Origin: Pseudomonadota bacterium
GTDB lineage: Bacteria; Pseudomonadota; Alphaproteobacteria; SHVP01
DNA: 64,000 bases
Direction of reading: 5' to 3'
Assembly (NCBI GenBank): GCA_027622715.1
Contig: JAQBYN010000009.1
Coordinates: 1-64,000, forward strand
The notes under the pieces were generated by a model. The model was not told where the DNA came from, did no database searches, and saw only the letters and a list, made by a program, of their open reading frames with translations. Below, one piece after another: positions 1 through 64,000 of this stretch. The position numbers were made by a program, and so were the translations under genes. How positions within the stretch are numbered: position 1 is the stretch's first letter; each line of letters starts with the position of its first letter.

Positions 1-1920
1 TTTGCCCATCACAGCCTCCTTGCCTCAAAATTAGGGAAGAAAGCGTCTACGAATCTAGGGGCTATTCAGGTAGCGGCTTATATTTGTGGGACACCGATCG
101 CGCTGGTCACTTTGGTTGATCAGCAGCGCCAATGGTTCAAAGCGCGCTATGGTCTGGAAGCGAGCGAGACCCCGCGCGAGGTGGCCTTTTGCGCCCACGC
201 GATTAACCAGGACGACATATTCGAGGTGTCCGACACGCAGTCGGATCCGCGTTTCGCCGACAACCCGCTGGTCACGGGCGACCCGCTTGTCCGGTCCTAC
301 GCCGGCGCGCCATTAGTAACGGACGACGGCTTCGCGATCGGGACGCTCTGCGTCATCGGGCACGAACCGCGGACGTTGTCGCCCGAACAACGCGACGCCC
401 TCAAGGTATTATCGGATCAGGTCGTCATGCAGTTGGAGAACCGCCGCGCAATGCCATTGATGCGGAAGTACGAAAGCTTTTTGGATCATTCGCCCGCAGC
501 CATCGTGTTCAAGGACCGCGACGGGCGGTTCACCCACGCCAACCGGACCTTTTGCGATTGGATGGCGCTGCCGCTGCGCGAGATTATTGGGAATACCAGT
601 TCACAGCTTCATGACGAGGAAACCGCCGCCGCTTTTGGCGAGCTCGACCGGCAGGTCGCGCTCGATGGGAAACTGATCAAAGGCGAAAACACTTTGGCGT
701 ATCCCGACGGCAATCAGCGCCGGGTGTCGTCGATCAAGTTCCCCGTCTTTGATAGCGCCGGCGTCCTCACTGAAGTTGCTTCAATCCACACGGACATCAC
801 CAAGCAACACGCAGCGGAAGAGGGTTTGTGGCGGGCGCAGCGTATGGAGTCCATCGGCCATTTGACCGGCGGCGTGGCGCACGACTTCAACAATCTATTG
901 ACGATCGTTCAGGGCAATCTGGAGCTGCTGGACACGATCACCGATTCGCCCGAAAGCCAGCGCCGCATCGTCACCGCACTTCGGGCCCTGGATCACGGGC
1001 GATCGTTGGTGCGACAGCTGATGTCATTTGCGCGCAAACAAGTATTGAAACCCGAAGCGACCAATATTGCCGACACCGTCAATCACGTGGTTGAGTTGAT
1101 CAAACTGACGCGGCGAAGCGATATCATGGTGGAAACGTCCATCATGTTCGACCTGCCGCCGGTGTTCGTCGATTCGGCGCAGCTTGAGGCGGCGATCCTT
1201 AATTTGGCGCTGAACGCCCAGGACGCGATGCCCGACGGCGGCACCGTCGAGATCTTTGCCGTGCAGAACTCGGATGACCCGCCGTTCGTCCGCTTGGGTG
1301 TCCGCGACACCGGGACGGGCATCCCCCACGAAATAATGGACAAAGTGCTGGAGCCGTTCTTCACGACCAAACCGGTTGGCAAGGGTTCTGGCCTCGGCCT
1401 TAGTATGGTCTTTGGCTTTGCCAAACAAAGCGACGGCGATCTCGCGATTGAATCCGAACTGGGGCGTGGCACGTCGATCAGCCTGACTCTGCCGACTGCA
1501 CAGGCCGCCGAGGCGAGCGAGACCGCCGCAGTCCCCGAAAATCCGACCGCGAAGCGTCGCCCGCAGCAGCATGTGTTGCTGGTTGAGGACAACGAAACCC
1601 TACGCGAGATGGTCGAGGAAATGATTGTAGCGCTCGGCTACCGCGTGGATGTCGCCGCAGACGCGGCCACCGCCATGGACCTTTTGCGCGGGCCAAGCCG
1701 CTATGACGTTTTGTTTTCGGATGTGATGCTGGCGGGTGGCATGAGCGGCGCCGACCTGGCCGACTACGTCAACGAAAAATGGCCCGATGTCAGAACCATA
1801 TTAACCTCAGGCTACGATCGCAGCGCAGCGCCAGCCGGGACCGATACCCCACGCCACCGCTACTTGCCTAAGCCGTTCCGCATTAAAGACCTCTCCGAGG
1901 TCCTTAGCGAGGCCTACTAG
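1..1920 (+). CDS. GAF-PAS hybrid sensor histidine kinase with C-terminal receiver domain (5' end cut by window edge)
   Basis: Frame is open to base 1 (…AAYICGTPIALVTLVDQQRQWFKARYGL, GAF-like); H-box MESIGHLTGGVAHDFNNLLT; ATPase motifs DTGTGIP and GKGSGLGLSMV; receiver HVLLVEDNE…DVLFSDVML…LPKPF. The TTG at 112 is probably internal. Confidence 0.9.
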   Translation, partial: FAHHSLLASKLGKKASTNLGAIQVAAYICGTPIALVTLVDQQRQWFKARYGLEASETPREVAFCAHAINQDDIFEVSDTQSDPRFADNPLVTGDPLVRSYAGAPLVTDDGFAIGTLCVIGHEPRTLSPEQRDALKVLSDQVVMQLENRRAMPLMRKYESFLDHSPAAIVFKDRDGRFTHANRTFCDWMALPLREIIGNTSSQLHDEETAAAFGELDRQVALDGKLIKGENTLAYPDGNQRRVSSIKFPVFDSAGVLTEVASIHTDITKQHAAEEGLWRAQRMESIGHLTGGVAHDFNNLLTIVQGNLELLDTITDSPESQRRIVTALRALDHGRSLVRQLMSFARKQVLKPEATNIADTVNHVVELIKLTRRSDIMVETSIMFDLPPVFVDSAQLEAAILNLALNAQDAMPDGGTVEIFAVQNSDDPPFVRLGVRDTGTGIPHEIMDKVLEPFFTTKPVGKGSGLGLSMVFGFAKQSDGDLAIESELGRGTSISLTLPTAQAAEASETAAVPENPTAKRRPQQHVLLVEDNETLREMVEEMIVALGYRVDVAADAATAMDLLRGPSRYDVLFSDVMLAGGMSGADLADYVNEKWPDVRTILTSGYDRSAAPAGTDTPRHRYLPKPFRIKDLSEVLSEAY

Positions 1921-2014
1921 GGTTCCCAAAATACTGCGGTAGCCGGTGCCAGCGTCGCGCGGTTTGGCGCGATACGCTATAGGGAAGACCGCAACCAATG
2001 CTGAGGAGACCTTG

Positions 2015-3175
2015 ATGCAGCTCGCGCAGCGCATGGCGCAACTGGGCACTGAGACCGCCTTTGATGTTCTCGCACGCGCCGAAGCCTTGCGCGCACAGGG
2101 CAAGGACATCATCAGCCTGGGCATCGGGCAGCCCGATTTTCCGACGCCACCGCATATCGTTGAAGCCGCGATCAAAGCGCTGAAGGACGGACACCACGGC
2201 TACACCCCTGCCAACGGCATTGTGCCGCTGCGCGAGGCGGTGGCGGCCGACGTGCTGAAATACCGCGGCGTCGAGATCAACCCGGACAACGTCGTGATTA
2301 TGCCGGGCGGCAAGCCGACGATGTTCTTTTCGATCCTGATGTTCGGCGAGCCCGGCGCTGAGATCATGTACCCCAATCCGGGGTTTCCGATTTACGAATC
2401 GGTGATCCGTTTTTCCGGCGCGACGCCGGTGCCGATTGAATTGCACGAGGCATCGGGGTTCTCGTTTTCGGCCGACGAGGTGCTGGGGCGGATCACCGAT
2501 AAAACCCGGCTGATTATCGTCAATAGCCCGGCCAACCCCACCGGGGGCATCGTAAAAGAAGAAGAATTAGACAAATTTGTCAAAGGGTTAGAAGCCTTTC
2601 CTCATGTAGTAGTTTTGTCCGACGAGATCTATTCGCGGATGCTGTATGACGGCCATTGCCACAAATCGTTGCTGGCTTACCCGGCGTTGCGCGACCGGCT
2701 GATCGTGCTGGACGGCTGGTCGAAGACCTATGCGATGACGGGGTGGCGGCTGGGCTGGAGCTTGTGGCCTGACGCGCTGGCGCCGCACGCGGCCAAGCTG
2801 GCGGTCAACGATCATTCTTGCGTCAACGCAGCGACGCAGTGGGCCGGGATCGCCGCCCTGACCGGACCGCAGGACGCGGTCGACGCGATGGTGCGGGCCT
2901 TCGACGAGCGCCGCCAGCTGATCGTCGGGCGCTTGAACGCACTGCCCGGCGTGTCGTGCGTGACGCCGCTGGGCGCGTTCTATGCATTCCCCAATATTAC
3001 CGGCACCGGGCGCAGCGCGGCCGAGTTGCAAAACGCGATGCTGAACGAGGCCGGGGTGGCGACGGTGGCGGGGACCAGCTTTGGGGCACTGGGCGAAGGC
3101 TATGTGCGGTTTTCCTACGCCGCGTCGACGGCGCAGATCGACGAGGCGATGACGCGGATCGCTAAGATCCTCTAG
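2015..3175 (+). CDS. PLP-dependent class I/II aminotransferase
   Basis: GIGQPDFPTP, SPANPTGG, DGWSKTYAMTGWRLGW; internal ATG at 2015 fits the family N-terminus better than 1946. Confidence 0.93.
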   Translation: MQLAQRMAQLGTETAFDVLARAEALRAQGKDIISLGIGQPDFPTPPHIVEAAIKALKDGHHGYTPANGIVPLREAVAADVLKYRGVEINPDNVVIMPGGKPTMFFSILMFGEPGAEIMYPNPGFPIYESVIRFSGATPVPIELHEASGFSFSADEVLGRITDKTRLIIVNSPANPTGGIVKEEELDKFVKGLEAFPHVVVLSDEIYSRMLYDGHCHKSLLAYPALRDRLIVLDGWSKTYAMTGWRLGWSLWPDALAPHAAKLAVNDHSCVNAATQWAGIAALTGPQDAVDAMVRAFDERRQLIVGRLNALPGVSCVTPLGAFYAFPNITGTGRSAAELQNAMLNEAGVATVAGTSFGALGEGYVRFSYAASTAQIDEAMTRIAKIL

Positions 3176-3188
3176 ATCTGCGCGTCGC

Positions 3189-3800
3189 CTATGGTTCGAC
3201 GACGGCGAGCAGGACGCTGGCGCCTATGGTCAACGCGCCGCCGAGGCGCTGGCGGATCGTGCCGCCGGTTGAGCCGTCGAGCAGCCGGCCGGCGCCGCTC
3301 GACACCACGGCCCAGCTTGAGGCGGTGATGACGGTGACCGCGGTAAGTGCCAGCGTTAGGGCGACGAACTGCGGTGCCGGCGAAAGTGCCGGGTCGAGAA
3401 AATTCGGCACGATCGCGGCGAGGAAGATGAGGCGCTTGGGGTTGAGCGAGGACACCCCGAAGCCGAGCCAAAACGGTTGGCGCCCCAGGATGCTCGCCCC
3501 TGCCCCGTTGGTTGCGGGCCGGGTGAGGAATTGCTGGATGCCGAACGCCAGCAGCATGGCGATACCAGCCCAGCGCACATAGGCGAACCAGGGCCCGAGG
3601 AAGATCATCACCGGACCCAATGCCAAGGCCAAAATGAGCATGTGGGGCGCAATCGCTAGGGCCGAACCGAGCGCGTTCAACAAGGCCGCGCGCAAGCCAT
3701 GCGCCATGCCGGTCGCGACCACCAACATGACGTTGGGACCGGGGATCAGCATGAGCACCAGCATCACGCGGACGAAGGCGAATAGGGTCTCTTCGGGCAT
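3189..3800 (-). CDS. LysE/RhtB family translocator
   Basis: LMLIPGPNVMLVVATGMAHGLRAALLNALGSA; SSLNPKRLIFLAAIVPNFLDP. Confidence 0.9.
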   Translation of the reverse strand: MPEETLFAFVRVMLVLMLIPGPNVMLVVATGMAHGLRAALLNALGSALAIAPHMLILALALGPVMIFLGPWFAYVRWAGIAMLLAFGIQQFLTRPATNGAGASILGRQPFWLGFGVSSLNPKRLIFLAAIVPNFLDPALSPAPQFVALTLALTAVTVITASSWAVVSSGAGRLLDGSTGGTIRQRLGGALTIGASVLLAVVEP

Positions 3801-3855
3801 TGAGGGGGCACCGCGCTGAAGGCGCGTGAGGGTACACCGCGACTTCGGACCGGCG

Positions 3856-4479
3856 CTAGCGCCTGGCCGCAGCAAGCGCGGCGCCGGCGGCGATCATGAT
3901 GGTGCCGCTGAGGCGGTCGCGCCAGAGCCATGCGGTGGGGGTGCGCAGCAGGATGCGGGCGCGGTCGGCGAAGTAGGCCCATAGCGTCGTGGTGACGAGC
4001 GCGGTCGCCACTAGGGTGACGCCCATGATGACGAGTTGCGCCGCAGGTGGGCGACTTGGGTCGAGGAATTGGGGGAGGATCGCGGCGAAGAACAACAGGC
4101 TTTTGGGGTTGAGGGCGGAGACCGCGAATCCGTGCCAGAAGGTGCGGCGGGCGTGTCGCCGATCTGGTGGCGCGTCGGGCAACGGCGGCGCGGCTCCAGC
4201 CCGGCGCCACTGCACAAGACCGAGATAGATGAGGTAGACCACACCAGCCCACCGAATCAGGTCGAACCACTGGGCGGCGAACAGCAGCACTGGGGTGAGG
4301 CCGAGCGCGAGGATAACGACCTGCCCGGCGACGGCGCCGCACGCACCGACGACATTCGCCATGCCGGTGCGAAAGCCGTGGGTCAGGCTAACGCCGACGG
4401 CGAGCATGACCGATGGCCCGGGGATCAGCATCAGCACGACGGCGGCCGCGAAGAATGTCAGAAAGGTGTCGAGGGCCAT
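3856..4479 (-). CDS. LysE/RhtB family translocator (tandem paralog)
   Basis: LMLIPGPSVMLAVGVSLTHGFRTGMANVVGA; SALNPKSLLFFAAILPQFLDPS; start set at MALDTF. Confidence 0.9.
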   Translation of the reverse strand: MALDTFLTFFAAAVVLMLIPGPSVMLAVGVSLTHGFRTGMANVVGACGAVAGQVVILALGLTPVLLFAAQWFDLIRWAGVVYLIYLGLVQWRRAGAAPPLPDAPPDRRHARRTFWHGFAVSALNPKSLLFFAAILPQFLDPSRPPAAQLVIMGVTLVATALVTTTLWAYFADRARILLRTPTAWLWRDRLSGTIMIAAGAALAAARR

Positions 4480-4580
4480 GGCGTGTCTCCGTGCATCGCC
4501 AGCGGAGCAAGCCACATGGGAGGTCGCGATGTCACCCCCATGCGGGACCAACGACGAAAGGTGGCGCGCCCTGCCTCGCC

Positions 4581-4605
4581 CATCTGCACACTTCTTATGC
4601 AGATG
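4581..4605. promoter_or_regulatory. Perfect 8-bp dyad CATCTGCA-N9-TGCAGATG containing an NtrC-like TGCAC-N8-TGCA core
   Basis: Read directly; about 100 bp upstream of the candidate sigma54 promoter of glnB. Confidence 0.5.
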
Positions 4606-4682
4606 CCTCAAATGAAGGCAGTAGGATCGCCGGTTGGGGTGGGAGAAAGCGCTCAATTCCGGGGCTTTTCGCGCCGCGGCAC

Positions 4683-4700
4683 TTGGCATATCCGGTGCAA
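4683..4700 (+). promoter_or_regulatory. Candidate sigma54 (-24/-12) promoter of glnBA: TTGGCATATCCGGTGCAA
   Basis: GG and GC elements separated by exactly 10 nt; 42 nt before the glnB ATG. Confidence 0.6.
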
Positions 4701-4712
4701 TAATAGGGGTGA

Positions 4713-5081
<369 letters not shown>

Positions 5082-5154
5082 GTTACGCGGCGCGACCGCA
5101 CGACAACGACCAGCAGAATTCGTTTCAAAAACACGTACCGAGGGAGCCCAAGTT

Positions 5155-6564
5155 ATGTCCGATGCCGCCAGTGTCCTGAAAATGATCAAGGACAAGGACA
5201 TCAAGTATATCGATTTGCGTTTCACCGACCCGCGCGGCAAGTGGCAGCATCTCGCCATGCACCCGCGCATGATGGACGAAGACGCATTCACCGAAGGTGT
5301 GATGTTCGACGGCTCCTCGATCGCCGGGTGGAAGGCGATCAACGAATCCGACATGGCGCTGATCCCCGATCCGTCGACCGCGGTGATGGACCCCTACGCC
5401 GCGCAGTCCTCATTGATCATCTTTTGCGACGTGCACGAGCCCTCAACGGGCGAGCCGTATAACCGCGACCCGCGCTCGATCGCGCGCCGCGCCGAGGCGT
5501 ATCTGGCCTATACCGGGATTGGCGACACCGCCTATTTCGGCCCGGAAGCCGAGTTCTTCGTGTTCGACGACGTGAAGTTCGACACCGCGATGAACCACAT
5601 GTTCTACAAAATCGACGAGTCGGAAGGCCCTTACAACACCGGTCGCGACTTGGAAGGCGGCAACACCGGCCACCGTCCGCCGGTCAAGGGCGGCTATTTC
5701 CCGGTACCGCCGGTCGACTCGCATGCCGACCTGCGCGCCGAGATGCTGTCGATCATGGAAGACATGAACCTGCCGGTCGAAAAGCATCACCATGAAGTCG
5801 CGCCAAGCCAAAACGAACTGGGCATTAGCTTCGATAAGCTGGTGCGCACGGCCGACAACATGCAGATCTACAAATACGTGGTGCACAACACGGCCCATGC
5901 CTATGGCAAGACCGCGACGTTCATGCCCAAGCCCGTCAAAGGCGACAATGGCTCAGGGATGCACGTCCATCAGTCGATCTGGAAGGGCAGCACGCCGCTG
6001 TTCGCGGGCTCGGGTTATGCCGATCTGTCGGAAATGGCGCTGTACTACATCGGCGGCATCATCAAACACGCCAAGGCGTTGAACGCCTTCACCAACCCGC
6101 TGACCAACAGCTACAAGCGGCTGATCCCAGGGTTTGAGGCGCCAGTGTTGCTCGCCTACTCCGCGCGCAACCGCTCGGCTTCCTGTCGCATCCCGTTTGC
6201 GACCAGTCCTAAGGGCAAGCGCGTCGAGGTGCGCTTCCCCGATCCCGGCGCCAACCCCTATCTCGCCTTTGCCGCGATGTTGATGGCCGGACTCGACGGG
6301 ATCGAGAACAAGATCCATCCGGGCGATGCAATGGATAAGAACCTGTACGACCTGCCGCCGGAAGAGTTGAAGGGCGTGCCAACGGTGTGCGGGTCATTGC
6401 GCGAAGCTTTGGACTCGCTGAGCGCGGACCGGGATTTCCTCAAAAAGGGCGACGTTTTCTCGGACGATATGATCGATGCGTATCTGGAGTTGAAGTGGGA
6501 AGAAGTCTTCGCGTTCGAGCACACGCCACACCCGATTGAATTCTCTATGTATTACAGTGTATAA
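5155..6564 (+). CDS. glnA: Glutamine synthetase type I
   Basis: [56 protein letters not shown], adenylylation-site region [10 protein letters not shown]. Confidence 0.98.
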
Positions 6565-6596
6565 GCCTATCCAGTTAATGTAGTATCCGTTGTTCA

Positions 6597-6630
6597 GGGG
6601 CCGCCGCCAAAAAGGCGCGGCCCCTTTTTA
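6597..6630 (+). terminator. Rho-independent terminator after glnA
   Basis: GGGGCCGCCGCCAAAAAGGCGCGGCCCCTTTTT, GC stem with one bulge followed by a T-run. Confidence 0.85.
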
Positions 6631-6767
6631 TTGCGGTCGGCCCACCACGGGGACACTTGCGCCTGTTTTCATTGAACAATAGGATCGGTTGAATAAATCA
6701 TGGCCAGTTCTAGTTTTAGTAAAATTCGGCTAAAAGTCGATCTTTCAGAGATCGTTGTGCCGAAGTT

Positions 6768-8006
6768 TTGGGGGAGCCGGTGCAAACCGCGCTGCAGAAC
6801 ACTCAATCAGGCCGGCCCGGTGGCAAGCGGTCCACGCCAACGCGCACGGCACTGCCCGATATTATCAAAGGCCACATCCGCTGGATCAAAGACCCCGGCA
6901 GTGGCACGCGCGCCGATCTATCGCGCATGGATTTGGCCGGACTGGACCTTTCTGGGATCAATCTTTCCGGCGCGGTAATGGTCGCAGTCGACTGTCGCGG
7001 CGCCAAGTTCCGTGGCGCCAATTTGACCGGTGCGGACATGTTTGCGGCCGATTTAACCGACGCCGATTTGTCGTCGGCGATCCTACGCAATGTCAGCCTG
7101 AGGGGCGCCAAACTATCCGGCGCACGCCTTGACCACGCCGATCTGACCGAAGCGGATTTGCGCGGCGGTACGGTGATGGGGGCCGACGGGATGCGCCTGG
7201 GAAGCGAAACCACCGACATCAGCGACTGTCAGCTGGATTTCGCGACGCTCGCCCGGGCACGTATGTCGGGCGCACAACTGCGTCATACCAGCTTGTTTGG
7301 CGCCAAGTTGAACGGGGCACAGCTCAACGGCGCCGAACTCGACGAAACCAATTTCGCCAATGCCGACCTGACGGGCGCCAACCTGTCTGGGGCGCGCGCC
7401 AACAAGGCGTCGTTTCGCAACGCCAAATTGTGCGACGCGAATCTCAAAGGGATCAACGCGTCCGAATCCCATTTTGAGGGTGCCAACTTCGAAGGCTCGA
7501 AGATGGAGGAATCCAATCTTGTCGATTGCTGGTTGGAAAAGGCCAAGGTGCGAATCAACCCGAACAACCTGCCGCCTTACCTACGCCGCGTCTTTACCGA
7601 GCATGAGCAGTGGGTCTCAACGGGCGGCAAAAAGGGTCAACGCGGCGCATTGAGCGACGAAAATCTTGGCTACCTCGATCTCTCGACACGCGATCTCAGC
7701 GGGATCGTCCTCAAGGGATGTAACCTTGAGGGCGCAGATTTATCAAACTGCGGCTTGCTGTTTGCCAACCTGAGCAAAGCCATTCTGACCGACGCGAGCC
7801 TGGTCAAAGCCGCGCTGTCCGGCGCGTCGTTGGCGGGCGCCGATCTGAGCCGCGCCGACTTGACCGGCGCATTGCTGACCCCGATTCCGGTACGCGGGGT
7901 TGACGGCGGCGAGACCGGGCGGGTTCGGATGACCGACCTGCGCCGGGCCAAACTTGAAGACGCATTGGTGGGCGGCCTTGATTTGACGCAGTGCGTCACC
8001 TCTTGA
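6768..8006 (+). CDS. Pentapeptide-repeat protein with two repeat blocks (TTG start, or GTG 6780)
   Basis: Long A(D/N)LSG-type pentapeptide runs; no ATG start in this frame. Confidence 0.85.
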   Translation: MGEPVQTALQNTQSGRPGGKRSTPTRTALPDIIKGHIRWIKDPGSGTRADLSRMDLAGLDLSGINLSGAVMVAVDCRGAKFRGANLTGADMFAADLTDADLSSAILRNVSLRGAKLSGARLDHADLTEADLRGGTVMGADGMRLGSETTDISDCQLDFATLARARMSGAQLRHTSLFGAKLNGAQLNGAELDETNFANADLTGANLSGARANKASFRNAKLCDANLKGINASESHFEGANFEGSKMEESNLVDCWLEKAKVRINPNNLPPYLRRVFTEHEQWVSTGGKKGQRGALSDENLGYLDLSTRDLSGIVLKGCNLEGADLSNCGLLFANLSKAILTDASLVKAALSGASLAGADLSRADLTGALLTPIPVRGVDGGETGRVRMTDLRRAKLEDALVGGLDLTQCVTS

Positions 8007-8026
8007 AGACCCATACCTAGGGCCCT

Positions 8027-9178
8027 ATGGCGGCATTAGGGTTATCGAAAGCAAACCGCACTGAATTAGAAGGCGGTTTGAAACGGATTAGCGGGTCAGG
8101 CACGACCGTCCTAGTGGGCTGGCGCTACGTGCCGGACGGGCTCGAATTCCTGCACGTCAGCACATACGAGCTGCCGAAGATCGCTAAGCGCTTCCCGACA
8201 TTGCTGCACCCCGCGCGCTTTTTGCCTGACCAGGACGATTGGAAGACCGCGCTCGCCGCGGGCTGCCGCGCGACCCTTTTGAAGCTGTCCTTCGGACTGA
8301 GTGAGAACCCGGACATTCAGCAGTTCGTCAACGACCTGCTCGGCCAATACTCGGTGACCGAAATCGACTGCCGCGCGGTCGCGCTGTTCGACATGGTCAG
8401 CTTTTCGCTGTATTCGCCGTTCGAGCAAATCACCCAGATCAACGTGCTGTCGAACGCGATCATTCGCGCCGCCAATATGTGCAAACGCGCCGACATGCCG
8501 ATCGATGTTCGGCTAAGCACGACTGGCGACGGCTTCTATGTATGGAACAACCTGACCGGGCTGTGGGCTGATGTTGCGCTGTTCTGCGCAACGTGCGTCG
8601 CGGTTGCCCACATCCAGGCGGCGCGCAAGTTGGCCGAACCCAACACCGTGCCAGGATTGCGGGTGTGTACGGGCACCGGTAGCCATTACGAGTATTATCA
8701 GGCGACCGGCGGCACCGACCGCTCAAGCTATATCGTCGGCGACGTCACGATCGAGTTGGCGCGCCTGATCGGTTCGGCGCTCAACGATCAGCTCTTGTTC
8801 AGCGACGCCGTACGTGACTTGACCGGCGAAGATCTTGAGTGGGGTCAGCGGCACGGCGTGACGTCGATCGACGCGCTGGCGTTTGCCGCGCTGGCCCAAG
8901 AGAATCTACAAAAGCTCCAAGGCAGCACCCTGCCCGGTGGCAAAATCGCGAATTTCAAGACGTATCTGACCGGCCCGCGCCAGAGCGAGAACACCTTCGC
9001 CATTCGAAAGTATTACGTCACCGACAAACACGGCCTGAACCATGGCTGTTATAACGCCAAGCTCAACACCGTTTTGGAAAAAGGCACGCAACTGCATTAC
9101 GGGCTATTGGACCGCGACCTCGAGGGGTTCAAGGCGACCTTCGACGAGAACGAGGATTTGGTCATTCGGGTGGTTTGA
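8027..9178 (+). CDS. Protein with a diverged class III nucleotidyl-cyclase-like domain
   Basis: AVALFDMVSFS ~ lFaDivgFT; STTGDGFYVW ~ KtiGDa; GLRVCTGTG…YIVGDVTIELARL ~ lriGihtG…GdtVNlAaRL; 20 bp downstream of the pentapeptide gene. Confidence 0.6.
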   Translation: MAALGLSKANRTELEGGLKRISGSGTTVLVGWRYVPDGLEFLHVSTYELPKIAKRFPTLLHPARFLPDQDDWKTALAAGCRATLLKLSFGLSENPDIQQFVNDLLGQYSVTEIDCRAVALFDMVSFSLYSPFEQITQINVLSNAIIRAANMCKRADMPIDVRLSTTGDGFYVWNNLTGLWADVALFCATCVAVAHIQAARKLAEPNTVPGLRVCTGTGSHYEYYQATGGTDRSSYIVGDVTIELARLIGSALNDQLLFSDAVRDLTGEDLEWGQRHGVTSIDALAFAALAQENLQKLQGSTLPGGKIANFKTYLTGPRQSENTFAIRKYYVTDKHGLNHGCYNAKLNTVLEKGTQLHYGLLDRDLEGFKATFDENEDLVIRVV

Positions 9179-9625
9179 TGTCCCCGCCCAGGGGTCAGGC
9201 AAGCCCATTCGGCGATCCACGGATGCAAACAAAGAATACTTAGGTCGATCAGTAGATCGACGTATCGACCCATAACCCCCTATCGGATCAGGACGACCGC
9301 TGAGATGCGCACACCGCTCGCAAGGCTTGGTTTGCGCCACGTTGCCAACATTGCGTTGTATACACAGGCAAAATAGCCAAAAATTTTGACGATTATTCGT
9401 CCGGCCTTTCACGAAATTCCAAAACGATAAATCTCGTTCAACCGAAACTCCTCGCATAAGTTCCCGCCATGTTTCTGTGTGAGTACCCGAATCGGTTGGG
9501 GATCAGTGCCATGTGGTTTGAGCCTGAACCGTGTCTGGTGCCGCCGCGAGTGGCCGGCATCGCAGCACGCCCGTCCCGTTTCTCGAAACGCGGCGCGCCG
9601 GCCAGCGCGGCGGGAGAGATGAACA

Positions 9626-10717
9626 GTGGCGCTTAGGGAAACGGACGACATTTCGGCGGGCGCCGCCGGATCACGCGACGCGGCGAAGAACGATGGGCGC
9701 GCCGAGGCGCGCGCCCTAGTCAAACAAATGAACGGCGCGCAGCGTGCGGCGACGGTGATTATTGCCGTCGGCGATGATCGTGCCGGCAAGTTATTTAGCA
9801 GCATGAACGACGACGAAATCAAAGAAATTTCCACGGCGATGTCGACGCTTGGCAGTATCAAAGCCACCGTCGTCGAAGAGGTCTTCCGTAATTTCGTCAG
9901 CACGTTTTCCGGCGCCGGTTCATTGACGGGAAATTTGACCGGCACAGAACGACTGCTGTCGAGGTTCATCGACGGGGACCGCCTTGAGGGCATTATGGAG
10001 GGCGTGCGCGGTCCCGCCGGTCGCACGATGTGGGAAAAACTGGCGAACGTGGATGCGAATATCCTCGCGACCTATCTCAAGAATGAACACCCACAAACGG
10101 TCGCGGTTATTTTGGGAAAGATCAGACCGGATCACGCCGCCCACGTCCTCGCCTGTTTTGTCGAGGATTTCGGCAACGATGTCGTCTCCCGCATGATTGG
10201 CGCCGAGCCTGTAAAAAAGGAAATCCTTGCACGGATAGAAACGACTCTCCGTGTCGAACTAATGGCAACGTTGGTCCGTACGTCAAAACAAAATAACCAC
10301 GAGTTGCTCGCCGGCATATTCAACCACTTCGATCGCAACCACGAAGGGCGGTTTATGGGTGCGCTCCAAGAGCGCAACGGGGAAAGCGCAGAAAAAGTGC
10401 GGGCGTTTATGTTTACGTTTGCCGATCTGGCCCGGGTCGATCCGGCCGGGGTTCAGGTGTTGATACGTGCGATCAACAAAGACGACCTTTCCATGGCCCT
10501 CAAAGGGGCGCCTGCCGAAATCCTTGAGCTGTTCTTTGGAAACATGACGGCCCGGGCGGCGGGCATCCTAAGAGACGATATGGAAGCGATGGGCGCGGTG
10601 CGACTACGCGACGTGGAAAAAGCGCAGGCCACCGTTCTCCTTGTGGCCAGGACCCTCGCCGACAAAGGAGAGATAATCATCGCTGACGGCAGTGCCGCTG
10701 ACGAAATCATCTACTAA
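9626..10717 (+). CDS. fliG: Flagellar motor switch protein FliG (stand-alone)
   Basis: AATVIIAVGDDRAGKLFSSMNDDEI, LKNEHPQTVAVILGKI, C-terminal LRDVEKAQATVLLVARTLADKGEIII. Confidence 0.87.
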   Translation: MALRETDDISAGAAGSRDAAKNDGRAEARALVKQMNGAQRAATVIIAVGDDRAGKLFSSMNDDEIKEISTAMSTLGSIKATVVEEVFRNFVSTFSGAGSLTGNLTGTERLLSRFIDGDRLEGIMEGVRGPAGRTMWEKLANVDANILATYLKNEHPQTVAVILGKIRPDHAAHVLACFVEDFGNDVVSRMIGAEPVKKEILARIETTLRVELMATLVRTSKQNNHELLAGIFNHFDRNHEGRFMGALQERNGESAEKVRAFMFTFADLARVDPAGVQVLIRAINKDDLSMALKGAPAEILELFFGNMTARAAGILRDDMEAMGAVRLRDVEKAQATVLLVARTLADKGEIIIADGSAADEIIY

Positions 10718-10785
10718 GCACCGGCTTGGGGGTCCGGCATCGTCGTTATTGCGACGAGGCGGAACTGTCCGCGCCTCGCTTGGGT

Positions 10786-11175
10786 TTAGATGATCACCGC
10801 ATAGAGAGTGTAACCACCGCTGGCTAGGACCGCGAGCCAGGTCAGCGAGGCACCAAGCCCGCGAAGTGGCGCGGACGCCTTGAGCGGATCAAGACCGACG
10901 ATGTGCGCCAGCCGACCGACCAAGAGGCCGATCCCGACGATGTGAATGAATAGGCTCGGTGCGCCGAGCGTCTCTGCGGCGCCGAGCGCAATCAAGGTGA
11001 TCGGCACCCATTCGATGAAGTTGCCGAAAACCCGAACCGCTTTGCGTAGGTCGAGATGATCGCCGTCGCCGACCGAGAGTTTGTACTTCGCGCGTAGAAC
11101 GCTGACCCGAATGCCGAGCGGCAGCGTGAGCAAGGTCAGAATAGCGATGTAAATGGCTGTCGTTTCGATGGTCAT
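10786..11175 (-). CDS. MAPEG family membrane protein
   Basis: IRVSVLRAKYKLSVGDGDHLDLRKAVRVFGNFIEWVPITLIAL. Confidence 0.85.
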   Translation of the reverse strand: MTIETTAIYIAILTLLTLPLGIRVSVLRAKYKLSVGDGDHLDLRKAVRVFGNFIEWVPITLIALGAAETLGAPSLFIHIVGIGLLVGRLAHIVGLDPLKASAPLRGLGASLTWLAVLASGGYTLYAVII

Positions 11176-11288
11176 TGGACCTCTCCCCGTGGCAAAAAGC
11201 GGCTCAAGATATCACGGCCAGCTTGGCGCGTGGAGGCTGGCGCGCCCGGCGGCACAAGCACCGTGATAAAGGCCGGTTCCAAGCCGAT

Positions 11289-11678
11289 TCACATCACTGC
11301 CGCATAAACAAGATACCCGCCTGTCGCCGCGGCGCTGGCCCAGGTGAGCAGGACGCCGGCTGTGCGGGCCGTGGTGGCGCGCTCGGCGTTGAGGCCGAGT
11401 ACGTGGGCGACGCGGCTAACGATCAGCGCGATGCCGACGAGATGAATGAGCAGCGCGGGCGCGCCCACCATCTCGGAAACGACCAGCGCAATGACGATCA
11501 TCGGCAGCCATTCTGTGAAGTTGCCGAACGTGCGAATGGCGTGCTGCAGGTCAGGCTGGCTGCCCGCACCCATCGATACCCTGTGTTTGCGGCGCAGGAC
11601 CGAGACCCGCGCGCCGATCACCAGCATCAATAGGGTGATGAGGCCGACGTATCCGACCGAGATATGAATTTCAGCGAT
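11289..11678 (-). CDS. MAPEG family membrane protein, second copy; likely AUC initiation (ORF track starts at 11630)
   Basis: ARVSVLRRKHRVSMGAGSQPDLQHAIRTFGNFTEWLPM; homologous N-terminus IAEIHISVGYVGLITLLMLVIG lies upstream of the called TTG; AAGGAG 7 nt before ATC; length then equals the paralog (390 nt). Confidence 0.75.
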   Translation of the reverse strand: MAEIHISVGYVGLITLLMLVIGARVSVLRRKHRVSMGAGSQPDLQHAIRTFGNFTEWLPMIVIALVVSEMVGAPALLIHLVGIALIVSRVAHVLGLNAERATTARTAGVLLTWASAAATGGYLVYAAVM

Positions 11679-11726
11679 GACGAGGCTCCTTGTGCTGCGG
11701 CACGTGGGACGGAACCGCCCCCTGCC

Positions 11727-12548
11727 CTACTTGGCCTCTTGAATGATGGTGCGGATCGGATACGGGATGGTGATGCCGCGCTCATCGAATTTCTCTTTGA
11801 TGGCTTGAATGAGAGCGAAGCGAAAGGCCCAGAACTCTTCGGTCTTGGCCCACACCCGGACCTGCAAATCGACCGAACTGTCGCCGAAGCCGAGTGGTAC
11901 GACAGCCGGCGCCGGATCTTGCAAAGCGCGCGGATCAGCCGCAATGCATTCCAGGACGGCGGCGCGGGCGTCGCCGATGTTGTCGTCGTAGCTGATGCCG
12001 ACATTGATATCGCAGCGCCGGGTCGGGTTATAGTTGAAGTTCTTGATGACGGCGCCCCAGACTTGGCCGTTGGGCACGACAATCTCGATATTGTCGGGGG
12101 TCACCATCTCGGTAAGGAACAGCGTCACCGCCTTGACGGTGCCGCCGATGCCGCCAACCTCAACATAGTCGTTCACTTTGAACGGGCGAAACAGCAACAG
12201 CATCACGCCGGCCGCGACGTTCGACAGGGTGCCTTGGAGGGCCAGGCCGATCGCTAGGGTGGCCGCGCCGAGTACGGCAATAAGGCTGGTGGTCTGAATG
12301 CCGAATTGATTGAGGACCGCGATCAGCGTGACGGCGACCAACGCGTAGCGCGTTAAGCTGCTCAGGAACACCGCCACTGTCGCATCGACGCGACTGCTGC
12401 GCGACAAGGTTCGATTGACCAGCCGGGAGACGCGACCGGACACCCACAGGCCGACCACCAATATGACGATCGCACCGACGACCGCGAGACCGTAGCCGGA
12501 GACGATTTCCAGGATTTGCTTGATGATGACGTCGACTTCTTCGTTCAT
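11727..12548 (-). CDS. MscS-family mechanosensitive ion channel
   Basis: AATLAIGLALQGTLSNVAAGVMLLLFRPFKVNDYVEVGGIGGTVKAVTLFLTEMVTPDNIEIVVPNG. Confidence 0.95.
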   Translation of the reverse strand: MNEEVDVIIKQILEIVSGYGLAVVGAIVILVVGLWVSGRVSRLVNRTLSRSSRVDATVAVFLSSLTRYALVAVTLIAVLNQFGIQTTSLIAVLGAATLAIGLALQGTLSNVAAGVMLLLFRPFKVNDYVEVGGIGGTVKAVTLFLTEMVTPDNIEIVVPNGQVWGAVIKNFNYNPTRRCDINVGISYDDNIGDARAAVLECIAADPRALQDPAPAVVPLGFGDSSVDLQVRVWAKTEEFWAFRFALIQAIKEKFDERGITIPYPIRTIIQEAK

Positions 12549-12632
12549 GCGTTGCTCGGCCTCAATTTGTGGGCGTCGTTACGACCTTCATACACTGGGC
12601 CACCATCCCATATACGTTAAATGGTGTGGGAA

Positions 12633-13016
12633 TCAGGAATCGGCGATCGGTCGCGGCTTGCCCCGATCGTCGATGGCAACGTAGACGAAAATGCCTTCGG
12701 TGACTCTGACCTCTTCGCCGCCGAACCGGCGGGTGGCAAAGGTGTCGATCTTGACCGTGAGCGAGGTTCGCCCTGTCTTAACGAGCTCGACGTAGCAACT
12801 GACCAGGTCGCCGATGAAAACCGGTTTGTGGAAGGTCATGGCTTCGATCGCCACGGTTGCGGTGCGGCCGCGCACGACCTGGGCGCTCAACGCCCCGCCG
12901 GCCAGGTCCATCTGCGACAGAACCCAGCCGCCGAAAATGTCGCCGTTGGCATTGGCATCGCCGGGCATCGCCATGGTGCGGATCGCGGGCTCGCCGCTAG
13001 GCCTTTGAGGTTCCAT
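12633..13016 (-). CDS. Hotdog-fold acyl-CoA thioesterase (YciA-like)
   Basis: MAMPGDANANGDIFGGWVLSQMDLAGG…MTFHKPVFIGDLVSCY. Confidence 0.92.
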   Translation of the reverse strand: MEPQRPSGEPAIRTMAMPGDANANGDIFGGWVLSQMDLAGGALSAQVVRGRTATVAIEAMTFHKPVFIGDLVSCYVELVKTGRTSLTVKIDTFATRRFGGEEVRVTEGIFVYVAIDDRGKPRPIADS

Positions 13017-13112
13017 GGTAACTCCCTACCACATCTTGTTGTTGCAGTTTGAGAATATACCCTATAGTGCGCACGCGTTGGCGAGTCCATTTGGTAGTCC
13101 GGTTGCACGGCG

Positions 13113-15074
13113 ATGACCGACCTTTTTGAAAATAGCGGCAAGAACCGCGGCAAATCCTATTCCGCCAAGGACATCGAGGTCCTGGAAGGGCTTGAGCCCG
13201 TGCGCCGGCGGCCCGCCATGTATATCGGTGGCACCGGCGAAGACGGGCTGCATCACCTCGCCGCCGAGGTGATCGACAACGCGATGGACGAGGTTCTGGC
13301 TGGCGCGGCGACCCGCATCGAGGTCGAGTTCCACGGCGATGGGTCTTTGACGGTGCGCGACAACGGCCGCGGCATCCCGGTCGACCCCCACCCCAAGTTC
13401 AAGAATAAGTCGGCGCTGGAGGTCATCCTGACCACGCTGCATTCGGGCGGCAAGTTTACCAACAAGGCCTATGAGACATCCGGCGGGCTGCACGGGGTCG
13501 GCGTTTCGGTGGTGAATGCCCTGTCGGACTGGCTGACGGTCGAGGTCGCACGCGACAAAAAGCTGTGGCACCAGCGCTATGCTCGCGGCAAGCCGCAGGG
13601 CAAGCTGACCTCGAAGCCGATGACGAACCGGCGCGGCAGCGCCCTGACATTCCATCCCGACCCGGACATTTTCGGCGCCGATCTGGTGATGAAGCCGGCC
13701 CGGCTGTACCGGTTGGCGCGCTCCAAGGCCTATTTGTTCCGCGGCGTCGAGATCCGTTGGAAATGCGATCCGGCGATGATCGGCAAGACCGACGTGCCGA
13801 CCGAGGCGGTGTTTCATTTTCCCGGCGGACTGGTCGATGCGTTGGCCGAAGAAATCGGCGACCGTGAAACAGTTACGCCGACGCCGTTCATTGGCCAGGC
13901 TGCATTTAACGGGTCGGGCCGCGTCGAATGGGCCGTCACCTGGCCCGCCGACGGCCAGACGTTCGTCAGCACCTACTGCAACACGGTGCCGACGCCGCAG
14001 GGCGGCACCCATGAAAGCGGCATGCGCAGCGCCCTCGCCCGCAGCCTGAAGGCCTACGGCGCTATGGTGAAGCGGCGCGGCGCGGCGCAATTCACCACCG
14101 AAGATATCAGCGGCGACGCCGCGTTGATCGTCTCGCTATTCATGTCCGAGCCTCAGTTCCAGGGCCAAACCAAAGAGAAACTGGTCAGTGTCGAGGCCGC
14201 CAAGCTGGTCGAGAACGCCGTCAAAGACCATTTCGATCACTGGCTGACCGGCAACGCCGAGGCCGCCAACGAGCTGCTCGATTATGTCAGCGAGCGGGCC
14301 GACGAACGCCAGCGGCGGCGCCAAGAAAAAGACGTCTCGCGGCAAAGCGCCAAACGTAAACTTCGGCTGCCAGGAAAACTATCGGACTGTTCGGCCGGTC
14401 AGGCCGATGGCACGGAAATATTCTTGGTCGAGGGCGATTCGGCGGGTGGGTCGGCCAAGCAGGCGCGCGACCGCCGGCTGCAGGCGGTGCTGCCATTGCG
14501 CGGCAAAATCCTCAATGTCGCGAGCGCCGGTGTTGGCAAGATTCAGGAAAACCAGGAGATCGCCAACATCGTCCAAGCGTTGGGCTGCGGGATCGGTGAG
14601 AAATACAACGAAGCGGGCCTGCGCTACGACCGGGTCATCATCATGACCGACGCCGACGTCGATGGCGCACATATTGCCGCGCTGTTGATGACGTTTTTCT
14701 TTCGGGCGATGCCGAAGTTGATCTATGACGGGCATCTTTACCTCGCGCAGCCGCCGCTTTATCGCCTGTCGCAAGGCGGTACGGTGTTTTACGCGCGCGA
14801 CGACGCGCACCGCGAGGAGCTGCAGAAGACTGAATTCGCCGGACGCGGTAAGCTTGAGATCAGCCGGTTCAAGGGTTTAGGTGAAATGCCGTCCGCGCAG
14901 CTTCGCGAAACAACCATGGACCCGGCCAAACGCACGCTTTTGCGGGTCGTGGTGGCGGAAAACGAACGCCGGGGCACTGATAAATTTGTCGAGAGTTTGA
15001 TGGGGCGCAAACCGGAAAATCGATTAGCGTTTATACAAGAGCACGCGGCCGACGCGGCCGACCTGGATATTTAG
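13113..15074 (+). CDS. parE: DNA topoisomerase IV subunit B
   Basis: EGLEPVRRRPAMYIGGTGEDGLHHL, EVIDNAMDEVLAG, FLVEGDSAGGSAKQARDR, IIMTDADVDGAHI. Confidence 0.96.
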   Translation: MTDLFENSGKNRGKSYSAKDIEVLEGLEPVRRRPAMYIGGTGEDGLHHLAAEVIDNAMDEVLAGAATRIEVEFHGDGSLTVRDNGRGIPVDPHPKFKNKSALEVILTTLHSGGKFTNKAYETSGGLHGVGVSVVNALSDWLTVEVARDKKLWHQRYARGKPQGKLTSKPMTNRRGSALTFHPDPDIFGADLVMKPARLYRLARSKAYLFRGVEIRWKCDPAMIGKTDVPTEAVFHFPGGLVDALAEEIGDRETVTPTPFIGQAAFNGSGRVEWAVTWPADGQTFVSTYCNTVPTPQGGTHESGMRSALARSLKAYGAMVKRRGAAQFTTEDISGDAALIVSLFMSEPQFQGQTKEKLVSVEAAKLVENAVKDHFDHWLTGNAEAANELLDYVSERADERQRRRQEKDVSRQSAKRKLRLPGKLSDCSAGQADGTEIFLVEGDSAGGSAKQARDRRLQAVLPLRGKILNVASAGVGKIQENQEIANIVQALGCGIGEKYNEAGLRYDRVIIMTDADVDGAHIAALLMTFFFRAMPKLIYDGHLYLAQPPLYRLSQGGTVFYARDDAHREELQKTEFAGRGKLEISRFKGLGEMPSAQLRETTMDPAKRTLLRVVVAENERRGTDKFVESLMGRKPENRLAFIQEHAADAADLDI

Positions 15075-15104
15075 CGGCGGTCCTACCCGCCCGGAGGAAG
15101 CGCG

Positions 15105-15662
15105 ATGATCGGACGGATGACACTGCTTTTTGCTGGCACGGTATTGCTCGCTGCATGCGCCGGGGCGCCAGCCGGTACATTCTCGGGCACACGCGGCGCC
15201 ACGATCTCCCCGTTCTACGCCCCGGCCTTGGTGAGTTACGTGGCACGAAACGGGACGTTCCCCGTGGTGGTCCGCGGCAATCCATTCGGCGGCGTGCCGC
15301 AGGCCCAGCTCGAACAGGCGTTGCATCAGCGGATGCGTCTGCCCGGCTGGGCGCCCAATGCACGATTTGCCGCTGACCCGGCCGCCGAAGCGGGCACCGG
15401 TTTACGCCTTGTTGTTCTGTTCAACCCCGCCGGCACCGTGGGATTGCGGGCGGTTTGCGGTGACCTATCGGGCATAACGTATACCGGGCCAGCCAATCAG
15501 ATGACGATGAGGGTCGGGTTTTGCGACGGCCCACAAAGTATGTCCGATGTGACGTTGCGCACGGCGCCGCCACCAGACGAAACGAGTGCAGCGTTCGTCG
15601 GCGCCTTAAACAACGCGGCCGCATCGGCGCTACCATTTATCGATCGCAACACCGGTCAATAA
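15105..15662 (+). CDS. Putative lipoprotein, tandem paralog 1 of 3, unrecognised family
   Basis: Signal peptide with lipobox LLAAC; GTFPVVVRGNPFGG, GLRLVVLFNPAG, VGFCDG. Confidence 0.75.
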   Translation: MIGRMTLLFAGTVLLAACAGAPAGTFSGTRGATISPFYAPALVSYVARNGTFPVVVRGNPFGGVPQAQLEQALHQRMRLPGWAPNARFAADPAAEAGTGLRLVVLFNPAGTVGLRAVCGDLSGITYTGPANQMTMRVGFCDGPQSMSDVTLRTAPPPDETSAAFVGALNNAAASALPFIDRNTGQ

Positions 15663-15743
15663 TTTGGGTCTTGAAGAAGATTGGGGCACGGCCCATGTTG
15701 CTGTCGCAGGGGAATCAAGGTGGGCTGTAGAGGGGTCCTAACC

Positions 15744-16322
15744 ATGAGTCGCCTAAAGATTATTTTTGCCGCTGTAATTTTGGGCGGACTGACGGCATGT
15801 ACCGCGTCCGACATTGTTATCTCCGGTTTGGGACCTAGCGGACTGCCGTACGACCCGAGCATCGTGCGGTATGTCGTTGGCCAAGGCGACTTCCCGTTGG
15901 AACTGCACGGCAATCCAAGCAATCTCGATGACGACGCCTTTGCCACGCTGGTCGAATCCCGGCTCCGCATTGAGCCCACTTTCGGCAAGACGACGTTTCG
16001 CCGCGACCCACAGACAAAGAACCGGCACCCATTCCGTCTTGTTCTCGTCTTCAACGCCGCCAATCCTCGAATAAGCGCGCGGCACGTCTGCGAGGGCGAG
16101 GATCTCGACAACGCGGGCGGGCCCAATTCGACACTTTTTGTACGGGGCGTTTTTTGCGACGGTCAGACCGTTCTTTCGGAAGACAGCGCACTGACAAATG
16201 CGCCGGAAGATTTTACGGACGAGCGTTTGCAGCGGTTGCTCGACAGGCTGCTGGAGGAATTGCTTCCCGGCGAAGGCCGCCGCGATATCAATGTGTCCTG
16301 CCCGACGGCGAACTGCAGATAG
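15744..16322 (+). CDS. Putative lipoprotein, tandem paralog 2 of 3, unrecognised family
   Basis: Lipobox GLTAC; GDFPLELHGNPSNL, PFRLVLVFNAAN, GVFCDG. Confidence 0.78.
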   Translation: MSRLKIIFAAVILGGLTACTASDIVISGLGPSGLPYDPSIVRYVVGQGDFPLELHGNPSNLDDDAFATLVESRLRIEPTFGKTTFRRDPQTKNRHPFRLVLVFNAANPRISARHVCEGEDLDNAGGPNSTLFVRGVFCDGQTVLSEDSALTNAPEDFTDERLQRLLDRLLEELLPGEGRRDINVSCPTANCR

Positions 16323-16323
16323 C

Positions 16324-17043
16324 GTGCCGGTCACGCGCGGCGTACTTGTCGGCCTGGTTGCCGCCGTGGGACTGTCGGCCTGCATTGCCGTGACACCGGA
16401 ATTGGTGCACGACGGTGGTCCAGTCGATCCCAATTATTCGCGCGATTACGTGTCCCTCATCATTGGTGCGGGCGCCATCCCGACGGCGTTGCACGGCAAC
16501 CCGTCGGATCTCGCTGACACCAATTTTGATGACTTGGTGATGCAACGGCTCAAGTTGCCACCGGTGTGGGGGCCACACCGCTTTGCACTCGAGCCCGACC
16601 CGCCGCCCACTCACGGATACCGCGTCGTCTTGGTCTTCAACCCCGAACTTGACGGGGTCAACAGCCCGGCGACGCAGCCGAATGCACCTGCGGATTCGAC
16701 CGCGCGGTTCGAACTTGCGCTGTGCAGCGGGCGCATAAGAGTGAATGAGTCAGGGCCCTACCCAAAGCTCCCCTGGAAACGCTTAGAGCGGTTCCGCAAC
16801 CGGAGCCTTTCGCCGATCTCGCCGCGTTATCTCGCTGAGCGCGTGCTGGTGCGCGGCGCCCTGTGCCTGGGCGACGTCCCCATCTCGTCGGGTTTTGTCG
16901 AGACCCAAGCCCTTGCAGACTATAGCGCGCCCGAATTCGTTCAGGTTCTTGACCTGCTCATGTTGCGCCTAATGCCTTACCGCGCCCTTCCCTCTGAATG
17001 CCCCGACAAGACGAACTGTGCGCGCACAGGCGGGCCGAATTAG
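16324..17043 (+). CDS. Putative lipoprotein, tandem paralog 3 of 3, unrecognised family (GTG start)
   Basis: Lipobox GLSAC; GAIPTALHGNPSDL, GYRVVLVFNPEL, RGALCLGD; starts 1 nt after the paralog 2 stop codon. Confidence 0.75.
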   Translation: MPVTRGVLVGLVAAVGLSACIAVTPELVHDGGPVDPNYSRDYVSLIIGAGAIPTALHGNPSDLADTNFDDLVMQRLKLPPVWGPHRFALEPDPPPTHGYRVVLVFNPELDGVNSPATQPNAPADSTARFELALCSGRIRVNESGPYPKLPWKRLERFRNRSLSPISPRYLAERVLVRGALCLGDVPISSGFVETQALADYSAPEFVQVLDLLMLRLMPYRALPSECPDKTNCARTGGPN

Positions 17044-17735
17044 GTCGCGTCCAACCAATCGCCCATCAGACCAGTAACGGCCTCGGGCTCCTCCATCGTG
17101 GACAGATGACCGCAGGCGGGGAGCAGGTGGAGCGTCGCGCCGGGAATCAGGTCGGCGAGTTCGCGCATAACCTCGGGCGGGGTGATGAGATCGTCGACGC
17201 CGCCGACGACCAATGTGCGGCAGGCGATCTGGGGCAAGGTCGGGCGGCTGTCGATGCGCCCCATGATGGCGGTCTGCTGGCGCACGAAACCGGCCTGACC
17301 GACATCTTCCGCCATTGCCGCGATGCGGCCGACGAGCAGCGTGTCGTCGAGACGGTCCGGGTGGATGAGCAGCGGTAGCAGCCGAGGGGTGACCCCTTTG
17401 AACTGGCCGTGACGCGAGAGGTCGATCAATCCGCGCCGCCGCGCCAGCTGGTCGTCGGTATCGGGCCGGGCCGAGGTATCGAGGAGCGCGAGATGGGTCA
17501 CCCGACCCGGCGCTTGCCGCATGACCTCCTGGGCGACATAGCCGCCCATCGAGAGGCCGGCCAAAGCAAACCGGTCCGGCGCCTTGGCCAGGAGGCGTTG
17601 CGCCATCCCGGCAATCGAGTCGTCTTTGGTGACGTCGGCCACCGAAATCTGGGCAATATGCGCGAGATGAGCGATTTGATGCGCCCACAATTCCCGGTTG
17701 CAAAGGAGGCCGGGGATGAGAACCAAGTCTGTCAT
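17040..17735 (-). CDS. Alpha/beta hydrolase
   Basis: LVLIPGLLCNRELW, LAGLSMGGYVAQEVM, VVGGVDDLITPPE, PACGHLSTMEEP. Confidence 0.9.
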   Translation of the reverse strand: MTDLVLIPGLLCNRELWAHQIAHLAHIAQISVADVTKDDSIAGMAQRLLAKAPDRFALAGLSMGGYVAQEVMRQAPGRVTHLALLDTSARPDTDDQLARRRGLIDLSRHGQFKGVTPRLLPLLIHPDRLDDTLLVGRIAAMAEDVGQAGFVRQQTAIMGRIDSRPTLPQIACRTLVVGGVDDLITPPEVMRELADLIPGATLHLLPACGHLSTMEEPEAVTGLMGDWLDAT

Positions 17736-17910
17736 TGGCCCCTATTTAGCATGCTGCCGGCGGCCCCCAGCAACCGCCCCGGCGCCGTTGTCGGGGGTAT
17801 CGGCACCGCGCTGGTGGGAGGGCGCGGGATTTGACCGCCCTGTGCAATTGGGGTATCGCTGCGCATAATGACGACATATTCGCGTTTTCCTCCGCAAGCT
17901 ACGGGTTTTC

Positions 17911-19548
17911 ATGAGTTTTTCGGAACTCGGGCTTAGCGACGAGGCCCTACGGGCCGTCGCGGACGCCGGCTACCACACGCCAACGCCGATCCAACAGCAG
18001 GCGATCCCGATCATCTTGCAGGGTCGTGACGTGCTGGGTACGGCGCAAACCGGCACCGGTAAGACGGCGTCGTTCACGCTGCCGATGATCGACATCCTGG
18101 CGGCGGGGCGGGCTAAAGCCCGGATGGCGCGCTCGCTGATTCTGGAACCGACGCGCGAACTCGCGGCCCAGGTTCAAGAAAGCTTCAAGGTTTACGGCAA
18201 GTACCACAAGCTCACCGTCGCGCTGCTGATCGGCGGCGTGCGTATGGAAGAGCAAGAACGCCTGATCGATCGCGGCGTCGACGTTCTGATCGCGACACCG
18301 GGCCGCTTGTTAGATCACGCGGAACACGGCGGCCTGCTTTTGGGCGGCCTGAAAGTTCTGGTGATCGACGAAGCCGACCGCATGCTCGACATGGGCTTTA
18401 TTCCCGATGTCGAGAAGATCGCGAAACTTGCGCCGACTTTGCGCCAGACGTTGTTTTTCTCGGCCACCATGCCGAAAGAGATTCGTCGGTTGGCCGACCG
18501 ATTTCTTCAAAACCCTAAATCGGTGTCGGTTGATCCACCCGCCTCGCCCGCCGAGACGGTCGACCAATTGTTGATATACATCGACGCCGCGGACAAACGC
18601 GAGGCCATGCGCTCGCTCCTCAAACAGCATGAAGTGCCTAGCGCCCTGATCTTTTGCAACCGTAAGCGCGATATTGGCGTTCTCACGCGCTCACTCAAGA
18701 ACGCGGGCTTTGACGCACTCGAATTGCACGGCGACATGTCGCAACCGGCGCGCACCGAAACTCTTGAGAAATTTCGCCGCGGCGAATTCACGATCTTGGT
18801 TTGCAGCGATGTGGCTGCACGCGGGCTGGACATTCAGGGCCTACCTTTTGTGTTTCTTTACGATGTTCCAACGCACGCCGAAGATTACGTTCATCGCATT
18901 GGCCGGACGGGCCGTGCGGGTATGGTTGGGCGCGCTATTACGCTCGCGACCCATGAAGAAGCCAAATATGTCGGCCAGGTTGAGCAGTTGATCGGCCGGC
19001 CCATCCCCATGGGGAGCCTGCCCAATTTTGAGCGCGGGCAACCCGATGAAGACCAAAAGCGGGGTCGTAAAAGCCGGGGCGGTCGCGGGCGTTCCGGGGA
19101 ACGCAGTGCACCGGTTGCTGCGGTGCAACCGGCCGAGACGCCCTTGCGAACGGCGCCAGAGGCCAGCCCAGTCGCGGCCGAAAAACCCAAAGGTCGCGTC
19201 CGGCGCCGACGCAGCGCCACCGGCGTCGCCCAGGCCGAATCAGTCGACGCCACGCCAACACCAGATGTCCAAGAGACCGCGGCACCTCGCACCGAGACGC
19301 CTGAGGCCGCGCCGACCACTGAGAAATCCGAGGGCCGATCTGCCGCCCCTCCGGCGCGGGCCGTCCAACGCCCGCCGCGCGACGATCGGCAGCCGCGCAA
19401 CGACCGCCAAGATCGCGGCGACAAGCCGGTCGTCGGACTAGGCGATCATATGCCCGCTTTCTTAATGGCGACGATGCCCGGCAGCGAGACCACCGACGAC
19501 GCCAGCGACGACGAGAAAAAGCCGCGCCGCCGCAGAAAATCGAGTTAG
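17911..19548 (+). CDS. DEAD-box RNA helicase with low-complexity charged C-terminal tail
   Basis: AQTGTGKTASF, DEADRMLDMGF, SATMPKEI, HRIGRTGRAG. Confidence 0.96.
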   Translation: MSFSELGLSDEALRAVADAGYHTPTPIQQQAIPIILQGRDVLGTAQTGTGKTASFTLPMIDILAAGRAKARMARSLILEPTRELAAQVQESFKVYGKYHKLTVALLIGGVRMEEQERLIDRGVDVLIATPGRLLDHAEHGGLLLGGLKVLVIDEADRMLDMGFIPDVEKIAKLAPTLRQTLFFSATMPKEIRRLADRFLQNPKSVSVDPPASPAETVDQLLIYIDAADKREAMRSLLKQHEVPSALIFCNRKRDIGVLTRSLKNAGFDALELHGDMSQPARTETLEKFRRGEFTILVCSDVAARGLDIQGLPFVFLYDVPTHAEDYVHRIGRTGRAGMVGRAITLATHEEAKYVGQVEQLIGRPIPMGSLPNFERGQPDEDQKRGRKSRGGRGRSGERSAPVAAVQPAETPLRTAPEASPVAAEKPKGRVRRRRSATGVAQAESVDATPTPDVQETAAPRTETPEAAPTTEKSEGRSAAPPARAVQRPPRDDRQPRNDRQDRGDKPVVGLGDHMPAFLMATMPGSETTDDASDDEKKPRRRRKSS

Positions 19549-19570
19549 TCCACATCTGTCGAGCCGCAGC

Positions 19571-20362
19571 ATGACGTCAAAGACGCAATCTGATTCTGAA
19601 ATTCTTGTCGACGGCCCCACTGACGGGGTCCTGACCCTGACGCTTAACCGGCCTCAGGTGAAGAATGCGTTTTCCAACACGTTGTTGGAGCTGTTGCGGA
19701 CGCTGTTCCGGGACGCGGCGCACAACGATGACGTTCGCTGCGTTATGTTGACCGGTGGCCCAGAGGTTTTTGCCGCGGGATCTGACATCAGCCAGTTACA
19801 GACCCGGCCGATGTACGGCGGCGACGCGGATGCACGGTTCGCGAACTGGGATGAAATGGAACGCTTTCCCAAACCGGTCGTCGCTGCAGTCAACGGCTAT
19901 GCCTTGGGCGGCGGCTGCGAATTAGCGATGTTGGCCGACATTATCGTTGCCGGCGACACGGCGAAGTTCGGGTTGCCGGAGCTTCGGCTCGGTTTGTTTC
20001 CCGGGCTTGGTGGGACCCAACGGTTCATACGTCAGGTCGGCAAATCGGTCGCCATGAAGGTAATCCTGGCTGCTGAATTCATCGACGCCGCCGAGGCCCA
20101 CAGGTTGGGCCTCGCCGCCGAAGTTGTGCCAGCCGCGGAGACCATCGCGCGGGCCACCGCACTGGCGACCAAAATCGCTGCGATGCCACCGCTCGCCGCG
20201 CGGGTTGCCAAGGAAACGATTCTGCAAGCCTACGAGACCCATCTGGGCGCGGGCTTGGCCTATGAGCGCAAGTCCAACCTGTCGCTGTACCCAAGTGCTG
20301 ATAAAGCTGAAGGCGTCGCCGCGTTTCTCGAAAAACGCAAACCCAACTGGCAGGGTAAATAG
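19571..20362 (+). CDS. Enoyl-CoA hydratase/isomerase family protein
   Basis: LTLNRPQVKNAFS, AAGSDISQL, GYALGGGCELAMLADIIVAGDTAKFGLPEL. Confidence 0.93.
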   Translation: MTSKTQSDSEILVDGPTDGVLTLTLNRPQVKNAFSNTLLELLRTLFRDAAHNDDVRCVMLTGGPEVFAAGSDISQLQTRPMYGGDADARFANWDEMERFPKPVVAAVNGYALGGGCELAMLADIIVAGDTAKFGLPELRLGLFPGLGGTQRFIRQVGKSVAMKVILAAEFIDAAEAHRLGLAAEVVPAAETIARATALATKIAAMPPLAARVAKETILQAYETHLGAGLAYERKSNLSLYPSADKAEGVAAFLEKRKPNWQGK

Positions 20363-20432
20363 CGCTCGGCACCTTCCGCCGGTGTTGCTCGTGCGCAATC
20401 CCCGCAGTAAGCGATCGAGCAAACTTCTCATC

Positions 20433-20464
20433 ATAACGCCGACGTGGGATAACGCCGACGTGGG
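20433..20464. repeat. Two tandem 16-bp units ATAACGCCGACGTGGG
   Basis: Exact duplication read in the sequence. Confidence 0.95.
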
Positions 20465-20476
20465 ATCACCCGTAGG

Positions 20477-20690
20477 CTGCGGGGGCCACGCCGCTGCCGG
20501 GTAAACTATGAACGATTCGAAGAATCGTAGAGGCCCGTTTGCGTTCGCCCATTCGGCTTGGCGTGGCTCACCCCTGTTGCTAGCTGGGGCCGCCGTTGCC
20601 GGCGTGGCACTCACGTGCGCCCACGTAAACTTGTTCAACCCTGCGCCGTGCGCGTGTGCTAGGATGCGCTTGAGTAACCAACGTTTTTAG
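20477..20690 (+). pseudogene. Truncated duplicate of the 5' end (leader and N-terminus) of the downstream GGDEF-EAL gene
   Basis: GCGGGGGCCACGCCGCTGCCGGGTAAACTATGAACGATTCG vs GCGGGG-CCACGCCGCTGCCAGGATGGACGATGAGCGATTCG at 20706; MNDSKNR…SPLLLAGAAVAGVAL vs MSDSPDR…APQVLAVAAVAAVAL. Confidence 0.65.
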
Positions 20691-20734
20691 TAACCCATTG
20701 GCGGTGCGGGGCCACGCCGCTGCCAGGATGGACG

Positions 20735-23338
20735 ATGAGCGATTCGCCGGATCGAGGGCGGGCCCTACTCCTGACACGTGTTGGCACGCGCCGCGCACCG
20801 CAGGTTCTTGCGGTCGCGGCTGTGGCCGCTGTTGCGTTGATCGCCGGATTGACGCTGTGGAACAGCCGCGCCAATACCGAGCGTGAGGCGCTGATCTACG
20901 TCGAAAACCACGCCCAAATCATTGAAGACCATGCCCGTCAGGCCGTCCGCGAAGTCGTGCAGTCGCTGTCGGTCGCCGCTGCGCTACTCGGCGCTGTCGA
21001 TTTCGACGAACCAAACCAACGGCTCGACTCGTTCGTCAATCGGATTGGATCTTCCTCACCGCGTATCGACCGTTTTGCAATTTTTGATTCGCACGGTCAG
21101 GTCGTTGCTGGCAATGGCGACGATATGACGACCGAAGTATTTGGCGGGCCGCAAGGGATCAACCCGGAAATTGGTTTTGCGATCATTGCCAATCGGGCGT
21201 TCGTTCTCATCGACATGCCCTTCTTGGCGCCAGGCGGCGCGTCGGGCGGCATTCTGCGCGCCGGAATATCGCGCCGCTATTTCGAAGAATTTTACAACAC
21301 GATCAATGTCCGGGCGGGCAGCGACGTCGGACTAGCGGAGATCGGCGGTGAAGTCTTGGTCCAGGTCGGCGCCCTGGGCAAACTCGCCGCGCCGACGGTG
21401 CAGCTTGACGCCGGCAGTCAGATGCACGCCATGTTGATTTCGGTGAATGGCGCGAAGCGTTTCGAAGCCTATCGACGACTCCCGGACATTCCGATCATCG
21501 TCTTTTCAGCGTTGGACGCGCGCGCGGTGTTCGCGCCGTGGTGGAGCAACCTGCGTTTCTTTGCGATTGTTTTCGCGCTCATCGCAGTCCCTCTCGTTGT
21601 GCTTGGACGACTCATCGTGCAGACGCAGCGTCGGCAGCGGTGGCTGGCGTCGATTGTCGCATCTTCCGGCGAGGCGATTTGGAGCCGGAACCTCGACGGC
21701 ACCATCGCGAGTTGGAACAAGGCCGCGGAGCGGTTGTTCGGCTATACCGCAGCGGAGATCATCGGACAGCATATCTCGGTACTGTGGCGCCACGATCAGA
21801 CCGCCGAACTGACGCGGATGACGGAACGCATTAATGCCCGCGGAACCTTTACTTACGATCAAGACACGGTGCGGTGCGCCAAAGACGGTCGCGAGGTGAG
21901 CGTCGCGATCACCGCCTCACCTATTGTGGACGACGGCAATAACATCATTGGCGCGGCCATTACGGCGCGTGACATTCGCGAAAAGAAAGAAGTTGAGAAA
22001 AAGCTTCACCGGCTGGCTTATTACGATCCACTCGTGAACCTTCCCAACCGCGTGTTGCTGGAAGAAGAATTGGCCAAAGCGGTGCGCAAAAGCGTTGAGG
22101 CGGGTCAGGCCCTCGCGTTCCACTATTTGGACCTGGATCATTTTAAGGACGTAAACGACAGTTTCGGTCACCAGGTTGGCGACTTGCTGTTGCAGAGCGT
22201 GGCCCGACGCATCGGCGAAGTGGTGCGACGCGATGACATCGTCGGACGACTCGGCGGAGACGAGTTCGGAATTATTCAACCCACCGCCACCGACGGCGAG
22301 GACGCCACGCAACTGGCCGAACGACTTCTTGCCGGGTTGGGATTACCGTTCCGTATCGATGGGCACGAAGTGACCACCGGCGTGAGCATCGGCACCACCG
22401 TTTTGAATTTGCACGAGGCGCGCGAGCTCGAACCAATCGCAGCAGCGCGAGGTCTGTTGCAAGAAGCCGACATAGCGCTTTATGAAGCCAAGACAGCGGG
22501 CCGTCATCATCATAGCTTTTACGCCACGCGCCACGGCGACAGGGTGCAACGTAAAATGGCGATCCAAGAGGCGCTTGTGCGCGCAGTGCGCGACGACGGG
22601 CTCCACCTCCACTTCCAACCCCAGGTCGATCTGACCAGCAAGAAAATATTCGGCGCCGAAGCGTTGGTGCGGTGGACCGATCCCAACCTTGGGGCGTTGA
22701 GCCCCGGCGAATTTATTCCGATCGCCGAACAGAGCAGCTTGATCGTCGACCTTGGCGCCTGGGTTCTTCGGGAGGCGTGCCGGACCGCCGCGACTTGGCC
22801 CAGCCAAGAACTTATTATCAGTGTCAACGTTTCGGCTGTGCAGCTGCGCCGCGGCGGTCTGTTCGATCTGATCCGCGACACACTTAACGAAACCGGGCTG
22901 CCGCCGCATCGCCTTGAACTCGAGCTCACCGAATCTGCCTTGTTCCGCGACACTGAAGACGTCACCAGCCTGCTATGGGCGCTTCGTGCCCTTGGGGTCC
23001 GACTGGCAGTGGATGATTTCGGCACGGGGTACTCGACGCTCAGCTACTTCAAGGATTTTCCGGTCGACAAACTTAAGATCGACAAGAGTTTCATTGACGG
23101 GCTCGCGCCGGCGAGCCGCGGCCTCAACATCGTCCGGGCGGCCGCCGCGATGGCCGAAGGGTTGGGATTGGAACTGGTCGCCGAGGGCATCGAGACGGAA
23201 AGGCAGCGCGATCTGTTGCGCGAGGTTGGGGTCATGCGGGGCCAGGGCTATCTGTTCTCCCCGGCCGTTTCATCGGAGGACTTTGTCACCCTCGTTGCCG
23301 GTGACAATATCATCCGGTTGAATTCCGCCTCAGACTAG
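20735..23338 (+). CDS. Membrane sensor PAS-GGDEF-EAL protein (bifunctional c-di-GMP enzyme candidate)
   Basis: PAS domain; RRDDIVGRLGGDEFGI (I-site-like RxxD plus GGDEF); EALVRW, DDFGTGYSTL, LKIDKSFI, VAEGIE. Confidence 0.96.
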   Translation: MSDSPDRGRALLLTRVGTRRAPQVLAVAAVAAVALIAGLTLWNSRANTEREALIYVENHAQIIEDHARQAVREVVQSLSVAAALLGAVDFDEPNQRLDSFVNRIGSSSPRIDRFAIFDSHGQVVAGNGDDMTTEVFGGPQGINPEIGFAIIANRAFVLIDMPFLAPGGASGGILRAGISRRYFEEFYNTINVRAGSDVGLAEIGGEVLVQVGALGKLAAPTVQLDAGSQMHAMLISVNGAKRFEAYRRLPDIPIIVFSALDARAVFAPWWSNLRFFAIVFALIAVPLVVLGRLIVQTQRRQRWLASIVASSGEAIWSRNLDGTIASWNKAAERLFGYTAAEIIGQHISVLWRHDQTAELTRMTERINARGTFTYDQDTVRCAKDGREVSVAITASPIVDDGNNIIGAAITARDIREKKEVEKKLHRLAYYDPLVNLPNRVLLEEELAKAVRKSVEAGQALAFHYLDLDHFKDVNDSFGHQVGDLLLQSVARRIGEVVRRDDIVGRLGGDEFGIIQPTATDGEDATQLAERLLAGLGLPFRIDGHEVTTGVSIGTTVLNLHEARELEPIAAARGLLQEADIALYEAKTAGRHHHSFYATRHGDRVQRKMAIQEALVRAVRDDGLHLHFQPQVDLTSKKIFGAEALVRWTDPNLGALSPGEFIPIAEQSSLIVDLGAWVLREACRTAATWPSQELIISVNVSAVQLRRGGLFDLIRDTLNETGLPPHRLELELTESALFRDTEDVTSLLWALRALGVRLAVDDFGTGYSTLSYFKDFPVDKLKIDKSFIDGLAPASRGLNIVRAAAAMAEGLGLELVAEGIETERQRDLLREVGVMRGQGYLFSPAVSSEDFVTLVAGDNIIRLNSASD

Positions 23339-23400
23339 CTCCATACTCGCGACCCAACGCTCCACGCTCAGGAGCAGGTGAGGCGCGAGCGAGGTGCGCG

Positions 23401-24261
23401 ATGTCCAGGACCATCGAAACGACGATGACCCCTTTGATCGTGGGCATTCTCGCGTTGGGGCTGCTCCGCCATTGGCGCCACCGCGACCACGTCGATCTGG
23501 CGGACTGGATGGCCCTGGCGAAGGGGGCGATCGACGAGGATGCGGCGAGCGCCCCGCTGATCGCACATCATTTTGACGCCATAGCCGGCTATGCCGCATG
23601 GGCCGACACCTACGACGGCGGCAATCCCCTTATTGCGCGCGAGCAAGCAGTGCTTGAGGGCATGCTGACGACCGAGCGCGGTAGCCGGGCCCTGGACGCC
23701 GCCTGCGGAACTGGGCGCATCGCCGAAATCCTATTGCGCAACGGCCATGAGGTCGTGGGCATCGATCAGTCGACGGCGATGCTTGACCGTGCCCGCACGC
23801 GATTGCCGAGGGTTCGATTTGAGACCGGATCGCTTGACGGCCTGCCGGTTGATGACGGGTCCTTCGATCTCGTGGTGTGCGGTCTTGCTCTGACCCACGT
23901 TGACGACCTTGGCGGTGCGGTAGCTGAACTCGCACGCGCCGTTAAGCCGGGCGGTCGTATCATCGTTAGCGAGGTTCATCCCTTCAACGTGATGCTGGGC
24001 GCCCAGGCATCGTTTTCGATGGATGGGGATGCTATGGGCGTCATCCCCAACAACGAGTACACCGTCGGCGACTATGTCCGGGCTTTTGGCCAGGCGGGGC
24101 TGACGATCGTCGATTTGCAGGAGCCGGCCTTTCGCGAAGCCGAGGTGGCACAAGCCTGCGCGGCATTCTCGGCAAGGTTGGGCACCGGCGCGTTGGACGC
24201 GTTTCGGGCGGCGCTCCTCGGCTTCCCCATGGCACTAATATGGGATTTGCGTAAAAATTAG
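23401..24261 (+). CDS. Class I SAM-dependent methyltransferase
   Basis: ALDAACGTGRIAEILLRNGHEVVGIDQSTAML; VKPGGRIIVSEVHP. Confidence 0.9.
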   Translation: MSRTIETTMTPLIVGILALGLLRHWRHRDHVDLADWMALAKGAIDEDAASAPLIAHHFDAIAGYAAWADTYDGGNPLIAREQAVLEGMLTTERGSRALDAACGTGRIAEILLRNGHEVVGIDQSTAMLDRARTRLPRVRFETGSLDGLPVDDGSFDLVVCGLALTHVDDLGGAVAELARAVKPGGRIIVSEVHPFNVMLGAQASFSMDGDAMGVIPNNEYTVGDYVRAFGQAGLTIVDLQEPAFREAEVAQACAAFSARLGTGALDAFRAALLGFPMALIWDLRKN

Positions 24262-24430
24262 GCGGGGCTGTAATCCGCGGAAACCCTGAGTTTTTGCGAA
24301 TCTTCTTGTATTGAGACGCCATCGGGTCCATCTAAAGCCTGTGGCGCCCGTGCACCCGCAAGTCCTGTCGCGGAAGAACGGCACGCCGCCACGGAAGCAA
24401 TAATACCGGCCTCGGTCAATTCGGCCGCCG

Positions 24431-24694
24431 ATGCAATTCGGCGGGGCAATACAAGCGTTGCACTGGCCAGGTCCAACAAACCGCCAAGCGGAGGAACCCA
24501 AGTTGCGCGCGACATCGAAGGAAGTTCAAACGGCACATAGCCAGGCAGACGATATCGACGATGAGATTTCTCACACGCCGAAAACCCGTCGCTGTCTGAT
24601 GTGCCATTCCCAATTTGAAAGCACTTGGGCGGGCGAACGTGTCTGCCGCCAATGCAAGTCATCTTCGCAATGGCGTTCCGGCGCCCTTGGCTGA
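24431..24694 (+). CDS. Small Cys4 zinc-ribbon-like protein
   Basis: RRCLMCHSQFESTWAGERVCRQCKSSSQWRSG: CxxC-X13-CxxC; N-terminal extent uncertain. Confidence 0.65.
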   Translation: MQFGGAIQALHWPGPTNRQAEEPKLRATSKEVQTAHSQADDIDDEISHTPKTRRCLMCHSQFESTWAGERVCRQCKSSSQWRSGALG

Positions 24695-24714
24695 GCCCCA
24701 AGATTTGAACAACA

Positions 24715-24742
24715 AAAAAGGGGCCCCAAAGGGCCCCTTTTT
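24715..24742. terminator. Bidirectional intrinsic terminator between zinc-ribbon and cold-shock genes
   Basis: AAAAAGGGGCCCCAAAGGGCCCCTTTTT. Confidence 0.88.
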
Positions 24743-24758
24743 CATGCGTCAACAAACG

Positions 24759-24965
24759 TTAGTCGGCGACGCGAAGATTAGAGGCAGACTGTTTGCCGTC
24801 GCGGCCCGACTCGAGTTCGAACTCGACCACTTGACCCTCATTGAGGGTCGAGAGGCCGGCCTGCTCGACGGCCGAGATGTGAACGAAGGCGTCCTTTCCA
24901 CCGGACTCCGGGCTAATAAAGCCGTAGCCTTTGGTGGGGTTGAACCACTTAACGGTCCCTTTCAT
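24759..24965 (-). CDS. Cold-shock domain protein
   Basis: [38 protein letters not shown]. Confidence 0.97.
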
Positions 24966-25294
24966 AGCGAATCTTCCAGTTCTTCTAGCCTATGCAAAAA
25001 CGCATGCGCGTAGCGCGAGCGGGTCTCAGGTCAACGAATTCCAGGATGTATGACGTCTTAGTCGGCGCGACGAGGCGAGATACGCAGGAGTTTTCGCAGT
25101 CTGATGACGCCAATATTGGGCGACCTGAAACATAAAGCAACTCAAATCGTCCCTATTTGACGCGCCCGGGAATTCCACCTAACAGTGGACCTCTTGAGGT
25201 ACCGCCTAGCATTTTGGGCCTTCCCGGCCCTGGTATGTTACGATTTTGAACGAACGCGGCCACGAAGGGCCGCGCGAAACACCACGGAGCAGTA

Positions 25295-25489
25295 ATGGCC
25301 CGAGCACCTAATTACGGTCACGAACGGCGCGAACGCGACAAAAACAAGGCGGCCAAACGGGCCGCGCGGGCCGACGCCAAAAAGGCTAAGGCGGATGAAC
25401 GCCAGCCCAGCGACGCACCGAATGATCAGCCTGAGACGGACGGCGAAGCACCGGCCGACGACGAATCTGGGCCACCCGGCGCGGCATAA
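25295..25489 (+). CDS. Small highly charged hypothetical protein (64 aa)
   Basis: MARAPNYGHERRERDKNKAAKRAARADAKKAKADERQ…; GGAG RBS; preceded by 7-bp hairpin. Confidence 0.6.
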   Translation: MARAPNYGHERRERDKNKAAKRAARADAKKAKADERQPSDAPNDQPETDGEAPADDESGPPGAA

Positions 25490-25501
25490 CCCAGCGGGTC
25501 G

Positions 25502-26287
25502 CTAGCTCTTGTCGAGCCGACGCGCCGCATAGGTGAGCAGGTTCAGGAATTCAGCGTCATCGAGCATAACGAACGCGGGCATCACCCCAGCATGACCGAA
25601 TCGGACGCCGTGGAGGAACTTCCATGGTTTGGTCCGCGCCAGTGTTGGCAAGGTTTCCGGAAATCGTTCACTGCCAAGGTTAAGCCGCGTGCCACTTGGT
25701 CCATGGCACACGCGACACACTTCGGCGTAGCGCTGTCCGCCGGCCTCGGCGTCCGCGCCGGACTGGCGTGCTTTCGATGCAAGATCCACGACGGCACGCT
25801 GCCCCTCGATTAGAAAGTTGACGAGATAACTCAGCGCATCGGCGGAGAGTTGATTGGCCGCAAAGCCGTGATTCTTGTGATTGATTCCGTCGGCGACAGT
25901 GCGCCGGCTGGCCCCAACCAAATGGCGTAGTCCCGGCACATTGGCGACGACACCGAGGTCACCGCCGACGCCGGCACTGCCGCGATAGTCCCAACCGTGG
26001 CAATTGACGCAGCGCCAAGTCTCGGTGTTGATCGCAGCCGCGTCACCGGCCCACAGCGGATGCTTGGCGAAGGGCCCGCGGTACAGCATGACCTGCGGCC
26101 AGTCGCTATAGAGTTGGCCGCCGATCGACTCTTCCCAGGCGACCGGTATTTGCCGTAGTTTCGATACGGCGGGTTGCCGTTCGCCCGCCGTCGCGTGCGG
26201 GGGCAGACTCGTTGCGATCGCAAGCCATGCCGCCGCGGCGATCAAACCGACGCATGAGCGACGAAGGGTGCGACCGAGTTTGCGCAT
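25502..26287 (-). CDS. Di-heme c-type cytochrome family protein
   Basis: Two CxxCH motifs (CVNCHG, CRVCHG) and signal peptide. Confidence 0.85.
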   Translation of the reverse strand: MRKLGRTLRRSCVGLIAAAAWLAIATSLPPHATAGERQPAVSKLRQIPVAWEESIGGQLYSDWPQVMLYRGPFAKHPLWAGDAAAINTETWRCVNCHGWDYRGSAGVGGDLGVVANVPGLRHLVGASRRTVADGINHKNHGFAANQLSADALSYLVNFLIEGQRAVVDLASKARQSGADAEAGGQRYAEVCRVCHGPSGTRLNLGSERFPETLPTLARTKPWKFLHGVRFGHAGVMPAFVMLDDAEFLNLLTYAARRLDKS

Positions 26288-26288
26288 C

Positions 26289-26555
26289 TTATGCAAACCG
26301 CTCCGCCGCACGGGCGCGCCGGCGTATCTCTTCTTCTTCGCGGTTGCGCGGCGGCGCGGCCGTTTCCAGCGCGTCGATCAGGCGACGGGCCACCGCGGTG
26401 ACCTCGTCGACCGCGACATGGAAGGCGGCCTCGTTGACCTTCGACGGTTTGGCAAAGCCGCTCAGTTTGCGCACGAACTGCAATGCGGAGGCCTCGATTT
26501 CGTCCTCGGTCGCCGGCGGTTCGAAATTGAATAGCGTTTTGATGTTGCGGCACAT
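26289..26555 (-). CDS. DUF2277-like protein
   Basis: MCRNIKTLFNFEPPATEDEIEASALQFVRKLSGF. Confidence 0.85.
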   Translation of the reverse strand: MCRNIKTLFNFEPPATEDEIEASALQFVRKLSGFAKPSKVNEAAFHVAVDEVTAVARRLIDALETAAPPRNREEEEIRRRARAAERFA

Positions 26556-26671
26556 CGGCAGGTCTCCTGCAGGTTAGTCACCTCACGTAGTTTAGCGGGC
26601 TAATTTGCAAAACGCTTTCGTTCCAACAAAATCCCGCCTGACCGTACCGCACTTCTCGATGTCGCCGGCCC

Positions 26672-27073
26672 TCAGACTGATTTTCTTGGCGCCCGATTCT
26701 TGGTCGTTTTCTTGGGTTTAGCCGCCGCGGCCTTCGGTTTTTTCGCATCGGCGCGGTGGGCGGCGGCGATCGCTTTTTGCGCCCAGGCAGTCAGCGCCTC
26801 AGGATCATCAAGGAACTCAGCCGGCACCGCGTAGTAGCTCATGCTCCGGGTTTTGCCGGCGCGGGTGTAGCTCATCGGCCCTGCCCCCAATGCGACAAAT
26901 TCGGCGGCCAACGCGTCATCGGCCTTGAGGTAGAGCGTGTCGGTGCCGGTGATGATGCCAAACATGAGGCCATCGACAAACAACCCAATCCCGCCAAACA
27001 TGCGCCGCTGCGCCGGCACAATCCCGGACAATTGATCGAGGACGAAATTCCGGAAGTCTGGACTGACAGCCAC
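26672..27073 (-). CDS. TfoX N-terminal-domain protein with Lys/Ala-rich tail
   Basis: RRMFGGIGLFVDGLMFGIITGTDTLYLKADD. Confidence 0.88.
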   Translation of the reverse strand: MAVSPDFRNFVLDQLSGIVPAQRRMFGGIGLFVDGLMFGIITGTDTLYLKADDALAAEFVALGAGPMSYTRAGKTRSMSYYAVPAEFLDDPEALTAWAQKAIAAAHRADAKKPKAAAAKPKKTTKNRAPRKSV

Positions 27074-27409
27074 TTAGTCGAGCAGCGCGTTGAACCGTTC
27101 GCTTGGGACGCGAACCACAAGACCGTCAAGGGCGGCGGTAATAACGATTTGGCAACCCAGGCGTGACGTCAACGAAAGGCCGTAGGCGAAATCGAGCATA
27201 TCGTCCTCTTCCGTCGTCGGTTCGGGCAATCGTCCATAATCGTCCTTGTCCACGATGACATGACACGTCGAGCAGGCCATCGCGCCCTCGCACGCGCCTT
27301 CCAACTCGGCAATCCCGTTGCGCTGCGCAATCGCCAACACCGTGTCCCCCACGGGGGCATCGACCTCACGTGATTCGCCGTCAGGCATGATAAATGTCAT
27401 CCGGGCCAT
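27074..27409 (-). CDS. fdx: Adrenodoxin-type 2Fe-2S ferredoxin
   Basis: CEGAMACSTCHVIV…LGCQIV; start set at MARMTF. Confidence 0.92.
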   Translation of the reverse strand: MARMTFIMPDGESREVDAPVGDTVLAIAQRNGIAELEGACEGAMACSTCHVIVDKDDYGRLPEPTTEEDDMLDFAYGLSLTSRLGCQIVITAALDGLVVRVPSERFNALLD

Positions 27410-27410
27410 C

Positions 27411-28583
27411 TTAAGCGGCCGAAACTTCGACGGTCGCGCGAAGCTCGCGGGCCATGGCAGCGATCCGAGCACCAACAAAATCAACCTCTTCGCGGGTTGT
27501 TTGGCGGCCCAAACCGAGGCGGATCGATCCGGCGGCGCTGACCGTGTCGAGCCCCAACGCACCGAGCACGTAGGAGGGTTCGACCGACGCAGACGTGCAT
27601 GCCGATCCGGTCGACGCGGCAATGTCGTCGGCGAGTGCTACGAGGAGCGCCTCGGCGTCGATCCCAGGGAAGGCGACATTGAGGTTGCCCGGCCAGCGGC
27701 GAACCGGATCGCCGTTCAGATGGGCACCGGGCACGGCCAACACCAGGCTCTTCAGCCGTTCAGCGAAACCGGCCAGGCGGTCGCGTTCATCGTCCATGAC
27801 GCCGCTGGCGATCGTGCAGGCAGCGCCAAAGCCAACGCACAGGAAAGCCGGCAGTGTGCCCGAGCGCAGGCCCCGCTCCTGCCCGCCGCCCGACATCAGC
27901 GGTTCGAGCCGGACCCGCGGGCGGCGGCGTACGTAGAGCGCGCCAATTCCTTTGGGCCCGTACATCTTGTGCGACGAGAGGCTCATCAAATCGATGGCCA
28001 TCGCGTCGACGTCCAACGGAATCTTGCCGGCCGCCTGGGCGCAATCGGTGTGAAACAGAACACCGCGCGCGCGGCACAAGCCGCCGATCTCGGCCAGGGG
28101 TTGAATGACGCCGATCTCATTGTTCACGCCCATGACCGAGACCAGCACGGTATCATCGGTGAGCGCAGCGCTGAGCGTTTCGAGATCGAGCAAGCCCGAC
28201 GGCTGTACCGGCAAGACAGTGACGGTGAACCCTTCGCGTTCGAGGGCATACGCCGATTCAAGGACGCACTTATGTTCGGTCGCGACGGTCACGATATGGC
28301 GCCGCCGGTTGCCGGTGAACCGTGCCGCGCCCTTGATCGCCAGGTTGTTGGATTCGGTGGCGCCGGACGTGAAGATAATCTCACGCGGATCGGCACCGAG
28401 GAGCGCGGCAATCTCGGCGCGCGCGCTTTCCACCGCGGTTTCGGCATCGCGCCCATAGGCATGCTGCACCGAATGTGGGTTGCCGAAGCGGTCTTCGAGA
28501 AACGGACGCATTGCATCGTAGGCGCCCGGATCAAGGGGCGTGGTCGCTTGATAGTCGCAATAAACCGGCCGGTGCAGCGTCAT
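27411..28583 (-). CDS. iscS: Cysteine desulfurase, IscS-like
   Basis: YCDYQATTPLDP, ATEHKCVLES, SLSSHKMYGPKGIGALYVR, GSACTSASVEPSYVLGALG. Confidence 0.92.
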   Translation of the reverse strand: MTLHRPVYCDYQATTPLDPGAYDAMRPFLEDRFGNPHSVQHAYGRDAETAVESARAEIAALLGADPREIIFTSGATESNNLAIKGAARFTGNRRRHIVTVATEHKCVLESAYALEREGFTVTVLPVQPSGLLDLETLSAALTDDTVLVSVMGVNNEIGVIQPLAEIGGLCRARGVLFHTDCAQAAGKIPLDVDAMAIDLMSLSSHKMYGPKGIGALYVRRRPRVRLEPLMSGGGQERGLRSGTLPAFLCVGFGAACTIASGVMDDERDRLAGFAERLKSLVLAVPGAHLNGDPVRRWPGNLNVAFPGIDAEALLVALADDIAASTGSACTSASVEPSYVLGALGLDTVSAAGSIRLGLGRQTTREEVDFVGARIAAMARELRATVEVSAA

Positions 28584-29710
28584 GACGCGCGCCGGGTGGT
28601 GGCGGCGCCGTGCTTGCGCTGGTAGAGCGCACTCCAGGCCGAAATGAAGCGCGCGACATCGGCTTCGGTCGTGGTCCGACCGAGGCTTACCCGAATCGCG
28701 GTGGCGGCTAAATCCGGTGCCACGCCCATGGCGGCCAAAACGTGTGACGGCCCAACCTTGCCCGACGAGCACGCGGCCCCCGCACTGACGGCGATCCCGT
28801 CGAGGTCCAACGCCATGATCTGGGTTTCGCTGGAAATCCCCGGCATTGTCAAACAGCTGGTGTTGGGCAGGCGCGGCGCGCCCGCCCCCATTACCTCGGC
28901 ACCGCACTCGGTGCAGGCCGCTTCGAGGCGATCGCGCAAGCCGGCGATGCGGGATGCGTCTGCTGCCGCGTCGCTCGAGCCCGCCGCGGCCGCACCGAAC
29001 CCGGCGATGCCCGGTACATTTTGGGTGCCGGCGCGGCGGTAACCTTCTTGCCCGCCGCCAACTTGGGATGGCGATAAGACGACACCGGTCCGCACGACAA
29101 GCGCCCCGACCCCCATCGGTCCGCCGAATTTGTGCGCCGACAATGTGAGCAGGTCGACACCGAGTGCCGCGATATCCACCGATATTTTGCCGGGGCCCTG
29201 AACGGCATCGCAGTGGACCATCGCGCCGGCGGCGTGGGCCATCGCCGCGGCCTCTCTGACCGGCTGCACGACGCCTGTTTCGTTGTTGGCGAGCATTAGA
29301 GAGAGCAACGCCCCCTCATTGGTATTTAAGACGTGCTGGAGGGCGCCGAGATCGATCACCCCGGCGGCATCGACCGGCACGGTCGTGGCGCCACGCGGCG
29401 TGCGCTGGGCGGCGGCAAGGACCGAATCGTGTTCGACCGCCGACACGATGATGTGGCGATCGATTCCCCATAGCACACAATTATTGGCTTCGGTGCCGCC
29501 GCTGGTGAAGACAATTTCAGCGGGCTGCGCGCCGACCATTGCGGCGACTTGCTCGCGCGCACGCTCGATCACTTGTCGGGCGGCAGCGCCAGGGCGATGC
29601 ACCGAGGACGGGTTGCCCAATAGATCCAAGGCCTCGGTCACGGCGGCGCGAGCCGCAGCGCTGACGGGTGTTGTTGCGTTGTGATCGAGATAGATACGGG
29701 ACGCCGTCAT
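28580..29710 (-). CDS. Cysteine desulfurase, NifS-like (upstream tandem copy)
   Basis: IYLDHNATTPVS, SAVEHDSVL, LSAHKFGGPMGVGALVVR, GAACSSGKVGPSHVLAAMG; 4-nt ATGA overlap with iscS. Confidence 0.92.
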   Translation of the reverse strand: MTASRIYLDHNATTPVSAAARAAVTEALDLLGNPSSVHRPGAAARQVIERAREQVAAMVGAQPAEIVFTSGGTEANNCVLWGIDRHIIVSAVEHDSVLAAAQRTPRGATTVPVDAAGVIDLGALQHVLNTNEGALLSLMLANNETGVVQPVREAAAMAHAAGAMVHCDAVQGPGKISVDIAALGVDLLTLSAHKFGGPMGVGALVVRTGVVLSPSQVGGGQEGYRRAGTQNVPGIAGFGAAAAGSSDAAADASRIAGLRDRLEAACTECGAEVMGAGAPRLPNTSCLTMPGISSETQIMALDLDGIAVSAGAACSSGKVGPSHVLAAMGVAPDLAATAIRVSLGRTTTEADVARFISAWSALYQRKHGAATTRRAS

Positions 29711-29726
29711 AGGCGAAGTGCGCCGG

Positions 29727-30209
29727 CTAGAGCGCGACGGAATCCGGCCGCGCGCCTTCGAGCGGGCCGGCAGTCGTGCGGCTACGTGCAGCACCGAGGA
29801 CGCGGCGGTCCAGGACGTCTTGGATCGTGACCGAGCTGAGGAACATGTAGATGTGGTTACCCAGTTCTTCCCACAGGTCGTGGGTGAGGCAACGGCTGCT
29901 GTCTTGCGCGCAGCCGACGGGTGAGCCCGGGGTGCACCGTGTTGCGCGCAGATTCTCATCGACCGCCAAAACGACATCGGCGATCCGCGTATGGGCGGTG
30001 CCGCGTTGCAGCAGATAGCCGCCGCCTGGGCCGCGCACGCTCTTGACCAGGTTGTTGCGGCGCAACCGCCCGAATAGTTGTTCGAGATAGGAAAGCGAGA
30101 TGTTCTGGCGTTCGGCAATATCGGCCAACGACACCGGTTGTCCGTTGCTATGGCCGGCAAGATCGACCAGGGCCATGACGGCGTAACGGCCTTTGGTCCC
30201 GAGTTTCAT
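29727..30209 (-). CDS. iscR: Rrf2 family transcriptional regulator, IscR-like
   Basis: [18 protein letters not shown]; Cys triad [26 protein letters not shown]. Confidence 0.9.
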
Positions 30210-30952
30210 TCGTCGGGCTCGTCAGTTCTGGTGCCGCCGCCTGAGGCCCGCGCCTCGGACCACGGCGTCGCCAATGGACTATTAGTGCCGGCTTGCTTCT
30301 CCAACTCAGCGAGCCGCGTCTTAAGAAGCTGGATCTGCTCAAGCATGCCGGCAACGGCATGGCCGGCAGGGTCGGCGTCACGCGCCGTACCGTAGGCCAC
30401 AAACGCCGAGGGACGTGATGCGGCGCGGTCCGCGACCGGTTTGGCCGGGATGCCGACGACCGTCGTATTGGCGGCGACGTCTTTGACAACGACCGCATTC
30501 GAGCCGACGCGCACACAATCGCCCAGGCTGATCGGGCCCAGGACTTTGGCGCCGGCGCCGACGATCACGTCGTTGCCGAGCGTCGGGTGGCGCTTGCCCG
30601 CCTCGAGCGCGGTGCCGCCCAGGGTCACGCCCTGATAGAGGGTGACATTGGTCCCGATCTCGGTGGTTTCGCCGATGACGACGCCAAAGCCGTGGTCGAT
30701 GAAGAAGCCGGCGCCGATCTGTGCCGCAGGATGAATCTCGATCCCGGTCAAAAAGCGGCTGAACACCGAGACGAGGCGCGCCACGAATTTGAGCCGAAGC
30801 CGCCATAATCCATGGGCAATACGGTGGTAGACCACGGCATGGAACCCGGGATACAGAAAAATAACTTCAAACCGGGAGCGCGCTGCGGGGTCACGGTCCA
30901 CGACAGCGCGCAAGTCGCGGCCTAATGTCTTGAACGTGGATGATTGGCTCAT
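30206..30952 (-). CDS. cysE: Serine O-acetyltransferase
   Basis: [56 protein letters not shown]. Confidence 0.95.
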
Positions 30953-31106
30953 GCTATAGTCCCGCGCCTGCGCGCTGTACCCGAACACCGAGTGCTGGGC
31001 ATATAGGTTACCCGACCTAGAGAATCAAGTTTTAGGGTATCAAGTTAAGCCACCCGTTGCCAATTAGGCGACTGATTTTGTCGGGTATTCACCGACCTGG
31101 AGCGTC

Positions 31107-31772
31107 ATGCCGGAAGTCAATTTCAACGGTCCTGAGGGCCGCCTAGAAGGCCGCTATCTCGAAGGGAAGACCAAGAACGCGCCGATCGCGCTCATTCTTC
31201 ATCCCCATCCGCAACACGGCGGGACGATGAACAACAAGGTCGTGTACACGCTTTACCACGCCTTCGCCGACCGCGGATTTGCCGTCCTGCGCTTCAATTT
31301 TCGCGGGGTCGGGCGGAGCCAAGGCGAATTCGACCACGGTACGGGCGAATTGTCCGATGCGGCCTCGGCCCTGGATTGGTTGCAAACGTTCAATGCCAAC
31401 GCCCGGACGTGCTGGGTGGCGGGCTTTTCGTTTGGCGCCTGGATCGGCATGCAACTGTTGATGCGGCGCCCGGAAATCGACGGATTTATTGCGGTGTCAC
31501 CGCCATCAAGTTTGTTCGACTTTTCGTTTCTCGCGCCGTGCCCGGCGTCGGGAATCATCATCCACGGCGGCGACGATCAGCACGTGCCGGTCGAGGATGC
31601 GCAAAAACTCGCCGAAAAGCTGCAGTCGCAGAAGAACATCACGGTGGATTACAACGTGGTCACCGGTGCCGATCACTTTTTCACCGACCGGATCGAGCAA
31701 CTCAATAAAGTCGTCAATACGTATCTGGACGCGTCCCTGGTGACCGAGACCGCGCCAGCGGCCGAGGCCTAA
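31107..31772 (+). CDS. Alpha/beta hydrolase
   Basis: LILHPHPQHGGTMNNKVV, RFNFRGVGRSQGEFDHG, AGFSFGAWIGMQL. Confidence 0.9.
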   Translation: MPEVNFNGPEGRLEGRYLEGKTKNAPIALILHPHPQHGGTMNNKVVYTLYHAFADRGFAVLRFNFRGVGRSQGEFDHGTGELSDAASALDWLQTFNANARTCWVAGFSFGAWIGMQLLMRRPEIDGFIAVSPPSSLFDFSFLAPCPASGIIIHGGDDQHVPVEDAQKLAEKLQSQKNITVDYNVVTGADHFFTDRIEQLNKVVNTYLDASLVTETAPAAEA

Positions 31773-31796
31773 GCCGCTCTTACCGGGGGTGGCTGC

Positions 31797-32879
31797 TCAA
31801 GCCGGGCGGACCAAGCGGCCGCCGGTTAGTGGCTCAGGGACTCCCGTGGTGGTTGGCAGGCTGAGCGGCAGACCGCGCAGGGTACGAACCGCCAAATAGC
31901 CGAATGCTTGCGCTTCGAGCGCGTCACCTTGCCAGCCGACTTGTTCGACCGGAGCGACCGGCGCGGCCAATCCGGCGGCCAGCAAGCGCATCATATAGGC
32001 GTTGTGCCGGCCGCCACCCGTGACCAGCCACCGTATCGCCGGCGCCGGGAAATGTTCGCGCGCCGCCATTGCCCCGGCGACCGTCAGCGCGGTCAGCGTC
32101 GCGGCGCCGTCCTCGAAGTTCAGTTCGCTTAATGACCCGATACCGAAATCCTGGCGGTCCAGTGACTTCGGCGGCGACTGCTTGAAATATGGGGCGTCGA
32201 AAAGATTCGTCAGGATGAACGGTTCGGCGAGCCCAGCCGCGGCGAACGCGCCGCTGTCGTCGAAGGCGCCGCGATCATGCCGGGCAACCCAGTCGTCAAT
32301 CAGCGCATTGCCGGGGCCGGTATCGAAGGCAATCGTCGTGTTGGGCCCGATCCAGGTCACGTTGGCCACCCCCCCGATGTTGAGGACCGCAACCGGGCCT
32401 TCCAGATCGGCCGCGAGGGCGCGGTGATAAAGCGGTGCGAGTGGCGCGCCCTGCCCGCCTGCGGCAACGTCGGCCTGGCGAAAGTCAGCGACAACATTGC
32501 GCCCCAATGCCGCCGCTAGCGCCGCCGCGTCGCCCAGTTGCCAGGTGAACCGGCGCTCCGGCCGATGGGTTATGGTATGACCATGAAACCCAATAACATC
32601 TATGTTTGAGTTAGTTATACTATTTTCTTTAAGTAAAATATCGACCGCGTCGGCGTGGTGCGCGGTGACCGCTGCTTCGACGCTGCGACTCTCGTCGTCG
32701 GCTTGTTCGGCGCCCAACAGCCCGTGCAGCGCGGCGCGCAGCCCCGCTGGATAGGGGGTCGAGAGCCATGGACCGGGCTCGACCATTGCCTCGCCGTCGG
32801 TTCGGATAAGGGCCGCGTCGACGCCGTCCATGGACGTCCCGCTCATCAGACCGATTGCCGTATAAATGCGCGTGGCCAT
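31797..32879 (-). CDS. anmK: Anhydro-N-acetylmuramic acid kinase
   Basis: GLMSGTSMDGVDAALIRTDG, VIGFHGHTITHRPE, NIGGVANVTWI, FDTGPGNALIDDW. Confidence 0.95.
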   Translation of the reverse strand: MATRIYTAIGLMSGTSMDGVDAALIRTDGEAMVEPGPWLSTPYPAGLRAALHGLLGAEQADDESRSVEAAVTAHHADAVDILLKENSITNSNIDVIGFHGHTITHRPERRFTWQLGDAAALAAALGRNVVADFRQADVAAGGQGAPLAPLYHRALAADLEGPVAVLNIGGVANVTWIGPNTTIAFDTGPGNALIDDWVARHDRGAFDDSGAFAAAGLAEPFILTNLFDAPYFKQSPPKSLDRQDFGIGSLSELNFEDGAATLTALTVAGAMAAREHFPAPAIRWLVTGGGRHNAYMMRLLAAGLAAPVAPVEQVGWQGDALEAQAFGYLAVRTLRGLPLSLPTTTGVPEPLTGGRLVRPA

Positions 32880-32958
32880 CGAATCCCGCGTAACGTTGTG
32901 AGCCAGAAGACGAACATGCTACACAGCGGCCCCATCCGCCAGCCCAAGCGATCCGCCA

Positions 32959-34212
32959 ATGCCGACGGCTAAATCAGATTTTCTGCGCGCCATGATCCGG
33001 CGTGGCGACTTTCACGACGCGACCGACTTCGCCGCGCTGGACGAGGCGGCGGTCAGCGGCAGCGTTGTCGGCTACATCGGGTTCGACGCGACGGCGCCCA
33101 GCTTGCACGTCGGCAACCTGATGCAAATCCTCAAATTGCGGATCATGCAGCGCAACGGCCAAAAGCCGATCGCGCTCGTTGGCGGCGGGACCACCAAGAT
33201 CGGCGATCCCTCGGGCAAGGACGAAATGCGTCAGATCCGTGGCGCCGATGAAATCGACGCCAACGTCGAGCGTATCAAAGGATTGCTAAGCCGGTTCCTA
33301 ACCTTTGGTGACGGGCCAACGGACGCCATTCTCGTCAACAACGCCGACTGGCTGGAACGCCTCGAATACATCCCGTTCCTGCGCGAGATCGGCAGTCACT
33401 TCACGATCAACCGCATGCTGACCTTCGAATCGGTGAAGGCGCGCTTGGAGCGCGAGAGCCCGCTGTCGTTCATCGAATTCAACTACATGATCCTTCAGGC
33501 ATACGATTATCTTGAGTTAAATCGCCGCTTCGGCTGCCTGCTGCAAATGGGCGGCTCCGACCAATGGGGCAATATCCTGAACGGGGTTGAGCTGTGCCGC
33601 CGGGTCGACGGCAAAACCGTGTTCGGCATGACGTCCGATCTGCTGACGACCGCGTCGGGCGCGAAGATGGGTAAGACCGCACAGGGGGCGGTCTGGCTGT
33701 CCGAGGATATGCTGTCGCCCTACGACTATTGGCAATTCTGGCGTAACACCGAGGACGCCGATGTGGGCCGTTTCTTACGCCTTTTTACCGACCTCGCGGA
33801 CGACGAGATTATCCGGTTGGAGGCCCTCGACGGTGCCGAAATCAACGACGCCAAAAAGATCCTGGCGACGGAAGCGACGGCAATGTGCCATGGCCGTGTA
33901 GCAGCCGACGCTGCCGCGGAAACCGCGATGAAGACCTTCGAACAAGGGCGTACCGGTGCGGCTTTGCCGACGATCGAGGTGCCGCGCGCGGAACTCGAAG
34001 CCGGCATTCCGGCGTTCGACCTACTGCGGCGCAGCGGGCTGGCGAGCTCGGGCGGCGAGGCGCGGCGATTGATCAAGGGTGGCGGCGCGCGGGTCAATGA
34101 CACGGTGATCGTCGAGGACGTTCAGGCCATTACGCTGGCCGATGTCGGTAGTGACGGCACGATCAAGCTGTCGGCCGGTAAGAAGCGGCACGCGCTGATT
34201 CGCGCGGCCTGA
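32959..34212 (+). CDS. tyrS: Tyrosyl-tRNA synthetase
   Basis: [41 protein letters not shown]-terminal S4-like domain. Confidence 0.96.
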
Positions 34213-37200
34213 CTACCCCGGCTGGTCGGCCAAGAACGGACGATCGGGGTCGGCAGGATCGGGACGCCCATCGCCGGTAAAGATCGCAAAGAAATTCCGC
34301 AAGAACCCTGGGGCCAGCGCGGTCAGCGGATTGACCGTGATGACCGGCCGATCGATCGGCCCCCTGATGCCATAGGTTAGCGCGAAGAGGCCCTGCCCCT
34401 CACCCCCAACCAACAAAGAGCCGATCAAAGGGATTTCTCCGAGGACGGAATTGATCGTATAGGCCGGAATCAGGGTGCCAAACATCGAGATGTCATCGGC
34501 ATCGCTGTTGATTTCCCCATCTAGCGTAATGCCGAGCGACGGGCCGAACGCCCGCGCGTCGATCACCTCAAGCAAGCCGTCGTGAAACCGGAAGGGCACG
34601 TCGGCCCGGGCAAAACGCAGGCCATCGCCATTCAAGACTTCGAGCAGCCCGGTCAGCGAGGCCAGGGTCAACACCCGCGCGAAAGAGCTCGAACTTTTGA
34701 CATGAAGGTCGGTGATTTCCATTCGGCCGTCGATGACCGGCCCTGTGTCGGTTTCACGCAATGACGCCGAGACCAGCAGGGCGCCCCCTTGGGCATCGTC
34801 GAACAGCCCGGTCGTGCGGGCGAGCGCGCCAGCGTTGGCTCCGGCAATGGTTAGACGGCGCGGGCCCTCCGGCGTCGTGACGAGGGTCGCCGATAGCGGC
34901 GCTTGGTTGTTAATCGATCCGGCGGCACGCAGCGATTCGAGCTGGTCCACGAAATTGAATTCGCTTGTCACGTTATGGAGCGATCGGCGTTCGCTAAGAA
35001 TCATGACGTTTGTGGTGATCGATACGTTGAGTGGCGGCACGTCGCCCGTCGTTTGGTCGAAGAAGGCGTCGAGGAACGGCCCCGCGTCGATCTGCGGCCC
35101 GTTGATCGCGACGATAAAGCCATTGGGCGCGCGCGGTCTGATCGACGCCGCAACCTCCGTTCGCCCGAACGCAAGACGGCTCAAATCGATCCGCCGCAGC
35201 GCACGCTCGGGGCCAAGTTCGACGACCCCGGTCGCGGTCAACGCGTCCGAATTGAATGCGGCGCGCTCGATCCGGGTGCCACCGTTTTCAAGCGGGCGGA
35301 CCAGGAACGACGCGGTTGCCGCTTGCGTCGGCAATTTGGCCACGCGCAGGACACCGGCATCGACCAATGCCGATGTGAGGTCGATCTTAAAGCCAGCCTC
35401 CAACAGGGTGCGCCCTGCCGAGCGGATATCGACCTCCGCACCGATCTCGCCGACAATGTAATCACCTGTGGGAAAACCGAGGGCGTTGCGGGCTGCGTCG
35501 TCGAGCCGACCACTTATTTGCAGTGCCGTCGTGGCGTTGTCCTCAGGCTGAAACGTTTCGCGCCAAACGACGCCGAGCGGCACGTTGTTCAGCGCAATGG
35601 TGCCGTCGGCCTGCATCCCGGCTTTTGTGACATCAAGGGTGAGGTTGCCTTGCGTCAGATCCAAATCCCCGAACGCCTTATCGATTGCCGCATCGCGTAT
35701 GTTGGAGGCGGCGGCGAACCGGACGTCGGCAAGTGTGATGCCGCGTCTCATGGGGAAACTCAAGCGCACCCGCGTGGCCGACACGCCGCGCACTCTATCA
35801 GGCGTCATACCAAACCGTTGCGTCAGCTTGAGCGGCTCGGCGTCGATAATGCGCAGCACCTCGGGGTTCTCACCGCTGGCGACGAATTCAAGGCTGGCGT
35901 CCCAAATCCTGGGCGCGGCCTCGACCAACTTGATCGAACCTTCTTGCAGCAAGAGCGTGCCAAGGCGTCCGGCGCTGAGTTCCAGATCGACGTTGTCGCC
36001 GGTCAAGCGCAGCGCCCCCTCGCCGCCGGTAATCGGCGGCAAACTACCGAAAAAACTCGCCGTAACACCGCTCACCGAGAGGCGCGCCTCGACCGCGTCG
36101 TCGGGCAGCGCACCGCCTGATAGCTGTTCGGGGCCGACGTTTAGACGGACCGTCCCTTCGGTGACGACGCCTTCTTTGATGTTTTCGGTGAACCATTTGT
36201 GTACCGGCGGCGCGAACGAGGTCGGCCAATACTCCTCAATATCAGACGGCGTGAAGCCAGCGACACGACCCGCCATGATCACTTTTGGGCCGCCTTCTTC
36301 GGCGACGATCCGACCTTGCAGGATCGCTGTGGCAGACTCCCTTTCGAGAACTAATTCGTCGAAGACCAAAGCTTTGTCCGCGACGACGACCGCGCCGCGC
36401 GCCGTCAGCCTGCCGACCCTTGAGGGCGTGTCGAATACCGGCGCCAGGTCGAGCGCGCCTCCGCCGGCGGTGATATCAAAATTTATCGAGTCAAATCGGC
36501 CGCGCTCGCTCACCTCAAAGTTGATCCGGCCCGTGACCGGAAGTTGAAGGCGGTCGAGCCCGGCCAATAGCGGGTCCTTGGCGGCGAGGCGTTGGGGGTC
36601 GAGATCTTTGAAGTCGAGCGCGACTTTGGTGGCGCGTCCCACGTAGTCGAATGAGGCGGTGGCCACGAAGTGGGTGAGCTGTCCCTCTAGGTCGAGGTCA
36701 AAGATCAGATCGCCCGAAAGACCCACCGTGTCCCGATTGAGAATCAAGTCGGCCGCCGGCATGTCCCAGGTCACCCCGCTCGCCATGTCCTCAAAGGTAA
36801 CGGCAGCACTCAGAATGCTGACCCGACGGAGCGCCGACCCGGGCCGCCGCGGGTCGGGCGCGAGGGTGAGATCGCGTAGAAAAGCCAGCAACGATGCGCT
36901 GCCGCCCCGGCCTCGACCGACACCGATTTCGATCACGCCGTCGGCCGATCGGCGCAAGTTGATGTTGGCGCCGACGACATCGACGGTCGTCGGCACAAAG
37001 TCTCCGGCGAAAAGACGGCCACTGTCGAGACCGACAGCAAGTTCAGGCACCCGCGCGACCGTTTGGCCTGATTCGTCCTGCAACGCTAATCCGAGCACGA
37101 CGATATCGAGGCCACGATCAAAGCCGCGCCAGGCGAGAACGGTGTCAGCGAGGGCAATGTCCACGTCCGCGCCGCCAAAATTCAGCGACTCCTTGATGTA

Positions 37201-37326
37201 GGGAGACAGGAAGCCGACCGAGATCGGACCCTCCGACAGGCGCCACGCAGCGGCCGCGACGACGATCACGCTACCGGCGAACAACGCCGCCATGAGGCGG
37301 AGCGCGATTTTACTTGCGAGCAACAT
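34213..37326 (-). CDS. Large AsmA-like / YhdP-related envelope protein (1037 aa)
   Basis: N-terminal TM; C-terminal GDGLRFARADVPFRFHDGLLEVIDARAFGPSLGITLDGEINSDADDISMFGTLIPAYTINSVLGEIPLIG. Confidence 0.82.
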   Translation of the reverse strand: MLLASKIALRLMAALFAGSVIVVAAAAWRLSEGPISVGFLSPYIKESLNFGGADVDIALADTVLAWRGFDRGLDIVVLGLALQDESGQTVARVPELAVGLDSGRLFAGDFVPTTVDVVGANINLRRSADGVIEIGVGRGRGGSASLLAFLRDLTLAPDPRRPGSALRRVSILSAAVTFEDMASGVTWDMPAADLILNRDTVGLSGDLIFDLDLEGQLTHFVATASFDYVGRATKVALDFKDLDPQRLAAKDPLLAGLDRLQLPVTGRINFEVSERGRFDSINFDITAGGGALDLAPVFDTPSRVGRLTARGAVVVADKALVFDELVLERESATAILQGRIVAEEGGPKVIMAGRVAGFTPSDIEEYWPTSFAPPVHKWFTENIKEGVVTEGTVRLNVGPEQLSGGALPDDAVEARLSVSGVTASFFGSLPPITGGEGALRLTGDNVDLELSAGRLGTLLLQEGSIKLVEAAPRIWDASLEFVASGENPEVLRIIDAEPLKLTQRFGMTPDRVRGVSATRVRLSFPMRRGITLADVRFAAASNIRDAAIDKAFGDLDLTQGNLTLDVTKAGMQADGTIALNNVPLGVVWRETFQPEDNATTALQISGRLDDAARNALGFPTGDYIVGEIGAEVDIRSAGRTLLEAGFKIDLTSALVDAGVLRVAKLPTQAATASFLVRPLENGGTRIERAAFNSDALTATGVVELGPERALRRIDLSRLAFGRTEVAASIRPRAPNGFIVAINGPQIDAGPFLDAFFDQTTGDVPPLNVSITTNVMILSERRSLHNVTSEFNFVDQLESLRAAGSINNQAPLSATLVTTPEGPRRLTIAGANAGALARTTGLFDDAQGGALLVSASLRETDTGPVIDGRMEITDLHVKSSSSFARVLTLASLTGLLEVLNGDGLRFARADVPFRFHDGLLEVIDARAFGPSLGITLDGEINSDADDISMFGTLIPAYTINSVLGEIPLIGSLLVGGEGQGLFALTYGIRGPIDRPVITVNPLTALAPGFLRNFFAIFTGDGRPDPADPDRPFLADQPG

Positions 37327-37378
37327 TCAGCTTTGCTTCATCCGCACTATTGGCCACCGCAGCCCGAGACCGCCCGCT

Positions 37379-40333
37379 ATGACCGTTGAATCGCTCATCG
37401 ATCAGATATCGACCCTGCCGCGCCCGTATGACCAGGACGCGGCGCAGCGCGGCCTTGAGTCATTCCTAGCGGTCGCGGCACAGTTGCCCGAGCACCAGGC
37501 CGCGGCCAGCGCTGCGGCGCGTGACCCGCGCATTGCCGCGTTGCTGGATACCATTTTTGGCAACAGTCCATTTCTGACACAGACCATTATACGCGATTTA
37601 CCGTACTTTTTGGGGCTTGTTCAAAGCCCGCCTGCGGCGGTTCTTCAGGACATTTTGGACGGCCTCGCGTTTGCGGGTGGCGGTCTCGCGGTCGGTCGGC
37701 CAGCGACGATGCGCACCTTGCGACTCGCCAAAGCCCGCGCATCGCTGCTGATCGCGATCACCGATATCGGCGGGGTGTGGCCGCTTGCCACCCTCACCAA
37801 GGCGCTGAGCGCTGTCGCTGAGGCGGCCATCGGCCATGCGGTCGCGTCCCTTATGGCGGAATTCGCGGCACGGGGCGATTTCGCGTTGCCCGATCCGCAG
37901 CATCCGGAGATCGACTCAGGCTATGTGATTCTCGCCATGGGAAAACTCGGTGCGCGTGAGCTCAATTTCTCGAGCGACATCGACCTCATCCCCTTATTCG
38001 ATCCCGACGTCGCCCACCACACCGGCAAGAAGAGCGTGCAAGACGCCTTCGTTCGATTGACCCAGGGGCTGGTGCAACTGCTGCAAGAACGCACCGCAGA
38101 CGGCTATGTATATCGCACCGACCTGCGCCTCCGCCCCGATGCCGGCGCCACACCCGTCGCAATGTCTGTACGGGCGGCCGAAACGTATTACGAGAGCGTA
38201 GGCCAGAACTGGGAACGCGCCGCCATGATCAAGGCTCGCCCGGTAGGCGGTGACCTTGCGACGGGCCATGCTTTTCTCGATACGATCCGGCCCTTCATTT
38301 GGCGCAAGCATCTGGACTACGCAGCGATCGCCGATATTCATTCGATCAAACGTCAGATCGATTCGAGCCGCGGCCATACGCGCGTCAAAGTAGCGGGCCA
38401 CAACATCAAGATTGGCCACGGCGGCATCCGCGAGATCGAGTTTTTTGCGCAAACGCAGCAGCTGATCGCCGGCGGGCGCGAGCCGGTACTGCGCGAAAGC
38501 GGCACCTGCGCCGCATTGCGCGCCTTAGAGAGCACCCACCGCATCGACCCGTCCGCGGCGGATGACCTCGACGCCGCCTACACGTTTTTGCGGACTCTCG
38601 AACACCGACTGCAAATGATCGCGGACGAGCAAACCCAAACATTGCCAGAAGACGACGCCGGTCTTGAGCATGTCGCGACGTTTCTCGGGTTCCCGGACCG
38701 GACGCAGTTTGATGAGGTTTTGCTGGGGCACATGCGACGGGTCCGCGAGCACTACGGCGCCCTGTTCGAAGACGCACCGGCGCTCGGCGGCGAGTCGGGA
38801 AACCTCGTTTTTACCGGCACCGACGACGATCCGGGGACGCTGGAAACCCTCACCGAAATGGGGTTTCGAGAGGCCAAATCCGTGTCGGGCACATTTCGGC
38901 GCTGGCATCACGGGCGTTACCGCGCGACCCGGAGCACCCGGGCACGCGAAATGCTAACCGCACTGACGCCACGATTGCTGACCGCATTTGGCGCGACGGC
39001 CAATCCCGATTCGGCGTTCATGCACTTCGACGAGTTCCTCGCCAAGCTGCCGGCCGGTATCCAGTTATTCTCGCTGCTCTACAATAATCCGAGCTTGCTC
39101 GACCTGCTGGCCGAGATCGTCGGCAGCGCGCCGCGCTTGGCTGAGTTCCTGAGCCACGATCCGTTGGTTTTGGACAGCGTGTTGAGCGAAGGATTCCTCG
39201 ACCCGTTGCCGGACGCCACGGCGTTGGCCGACGAAGCGCGTGCCCACATCGCCCGCGCACAAGATTATCAAGACGCGCTGGACTTGGCCCGCCGCTGGAC
39301 TCGTGACCGACGGCTGCAGGCTGGCGTCCAAGTGCTGCGCAACATCATGCCGGGTCACCGGGCCGGTCCCATCCTGAGTGACATTGCCGACGCGGTGATC
39401 GGCGCGCTCATCCCCGCGGTGATCGACGACTTTGCCCGCCGCCATGGTGCGGTGCCCGGCGCCAGCCTTGCGTTGGTGGCACTGGGCAAGCTCGGGAGCC
39501 GCGAAATGATGTTCGGCTCGGACTTGGATTTGATCTTTCTTTACGACAACCCAGCCGGTGCCGCGGCGAGCGACGGTGCAAAATCGCTGACGACCAGCCA
39601 GTTCTTCGCGCGGTTGGGTCAGCAGATCATTAGTTCGATCACAGCGTTGACGCCGGAGGGGCGGCTTTACGAAATCGACATGCGGTTGCGCCCGTCGGGT
39701 ACGGCGGGGCCGCTCGCAGTGCAGGTCGATGGGTTCGAAAAATACCAAACGAGCGAGGCTTGGACTTGGGAGCGCATGGCCTTGACCCGAGCCCGCGTGC
39801 TCCATGCGACGGATGTGTTTCGCGCCCGCCTTGAGCCGCTCATCACCTCGTTGCTTCGGCAACCCCGCGACCAGGCGAGCGTTCTTGCCGACGTCGCGAC
39901 GATGCGCCTGCGGGTCGCGGCGGAATTCCCCGACACCGGGGTGTGGAGTCTGAAGTACGTCCGGGGCGGATTAGTGGATCTCGAATTCATCGCCCAGACC
40001 CTCCAACTCACAACCTGCGCCGCGGTGCCATCGGTGCTGGGGCGAACGACCGCGGCCGTCTTCGAAGAGCTCGGTGCGCAAGGGCAACTCGACCCAGAGG
40101 CTGCCCGCGAACTCGCTGAAACGACCCGGCTGTATCAGGATGTTGAGGGGCTGTTCCGTCTATGCCTTGAAGGGGCGCCGACCGACGACACCATTCCCGC
40201 CGGTTTAGCCCGCGCGTTGGTGCGGGTCGCGAATATGCCGGACATCGGCATGCTGAAGGCTGAATTGTCGGCGCGCCAACACATGGTAATGACGCACTTC
40301 GACGCGATTGTCGGCGCCGCGCCGGGGGCCTAA
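37379..40333 (+). CDS. glnE: Glutamine synthetase adenylyltransferase / adenylyl-removing enzyme
   Basis: Two nucleotidyltransferase modules: GKLGARELNFSSDIDLIPLFD and GKLGSREMMFGSDLDLIFLYD. Confidence 0.96.
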   Translation: MTVESLIDQISTLPRPYDQDAAQRGLESFLAVAAQLPEHQAAASAAARDPRIAALLDTIFGNSPFLTQTIIRDLPYFLGLVQSPPAAVLQDILDGLAFAGGGLAVGRPATMRTLRLAKARASLLIAITDIGGVWPLATLTKALSAVAEAAIGHAVASLMAEFAARGDFALPDPQHPEIDSGYVILAMGKLGARELNFSSDIDLIPLFDPDVAHHTGKKSVQDAFVRLTQGLVQLLQERTADGYVYRTDLRLRPDAGATPVAMSVRAAETYYESVGQNWERAAMIKARPVGGDLATGHAFLDTIRPFIWRKHLDYAAIADIHSIKRQIDSSRGHTRVKVAGHNIKIGHGGIREIEFFAQTQQLIAGGREPVLRESGTCAALRALESTHRIDPSAADDLDAAYTFLRTLEHRLQMIADEQTQTLPEDDAGLEHVATFLGFPDRTQFDEVLLGHMRRVREHYGALFEDAPALGGESGNLVFTGTDDDPGTLETLTEMGFREAKSVSGTFRRWHHGRYRATRSTRAREMLTALTPRLLTAFGATANPDSAFMHFDEFLAKLPAGIQLFSLLYNNPSLLDLLAEIVGSAPRLAEFLSHDPLVLDSVLSEGFLDPLPDATALADEARAHIARAQDYQDALDLARRWTRDRRLQAGVQVLRNIMPGHRAGPILSDIADAVIGALIPAVIDDFARRHGAVPGASLALVALGKLGSREMMFGSDLDLIFLYDNPAGAAASDGAKSLTTSQFFARLGQQIISSITALTPEGRLYEIDMRLRPSGTAGPLAVQVDGFEKYQTSEAWTWERMALTRARVLHATDVFRARLEPLITSLLRQPRDQASVLADVATMRLRVAAEFPDTGVWSLKYVRGGLVDLEFIAQTLQLTTCAAVPSVLGRTTAAVFEELGAQGQLDPEAARELAETTRLYQDVEGLFRLCLEGAPTDDTIPAGLARALVRVANMPDIGMLKAELSARQHMVMTHFDAIVGAAPGA

Positions 40334-40728
40334 GCGGCGGCGACCTTCTGCGCCAGTTCTGCCAACCACGCCTCGACACGTTTTTTGTTCACCCCCATAT
40401 CACCGATCCCGTACGTCGCGCGGCTGTAGATTGCGAGGCTGCTGCGCCCCGGTCCATGTTCGACAAATTGGACGGTGATCGTATCGGGGAACTTGAAGAG
40501 CGCGGAGCGCTGGACGAAATCGACTTGCCGCCGCGTGGAATCCTCACCGGCCACATTCACGCGCGGGTGTGCCAGTGCGACGGCGCGAAACGCACCCGCC
40601 AGCTGATCCACCCCGATCTCGAAAATGGGCACCGTCCCATGCGGTTTGGCAGCCGAGGTAAAGCTCTTTGGCGCGGCAAAATACTGGTTGGGCCGCCAGC
40701 CCAGTTTAAAGGTCGAGAGGTCCATCAT
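40330..40728 (-). CDS. DUF1499-like protein
   Basis: RQVDFVQRSALFKFPDTITVQF…IYSRATYGIGDMGVNKKRVEAWL. Confidence 0.8.
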   Translation of the reverse strand: MMDLSTFKLGWRPNQYFAAPKSFTSAAKPHGTVPIFEIGVDQLAGAFRAVALAHPRVNVAGEDSTRRQVDFVQRSALFKFPDTITVQFVEHGPGRSSLAIYSRATYGIGDMGVNKKRVEAWLAELAQKVAAA

Positions 40729-40825
40729 CGTATTGCCGTCTTCCGTCGCGCAGGCGCTTGTCGCCCAAATTCAATTGTGCCAGAACGGCTGCTTGATCGT
40801 AGCGCGCAAACACCTGGAGGGCATC

Positions 40826-41290
40826 ATGGCACTTAGCGAGGGAGACAAGGCCCCGGCCTTTAATCTGCCATCCGATGGCGGCAAGAACCTGAAGTTGTCC
40901 GACTACAAGGGCAAGAAGTTGGTTTTGTATTTTTACCCAAAGGACGACACACCGGGCTGCACCAAGGAGGCGATCGGGTTTTCCGAAGATGCAGCCAAGT
41001 TCAAACGGGCCGGCGCGGTCGTCATCGGCGCATCAAAAGACACGGTCGCGAAACACGAAAAATTCCGCGACAAATACGGGCTCAAGATTCCGTTGGTCAG
41101 CGATGAGGACGGCAGCCTGTGTGACGATTACGGCGTGTGGACGACCAAGATGAACTACGGCAAGTCCTACATGGGCATTGAGCGGTCGACATTTCTGATC
41201 GACGAGAAAGGCAAGATTGCGAAAGTGTGGCGCAAGGTGAAAGTCGACGGCCATGTCGAGGCCGTCCTCGAGGCGCTGAAGGCGCTCTGA
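40826..41290 (+). CDS. bcp: Thiol peroxidase, Bcp/PrxQ family
   Basis: LVLYFYPKDDTPGCTKEAIGFSED; start set at MALSEGDKAPAF. Confidence 0.92.
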   Translation: MALSEGDKAPAFNLPSDGGKNLKLSDYKGKKLVLYFYPKDDTPGCTKEAIGFSEDAAKFKRAGAVVIGASKDTVAKHEKFRDKYGLKIPLVSDEDGSLCDDYGVWTTKMNYGKSYMGIERSTFLIDEKGKIAKVWRKVKVDGHVEAVLEALKAL

Positions 41291-41406
41291 CCAGCGGCGG
41301 TCGCGCCCGCCGCCGAGCACCGCCCCGACAAATGACGGGGGGAAAAAATTGCCTAGCTAGGGCCTCGGGTACCTCAAAAACGAGGCCGGTTCGGGGGTCA
41401 TTTTCA

Positions 41407-41476
41407 GATTCGCCGATTCGATTGCCAGATTCATCCCGAGTCCGGCGAATCCAGCTTGCCCGCGCTGTTTGGAATC
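41407..41476. promoter_or_regulatory. Cluster of six GANTC sites, with 9-bp dyad GATTCGCCG/CGGCGAATC
   Basis: GATTC 41407, 41415, 41428; GAGTC 41438; GAATC 41447, 41472. Confidence 0.7.
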
Positions 41477-41509
41477 GATATCCCTTACAGTGCAGGGCTG
41501 GGAGGAACG

Positions 41510-42877
41510 ATGGCGAATGAGGGCCAGGGGACCTTTAGGCGGGTCTACGAGCGTCTTTTTCCCGAACGACAAGTCTACGTCAGGACACATGGCGAAGTGC
41601 AATTCGTCACGCTCTCGGGCCCGTTTCAAGTTGGCCTGACGTCACTGGTTTGCGTGGTCGCCGCATGGGTCGCGTTCTCGACGTTCCAGTATGTTTTTCA
41701 GAACGACATTATCGCGTCTAAAAACGAGCGGCTGCGTATTGCGCACACCGCCTATCAGGACCTCGAAGGCGAACTGCGCAGCACGCAACTGCGGTTCATC
41801 TCGGCCGCCCGCGACCTTGACGCCAAACACAACCAACTCATTGCTCTGGTGTCGCAAAAGGACACGCTGGAACAGCGATTGAACGCCATTTCCGAGCGCC
41901 TATCCGATGTGTCAGGCGATCATATGGAGGCGTCGAAAGAGGCTGCGGCGTTGCGCGATCAACTTCAGGGCGAGCGCAGCGAACTGTCCGACCAAATCGG
42001 CACTTTGCAGGGCACGCTGCGCGCTACGTTGGACCAACAATCGGACCTCGAGCAGAACCTTGCGGCAACCCGAGACAAGGTTGTGTCGCTGAGCGCCGAG
42101 CGCGATACCTTGATCAAATCGAACGCCGATTTGAACGGCAACCTCGAAAACATCAATCTGCGCCTGAGCAATATTCGCAGCGAGCAACGGCGATTTGTCG
42201 AGCGAATCGCGGCGCGCACGTCCGACGATATATCCCTCCTTGAGGATACCATCGCGATGACGGGGATAGAGCCCGACGCGTTGTTCGAGAAGAGCGGGCT
42301 GCGAACCGGCGCGATCGGCGGTCCTGTGATCGAGCCCGACGCCGCCGACGATGGCATGTTGAAGTCGGACATCAGACTGGACGATGGCGCGGAATTCGAC
42401 TCGTCGGTGACGGGCCTGGAGAGCAATCTGCAACGATGGGAGGCGCTCCAAAGCGTGTTGCGCGCGCTTCCCCTCGCGCCCCCCGCCGACAATTTCTATA
42501 TCTCGAGCGATTATGGCCGGCGCACCGACCCGTTCACCAAACGCGCGGCGTTTCATGGCGGCGTCGACCTAGCCGGCCCCGCGCGCCAGCTCGTGTATGC
42601 CACGGCGCCAGGAAAAGTCGTGGTCGCCGGTCGTAATGGGGCGTTCGGCAACATGGTGGAGATCGACCATGGGATGGGGCTCCGTACCCGATATGGGCAT
42701 CTGGAAAAGATCTTGGTCAAACGCGGCGAGGACGTGGGCTTCCGCACCAAAATCGGCAGGATGGGTAGCACCGGCCGGAGCACTGGCACCCATTTGCATT
42801 ACGAGATAAGATTTGACGGTAAAGCGTATGATCCATCACGCTTTTTGAAGGCAGGGAAGTATGTTTTCAAGAACTGA
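41510..42877 (+). CDS. Membrane-anchored coiled-coil M23 family metallopeptidase
   Basis: N-terminal TM, coiled-coil, ISSDYGRRTDPFTKRAAFHGGVDLAG…HLHYEIRFDGKAYDPSRFL. Confidence 0.93.
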   Translation: MANEGQGTFRRVYERLFPERQVYVRTHGEVQFVTLSGPFQVGLTSLVCVVAAWVAFSTFQYVFQNDIIASKNERLRIAHTAYQDLEGELRSTQLRFISAARDLDAKHNQLIALVSQKDTLEQRLNAISERLSDVSGDHMEASKEAAALRDQLQGERSELSDQIGTLQGTLRATLDQQSDLEQNLAATRDKVVSLSAERDTLIKSNADLNGNLENINLRLSNIRSEQRRFVERIAARTSDDISLLEDTIAMTGIEPDALFEKSGLRTGAIGGPVIEPDAADDGMLKSDIRLDDGAEFDSSVTGLESNLQRWEALQSVLRALPLAPPADNFYISSDYGRRTDPFTKRAAFHGGVDLAGPARQLVYATAPGKVVVAGRNGAFGNMVEIDHGMGLRTRYGHLEKILVKRGEDVGFRTKIGRMGSTGRSTGTHLHYEIRFDGKAYDPSRFLKAGKYVFKN

Positions 42878-43325
42878 ACGAGGGAGCAGTCCGTTGCCAG
42901 AGGCACCAGGTAGTTCCAAGGACGCACCGCCATCCCTAATCAGCGCCAATCTTCAGATTGTCGGTAACCTGCGCTCGCAAGGCGAGGTGCAAATCGACGG
43001 CACGGTTGATGGTGACGTGGCAGCAAACGCGCTGACCATCGGCGAGCGGGCGACGATCAACGGCGAAATCGTCGCCGACGATGTCGTTGTTCGCGGCCGG
43101 GTCAATGGCCGGATTCGCGCCCGCAAAGTGCAGCTCGCCAAGAGCGCGCATGTTGTTGGTGATATCTGGCACGAATTGCTGTCGATCGATTCCGGCGCGT
43201 TCGTTGAGGGGCACTGCAAACGAACCGACAAACCGACCGAAATCGTCGAGGCGCGGATCAAGTCGGTGCCGCAGCCCAAACGGGAAATGGGAAGTGGCGC
43301 AACGCCCGCGGCGGTGCCGGCCTAA
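42861..43325 (+). CDS. Bactofilin family cytoskeletal protein
   Basis: SANLQIVGNLRSQGEVQIDGTVDGDVAANALTIGERATINGEIVADDVVVRGRVNGRI; overlaps M23 gene end by 17 nt. Confidence 0.93.
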   Translation: MFSRTERGSSPLPEAPGSSKDAPPSLISANLQIVGNLRSQGEVQIDGTVDGDVAANALTIGERATINGEIVADDVVVRGRVNGRIRARKVQLAKSAHVVGDIWHELLSIDSGAFVEGHCKRTDKPTEIVEARIKSVPQPKREMGSGATPAAVPA

Positions 43326-43363
43326 GCAAACCCTCTAACACGGCCGATTTGGCCAAACGCATT

Positions 43364-43388
43364 ACGCCGCCCCTGGGCGGCGTTTTCG
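43364..43388 (+). terminator. Intrinsic terminator after the bactofilin gene
   Basis: ACGCCGCCCCTGGGCGGCGTTTTCG. Confidence 0.8.
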
Positions 43389-43396
43389 TTTGTGGG

Positions 43397-44501
43397 TTAG
43401 GTCTGACCGACGCGGGCCGACAGGGCGGCCGCCATGAACACGTCGAGGTCGCCGTCGAGGACACCGGCGGCGTTGCCCCGCTCGACCCCGGTGCGGAGAT
43501 CCTTGACCATCTGATAGGGGTGCAAAACGTAAGAGCGGATTTGGTGGCCCCAGCCGATATCGGTTTTCGAATCGTGTAGCGCCTGCTTTTCAGCCTCACG
43601 TCGCTCTATTTCCACCTCATAGAGCCGCGATTTTAGCATCTTCATTGCCGCCGACCGGTTCTTGTGCTGCGACCGGTCGTTCTGGCATTGCACGACGATT
43701 CCGGTGGGAAGGTGCGTGAGGCGTACCGCACTGTCGGTCCGGTTGACGTGCTGCCCGCCGGCGCCGGACGCCCGATAGGTGTCCACGCGCAATTCTTTGT
43801 CTTCGATGACGATATCGATCTCTTCGTCGATTTCGGGATAGACGCCAACGCTTGCGAAACTGGTGTGACGCCGGGCCGAGGCATCGAACGGCGAAATACG
43901 GACCAACCGGTGCACGCCGGTTTCGGTTTTGAGCCACCCGTACGCGTTGACCCCAATGACCCGGATGGTGGTCGACTTAATGCCAGCTTCTTCGCCCGGA
44001 CTTTCTTCGATCCATTCGACCTTGTAGCCGCTGGCCTCAATCCAACGAAGATACATGCGCAAGAGCATTTCGGCCCAGTCCTGGGACTCGGTGCCACCGG
44101 CCCCCGCGTGGACCTCGAGGAAGCAGTTGTTGGCGTCGGCCTCGCCCGATAGTAGCGTTTCGATTTCCAACTTTGCCGCTCGGGTGCCCAGTGCCGTCAG
44201 CGCCGCGCCCGCCTCGTCGACAATTGCGTCGTCGCCTTCGGCCTCGCCGAGTTCGATCAGCTCGAGGGTGTCTTTGAATTCCGTTTCCAGCGACTGAAAG
44301 CGGCTAATCGCATTGTCGAGCTGGGTGCGCTCGCGCATGACCTTGCGCGCGGCGTCGGCGTCCTCCCAGAGTTTCGGATCTTCGGATAGCCGGTTCAGTT
44401 CCTCCAGCCGAACAAGAGCGTTGTCGTAGTCAAAGATGCCTCCTTAGCAGCCCGACTGCCTGCTCGATGTCGTTTTGGAGTTTTTCGAATTCCGCTCGCA
44501 T
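43397..44501 (-). CDS. prfB: Peptide chain release factor 2, joined across a programmed +1 frameshift at 44433-44430
   Basis: Frame 0: MRAEFEKLQNDIEQAVGLLRRHL then TGA; slip site AGGAGG CAT CTT TGA C; +1 frame continues DYDNALVRLEELNRLSEDPKLWEDADAARKV-MRERTQ…; GGQ (GAGGQHVNRTDSAVRLTH) and SPF (RISPFDASARR). Confidence 0.95.
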
Positions 44502-44552
44502 GACCTTACGCCGTGATCGCTGTCGGTCCGTGTGGTAGCGGACCGGTGGCGT

Positions 44553-46961
44553 TCAGTAAAGACCGCCGACGCCCGAGCCTGTCGATGCACGATTGGACTG
44601 CACGGTGCCAAATTGCGTATCGAGGACCGCCGATTCGGCGGCCGTCGGTTCGGTGCCGGGACGGAACGCCTCAAGAATGATCTGATCGCTGCGGTCGTTT
44701 GCCAACGCGCCCGAGGCCGCGTCAATGCGAACGAGGCGGACGCCGCCGGGAATACGGAACGGTATATCGGCCTGTCCCTCGAGCGCCTTGGCCATGAAAT
44801 CGCGGAAGATCGGCACCGCGACACTGGCCCCCTGCTCATCCGGCCCAAGGGTCCTCGGTTCATCGAAGCCGGTGTAAACGCCGACCACGAGATCCGGCGA
44901 AAAACCCAAGAACCAGGCGTCGTTGTTGTCATTTGTCGTGCCGGTCTTGCCAGCGAGGTGCATGCCAAGCCGGCGGATGCCGACGCCGGTGCCGCGTTCG
45001 ACGACACCCTCCAACATGGAGACCATCTGGTAGGCGGTTTCCGGGCGGATCACGCTGGGTCGGTCGTCGCTTAAGGCGGGCTCGGCCTGGCTCTGCCAGC
45101 GATCCGCGAGACAGCCGTCGCAAACGCGCTTGTCGTGCTTGAGGATGGTCAGTCCGCGGCGGTCTTGTACGCGGTCAATTAGGGTCGGCGAGATTTTCTT
45201 ACCGCCGTTTACCAGCATCGCGTAGGCCGTGGTTAGCCGCATCAACGTGGTTTCACCGGCGCCCAACGACATCGAGAGAAACTCCGGCAGATTGTCGACA
45301 ATCCCGAACCGGCCGGCATAGTCCGAGACGACGTCCATCCCGATAAACTGGGCGAGACGAACCGTCATCAGGTTGCGCGATTTTTCGATGCCGAGACGCA
45401 GGGTCGAAGGACCGTAAAACTTGTTGGTGTAGTTGGCGGGCTTCCAGCGACCGAGACCGGCGCCCTGGTCGATGACGAACGGGGCATCGAGAACGCGGCT
45501 TACAGGCGTGAAGCCGTTCTCGAGGGCAGCTGCGTAGACGAATGGCTTGAACGCCGAGCCCGGTTGCCGCATGGCCTGAGTTGCGCGGTTGAATTGGCTT
45601 TGGGTGTAGTCGTACCCGCCGATCATCGCCAATACCCGACCGGTGTGCGGGTCCATCGCGACGAGCGCACCCTCAAGTTCGGGCACCTGGCGCAATCCGA
45701 AAACGATACCGCTGTCGGTTTGTAGTTGTTCGACGGGGACCACATCACCGACGGAGACAACGTCCGCGGTCTTTTTGACCGATGGACCGACGTGTTGTCC
45801 GTCACGCTGGGGGCGTGCCCATTTTAGTTCGTCAAACGGGATGAACCCGCGTTCGCCCGAGGTAAGTCCGACTTGCGCGCCGATGTCTTCGACCGCGAGC
45901 ACCACGGCAAGCTGCCACTGGCGCATTCCGTTGGGCGCAACGACTGCTTTAAGGCCGGTCTCCCACCCGTCGGTTGATATCGTCGCGATTGGCCCGCGCC
46001 AGCCGTGCCGCCGATCATAGGCCACTAACCCGTCGCGCAGCGCCGCCCGGGCTATTCCCTGGAGGCGCGAATCCAGCGTGGTGCGTACCGACAAGCCACC
46101 CTCGTAGAGCCCTTTCTCGCCGTAGGAGTCGTACAGCTGCCGGCGAACCTCTTCAGTGAAGTATGCCGCATCGACAAACTCCTCGCCGCGCGGCTGGGAC
46201 ACGACAAGCGCGGTGTGCGCGGCAAGGGTCGCTTCGGAAGGCGCGATAAACTCTTCCGCGGTCATGCGGCCCAGGACCCAGTCGCGCCGGTCCTTCGCCG
46301 CTTGGGCGCGGCGGGTCGGGTGGTAGTTGTTGGGCGCCTTGGGCAGGGCCGCGAGGTAGGCCATTTCCTGGAGGCTGAGGTTGTCGAGGGACTTGTCAAA
46401 ATAGTTCAGGGCCGCCGCGGCAACGCCGTAGGAGCCTTGGCCCAAATAGATTTCATTGAGGTAGAGCTCGAGAATGCGATCCTTCGACAATGCCCGCTCA
46501 ATCCGGAATGCCAGGATCGCTTCTTTGATTTTGCGATCGATCGAGACTTCGTTGGTTAGAAGGAAGTTTTTGGCGACTTGCTGGGTGATCGTTGAAGCCC
46601 CGACCGGCCGACGATCCCCGCCGTAATTCATCAAATTGGTGACGGCGGCGCCGACAACACTGCGCAAATCCACCCCAGGATGTTCGAAAAAGCTATCGTC
46701 CTCGGCGGCCAAAAAGGCTTCGATCAACTGTCGCGGCATTGCCGCCACCGGCACGAAGACCCGTTTTTCGATTGCGTATTCGGTCAACAGGCTGCCGTCG
46801 GCGGTATGGACCCGCGTCATCACCGGCGGCTGGTAGGTCGCTAGCTGGTCGAAGTCAGGAAGGTCGCGCCCGAAATGGTAGAGCACGAACAGACCACCGC
46901 CTGCGCCCGCAACCGCGAGCAGAAACGCCGCCCCAAACAAAAACCCAAAGAACCTAATCAT
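44553..46961 (-). CDS. mrcA: Penicillin-binding protein 1A
   Basis: Transglycosylase EDDSFFEHPGVD…STITQQVAKNFLL; transpeptidase QPGSAFKPFVY and AGKTGTTNDNNDAWFLGF. Confidence 0.96.
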   Translation of the reverse strand: MIRFFGFLFGAAFLLAVAGAGGGLFVLYHFGRDLPDFDQLATYQPPVMTRVHTADGSLLTEYAIEKRVFVPVAAMPRQLIEAFLAAEDDSFFEHPGVDLRSVVGAAVTNLMNYGGDRRPVGASTITQQVAKNFLLTNEVSIDRKIKEAILAFRIERALSKDRILELYLNEIYLGQGSYGVAAAALNYFDKSLDNLSLQEMAYLAALPKAPNNYHPTRRAQAAKDRRDWVLGRMTAEEFIAPSEATLAAHTALVVSQPRGEEFVDAAYFTEEVRRQLYDSYGEKGLYEGGLSVRTTLDSRLQGIARAALRDGLVAYDRRHGWRGPIATISTDGWETGLKAVVAPNGMRQWQLAVVLAVEDIGAQVGLTSGERGFIPFDELKWARPQRDGQHVGPSVKKTADVVSVGDVVPVEQLQTDSGIVFGLRQVPELEGALVAMDPHTGRVLAMIGGYDYTQSQFNRATQAMRQPGSAFKPFVYAAALENGFTPVSRVLDAPFVIDQGAGLGRWKPANYTNKFYGPSTLRLGIEKSRNLMTVRLAQFIGMDVVSDYAGRFGIVDNLPEFLSMSLGAGETTLMRLTTAYAMLVNGGKKISPTLIDRVQDRRGLTILKHDKRVCDGCLADRWQSQAEPALSDDRPSVIRPETAYQMVSMLEGVVERGTGVGIRRLGMHLAGKTGTTNDNNDAWFLGFSPDLVVGVYTGFDEPRTLGPDEQGASVAVPIFRDFMAKALEGQADIPFRIPGGVRLVRIDAASGALANDRSDQIILEAFRPGTEPTAAESAVLDTQFGTVQSNRASTGSGVGGLY

Positions 46962-47051
46962 GTGGCGTTCGCGGACCCCTTCCGCCGGTCGATCAGAGTA
47001 TAGGCCGAATTGCGGCAGAAATTGGCCGTTCGGGACCGAATCATCATCGAA

Positions 47052-48236
47052 TCATTGTGAAAGGCCCGAGAAATAGGAATCCACGGCTTTTTGGATCGAG
47101 GCGCCAATCACCTTTTGGAAGGTGCGGTCGGTCAATTGGCGTTCATCGGCGGGATTGGACAAATACCCGAGTTCGATGAGGACGGACGGCACGTCGGGCG
47201 CCTTTAGCACGGCAAATCCCGCGAATCTGTGCCCTTTGCGCAAGGTCTTGCCGGCCCTTTCAAACTCGGGAAGAACCAATGTCGCGAAGGTCGCGGACAA
47301 ATTCATGGTTTCGCGCCGCGCCAAATCGATCAGGATGGTGGCGATTTCGCTCGGCTCGTTCTCGAGATCGACCCCGGCAATTAGATCGGCCTTGTTTTCG
47401 CGTTGGGCCAAGGCGTCGGCCTCCTGGTCGGAGGCTTTCTCGGAGAGTGTGTAGACCGACGCGCCACGCACCGAGCGATCGCTTAGCGCATCGGCGTGGA
47501 GCGAAATGAAGAGATCCGCGTTGTGGCGCCGCGCAAATGCAACACGGTCGCGCAGTCGAACAAAGACGTCATCCTCCCGGGTAAGAAGAACGCGGTATCG
47601 CCCCGTTGCTTCGAGCGCTTCGCGTGCTTGGGACGCAATTTGAAGTGTCAGTGCTTTTTCTTGGGAGCCGCGGCGGCCAATGGTGCCCGGATCGATTCCG
47701 CCGTGCCCAGGGTCCAACACGATGACCCGTGGGCCGACCCGCGGCGTCGCCGGCCGGGTCCTTGGTTCGATCAACTGGACGGGCCCTGCCTGCTGTGTCG
47801 GTAGGGCGGCGACGCGCTGAAACCGGTCTTGCGCGACCTCAGCCAGGTCAATCACAAACCGGAACGGTAATGCGCCACTCGGCGGCAGGATGAACGACCG
47901 GCGGACCTCGACCGGCCGGTTAACGTCGAGGACCAGGCGCGAGGTCGCCTGATCAAATAGGCCAAATCTAAACCCGTCGATCAGTCCCCGCTTTAGCCCC
48001 GGGGTGCCCGGCACGCGCCAGTCCAGGACCGGAAAATCGACCACGACGCGATAGGGGTTATCGAGGAGGAATATCTCGAAATCCACCGAATCGGACAGAT
48101 CCATGACGAATCGGGTGGCCTCGGCCTGCTCACCGGCCCGTACCCCAACGACGGCGGATGCCGCGTCGGCGTCCGCTGCGGTCAATGCCGCCGCAATCGT
48201 CATCCAGCCGATCAAATGCCGCAGTCTGTGGTACAT
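47052..48236 (-). CDS. N-acetylmuramoyl-L-alanine amidase with AMIN-like N-terminal domain
   Basis: RVIVLDPGHGGIDPGTIGRRGSQEKALTL…DLFISLHADA…VLIELGYLSNPADE. Confidence 0.94.
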   Translation of the reverse strand: MYHRLRHLIGWMTIAAALTAADADAASAVVGVRAGEQAEATRFVMDLSDSVDFEIFLLDNPYRVVVDFPVLDWRVPGTPGLKRGLIDGFRFGLFDQATSRLVLDVNRPVEVRRSFILPPSGALPFRFVIDLAEVAQDRFQRVAALPTQQAGPVQLIEPRTRPATPRVGPRVIVLDPGHGGIDPGTIGRRGSQEKALTLQIASQAREALEATGRYRVLLTREDDVFVRLRDRVAFARRHNADLFISLHADALSDRSVRGASVYTLSEKASDQEADALAQRENKADLIAGVDLENEPSEIATILIDLARRETMNLSATFATLVLPEFERAGKTLRKGHRFAGFAVLKAPDVPSVLIELGYLSNPADERQLTDRTFQKVIGASIQKAVDSYFSGLSQ

Positions 48237-48567
48237 CTAGCGCTCTTTGATGGTGTTCATACTAGATATAACCCCCTCAGGGGCCGCTGTTCAAACGCGC
48301 GGTGCGTATATCTTTTGCTGGTTAACCGAAAAATAGGTTTGTTCCGCTACCTAAAGTGTGTTTATTTCGCAACGGCTAACGCTCGCGGCGGCTCGGCCAG
48401 CGTGTCCATACCGACACGCGCACGGAAGACACCGAGATCGCTGCGTCAATAAGACCACCTGAAAAGTTCAACCAGATGCCGGCTTTCTTGACCACGATCA
48501 ACACTGTCTCACTGCTCGATGCAGCGGGAAGTGGTGTGGCGCCGGCCCTTAACAGGGGCTCGCGGCG

Positions 48568-48586
48568 GCGGAATCTTGCATTCCGC
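48568..48586 (+). promoter_or_regulatory. Hairpin GCGGAAT-CTTGC-ATTCCGC in the rne leader
   Basis: Perfect 7-bp stem, 5-nt loop, 31 nt before the ATG, in a 381-nt intergenic region. Confidence 0.45.
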
Positions 48587-48617
48587 GCGTCAGCGCCCGC
48601 AAGGAATACAACACCTA

Positions 48618-51092
48618 ATGGCAATGAAAATGCTGATCGAGGCGGTCCACCCGGAGGAAACCCGGGTCGTGGTCGTCAAAGGGCAACAGCTCGAAGAATT
48701 TGATTTTGAGGCCACGAACCGCGCCCAACTAAAGGGCAATATCTATCTCGCAAAGGTTACTCGTGTTGAACCGTCGCTACAGGCGGCGTTCATCGAGTAT
48801 GGCGGAAACCGTCACGGGTTCCTCTCGTTTAACGAAATTCATCCCGACTATTACCAAATTCCGGTTGCCGACCGGCAAGCGCTGCTCGCCGCTGAAGCCA
48901 AAGAGCAAGCCGTCGCAGAAGCGGCAGCCGAAGCGAAAGCTGATGCGGCAGCGGCTGCTGAAGCCGATCCACAGGACGACTCCGGCGATGCCAGCGACGA
49001 CCCCCCCGATTCCGATGAAAATGGTGACGGTGACAACGGTGAGAACGGTGAGAACGGTGACAACGGTGAAGAAGCGTCCGCCGCGCCCGAACCCGAAGCG
49101 CTGGGCGGCGATGAATTCGAGGAGGAGCAACAGTCCCGACGCAAGCAGCAACCCCAACGGTCCTACAAGATTCAAGAGGTCATCAAGCGGCGCCAGATTT
49201 TGCTGGTCCAAGTCGTCAAGGAGGAGCGCGGTAACAAGGGTGCGGCGCTAACCACCTATATTTCGCTCGCGGGCCGATATTGCGTCCTGATGCCCAACAC
49301 GGCGCGTGGCGGTGGCATCAGTCGCAAAATCGTCAGCGCGGTCGACCGCAAGCGGCTCAAATCAATTGTCGGCGAAATCAGCATTCCCAAGGAGATGGCG
49401 CTGATCGTGCGCACGGCTGGGGCACAACGTAGCAAGCCCGAGATCAAGCGCGACTACGACTATCTCTCTCGGCTGTGGACTGAGGTACGCGACACGACGT
49501 TGCAGTCGGTCGCGCCGACGCTGGTCCACGAAGAGGCCAACCTGATCAAGCGTGCGATCCGCGACCTGTACTCCAAGGACGTGGACGAGGTGCTGGTCGA
49601 GGGCGACGAGGCCTACAAGTCGGCCAAGAAATTCATGCGCATGCTGATGCCCAGTCATGCCAAGCGGGTCCAGCCGTATAAAGAGTCGATCCCGCTGTTC
49701 CGAAAATACGACGTCGATGCCCAACTCGACTCGATGATGAGCACCCGGGTCACGCTGAAGTCCGGCGGCTACATCATTATCAATTCGACCGAAGCGCTGG
49801 TCGCCATCGACGTTAACTCGGGCCGCTCGACCCGGGAACGCAACATCGAAGAAACGGCGGTAAAGACGAATCTGGAGGCCGCGCAAGAAATCGCGCGGCA
49901 ACTCAGGCTACGCGACCTCGCGGGTCTCATCGTGATCGATTTCATCGACATGGAAGACAATCGCAACAACCGTTCGGTCGAACGTAAGATCAAGGATTGG
50001 CTCAAATCCGACCGCGCGCGGATTCAGGTCGGGCGCATTAGTCACTTCGGCCTGATGGAAATGTCGCGCCAACGGTTGCGCCCCAGCCTCCTCGAATCAA
50101 GCAGCGACCCCTGCCCGACGTGTGGCGGTAGCGGCATCGTCTACTCAGTTGAGACGGCTGCGATGCGTGCGCTGCGCGCCCTTGAAGACGAGGCGCTACG
50201 CGGCCGGTCGACCGAAGTGTCGATTTTTGTACCGACGTTGGTTGCGCTTTACATCCTCAACCAGAAGCGCAGTTCGATCACCTCAATCGAGGGGCGCTAC
50301 GGCCTGACCATTTTGGTTCGGTCCGACGACACCCTGATCGCGCCTGACTTCCGGGTCGAACGTGGTGGCGACCGTCGTGAACCGGTTGCCCAGCCTGAAC
50401 CGATTGCGGCGGACCCCGACGACGAAGACGACGATATCGAGGTGCCCGACGACGAGGATGAAGCTCAGTCGGCGGCGCCAACAAAGCGTGCGGAAGCCGC
50501 AAGTCGTGGCGAAGGCGACGACGAGGACCAGCCGCGTAAACGGCGTCGACGTGGCCGCCGCGGTGGACGTGGGCGGCGGCGCGATGCCGACGGCAACCTC
50601 ATACCGCGGGATGAAGATGGCAGCGACGATGAGGAATCGCCGGTCGAAGCGGGTAGCAATGGCCGCGACGGCGAGGCCACCACCGCGACCGCCGCGAGCG
50701 GCGACTCCGAGGATGGCGACAAACCGGCCCGACCGCGTCGACGGCGCGGCGGGCGTGGGCGCGGGCGCCGTAGCGAGCGGCCTGAGGGCACCGCGGCGGC
50801 CGACGGCGAGGCGAACGGCGACAACACAGAAACTGTGCCAGAAGGCACGGCTGCAGCCGAACCCAACGCACCCGAATCGGACGTGGCCCAGGCGCCTGCC
50901 CCTAGCGATAGCCAACCGAGAGCGAGCGAACCTGTTCCCGACGTCGAACCGGTAAAGCTAGCTGCTGCACCCGAGACGACCGAGGAGCCGAAACCGGCAG
51001 CACGCAAACCAACCGCCGAACCGGCAGCCGCAGAGCCGGAAGACCCCAGTCAGCCCAAGAAACGGGGTTGGTGGAGCCGCGCCCTTAGCTAA
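48618..51092 (+). CDS. rne: Ribonuclease E/G family endoribonuclease
   Basis: LKGNIYLAKVTRVEPSLQAAFIEYGGNRHGFLSFNEIHPDYY; acidic insert; IDVNSGRSTRERNIEETAVKTNLEAA; CPTCGGSG; R/E-rich C-terminal half. Confidence 0.96.
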   Translation: MAMKMLIEAVHPEETRVVVVKGQQLEEFDFEATNRAQLKGNIYLAKVTRVEPSLQAAFIEYGGNRHGFLSFNEIHPDYYQIPVADRQALLAAEAKEQAVAEAAAEAKADAAAAAEADPQDDSGDASDDPPDSDENGDGDNGENGENGDNGEEASAAPEPEALGGDEFEEEQQSRRKQQPQRSYKIQEVIKRRQILLVQVVKEERGNKGAALTTYISLAGRYCVLMPNTARGGGISRKIVSAVDRKRLKSIVGEISIPKEMALIVRTAGAQRSKPEIKRDYDYLSRLWTEVRDTTLQSVAPTLVHEEANLIKRAIRDLYSKDVDEVLVEGDEAYKSAKKFMRMLMPSHAKRVQPYKESIPLFRKYDVDAQLDSMMSTRVTLKSGGYIIINSTEALVAIDVNSGRSTRERNIEETAVKTNLEAAQEIARQLRLRDLAGLIVIDFIDMEDNRNNRSVERKIKDWLKSDRARIQVGRISHFGLMEMSRQRLRPSLLESSSDPCPTCGGSGIVYSVETAAMRALRALEDEALRGRSTEVSIFVPTLVALYILNQKRSSITSIEGRYGLTILVRSDDTLIAPDFRVERGGDRREPVAQPEPIAADPDDEDDDIEVPDDEDEAQSAAPTKRAEAASRGEGDDEDQPRKRRRRGRRGGRGRRRDADGNLIPRDEDGSDDEESPVEAGSNGRDGEATTATAASGDSEDGDKPARPRRRRGGRGRGRRSERPEGTAAADGEANGDNTETVPEGTAAAEPNAPESDVAQAPAPSDSQPRASEPVPDVEPVKLAAAPETTEEPKPAARKPTAEPAAAEPEDPSQPKKRGWWSRALS
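49023..49072 (+). repeat. Coding 9-bp imperfect tandem repeat (GGTGA[GC]AAC)n in the acidic insert
   Basis: GGTGACGGTGACAACGGTGAGAACGGTGAGAACGGTGACAACGGTGAAGA. Confidence 0.85.
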
Positions 51093-51100
51093 GCCAGGCC

Positions 51101-52240
51101 TTAGCTAAGCCATGAAACGATACGATCCGCGGCGTCGCGGATCGCATCGGTTTTACCGGCAAAACTTATCCGGATATAGGCGTGCCCCTCTTCGGTATCG
51201 AAGTCGATGCCGGGGGTGAGAGCAACGCCGGTCTCGGCCAAGAGACGCGCACAAAAGTCCGCGCTGTCATTGGTGAGACGGCCGACATTGGCAAAGATGT
51301 AAAACGCGCCGTCGGCTGGCGCCATTTCGGTAATCCCTGCCCGCGGCAATGCCTCCAAAAGGAGGTCGCGGTTGCGCCGATAGACCTCGACGTTGCGCTC
51401 TAACTCATCGCGGCAATCGAACGCGGCGAGCGCGGCACGCTGCGAGACGGCGTTCGAACTGATGTAAAGGTTCTGCGCCAAACGCTCCATCGGCGCGGTC
51501 ATATCGTCGGGCAAAACCATCCACCCGAGTCGCCAACCGGTCATCCCGTAATATTTAGAGAACCCGTTGAGGACGATACCGCCCTTCGAGTTGCCTAGGA
51601 TCGTTTCCGCGGCACGCTCGTAGGTTATGCCGTGATAGACCTCATCCGAGATCAAGCGCACGTCATGCGCATTGCAGTAGTCGACCAACGCATGCAGCGG
51701 TTGACCGACCAGCATGGTGCCGCTCGGGTTTGCCGGGCTAGCAATCAACAGGCCATCGACGGGGCCAGCCGCCGCGAGCATTTCGGGCGTCGGTTGAAAA
51801 CGCGTTTCCAGCGTCGTGCGCAAATAGACCGGCTCGATACCCAATGCTTTGAACATGTTGCGGTATGCCGGATAACAAGGCACCCCGAGGGCAACGCGAT
51901 CCCCGACATCGAACGCCGCAATAAGCGAGAGAACAAAACCGCCAGACGAGCCCGTGGTGATGGCAATGCGCCCGACCGGTACGTTTAGTCCATGGGTCTC
52001 GTCGTAATACCGCGCGATGCGCGCGCGTAGTTCGGGCAGCCCGAAGGCCTCGGTGTAGCCAATACCACCCGCGTCGATGGCGCGGTGGGCGGCGGCGAGA
52101 ACGCCAGCCGGTGCGCCGCGTCCGGGCTCCCCCACTTCGAGGTGAAGCACTGAGTCACCGCGCGCTGCTTTGGCGTTCGCCGCTTTCAAGACTTCCATTG
52201 CGTAGAACGGCGCGACGTCTGCCCGGGACGAGATTTTCAT
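51101..52240 (-). CDS. PLP-dependent class I/II aminotransferase
   Basis: LHLEVGEPGRGAP, SPANPSGTML, LNGFSKYYGMTGWRLGWM; start set at MKISSRADVAPF. Confidence 0.93.
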   Translation of the reverse strand: MKISSRADVAPFYAMEVLKAANAKAARGDSVLHLEVGEPGRGAPAGVLAAAHRAIDAGGIGYTEAFGLPELRARIARYYDETHGLNVPVGRIAITTGSSGGFVLSLIAAFDVGDRVALGVPCYPAYRNMFKALGIEPVYLRTTLETRFQPTPEMLAAAGPVDGLLIASPANPSGTMLVGQPLHALVDYCNAHDVRLISDEVYHGITYERAAETILGNSKGGIVLNGFSKYYGMTGWRLGWMVLPDDMTAPMERLAQNLYISSNAVSQRAALAAFDCRDELERNVEVYRRNRDLLLEALPRAGITEMAPADGAFYIFANVGRLTNDSADFCARLLAETGVALTPGIDFDTEEGHAYIRISFAGKTDAIRDAADRIVSWLS

Positions 52241-52250
52241 CGCGGCGTAT

Positions 52251-53903
52251 CTAGAATTGTGTGCCGCCGTCGGCCAGGCCAAAGCCGCGACCATCCGTGA
52301 CAAACTGGCACGACGTCGGATCGAGCGTCGCACCGCCGAAGCACGCAATCGCGTTGACGATGCCAAACCCGGCGCCTTCGGTGACGCTGTGTCCCGCGTC
52401 TCGCAGCGCCTGAACCGTCGATTCAGGCAACCCGCGCTCGTAGATCGTTGCGTCGGGACGTGGCAGCGCGAACACCCGGGCGGCATTGACCGCTTCGCGT
52501 AACAGTCGCGCGTCCAGCACCGCGATCGCCGCCGTCGTCGCTGCCGCCGCCGGCGCCGCCGGCCCGCCGGTCGCCGTCAATCCGATTACAAATTCGCCGG
52601 TCACCGCATTGGCAATAATCGCCGGCGCAATAAAATCGGTGCCGCTGCGGAGCCAGCCTTCGACGCCCGTTGGCACTGTCGGTGCAAAGAAAACGCCGAG
52701 CCGTTCGTCTAGACGGCCGTCGCCAAACGGCGCATTCATCGTCAACACACACGCGACTGCCGAACCAGCTGAATCCAAAACAACGAAGCCGGTTGTGCCG
52801 TCCCGACCCGCGCCAATCCACGGCGCTAGATCAGGCTGATTGCCGGGTTCGACCGGTGTATGCCGCGTCGCGTCGTAGGACGTCATCAGCGCCGCCGCGC
52901 GGAACGATGTGGTGTCCGTTGCACTGCCGCCGGCGCGCTCGGCCAGGGCGCGGAAGGCGGTCTCGGCGATCAGGTGCGGGCGCGTCGCCGCCGGGGTCTG
53001 TCCGTAGCGCTGCTGATCGGTCAACATCGACCACATGGCAGCGGTCATCGCGCCACCACCGGGGCCGCTGGCCGGCGTGAAGAGGCTCAAGTCACCGAAG
53101 GCGGTCCGTCCGCTGCGCTCCCACGCCGGCAAATACTGTTTGAGGTCGTCGACGGTGAGGCGACCGCCGGCCTCTTGAGCGCGGGCGACAAAATCTCGCG
53201 CGGCATCACCGAAATAGAGGTCGCCGCCGCCGCGCACCCTGATCGTGCTGAGGGTTTCAGCGAGCGCCGGCTGTTCGATTTTGTCACCCTCGGCAACCGG
53301 GCGGCCGCCGACGACAAAGGCCCCTAACTCACTGGCGCCAGTCGTTCCCGCGTAGTCGCGTGCAGCCGTCGCCGCGGCACGCGAGGCGGGAAAGCCAAAC
53401 CGCGCCATTTCTTCGGCGTTGAGCACCAATTGACCCCACCGCAACCGCCCAAATCGGGCATGCAGCGCGGCCATGCCCCGCACCGCACCGGGGATCGCGA
53501 CCGCACCGCCCAGGGCCGGGACGCCCGGCGAAAAGTCGATGCTCTCCGCCGTGCCCGATACTGAGTCGTAGGCGACACACGAGCCGCCGCCCGCCAGCCC
53601 GGCGGCCAGCGGATACGTGACCGACAGCGTGAAAAAGGTCGCGACCGCCGCGTCGGCCGCCGTTCCACCAAGCTCAAGCGCCGCAAGACCGGCGAGGGTC
53701 GCGCGCGGCTCATCCGTGGCAACGCCGCCGATGAAACTGACCGTGGGCACTGCCTGCTCGGGCGTGTCGCTCGCGCAGCCTGCGGCGACGAAGGTCAACG
53801 CGAGCGCGAATTGACGGGCCCGCCGCCTCTGCCTAGGTTCCGGGTAGGTCCCCGCAACGGAGTTCGTCGTGAAACGCTTTCTGAGCCGGTTTCTCGTTCT
53901 CAC
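52251..53903 (-). CDS. Gamma-glutamyltransferase-like lipoprotein (start uncertain; GTG at 53903 is best candidate)
   Basis: Lipobox FVAAGC; LGGTAADAAVATFFTLSVTYPLAAGLAGGG; catalytic-Thr region GTTGFVVLDSAGSAVACVLTMNAPFG. Confidence 0.8.
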   Translation of the reverse strand: MRTRNRLRKRFTTNSVAGTYPEPRQRRRARQFALALTFVAAGCASDTPEQAVPTVSFIGGVATDEPRATLAGLAALELGGTAADAAVATFFTLSVTYPLAAGLAGGGSCVAYDSVSGTAESIDFSPGVPALGGAVAIPGAVRGMAALHARFGRLRWGQLVLNAEEMARFGFPASRAAATAARDYAGTTGASELGAFVVGGRPVAEGDKIEQPALAETLSTIRVRGGGDLYFGDAARDFVARAQEAGGRLTVDDLKQYLPAWERSGRTAFGDLSLFTPASGPGGGAMTAAMWSMLTDQQRYGQTPAATRPHLIAETAFRALAERAGGSATDTTSFRAAALMTSYDATRHTPVEPGNQPDLAPWIGAGRDGTTGFVVLDSAGSAVACVLTMNAPFGDGRLDERLGVFFAPTVPTGVEGWLRSGTDFIAPAIIANAVTGEFVIGLTATGGPAAPAAAATTAAIAVLDARLLREAVNAARVFALPRPDATIYERGLPESTVQALRDAGHSVTEGAGFGIVNAIACFGGATLDPTSCQFVTDGRGFGLADGGTQF

Positions 53904-55203
53904 CGTTCTTGCTACCTCAATCGTTAGGCCGGCGACCGCCCAAAACCTCAGTTTGATCAGCGACGCCGAAACCGAGCGCATGATTCGGAACTTTGCCGAA
54001 CCGGTCTTTGCCGCGGCTGGTCTTACCACGGATTCCGTCTCGGTCCATATCGTCAATGACCGCGCGCTAAACGCCTTCGTCGCCGGCGGACAGCGCATCT
54101 TCCTGTTTACCGGCCTGCTCGTCGAGGCCGAACACCCCCGCCAAATCATCGGCGTGCTGGCCCACGAAACCGGCCATATCTCGGGCGGACACCTGGCGCG
54201 CACCCAAGAGGCCTTGCGCAGCGCCAACGCGATCGCGATCGTGGCCGCCGTCTTGGGGGTCGCGGCCGCGGCGGTGGGCGGTGGCGGCGCTGCCGGTGCC
54301 GCCGTATTCGGGGGCGGCGCGCAGGTCGCCGGCCAGTCGGTTCTGCAGTATTCGCGGGTACAGGAGTCGGCGGCCGATCAGGCCGCCATGCGATACCTGA
54401 ACGACACCGGGCAAAGCGCCCGCGGGCTCGTTGAAGTCTTGGAAAAACTTGGCGATCAAGAGGCATTGCTGCGCCAAAGCCAGTCGTCCTACGGCCGGAC
54501 CCACCCATTGTCGCGCGACCGAATCCTGGCGCTTGAAAAAATGATCAGTCAGTCGCCAAGCGCCGATGTGCCTGATCCACCCGATCAGATCGCCGCATTC
54601 GACCGCGTCCGCGCCAAAGTGCTGGCGTTTCTCGACCCCAAGAAAGCCTTGCGCCGGTATCCTGAGAGCGACACCAGCGTGGCAGCCCGCTATGCCCGTG
54701 CGATCGCCTATCACCGCACGACCCAGATTAAGCGCGCGGTCGCCGAAATCGACTCGCTGATTGCCGATTTCCCCAGCGATCCGTTCTTTCACGAGTTGAA
54801 GGGACAGATTATCTACGAGAACGGCGGTCGCGACGCCGCCATCCCGCCCAACGCCGAAGCGGTTCGTTTGGCGCCGCATGAGCCGTTGCTGCGCCTCGGC
54901 CTCGGGCAGGCGCTGGTCGCGATGAACGATCCCGCCCTCGATAGAGAGGCGATTATTCATCTTGAGGAGGCGGTGCGGATCGACCGCGAAATGGTCGGCG
55001 CTTGGGGACAACTGGCCATTGCCTATGGCCGGGCCCAGCAATTCGGCATGTCGAGCCTGGCCAGTGCCGAACAGGCCATCCATGCCGGACGCGTGGATGA
55101 CGCGCGGGGCCACGCGACTCGAGCCGAACGCCTGCTTCCCGAGGGATCGCCGGGTCATTTACGCGCTCAAGACATATTGAGCGCAGCCAAGCCAAGACGC
55201 TGA
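53869..55203 (+). CDS. Periplasmic M48 family metalloprotease with TPR-like C-terminus (BepA-like)
   Basis: Signal peptide; HETGHISGGH zinc motif; QESAADQAAMRYL. Confidence 0.93.
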   Translation: MKRFLSRFLVLTVLATSIVRPATAQNLSLISDAETERMIRNFAEPVFAAAGLTTDSVSVHIVNDRALNAFVAGGQRIFLFTGLLVEAEHPRQIIGVLAHETGHISGGHLARTQEALRSANAIAIVAAVLGVAAAAVGGGGAAGAAVFGGGAQVAGQSVLQYSRVQESAADQAAMRYLNDTGQSARGLVEVLEKLGDQEALLRQSQSSYGRTHPLSRDRILALEKMISQSPSADVPDPPDQIAAFDRVRAKVLAFLDPKKALRRYPESDTSVAARYARAIAYHRTTQIKRAVAEIDSLIADFPSDPFFHELKGQIIYENGGRDAAIPPNAEAVRLAPHEPLLRLGLGQALVAMNDPALDREAIIHLEEAVRIDREMVGAWGQLAIAYGRAQQFGMSSLASAEQAIHAGRVDDARGHATRAERLLPEGSPGHLRAQDILSAAKPRR

Positions 55204-55216
55204 TATCACTAGCGCC

Positions 55217-56008
55217 ATGATTAGAATTGCAATTCTGGCCGCCGCCGCGGCCTTCGCCACCATGACCCCGGTCATGGCCCAGCAAAGTAGGCCGCTCCCT
55301 GAGTCTGAGGCCCTGCGATCGGTCGATCCGGCGCAGCGGCGGATCACCGAAGAAATCGTGCGCGACTACATCTTGCGCAATCCGGAGATTGTCTTGGAGG
55401 CGATTCGTATTCTTCAGGCCCGCGAACAGGCCGCGGTCGGCGAGCGCGCCCTTCATGCGGTGGCCGCCAACAACACCGAGTTGCGACACGATCCGACGAC
55501 GCCGGTCGGCGGCAATCGCGACGGCGACGTGACGATCGTCGAATTTTTCGACTACGCCTGTCCGTATTGCCGCAACGCCCATCCGATTCTAGCGCAATTG
55601 GCCCAAGACGATCCGAACGTACGGATTGTTTACAAGGAGTTCCCGGTGCTGGGCGAAGCCTCGGTCGCTGCCGCCCGCGTCGGCGTTGCCGTCCACCTGT
55701 TGGCGCCCGCGCGCTACGAGGCCTTCCACGCCGCGATGTTTCAGGCGCGCGGCCGGTTAAGTGCTGAGCTGGCGGTGCAAACCGCGGTCGAAGTCGGGGT
55801 CGATCGCGTCAGGCTGCTTGACGCGATCAATTCGGAAGAGGTCAGCGCGTTGATTGCCAAGAACGTACGGCTTGCGGAAGCGATCGGAGTGAACGGTACG
55901 CCAGGCTTCCTGATCGGCGATACAATCGTGCCCGGCCTCATCCAAACCGATCAGTTCAAACAACTGATCGCCCAGGCGCGCGACACCTGCACCACCTGCG
56001 AACGCTGA
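55217..56008 (+). CDS. DsbA-family thiol:disulfide oxidoreductase
   Basis: Signal peptide; FFDYACPYCRNAHP; GVNGTPGFLIGD. Confidence 0.93.
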   Translation: MIRIAILAAAAAFATMTPVMAQQSRPLPESEALRSVDPAQRRITEEIVRDYILRNPEIVLEAIRILQAREQAAVGERALHAVAANNTELRHDPTTPVGGNRDGDVTIVEFFDYACPYCRNAHPILAQLAQDDPNVRIVYKEFPVLGEASVAAARVGVAVHLLAPARYEAFHAAMFQARGRLSAELAVQTAVEVGVDRVRLLDAINSEEVSALIAKNVRLAEAIGVNGTPGFLIGDTIVPGLIQTDQFKQLIAQARDTCTTCER

Positions 56009-56011
56009 ACC

Positions 56012-57001
56012 TTAGATCAATCCCGCGAGCGGCGAGGATGGGTCGGCGTAGCGTTTGCGTGGCATGCGGCCAGCGAGATAGGCCAGCCGGCCTGCCTTGA
56101 CCGCGTGCTTCATGGCCGCGGCCATTTGAACGGGGTATTTGGCTTCGGCGATCGCGGTATTCGTCATGACGGCGTCGCAGCCCAGTTCCATCGCCACGGC
56201 GGCCTCGGAGGCGGTGCCGACACCGGCATCCACGACGACCGGCACGGTCGCATTTTCGACAATGATGCGAATGTTGACCGGGTTTTGAATCCCTAAGCCA
56301 GATCCGATCGGCGCACCCAGCGGCATGATGGCGCAGCACCCGATTTCCTCGAGCCGCTTGGCCTGGATCGGATCGTCGCTGCAATAGACCATGACTTGGA
56401 AGCCGTCCTTGATGAGCATCTCGGCGGCCCGCAAGGTTTCGGGCATATCGGGATAGAGCGTTTTCTGGTCGCCGAGGACCTCGAGCTTGACCAAGTCCCA
56501 GCCGCCAGCCTCGCGCGCCAGGCGCAACGTGCGCACGGCGTCCTCGCCGGTGAAGCAGCCGGCGGTATTGGGGAGGAAGATGTACTTCTTGGGATCGAGC
56601 GAATCGACCAACAGGGGCTGGGAGCGGTCGGTGAGATTTACCCGGCGCACGGCCACCGTGATCATTTCGCACTCGGCCGCCTCGGCCGCCCGCCGGTTCT
56701 CTTCGTAGTCCTTGTACTTCCCGGTGCCGATAATCAATCGCGAATGCATCGTGCGCCCGGCGACAGTCCAGGTGTCTTCGGGCGCGGAGTCTTTGGCCGC
56801 ATCGCCGCCACCGATGAAGTGGACGATCTCGATCCGGTCGCCGTCGCCCAGGGTCGTCGCGTCAAAGGCGCTGCGGGGCACGATCTCCAGATTGCGTTCG
56901 AGCGCGATTTTGCGCGCGTCGAGGTCGAGGTCGGACAGCAGTTGGGCGACCGAAAGCGGGCCGTCGAAGCGCCGCGGTTCACCGTTTATCGTCAATTCCA
57001 T
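56012..57001 (-). CDS. thiSG: Fused ThiS sulfur carrier-ThiG thiazole synthase
   Basis: ThiS-like [12 protein letters not shown]…[15 protein letters not shown] joined to Thi[27 protein letters not shown]…[31 protein letters not shown]. Confidence 0.94.
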
Positions 57002-57155
57002 GGGGGCGCTGTCCGTCACACGTATCCAAGTATGGGGCCGCGGGCCGACCGCTTCAACCAGTACCGCGTCAGGGCGTGCCGATCATGCGCGCAATTGTCT
57101 CACCGTGCGGCCATGCTATAAGGCGGGACATTTCCCTGCACGACGTATTTTGGTC

Positions 57156-57605
57156 ATGCCTCAAACGCCGCTAATTCTGGTCCTGAACGGGCCCAACTTG
57201 AACCTGCTGGGCACCCGGGAAACCGACATCTATGGCACCCAGTCGTTGGCCGATATCGAGGCTGCGGTGACCCAATGTGCCGTGGCTGCCGGACTGGCGG
57301 TTGAGTTCCTTCAGACCAACAGCGAGTCGCAGTTGGTTGATTGGGTGCAAAGTGCCCGCGACCGTGCCGCCGGGCTGATCGTCAACGCGGGGGCCTACAC
57401 CCATACCTCCGTCGCGCTGCTGGATGCGCTTCGGATGGTCGATATGCCGATCGTCGAGGTCCATCTGTCCAACACTTTCCGCCGCGAGGAATTCCGGCAT
57501 CATTCCTACGTCAGTCAGGCCGCGACCGGTATGATCGCCGGCTTCGGTTCGCACGGGTACGAACTGGCCGTCGACGCGCTCACCAAGCTCATCGCAAAAG
57601 CATAG
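57156..57605 (+). CDS. aroQ: Type II 3-dehydroquinate dehydratase
   Basis: VLNGPNLNLLGTRETDIYG, TNSESQLVDWVQ, IVNAGAYTHTSVALLDAL, EVHLSNTFRREEFRHHSYVS. Confidence 0.96.
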   Translation: MPQTPLILVLNGPNLNLLGTRETDIYGTQSLADIEAAVTQCAVAAGLAVEFLQTNSESQLVDWVQSARDRAAGLIVNAGAYTHTSVALLDALRMVDMPIVEVHLSNTFRREEFRHHSYVSQAATGMIAGFGSHGYELAVDALTKLIAKA

Positions 57606-57615
57606 GCAGCACCGC

Positions 57616-58074
57616 ATGGGAAAATTCACGATCGATCCGGATGTCATTCGCGACCTCGCAGCGCTGCTGGATGAGACCAATCTCACTGAGATTGAGTGGG
57701 AAGAAGACGATCAACGCGTCCGCGTGTCGCGCGGTGGCGGTGGTGGCACCCATGTCGTCGCCGTGCCAAGCCCTGCCGCGGCAGTAGCGGCGGGGCCGGT
57801 TAGCGACCCCGCGCCGGCGGCGGACGATCCGGCCGGGCATCCGGGCGCGGTGAAATCGCCCATGGTGGGCACGGCGTATCTGTCACCGGAGCCCAGCGCG
57901 CCCTCGTTCGTCTCGGTGGGCGACCGTGTTTCGCTAGGGCAGACCCTGTTGATTGTCGAAGCGATGAAAACGATGAACCCGATCGCCGCGCCGCGCGCCG
58001 GGACTGTCACACAAATTCTCATCGACGACTCGACGCCGGTCGAGTTCGGCGAACCCCTGATGATCGTCGAATAG
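57616..58074 (+). CDS. accB: Acetyl-CoA carboxylase biotin carboxyl carrier protein
   Basis: VKSPMVGTAYLSPEP…LLIVEAMKTMNPI. Confidence 0.96.
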   Translation: MGKFTIDPDVIRDLAALLDETNLTEIEWEEDDQRVRVSRGGGGGTHVVAVPSPAAAVAAGPVSDPAPAADDPAGHPGAVKSPMVGTAYLSPEPSAPSFVSVGDRVSLGQTLLIVEAMKTMNPIAAPRAGTVTQILIDDSTPVEFGEPLMIVE

Positions 58075-59421
58075 ATGCTTGAGAAGGTTCTGATCGCGAA
58101 CCGCGGCGAGATCGCGCTAAGAATTCTGCGCGCTTGCCGCGAGATGGGTATCAGGACGGTCGCCGTCCATTCGACGGCTGACGAAGACGCGATGCATGTG
58201 CGCCTTGCCGATGAAACCGTGTGTATCGGTCCACCAAGCGCCGCGGAAAGTTATCTCAATATTCCGGCAATTATTTCGGCCGCTGAGATCACCGACGCCG
58301 ACGCTATTCATCCGGGCTATGGGTTTCTTTCGGAGAATGCGAACTTCGCTTCGATCGTTGAAGAGCACGGCATTACCTTTGTCGGGCCCACGTCCGAACA
58401 TATTCGGCTGATGGGCGATAAGGTTGTCGCCAAGGAGACCGCCAAACGCCTCGGAATTCCGGTCGTGCCGGGTTCCGCCGGCGCCATCACCAACGATGTC
58501 GAGGCGTTGCAGACGGCGCACGAAATTGGCTTTCCGGTGATCGTCAAGGCGTCGGCCGGCGGCGGTGGACGGGGCATGAAGGTTGCCCACACACCCGAAC
58601 AGATGTCCGAGGTACTCTCGACCGCGCGGGCCGAAGCAAAATCCGCGTTCGGTAACGACACGCTTTACATGGAAAAGTATCTCGAAACGCCGCGCCATAT
58701 CGAAATTCAGGTGATCGGCGATTCACACGGGAACGCGGTCCATTTGGGCGAGCGCGATTGCTCGATGCAGCGGCGTCACCAGAAGATTCTCGAAGAGGCC
58801 CCCTCGCCCGCGCTCAACGCGAAATCGCGCGCGGAAATCGGCGAACGAGTCGCGAACGCCATTCGCGAACTCGGCTATCGCGGCGTCGGGACGGTCGAAT
58901 TTCTATACGAGAACGGCGAATTCTTTTTTATCGAAATGAATACGCGTATTCAGGTCGAACATCCGGTCACCGAAATGATTACGGGGATCGATCTGGTGCG
59001 CGAGCAATTGCGGATTGCGTCAGGCGCGCCGCTAAGTTTTGGCCAGGAAGATGTTCACATCAACGGGCATGCAATCGAGTGCCGCATCAATGCCGAAAAC
59101 GCCAAGACGTTCACGCCCAACCCTGGCAAGGTAACCGACTTTCACGTGCCCGGCGGGTTTGGCGTGCGTATCGATTCGGCGCTTTACAACGGTTATACGA
59201 TTCCGCCGTATTACGACAGCCTGGTCGCCAAGCTTATTGTGCACGGCGCCAACCGAAACGAATGTCTGATGCGGTTGCGCCGCTCGCTGATGGAATTCGT
59301 CGTCGGCGGCGTCGACACGACGATCCCCCTGCATCTCGATCTAATCAACAACAAAGATTTCATCGACGGGACGTACAACATCCATTGGCTGGAGAAGTAC
59401 ATCCAATCCGCTAACGGATGA
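58075..59421 (+). CDS. accC: Acetyl-CoA carboxylase biotin carboxylase subunit
   Basis: [58 protein letters not shown]. Confidence 0.97.
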
Positions 59422-60065
59422 AACTGACCCCCGAGATTTTGCTGCGGGCCTACGCGAGTGGCGTGTTTCCCATGGCGGAGGATCGCGACGACCCAACGCT
59501 TTATTGGATCGACCCGGACAGCCGCGGCGTCTTGCCGCTGGAATCATTTCACCTCTCGCGCAGGCTGGCGCGCAAAGTCCGCCAAGATGTCTTCCGAATT
59601 ACCTGCGACAGCGCGTTCCTTACGGTGATCGAATCGTGTGCCGCGCCGGCCCGGGGCCGCGAGACCACCTGGATCAACGACGAGATCATCGCGCTGTATT
59701 CCGGCCTCGCCGAGATTGGGCACGCCCATAGTATCGAGGCCTGGGACAGCGCCGGCGATTTGGTCGGCGGGCTCTACGGGGTTTCTTTGGGGGCGGCGTT
59801 TTTCGGTGAAAGCATGTTCAGCACGGCAACCGACGCGAGCAAGGTGGCGTTGGCCCATCTCGTCGCCCGGCTTCGGGTCGGCGGCTTTACGCTACTCGAT
59901 ACCCAGTTCGTGACCGATCACCTTGCGTCATTCGGGGCCGTCGAAATTCCGCGCGAGGCCTATCACGGACAGCTCGCCGCGGCGATGCGTCGGGACGCGG
60001 ATTTCTACTCGTTGTCCGACGAGGGCGGTGCCGCCGCCCTACAATCGATCGGCCACACGTCGTAA
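59418..60065 (+). CDS. aat: Leucyl/phenylalanyl-tRNA--protein transferase
   Basis: [78 protein letters not shown] overlap with accC. Confidence 0.95.
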
Positions 60066-60391
60066 GTCGGATGCTCCATCGCCGAGAGCGCCGGGCTTGA
60101 TGCAAACATCCAACCGGTGAAGACACGCTGCGGGGCGCCGCGCGGTCGCAGATCGAGTATTTCGATGAACATGCTGGTTTCGGGGGTCTCCTCGGGGGGG
60201 CGTTTGGCGCAGCTCCGGACCAAGATGCGGAGCGTACCGAAGCGCACCTCGCGACCGACCGGCGCTTCGATCGTCGAAACCCGCGCGGTTACTTTATCCA
60301 GCGCCCGGAGCACGGCGATAGCGCGGTTTTGCGCGACAACCGGCGTCGCGACAAGAACGAGACCTACCGCCGCCCAAGCCAAACGGTGCAT
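60005..60391 (-). CDS. DUF2155-like exported protein
   Basis: Signal peptide; [49 protein letters not shown]…[28 protein letters not shown]. Confidence 0.88.
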
Positions 60392-61167
60392 CAGGATGCC
60401 AGGACTGCCCGAAACCTGAGCCGCACGTAATCCGCCCACCACACACCGTCCGCATCACGGATGCGCGCACCGAGGAGATCAACAATTTTGTCGCGCGCCT
60501 CGCGACGGGCACCAGGATCAAGCACCCGAAGGAACGCATCCGCGAAGGTGTCGAGCCAGCCGCCGACATCGCCCGGCAGCCGGGTCGGCCGATCGATCAG
60601 ACCGATCTGTTCGACCACGAAGCCGTGCGTTTGGAGGCGCTCGGCGTACTCTTGGGGCGACGGAAAATACCACGGATGGCCCGCCAGGCCGGGGTGGCCG
60701 CGGCCAGTTAGTTCCTCGTCGATCGCAGCGATGATCTTGGCCACATTGCCGAGACCACCGAACTCGGCGATGAACCTGCCGCCCGGTTTGAGCGCGCGGC
60801 GAACACCTTCGATCACCGCGTCGGGATCGGGCATCCAGTGAAGCGCGGCGTTTGAGAAGACCGCATCAAATTCTTGGTCGAAGGCGAGCTGGTGGCCGTT
60901 GGCAACCTCGGCATTCAGCCCAAGTGCGCGGGCCGCACGAATGAGATCGTCGCTGGCATCGACCCCCAATACATCGGCGCCCTGCGCCGCAATTTTTTGC
61001 GTTAGCGCGCCGTCGCCGCAGCCGAGATCGAGAATGCGTTCACCGGCTTGCGGCGCGAGCAGATCGACGACCGCGCCGGCGAGGTCGGCGACAAACCGAG
61101 CATTGGTTGCGTAGACGTTTGCGTCCCAGGCCTGCGCGGGGTCCTGGCGTCGCGACGGGCTGGTCAC
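60391..61167 (-). CDS. Class I SAM-dependent methyltransferase
   Basis: ILDLGCGDGALTQKIAAQGADVLGVDASDDLI; FSNAALHWMPDPDAVI. Confidence 0.9.
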   Translation of the reverse strand: MTSPSRRQDPAQAWDANVYATNARFVADLAGAVVDLLAPQAGERILDLGCGDGALTQKIAAQGADVLGVDASDDLIRAARALGLNAEVANGHQLAFDQEFDAVFSNAALHWMPDPDAVIEGVRRALKPGGRFIAEFGGLGNVAKIIAAIDEELTGRGHPGLAGHPWYFPSPQEYAERLQTHGFVVEQIGLIDRPTRLPGDVGGWLDTFADAFLRVLDPGARREARDKIVDLLGARIRDADGVWWADYVRLRFRAVLAS

Positions 61168-61637
61168 TACTCGGTGCTTTCGCTGTCCGAATCGCTACTG
61201 CCCAGGCCAAACCCGAAACGACCGATCAGCCCTTCGAGGCTGATCGAGGACTGGGTGAATTGAATGCGGCCACCGCTTTCAATTGTCTCGTCCGCGCCGC
61301 CCGGCACGATCGCCATGTATTTGCCGCCCAAGAGCCCTTCGGTGGTGATCTCGGCCGAAGAATCTTTGGGAAGTTGTACCGCGCTGTCGATGCTCATCGT
61401 TGCTTTGGCGAGAAACGTATCCGATTCGAGTTCGAGTTTCGTCACCGTGCCGATTTTGATTCCGCTCATGCGTACATCGGCGCCGGCATTCACGCCGTCG
61501 ACACGGTCGAACGTGGCCGTCACCTCGTAGCCATCAACGGCGCCGACATCAGCGGCGGAAAACGCAAACACGAGGAAAAATGCGGCGACCGCGAGAACAA
61601 CCGCGCCAATCAACGCTTCAAAAATGTTGCCTTTCAT
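61167..61637 (-). CDS. MlaD-like MCE-domain lipid transport protein
   Basis: N-terminal TM; ATFDRVDGVNAGADVRMSGIKIGTVTKLEL; EGLLGGKYMAIVPGG. Confidence 0.9.
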   Translation of the reverse strand: MKGNIFEALIGAVVLAVAAFFLVFAFSAADVGAVDGYEVTATFDRVDGVNAGADVRMSGIKIGTVTKLELESDTFLAKATMSIDSAVQLPKDSSAEITTEGLLGGKYMAIVPGGADETIESGGRIQFTQSSISLEGLIGRFGFGLGSSDSDSESTE

Positions 61638-61653
61638 GCCCCGCTCCTATCGA

Positions 61654-62070
61654 TTAATTGGGCTGCCACGGCTCGTAGTCGGCCGAAGCGGCGCGGCGGG
61701 CACCCGATCCCAGCACATGACCGGCGGGCCGGTAGGCCGCGGCAGTCCCGGTTAGGTTGGGGACGTGGGGTTTTTCCCAGGTGTGGTCGGCAGGCGCGTC
61801 AGTCGGCGCGACATCGGCGTTATGTTGCAGCCAAGCATTCCACTCCGGCGGCACCATCGAACCATCGGCCAGGTTGGCGTAAATGACCCAGCGGCGGCGG
61901 CGCTCCCAATGGTAGCGACCGACTTCTGGTGTCTTTTTTTCGTGGAAGTAGCGATTGCCCGACGCATCGTCGCCGACAAATTCGCCGCGGCGGAAGGTGT
62001 AGATCCAGGTGCCCCAAGGCGCGCGATGCCACCAATCGAAAACAAAAGAAATCAGAGAGGTCAGGCGCAA
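61654..62070 (-). CDS. NDUFA12/B17.2-like NADH:ubiquinone oxidoreductase accessory protein
   Basis: FVGDDASGNRYFHEKK…RRRRWVIYANLADGSMVPPEWNAWLQH. Confidence 0.9.
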   Translation of the reverse strand: MRLTSLISFVFDWWHRAPWGTWIYTFRRGEFVGDDASGNRYFHEKKTPEVGRYHWERRRRWVIYANLADGSMVPPEWNAWLQHNADVAPTDAPADHTWEKPHVPNLTGTAAAYRPAGHVLGSGARRAASADYEPWQPN

Positions 62071-62148
62071 CGAAGGCCTCCAGCGCGGTAAACCGGGCGA
62101 AAATCGAGCGGACTATTGCACCTCAGGGCGGGAGCCGTCCAGCGAAGC

Positions 62149-62157
62149 TTATCCACA
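62149..62157 (+). promoter_or_regulatory. Perfect DnaA box TTATCCACA
   Basis: Exact 9-mer match. Confidence 0.75.
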
Positions 62158-62236
62158 AACCTTCCACACTACCGATTTCATGCGGTCGCGGCCCAAGCTG
62201 TTGATTTGATTCGCGAATACCCGCGAAGGATGAAAG

Positions 62237-62245
62237 TTATCCACA
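62237..62245 (+). promoter_or_regulatory. Perfect DnaA box TTATCCACA
   Basis: Exact 9-mer match, same orientation, 88 bp from the first. Confidence 0.75.
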
Positions 62246-62278
62246 ATGCGCGATCTGTGGTGTCAAAGTGGATGGCAG

Positions 62279-62325
62279 ACACACAATGTTGTTGACCACC
62301 CCCCTGGGCAAACCATATCTTGTGT
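62279..62325. promoter_or_regulatory. Candidate NrdR-box pair: ACACACAATGTTGTTG and AAACCATATCTTGTGT
   Basis: 16-mers resembling ACACWATATATWGTGT, starts 31 bp apart. Confidence 0.45.
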
Positions 62326-62444
62326 CCCTTGCCTGGGGAGGCACACTAAGTCTGGGAACATGCGCCGCCCTCTCGCAACGAAATCAAGAACGAATTCAAT
62401 GGCTTCCGGTGGCAAATCCGGGCCGGCAACGAGGGGAATAGGGT

Positions 62445-64000
62445 ATGCGCGTTCAACGCTTCTTCACCGCCAATGGAGGATCGCCGTACGACGGAATGGC
62501 TTTCCGTACGACGCTGAGCGAGATCCGTAATCCGGATGGGTCGGTCGTCTTTCAGATGAAGGGCGTCGAGGTCCCGGCAGATTGGTCTCAGGTCGCGAGC
62601 GACATCATTGCCCAGAAATATTTTCGCAAAGCCGGCGTCCCCGCGCGGCTGAAAAAGGTCGAAGAGAACACCGTCCCCTCATGGCTATGGCGCAGCGTTC
62701 CCGACGAAAAAGCCCTGGCGAAACTGCCCGAGGGCGATCGCTACACGCACGAAAAGACTGCCAAGCAGGTATTCGACCGGCTCGCCGGGACCTGGACTTA
62801 CTGGGGCTGGCTCGGGGGCTATTTCGACGGCGAGGATGACGCGCGCGCCTACTTCGATGAAATGCGCTTCATGTTGGCGCAGCAAATGGGCGCACCCAAT
62901 TCGCCGCAGTGGTTCAACACCGGCCTCCATTGGGCCTATGGGATCGACGGACCGGCGCAGGGCCATTTCTATGTGGATTACCGCACCGGTGCCCTGACGC
63001 GCTCTGAATCCTCCTACGAGCATCCCCAGCCGCACGCTTGTTTCATCCAGGGCATCAAGGACGACCTGGTCAACGAAGGCGGGATCATGGATTTGTGGAC
63101 GCGCGAGGCGCGGCTGTTCAAATACGGCTCCGGCACGGGCAGCAATTTCTCGCACCTGCGCGGTTCGGGCGAATCGCTTTCGGGAGGCGGCAAGTCCTCG
63201 GGCCTGATGAGCTTCCTCAAAATCGGCGATCGCGCGGCCGGCGCGATCAAGTCAGGCGGCACCACACGGCGCGCGGCGAAGATGGTCGTGGTCGATGCCG
63301 ACCACCCTGATATCGAGGCCTTTGTAAACTGGAAAGCCGTTGAAGAACAAAAGGTTGCGGCACTTGTTTCAGGTTCCAAATTAACCGCGAAACACCTCAA
63401 TGCGGTGATCAAATCATGCCATGCGGTGACCGGCGACGGGCGCTTTACGCCCAACGACAACCCGGCCCTGAAGAAGGCGATCATCGAGGCGCGTAAGACG
63501 TTGATCCCGGAAAACTTCATTCAGCGCGTCATCGAATTCGCCAAGCAAGGCTACACCGCGATCGACTTCCCGACCTACACGACCGACTGGGACGGCGAAG
63601 CCTATTTGACGGTCTCGGGCCAAAACGCCAACAACACCGTCCGGGTCACCGATGCGTTCCTGCAGGCAGTTGAGGCGGACGGCGATTGGGACTTAATCCG
63701 TCGGACCGACGGCAAGGTGTCGGAAACCATCAAGGCGCGCGAATTGTGGGACCAAGTCGCGATGGCGGCCTGGCAGAGCGCCGACCCCGGCCTGCAATAC
63801 CATTCGACGATCAACGATTGGCACACCTGCCCAGCGGGCGGCGAGATTCGCGCGTCCAACCCGTGTTCTGAGTACATGTTCCTCGACGACACGGCGTGCA
63901 ATCTGGCCTCGCTGAACCTGATGACGTTCCGCGGCGAGGATCGTGCGTTCGACATCGAGGGATTCGAACACGCGGTGCGCCTGTGGACCATGGTGCTCGA
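62445..64000 (+). CDS. nrdJ: Adenosylcobalamin-dependent class II ribonucleotide reductase (3' end cut; absent from ORF track)
   Basis: MRVQRFFTANGGSPYDGMAFRTTLSEIRNPDGSVVFQMKGVEVPADWSQVASDIIAQKYFRKAGVPARLKKVEENTVPSWLWRSVPDE…NPCSEYMFLDDTACNLASLNLM; open to window end. Confidence 0.95.
   Translation, partial: MRVQRFFTANGGSPYDGMAFRTTLSEIRNPDGSVVFQMKGVEVPADWSQVASDIIAQKYFRKAGVPARLKKVEENTVPSWLWRSVPDEKALAKLPEGDRYTHEKTAKQVFDRLAGTWTYWGWLGGYFDGEDDARAYFDEMRFMLAQQMGAPNSPQWFNTGLHWAYGIDGPAQGHFYVDYRTGALTRSESSYEHPQPHACFIQGIKDDLVNEGGIMDLWTREARLFKYGSGTGSNFSHLRGSGESLSGGGKSSGLMSFLKIGDRAAGAIKSGGTTRRAAKMVVVDADHPDIEAFVNWKAVEEQKVAALVSGSKLTAKHLNAVIKSCHAVTGDGRFTPNDNPALKKAIIEARKTLIPENFIQRVIEFAKQGYTAIDFPTYTTDWDGEAYLTVSGQNANNTVRVTDAFLQAVEADGDWDLIRRTDGKVSETIKARELWDQVAMAAWQSADPGLQYHSTINDWHTCPAGGEIRASNPCSEYMFLDDTACNLASLNLMTFRGEDRAFDIEGFEHAVRLWTMVL

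Follow-up and report, generated by a model that had tools for sequence, protein, structure and literature searches.

The window, by which we mean the whole 64,000-nt stretch of DNA analysed here, contains three consecutive genes on the same strand, LP1, LP2 and LP3, each of which opens with a lipobox signal peptide. The features of this region, with the basis of each assignment, are as follows:

12633..13016, minus strand: 4HBT acyl-CoA thioesterase, divergent from parE (Pfam, synteny)
13113..15074, plus strand: parE, topoisomerase IV subunit B, 30 nt upstream of LP1 (Pfam, synteny)
15105..15662, plus strand: LP1, lipoprotein of 185 aa, lipobox LLAAC, Cys18 (ORF, translation, homologues, AlphaFold model)
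15744..16322, plus strand: LP2, lipoprotein of 192 aa, lipobox GLTAC, Cys19 (ORF, translation, AlphaFold model)
16324..17043, plus strand: LP3, lipoprotein of 239 aa, lipobox GLSAC (ORF, translation, orthologue in genome G001)
17040..17735, minus strand: alpha/beta hydrolase, convergent, its last 4 nt shared with those of LP3 (Pfam, synteny)
17911..19548, plus strand: DEAD-box RNA helicase (Pfam DEAD and Helicase_C, synteny)

Open reading frames and translations agree with an earlier note on this DNA as to the three lipobox genes and the tight LP2-LP3 junction, where LP3 begins with a GTG (16324) 1 nt past the LP2 stop. LP2 starts with the ATG at 15744, 81 nt from the end of LP1, and a GGAGG stands a short distance 5′ of the LP1 ATG. 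A sigma-70 consensus scan, which is weak evidence in Alphaproteobacteria, found no promoter-like site in the region. The DEAD-box gene (17911..19548), which we take to be RhlE-like, is the last member of the block and is followed in the window by an enoyl-CoA hydratase gene on the plus strand. Elsewhere in the window, two tandem small ORFs on the minus strand (10786-11175 and 11289-11630) are related to each other at about 49% identity and presumably encode MAPEG proteins.

We found that LP1, LP2 and LP3 are homologous beyond chance, as proposed in the earlier note. BLASTP E-values range from 4e-16 for LP1 and LP2 (29% identity over 164 columns) to 1e-10 for LP1 and LP3, and with LP2 as query against the whole genome the only matches were LP1 and LP3 (E 1.2e-12 and 1.7e-15). 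The ordered motif set that had been described ([FI]P-x3-[RH]GNP, R[LV]V[LV][LV]FN and [RV]G-x-[FL]C-x-G, with an earlier Cys) was found in all three proteins; the likeness of LP1-LP3 also extends beyond these motifs, running end to end at about 25-30%. LP3 carries an insert of about 40 residues around its two conserved Cys. A profile built from the three sequences found no fourth copy in the window's genome, even at E 10.

Another genome of the genus (G001) carries orthologues of all three genes in the same order, again with 1 nt at the LP2-LP3 junction. Identity between the orthologues is 70-75%, compared with 91% for ParE, and the corresponding dN values are 0.17-0.24 for LP1-LP3 and 0.05 for ParE. 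With dS of 1.7-2.0, the dN/dS ratio of LP1-LP3 in this pair is about 0.09-0.14, a rough figure because dS is near saturation. LP1-LP3 are therefore under purifying selection in the genus, and synteny together with dN/dS rules out chance or artefactual ORFs.

Next, we looked for the family to which these proteins belong. Profile searches of the window proteins and 24 homologues against Pfam and NCBIfam gave no convincing match, in keeping with the earlier impression of an unrecognised family; none of the 24 members matched PF03886, and neither these nor the window proteins matched PF13036 (LpoB). A profile search of genome contigs with the three-sequence alignment yielded no confirmed relative. 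Nothing in PHROGs or PADLOC matches LP1-LP3, and a phage or defence origin was rejected on that ground. The two PDB sequence matches, to a cytidine deaminase and an aminotransferase (E 0.02-0.03), are partial and unconvincing. Our literature search for the family, its parE neighbour or a parE-rhlE block found nothing relevant, and the annotation of one homologue, from a plasmid of Azospirillum thermophilum, reads just "hypothetical protein".

The family is nevertheless widespread. A 24-member profile detected it in 89 of 385 genomes sampled evenly across Alphaproteobacteria (64 of 277 genera), and a 98-member profile run against 399 genomes across the phylum gave full-length matches in Alphaproteobacteria only; four matches in other classes, short, marginal and confined to the N-terminal part, were discounted. 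By these profile searches the family looks confined to Alphaproteobacteria within the phylum. Carriers retrieved through ParE include several Azospirillum species and Parvibaculum sedimenti, and metagenome-assembled genomes (MAGs) labelled Inquilinus, Reyranella and Hwanghaeella. Leaving aside any specific role, we consider it highly probable that LP1-LP3 belong to an alphaproteobacterial family that has no name and is made up of small secreted proteins, most of them lipoproteins.

The most constant feature of the family is a pair of cysteines (Cys118 and Cys140 in LP1, Cys116 and Cys138 in LP2), both invariant across an alignment of 98 members, most of which are 14-34% identical to LP2. A second pair lies at the C-terminus of LP2 (SCPTANC, window 16301-16319) and LP3 (ECPDKTNC, 16996-17020) and is lacking in LP1; across homologues the spacing n of this Cys-x(n)-Cys is mostly 2-7. 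The last 35 residues contain no Cys in 84 of 120 members and exactly two in the other 36, never one or three. Furthermore, 86 of the 95 lipoproteins that could be scored have two or four Cys after that of the lipobox, and several of the nine odd counts reflect mis-assignment of the lipobox or start codon by the script. Because the first pair is invariant and the mature Cys count is almost always two or four, each mature protein likely contains one or two disulfides, so that the conserved disulfide put forward earlier as possible now appears likely.

A pattern search recognised a lipobox in 95 of the 120 members. The residue at +2 is Ala in LP1, Thr in LP2 and Ile in LP3, and the Asp that, by the rule established in E. 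coli, confers Lol avoidance occupies this position in only 5 of the 95 (about 5%). This rarity makes sorting to the outer membrane likely under the E. coli rule, in support of the outer-membrane location named in the original proposal. Among the 25 members in which the pattern found no lipobox, at least a dozen look like plain secreted proteins, the others being fragments or lipoboxes that were missed; accordingly, lipidation is common in the family and not universal.

By synteny comparison, the position beside parE, proposed earlier as a point to check, is kept in relatives. The usual order is 4HBT(-) parE(+) LP(+) [hydrolase(-)] DEAD(+). In a set of 100 loci chosen for carrying a family gene, that gene adjoins parE, the DEAD-box gene or both at 58 loci, some of them truncated where the contig stops; these 58 represent 32 of 43 family-level groups. 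On the same strand, 45 loci have parE upstream and the DEAD-box gene downstream, 7 have parE only and 6 the DEAD-box gene only, and parE is directly upstream at 52. The gap between parE and the lipoprotein gene, with start codons picked mechanically, is often below 100 nt and sometimes a 4-nt overlap. At the remaining 42 loci no neighbour recurs across lineages; at two non-parE loci (L130 and L143) a mechanosensitive-channel-like gene, 34% identical to the window's MscS, lies just downstream of the lipoprotein gene or genes. In the reverse view, 24 of 80 loci fetched by ParE alone hold a family gene, one of them as a triple, and no family gene was detected in the remaining 56. The block itself (12633-19548 in the window; 4HBT, parE, [hydrolase], DEAD-box) is also kept in many alphaproteobacterial genomes in which no lipoprotein gene was detected. 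Since the 42 loci away from the block lack a common neighbour, the place beside parE is probably an old, kept location with co-transcription, not the mark of a shared pathway, and what it offers the gene is probably constitutive co-transcription and not a part in chromosome segregation.

We then asked how the array arose. In a tree built by a quick method, in which many forks are weakly supported, LP1 groups with G007, G165 and one gene of G004, and LP2 and LP3 fall with G003 and two genes of G004 (SH-aLRT 92 and 89). The window's family therefore appears to hold two old types, LP2 and LP3 being a later split. Close relatives carry different sets at this locus, one LP2/3-type gene in G003, one LP1-type gene in G007 and both types in G004. 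Two or three copies were found at about 17 of the 100 loci, and the pair at L040, as well as two of the three genes at L227, are sisters (SH-aLRT 97 and 99). Tandem copies in this phylogeny have thus arisen more than once, and the old duplication suggested by the earlier note holds for LP1 versus LP2/LP3, with comparable tandem copies elsewhere of separate origin. The L227 genes (2939-4742, MAG Alphaproteobacteria IP29b_bin.128) form a second triple array, of separate origin, right after parE, in which the genes overlap or nearly abut.

This history bears on whether LP1, LP2 and LP3 together are a required hetero-oligomeric unit. That two genomes of the genus keep the same order and spacing, and that tandem copies recur, would suit such a unit; however, single-copy relatives exist in the same family and the tandem copies at L040 and L227 are separate duplications, and we regard an obligate hetero-oligomer as unlikely. 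Because one gene or two suffice at this locus in close relatives, the hetero-complex suggested in the earlier note may form, but an assembly of all three parts is no necessity.

Structure models suggest a common fold for LP1 and LP2. AlphaFold gave mean pLDDT values of 85.6 for LP1 (24-sequence alignment) and 88.7 for LP2 (96-sequence alignment), and the two models have the same order of elements: helix, strand, helix, strand, short helix, long hairpin and long helix, with the first conserved Cys in the short helix and the second in the long hairpin. In Foldseek searches of the PDB, PelC chains rank first for both models and fill the top 15 to 17 places, with a best E of 1.5e-3 and probability of 0.98 for LP1 and an E of 1.2e-2 and probability up to 0.95 for LP2. 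The match is weak, with TM values of 0.3-0.5 (by query length at most 0.41) and superposition rmsd of 8-11 Å.

PelC (PDB 5T10, 5T11, 5T0Z), which acts in Pel exopolysaccharide export, is, as predicted for this family, a small outer-membrane lipoprotein whose periplasmic part is a single alpha/beta domain, and it assembles into a dodecameric ring beneath the PelB barrel (PMC12141448). PqiC, an outer-membrane lipoprotein reported to be structurally homologous to PelC, is an octameric toroid (PMC10897342), and CsgG, TolB_N and DUF330 share one Pfam clan (PMC3173608). The present family is set apart from PelC by its invariant Cys pair and its GNP, RVVLVFNP and AAFC motifs, and the window's genome has its own separate gene for the PqiC domain (ABC_trans_aux, DUF330, PF03886; G000:C67). 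LpoB, CsgG, the TolB N-terminal domain and DUF4136 are also envelope proteins with small alpha/beta domains, but are absent among the Foldseek matches listed. A 24-member profile found no PelC match among all PDB sequences up to E 10. Profile-profile comparison with PqiC, CsgG, DUF4136 and TolB_N gave no link, PqiC matching in the signal-peptide region only; this comparison is insensitive, as known relatives among those families also missed each other. The locus showed neither pel nor pqi genes; its conserved neighbours are parE, the DEAD-box helicase, the thioesterase and the hydrolase. Since sequence searches tied the family to none of PelC, PqiC and LpoB, and the profile-profile comparison, insensitive as it is, was negative, the modelled likeness to PelC would serve as a lead on mode of action and not as a sign of membership.

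Accordingly, we propose a tentative model. Each protein would be exported, usually lipidated and then most probably delivered to the outer membrane. Its mature part would form a single alpha/beta domain in the periplasm, stabilised by a disulfide that joins the invariant Cys, and in some members the C-terminal tail would add a second disulfide. Because this domain resembles PelC over other solved structures, the most likely mode of action is that of an oligomeric collar or scaffold tethered to the outer membrane, which may hold or gate an envelope partner encoded elsewhere; in the window, duplication of the gene would have produced three subunits, perhaps of a common assembly. We place the probability of this whole account, including the collar or scaffold role, at roughly 0.35. 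A more specific version, in which a class-specific ring distantly like PelC and PqiC serves an envelope-spanning system and the parE-block gene was repeatedly duplicated into hetero-oligomer subunits, seems to us improbable.

Alternatively, the proteins may act as tethered monomers, as periplasmic sensors, binding proteins or adaptors, the likeness to PelC being mere shared small alpha/beta topology. The weak TM values, the members without a lipobox, the variable loops and the fast divergence (dN 0.17-0.24 against 0.05 for ParE) would all fit, and we hold this as a serious candidate at somewhat less than even odds; it must be set against the fact that PelC tops two Foldseek searches that differ in both query protein and alignment. 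An LpoB-like role, in which an outer-membrane lipoprotein reaches through the peptidoglycan to activate a peptidoglycan synthase as LpoB does PBP1B, is quite doubtful. A recognisable LpoB is absent in 20 of 21 relatives searched, so that its role might be filled otherwise, and LpoB is itself an outer-membrane lipoprotein (PMC9593243). The conserved neighbourhood, however, holds no synthase gene, and LpoB appeared neither in profile matches nor among the structural matches listed. LpoB spans the distance to its partner with a long disordered linker, whereas in our models just about 20 residues separate the lipobox from the first helix.

Most improbable of all is a role functionally tied to ParE or to the DEAD-box helicase, such as coordinating segregation with the envelope. 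The frequent placement of parE directly upstream on the same strand, with short gaps or overlaps, would favour it, yet 42 of the 100 loci lie elsewhere with no consistent neighbour, 56 of the 80 ParE-fetched loci have no detected copy, and the lipoproteins and the ParE and helicase proteins would occupy different compartments; that the flanking thioesterase and hydrolase are kept as well suggests a conserved block.

Taken together, these results describe a family that is missing from the family libraries searched. Roughly one in four of the sampled Alphaproteobacteria carries it, its cysteine pair is invariant, and its place next to an essential gene is strongly kept. If its members do form a PelC- or PqiC-like collar, they would point to an undescribed envelope system of Alphaproteobacteria, and the sets of paralogues would be a natural test of the change from a homo- to a hetero-oligomeric ring.
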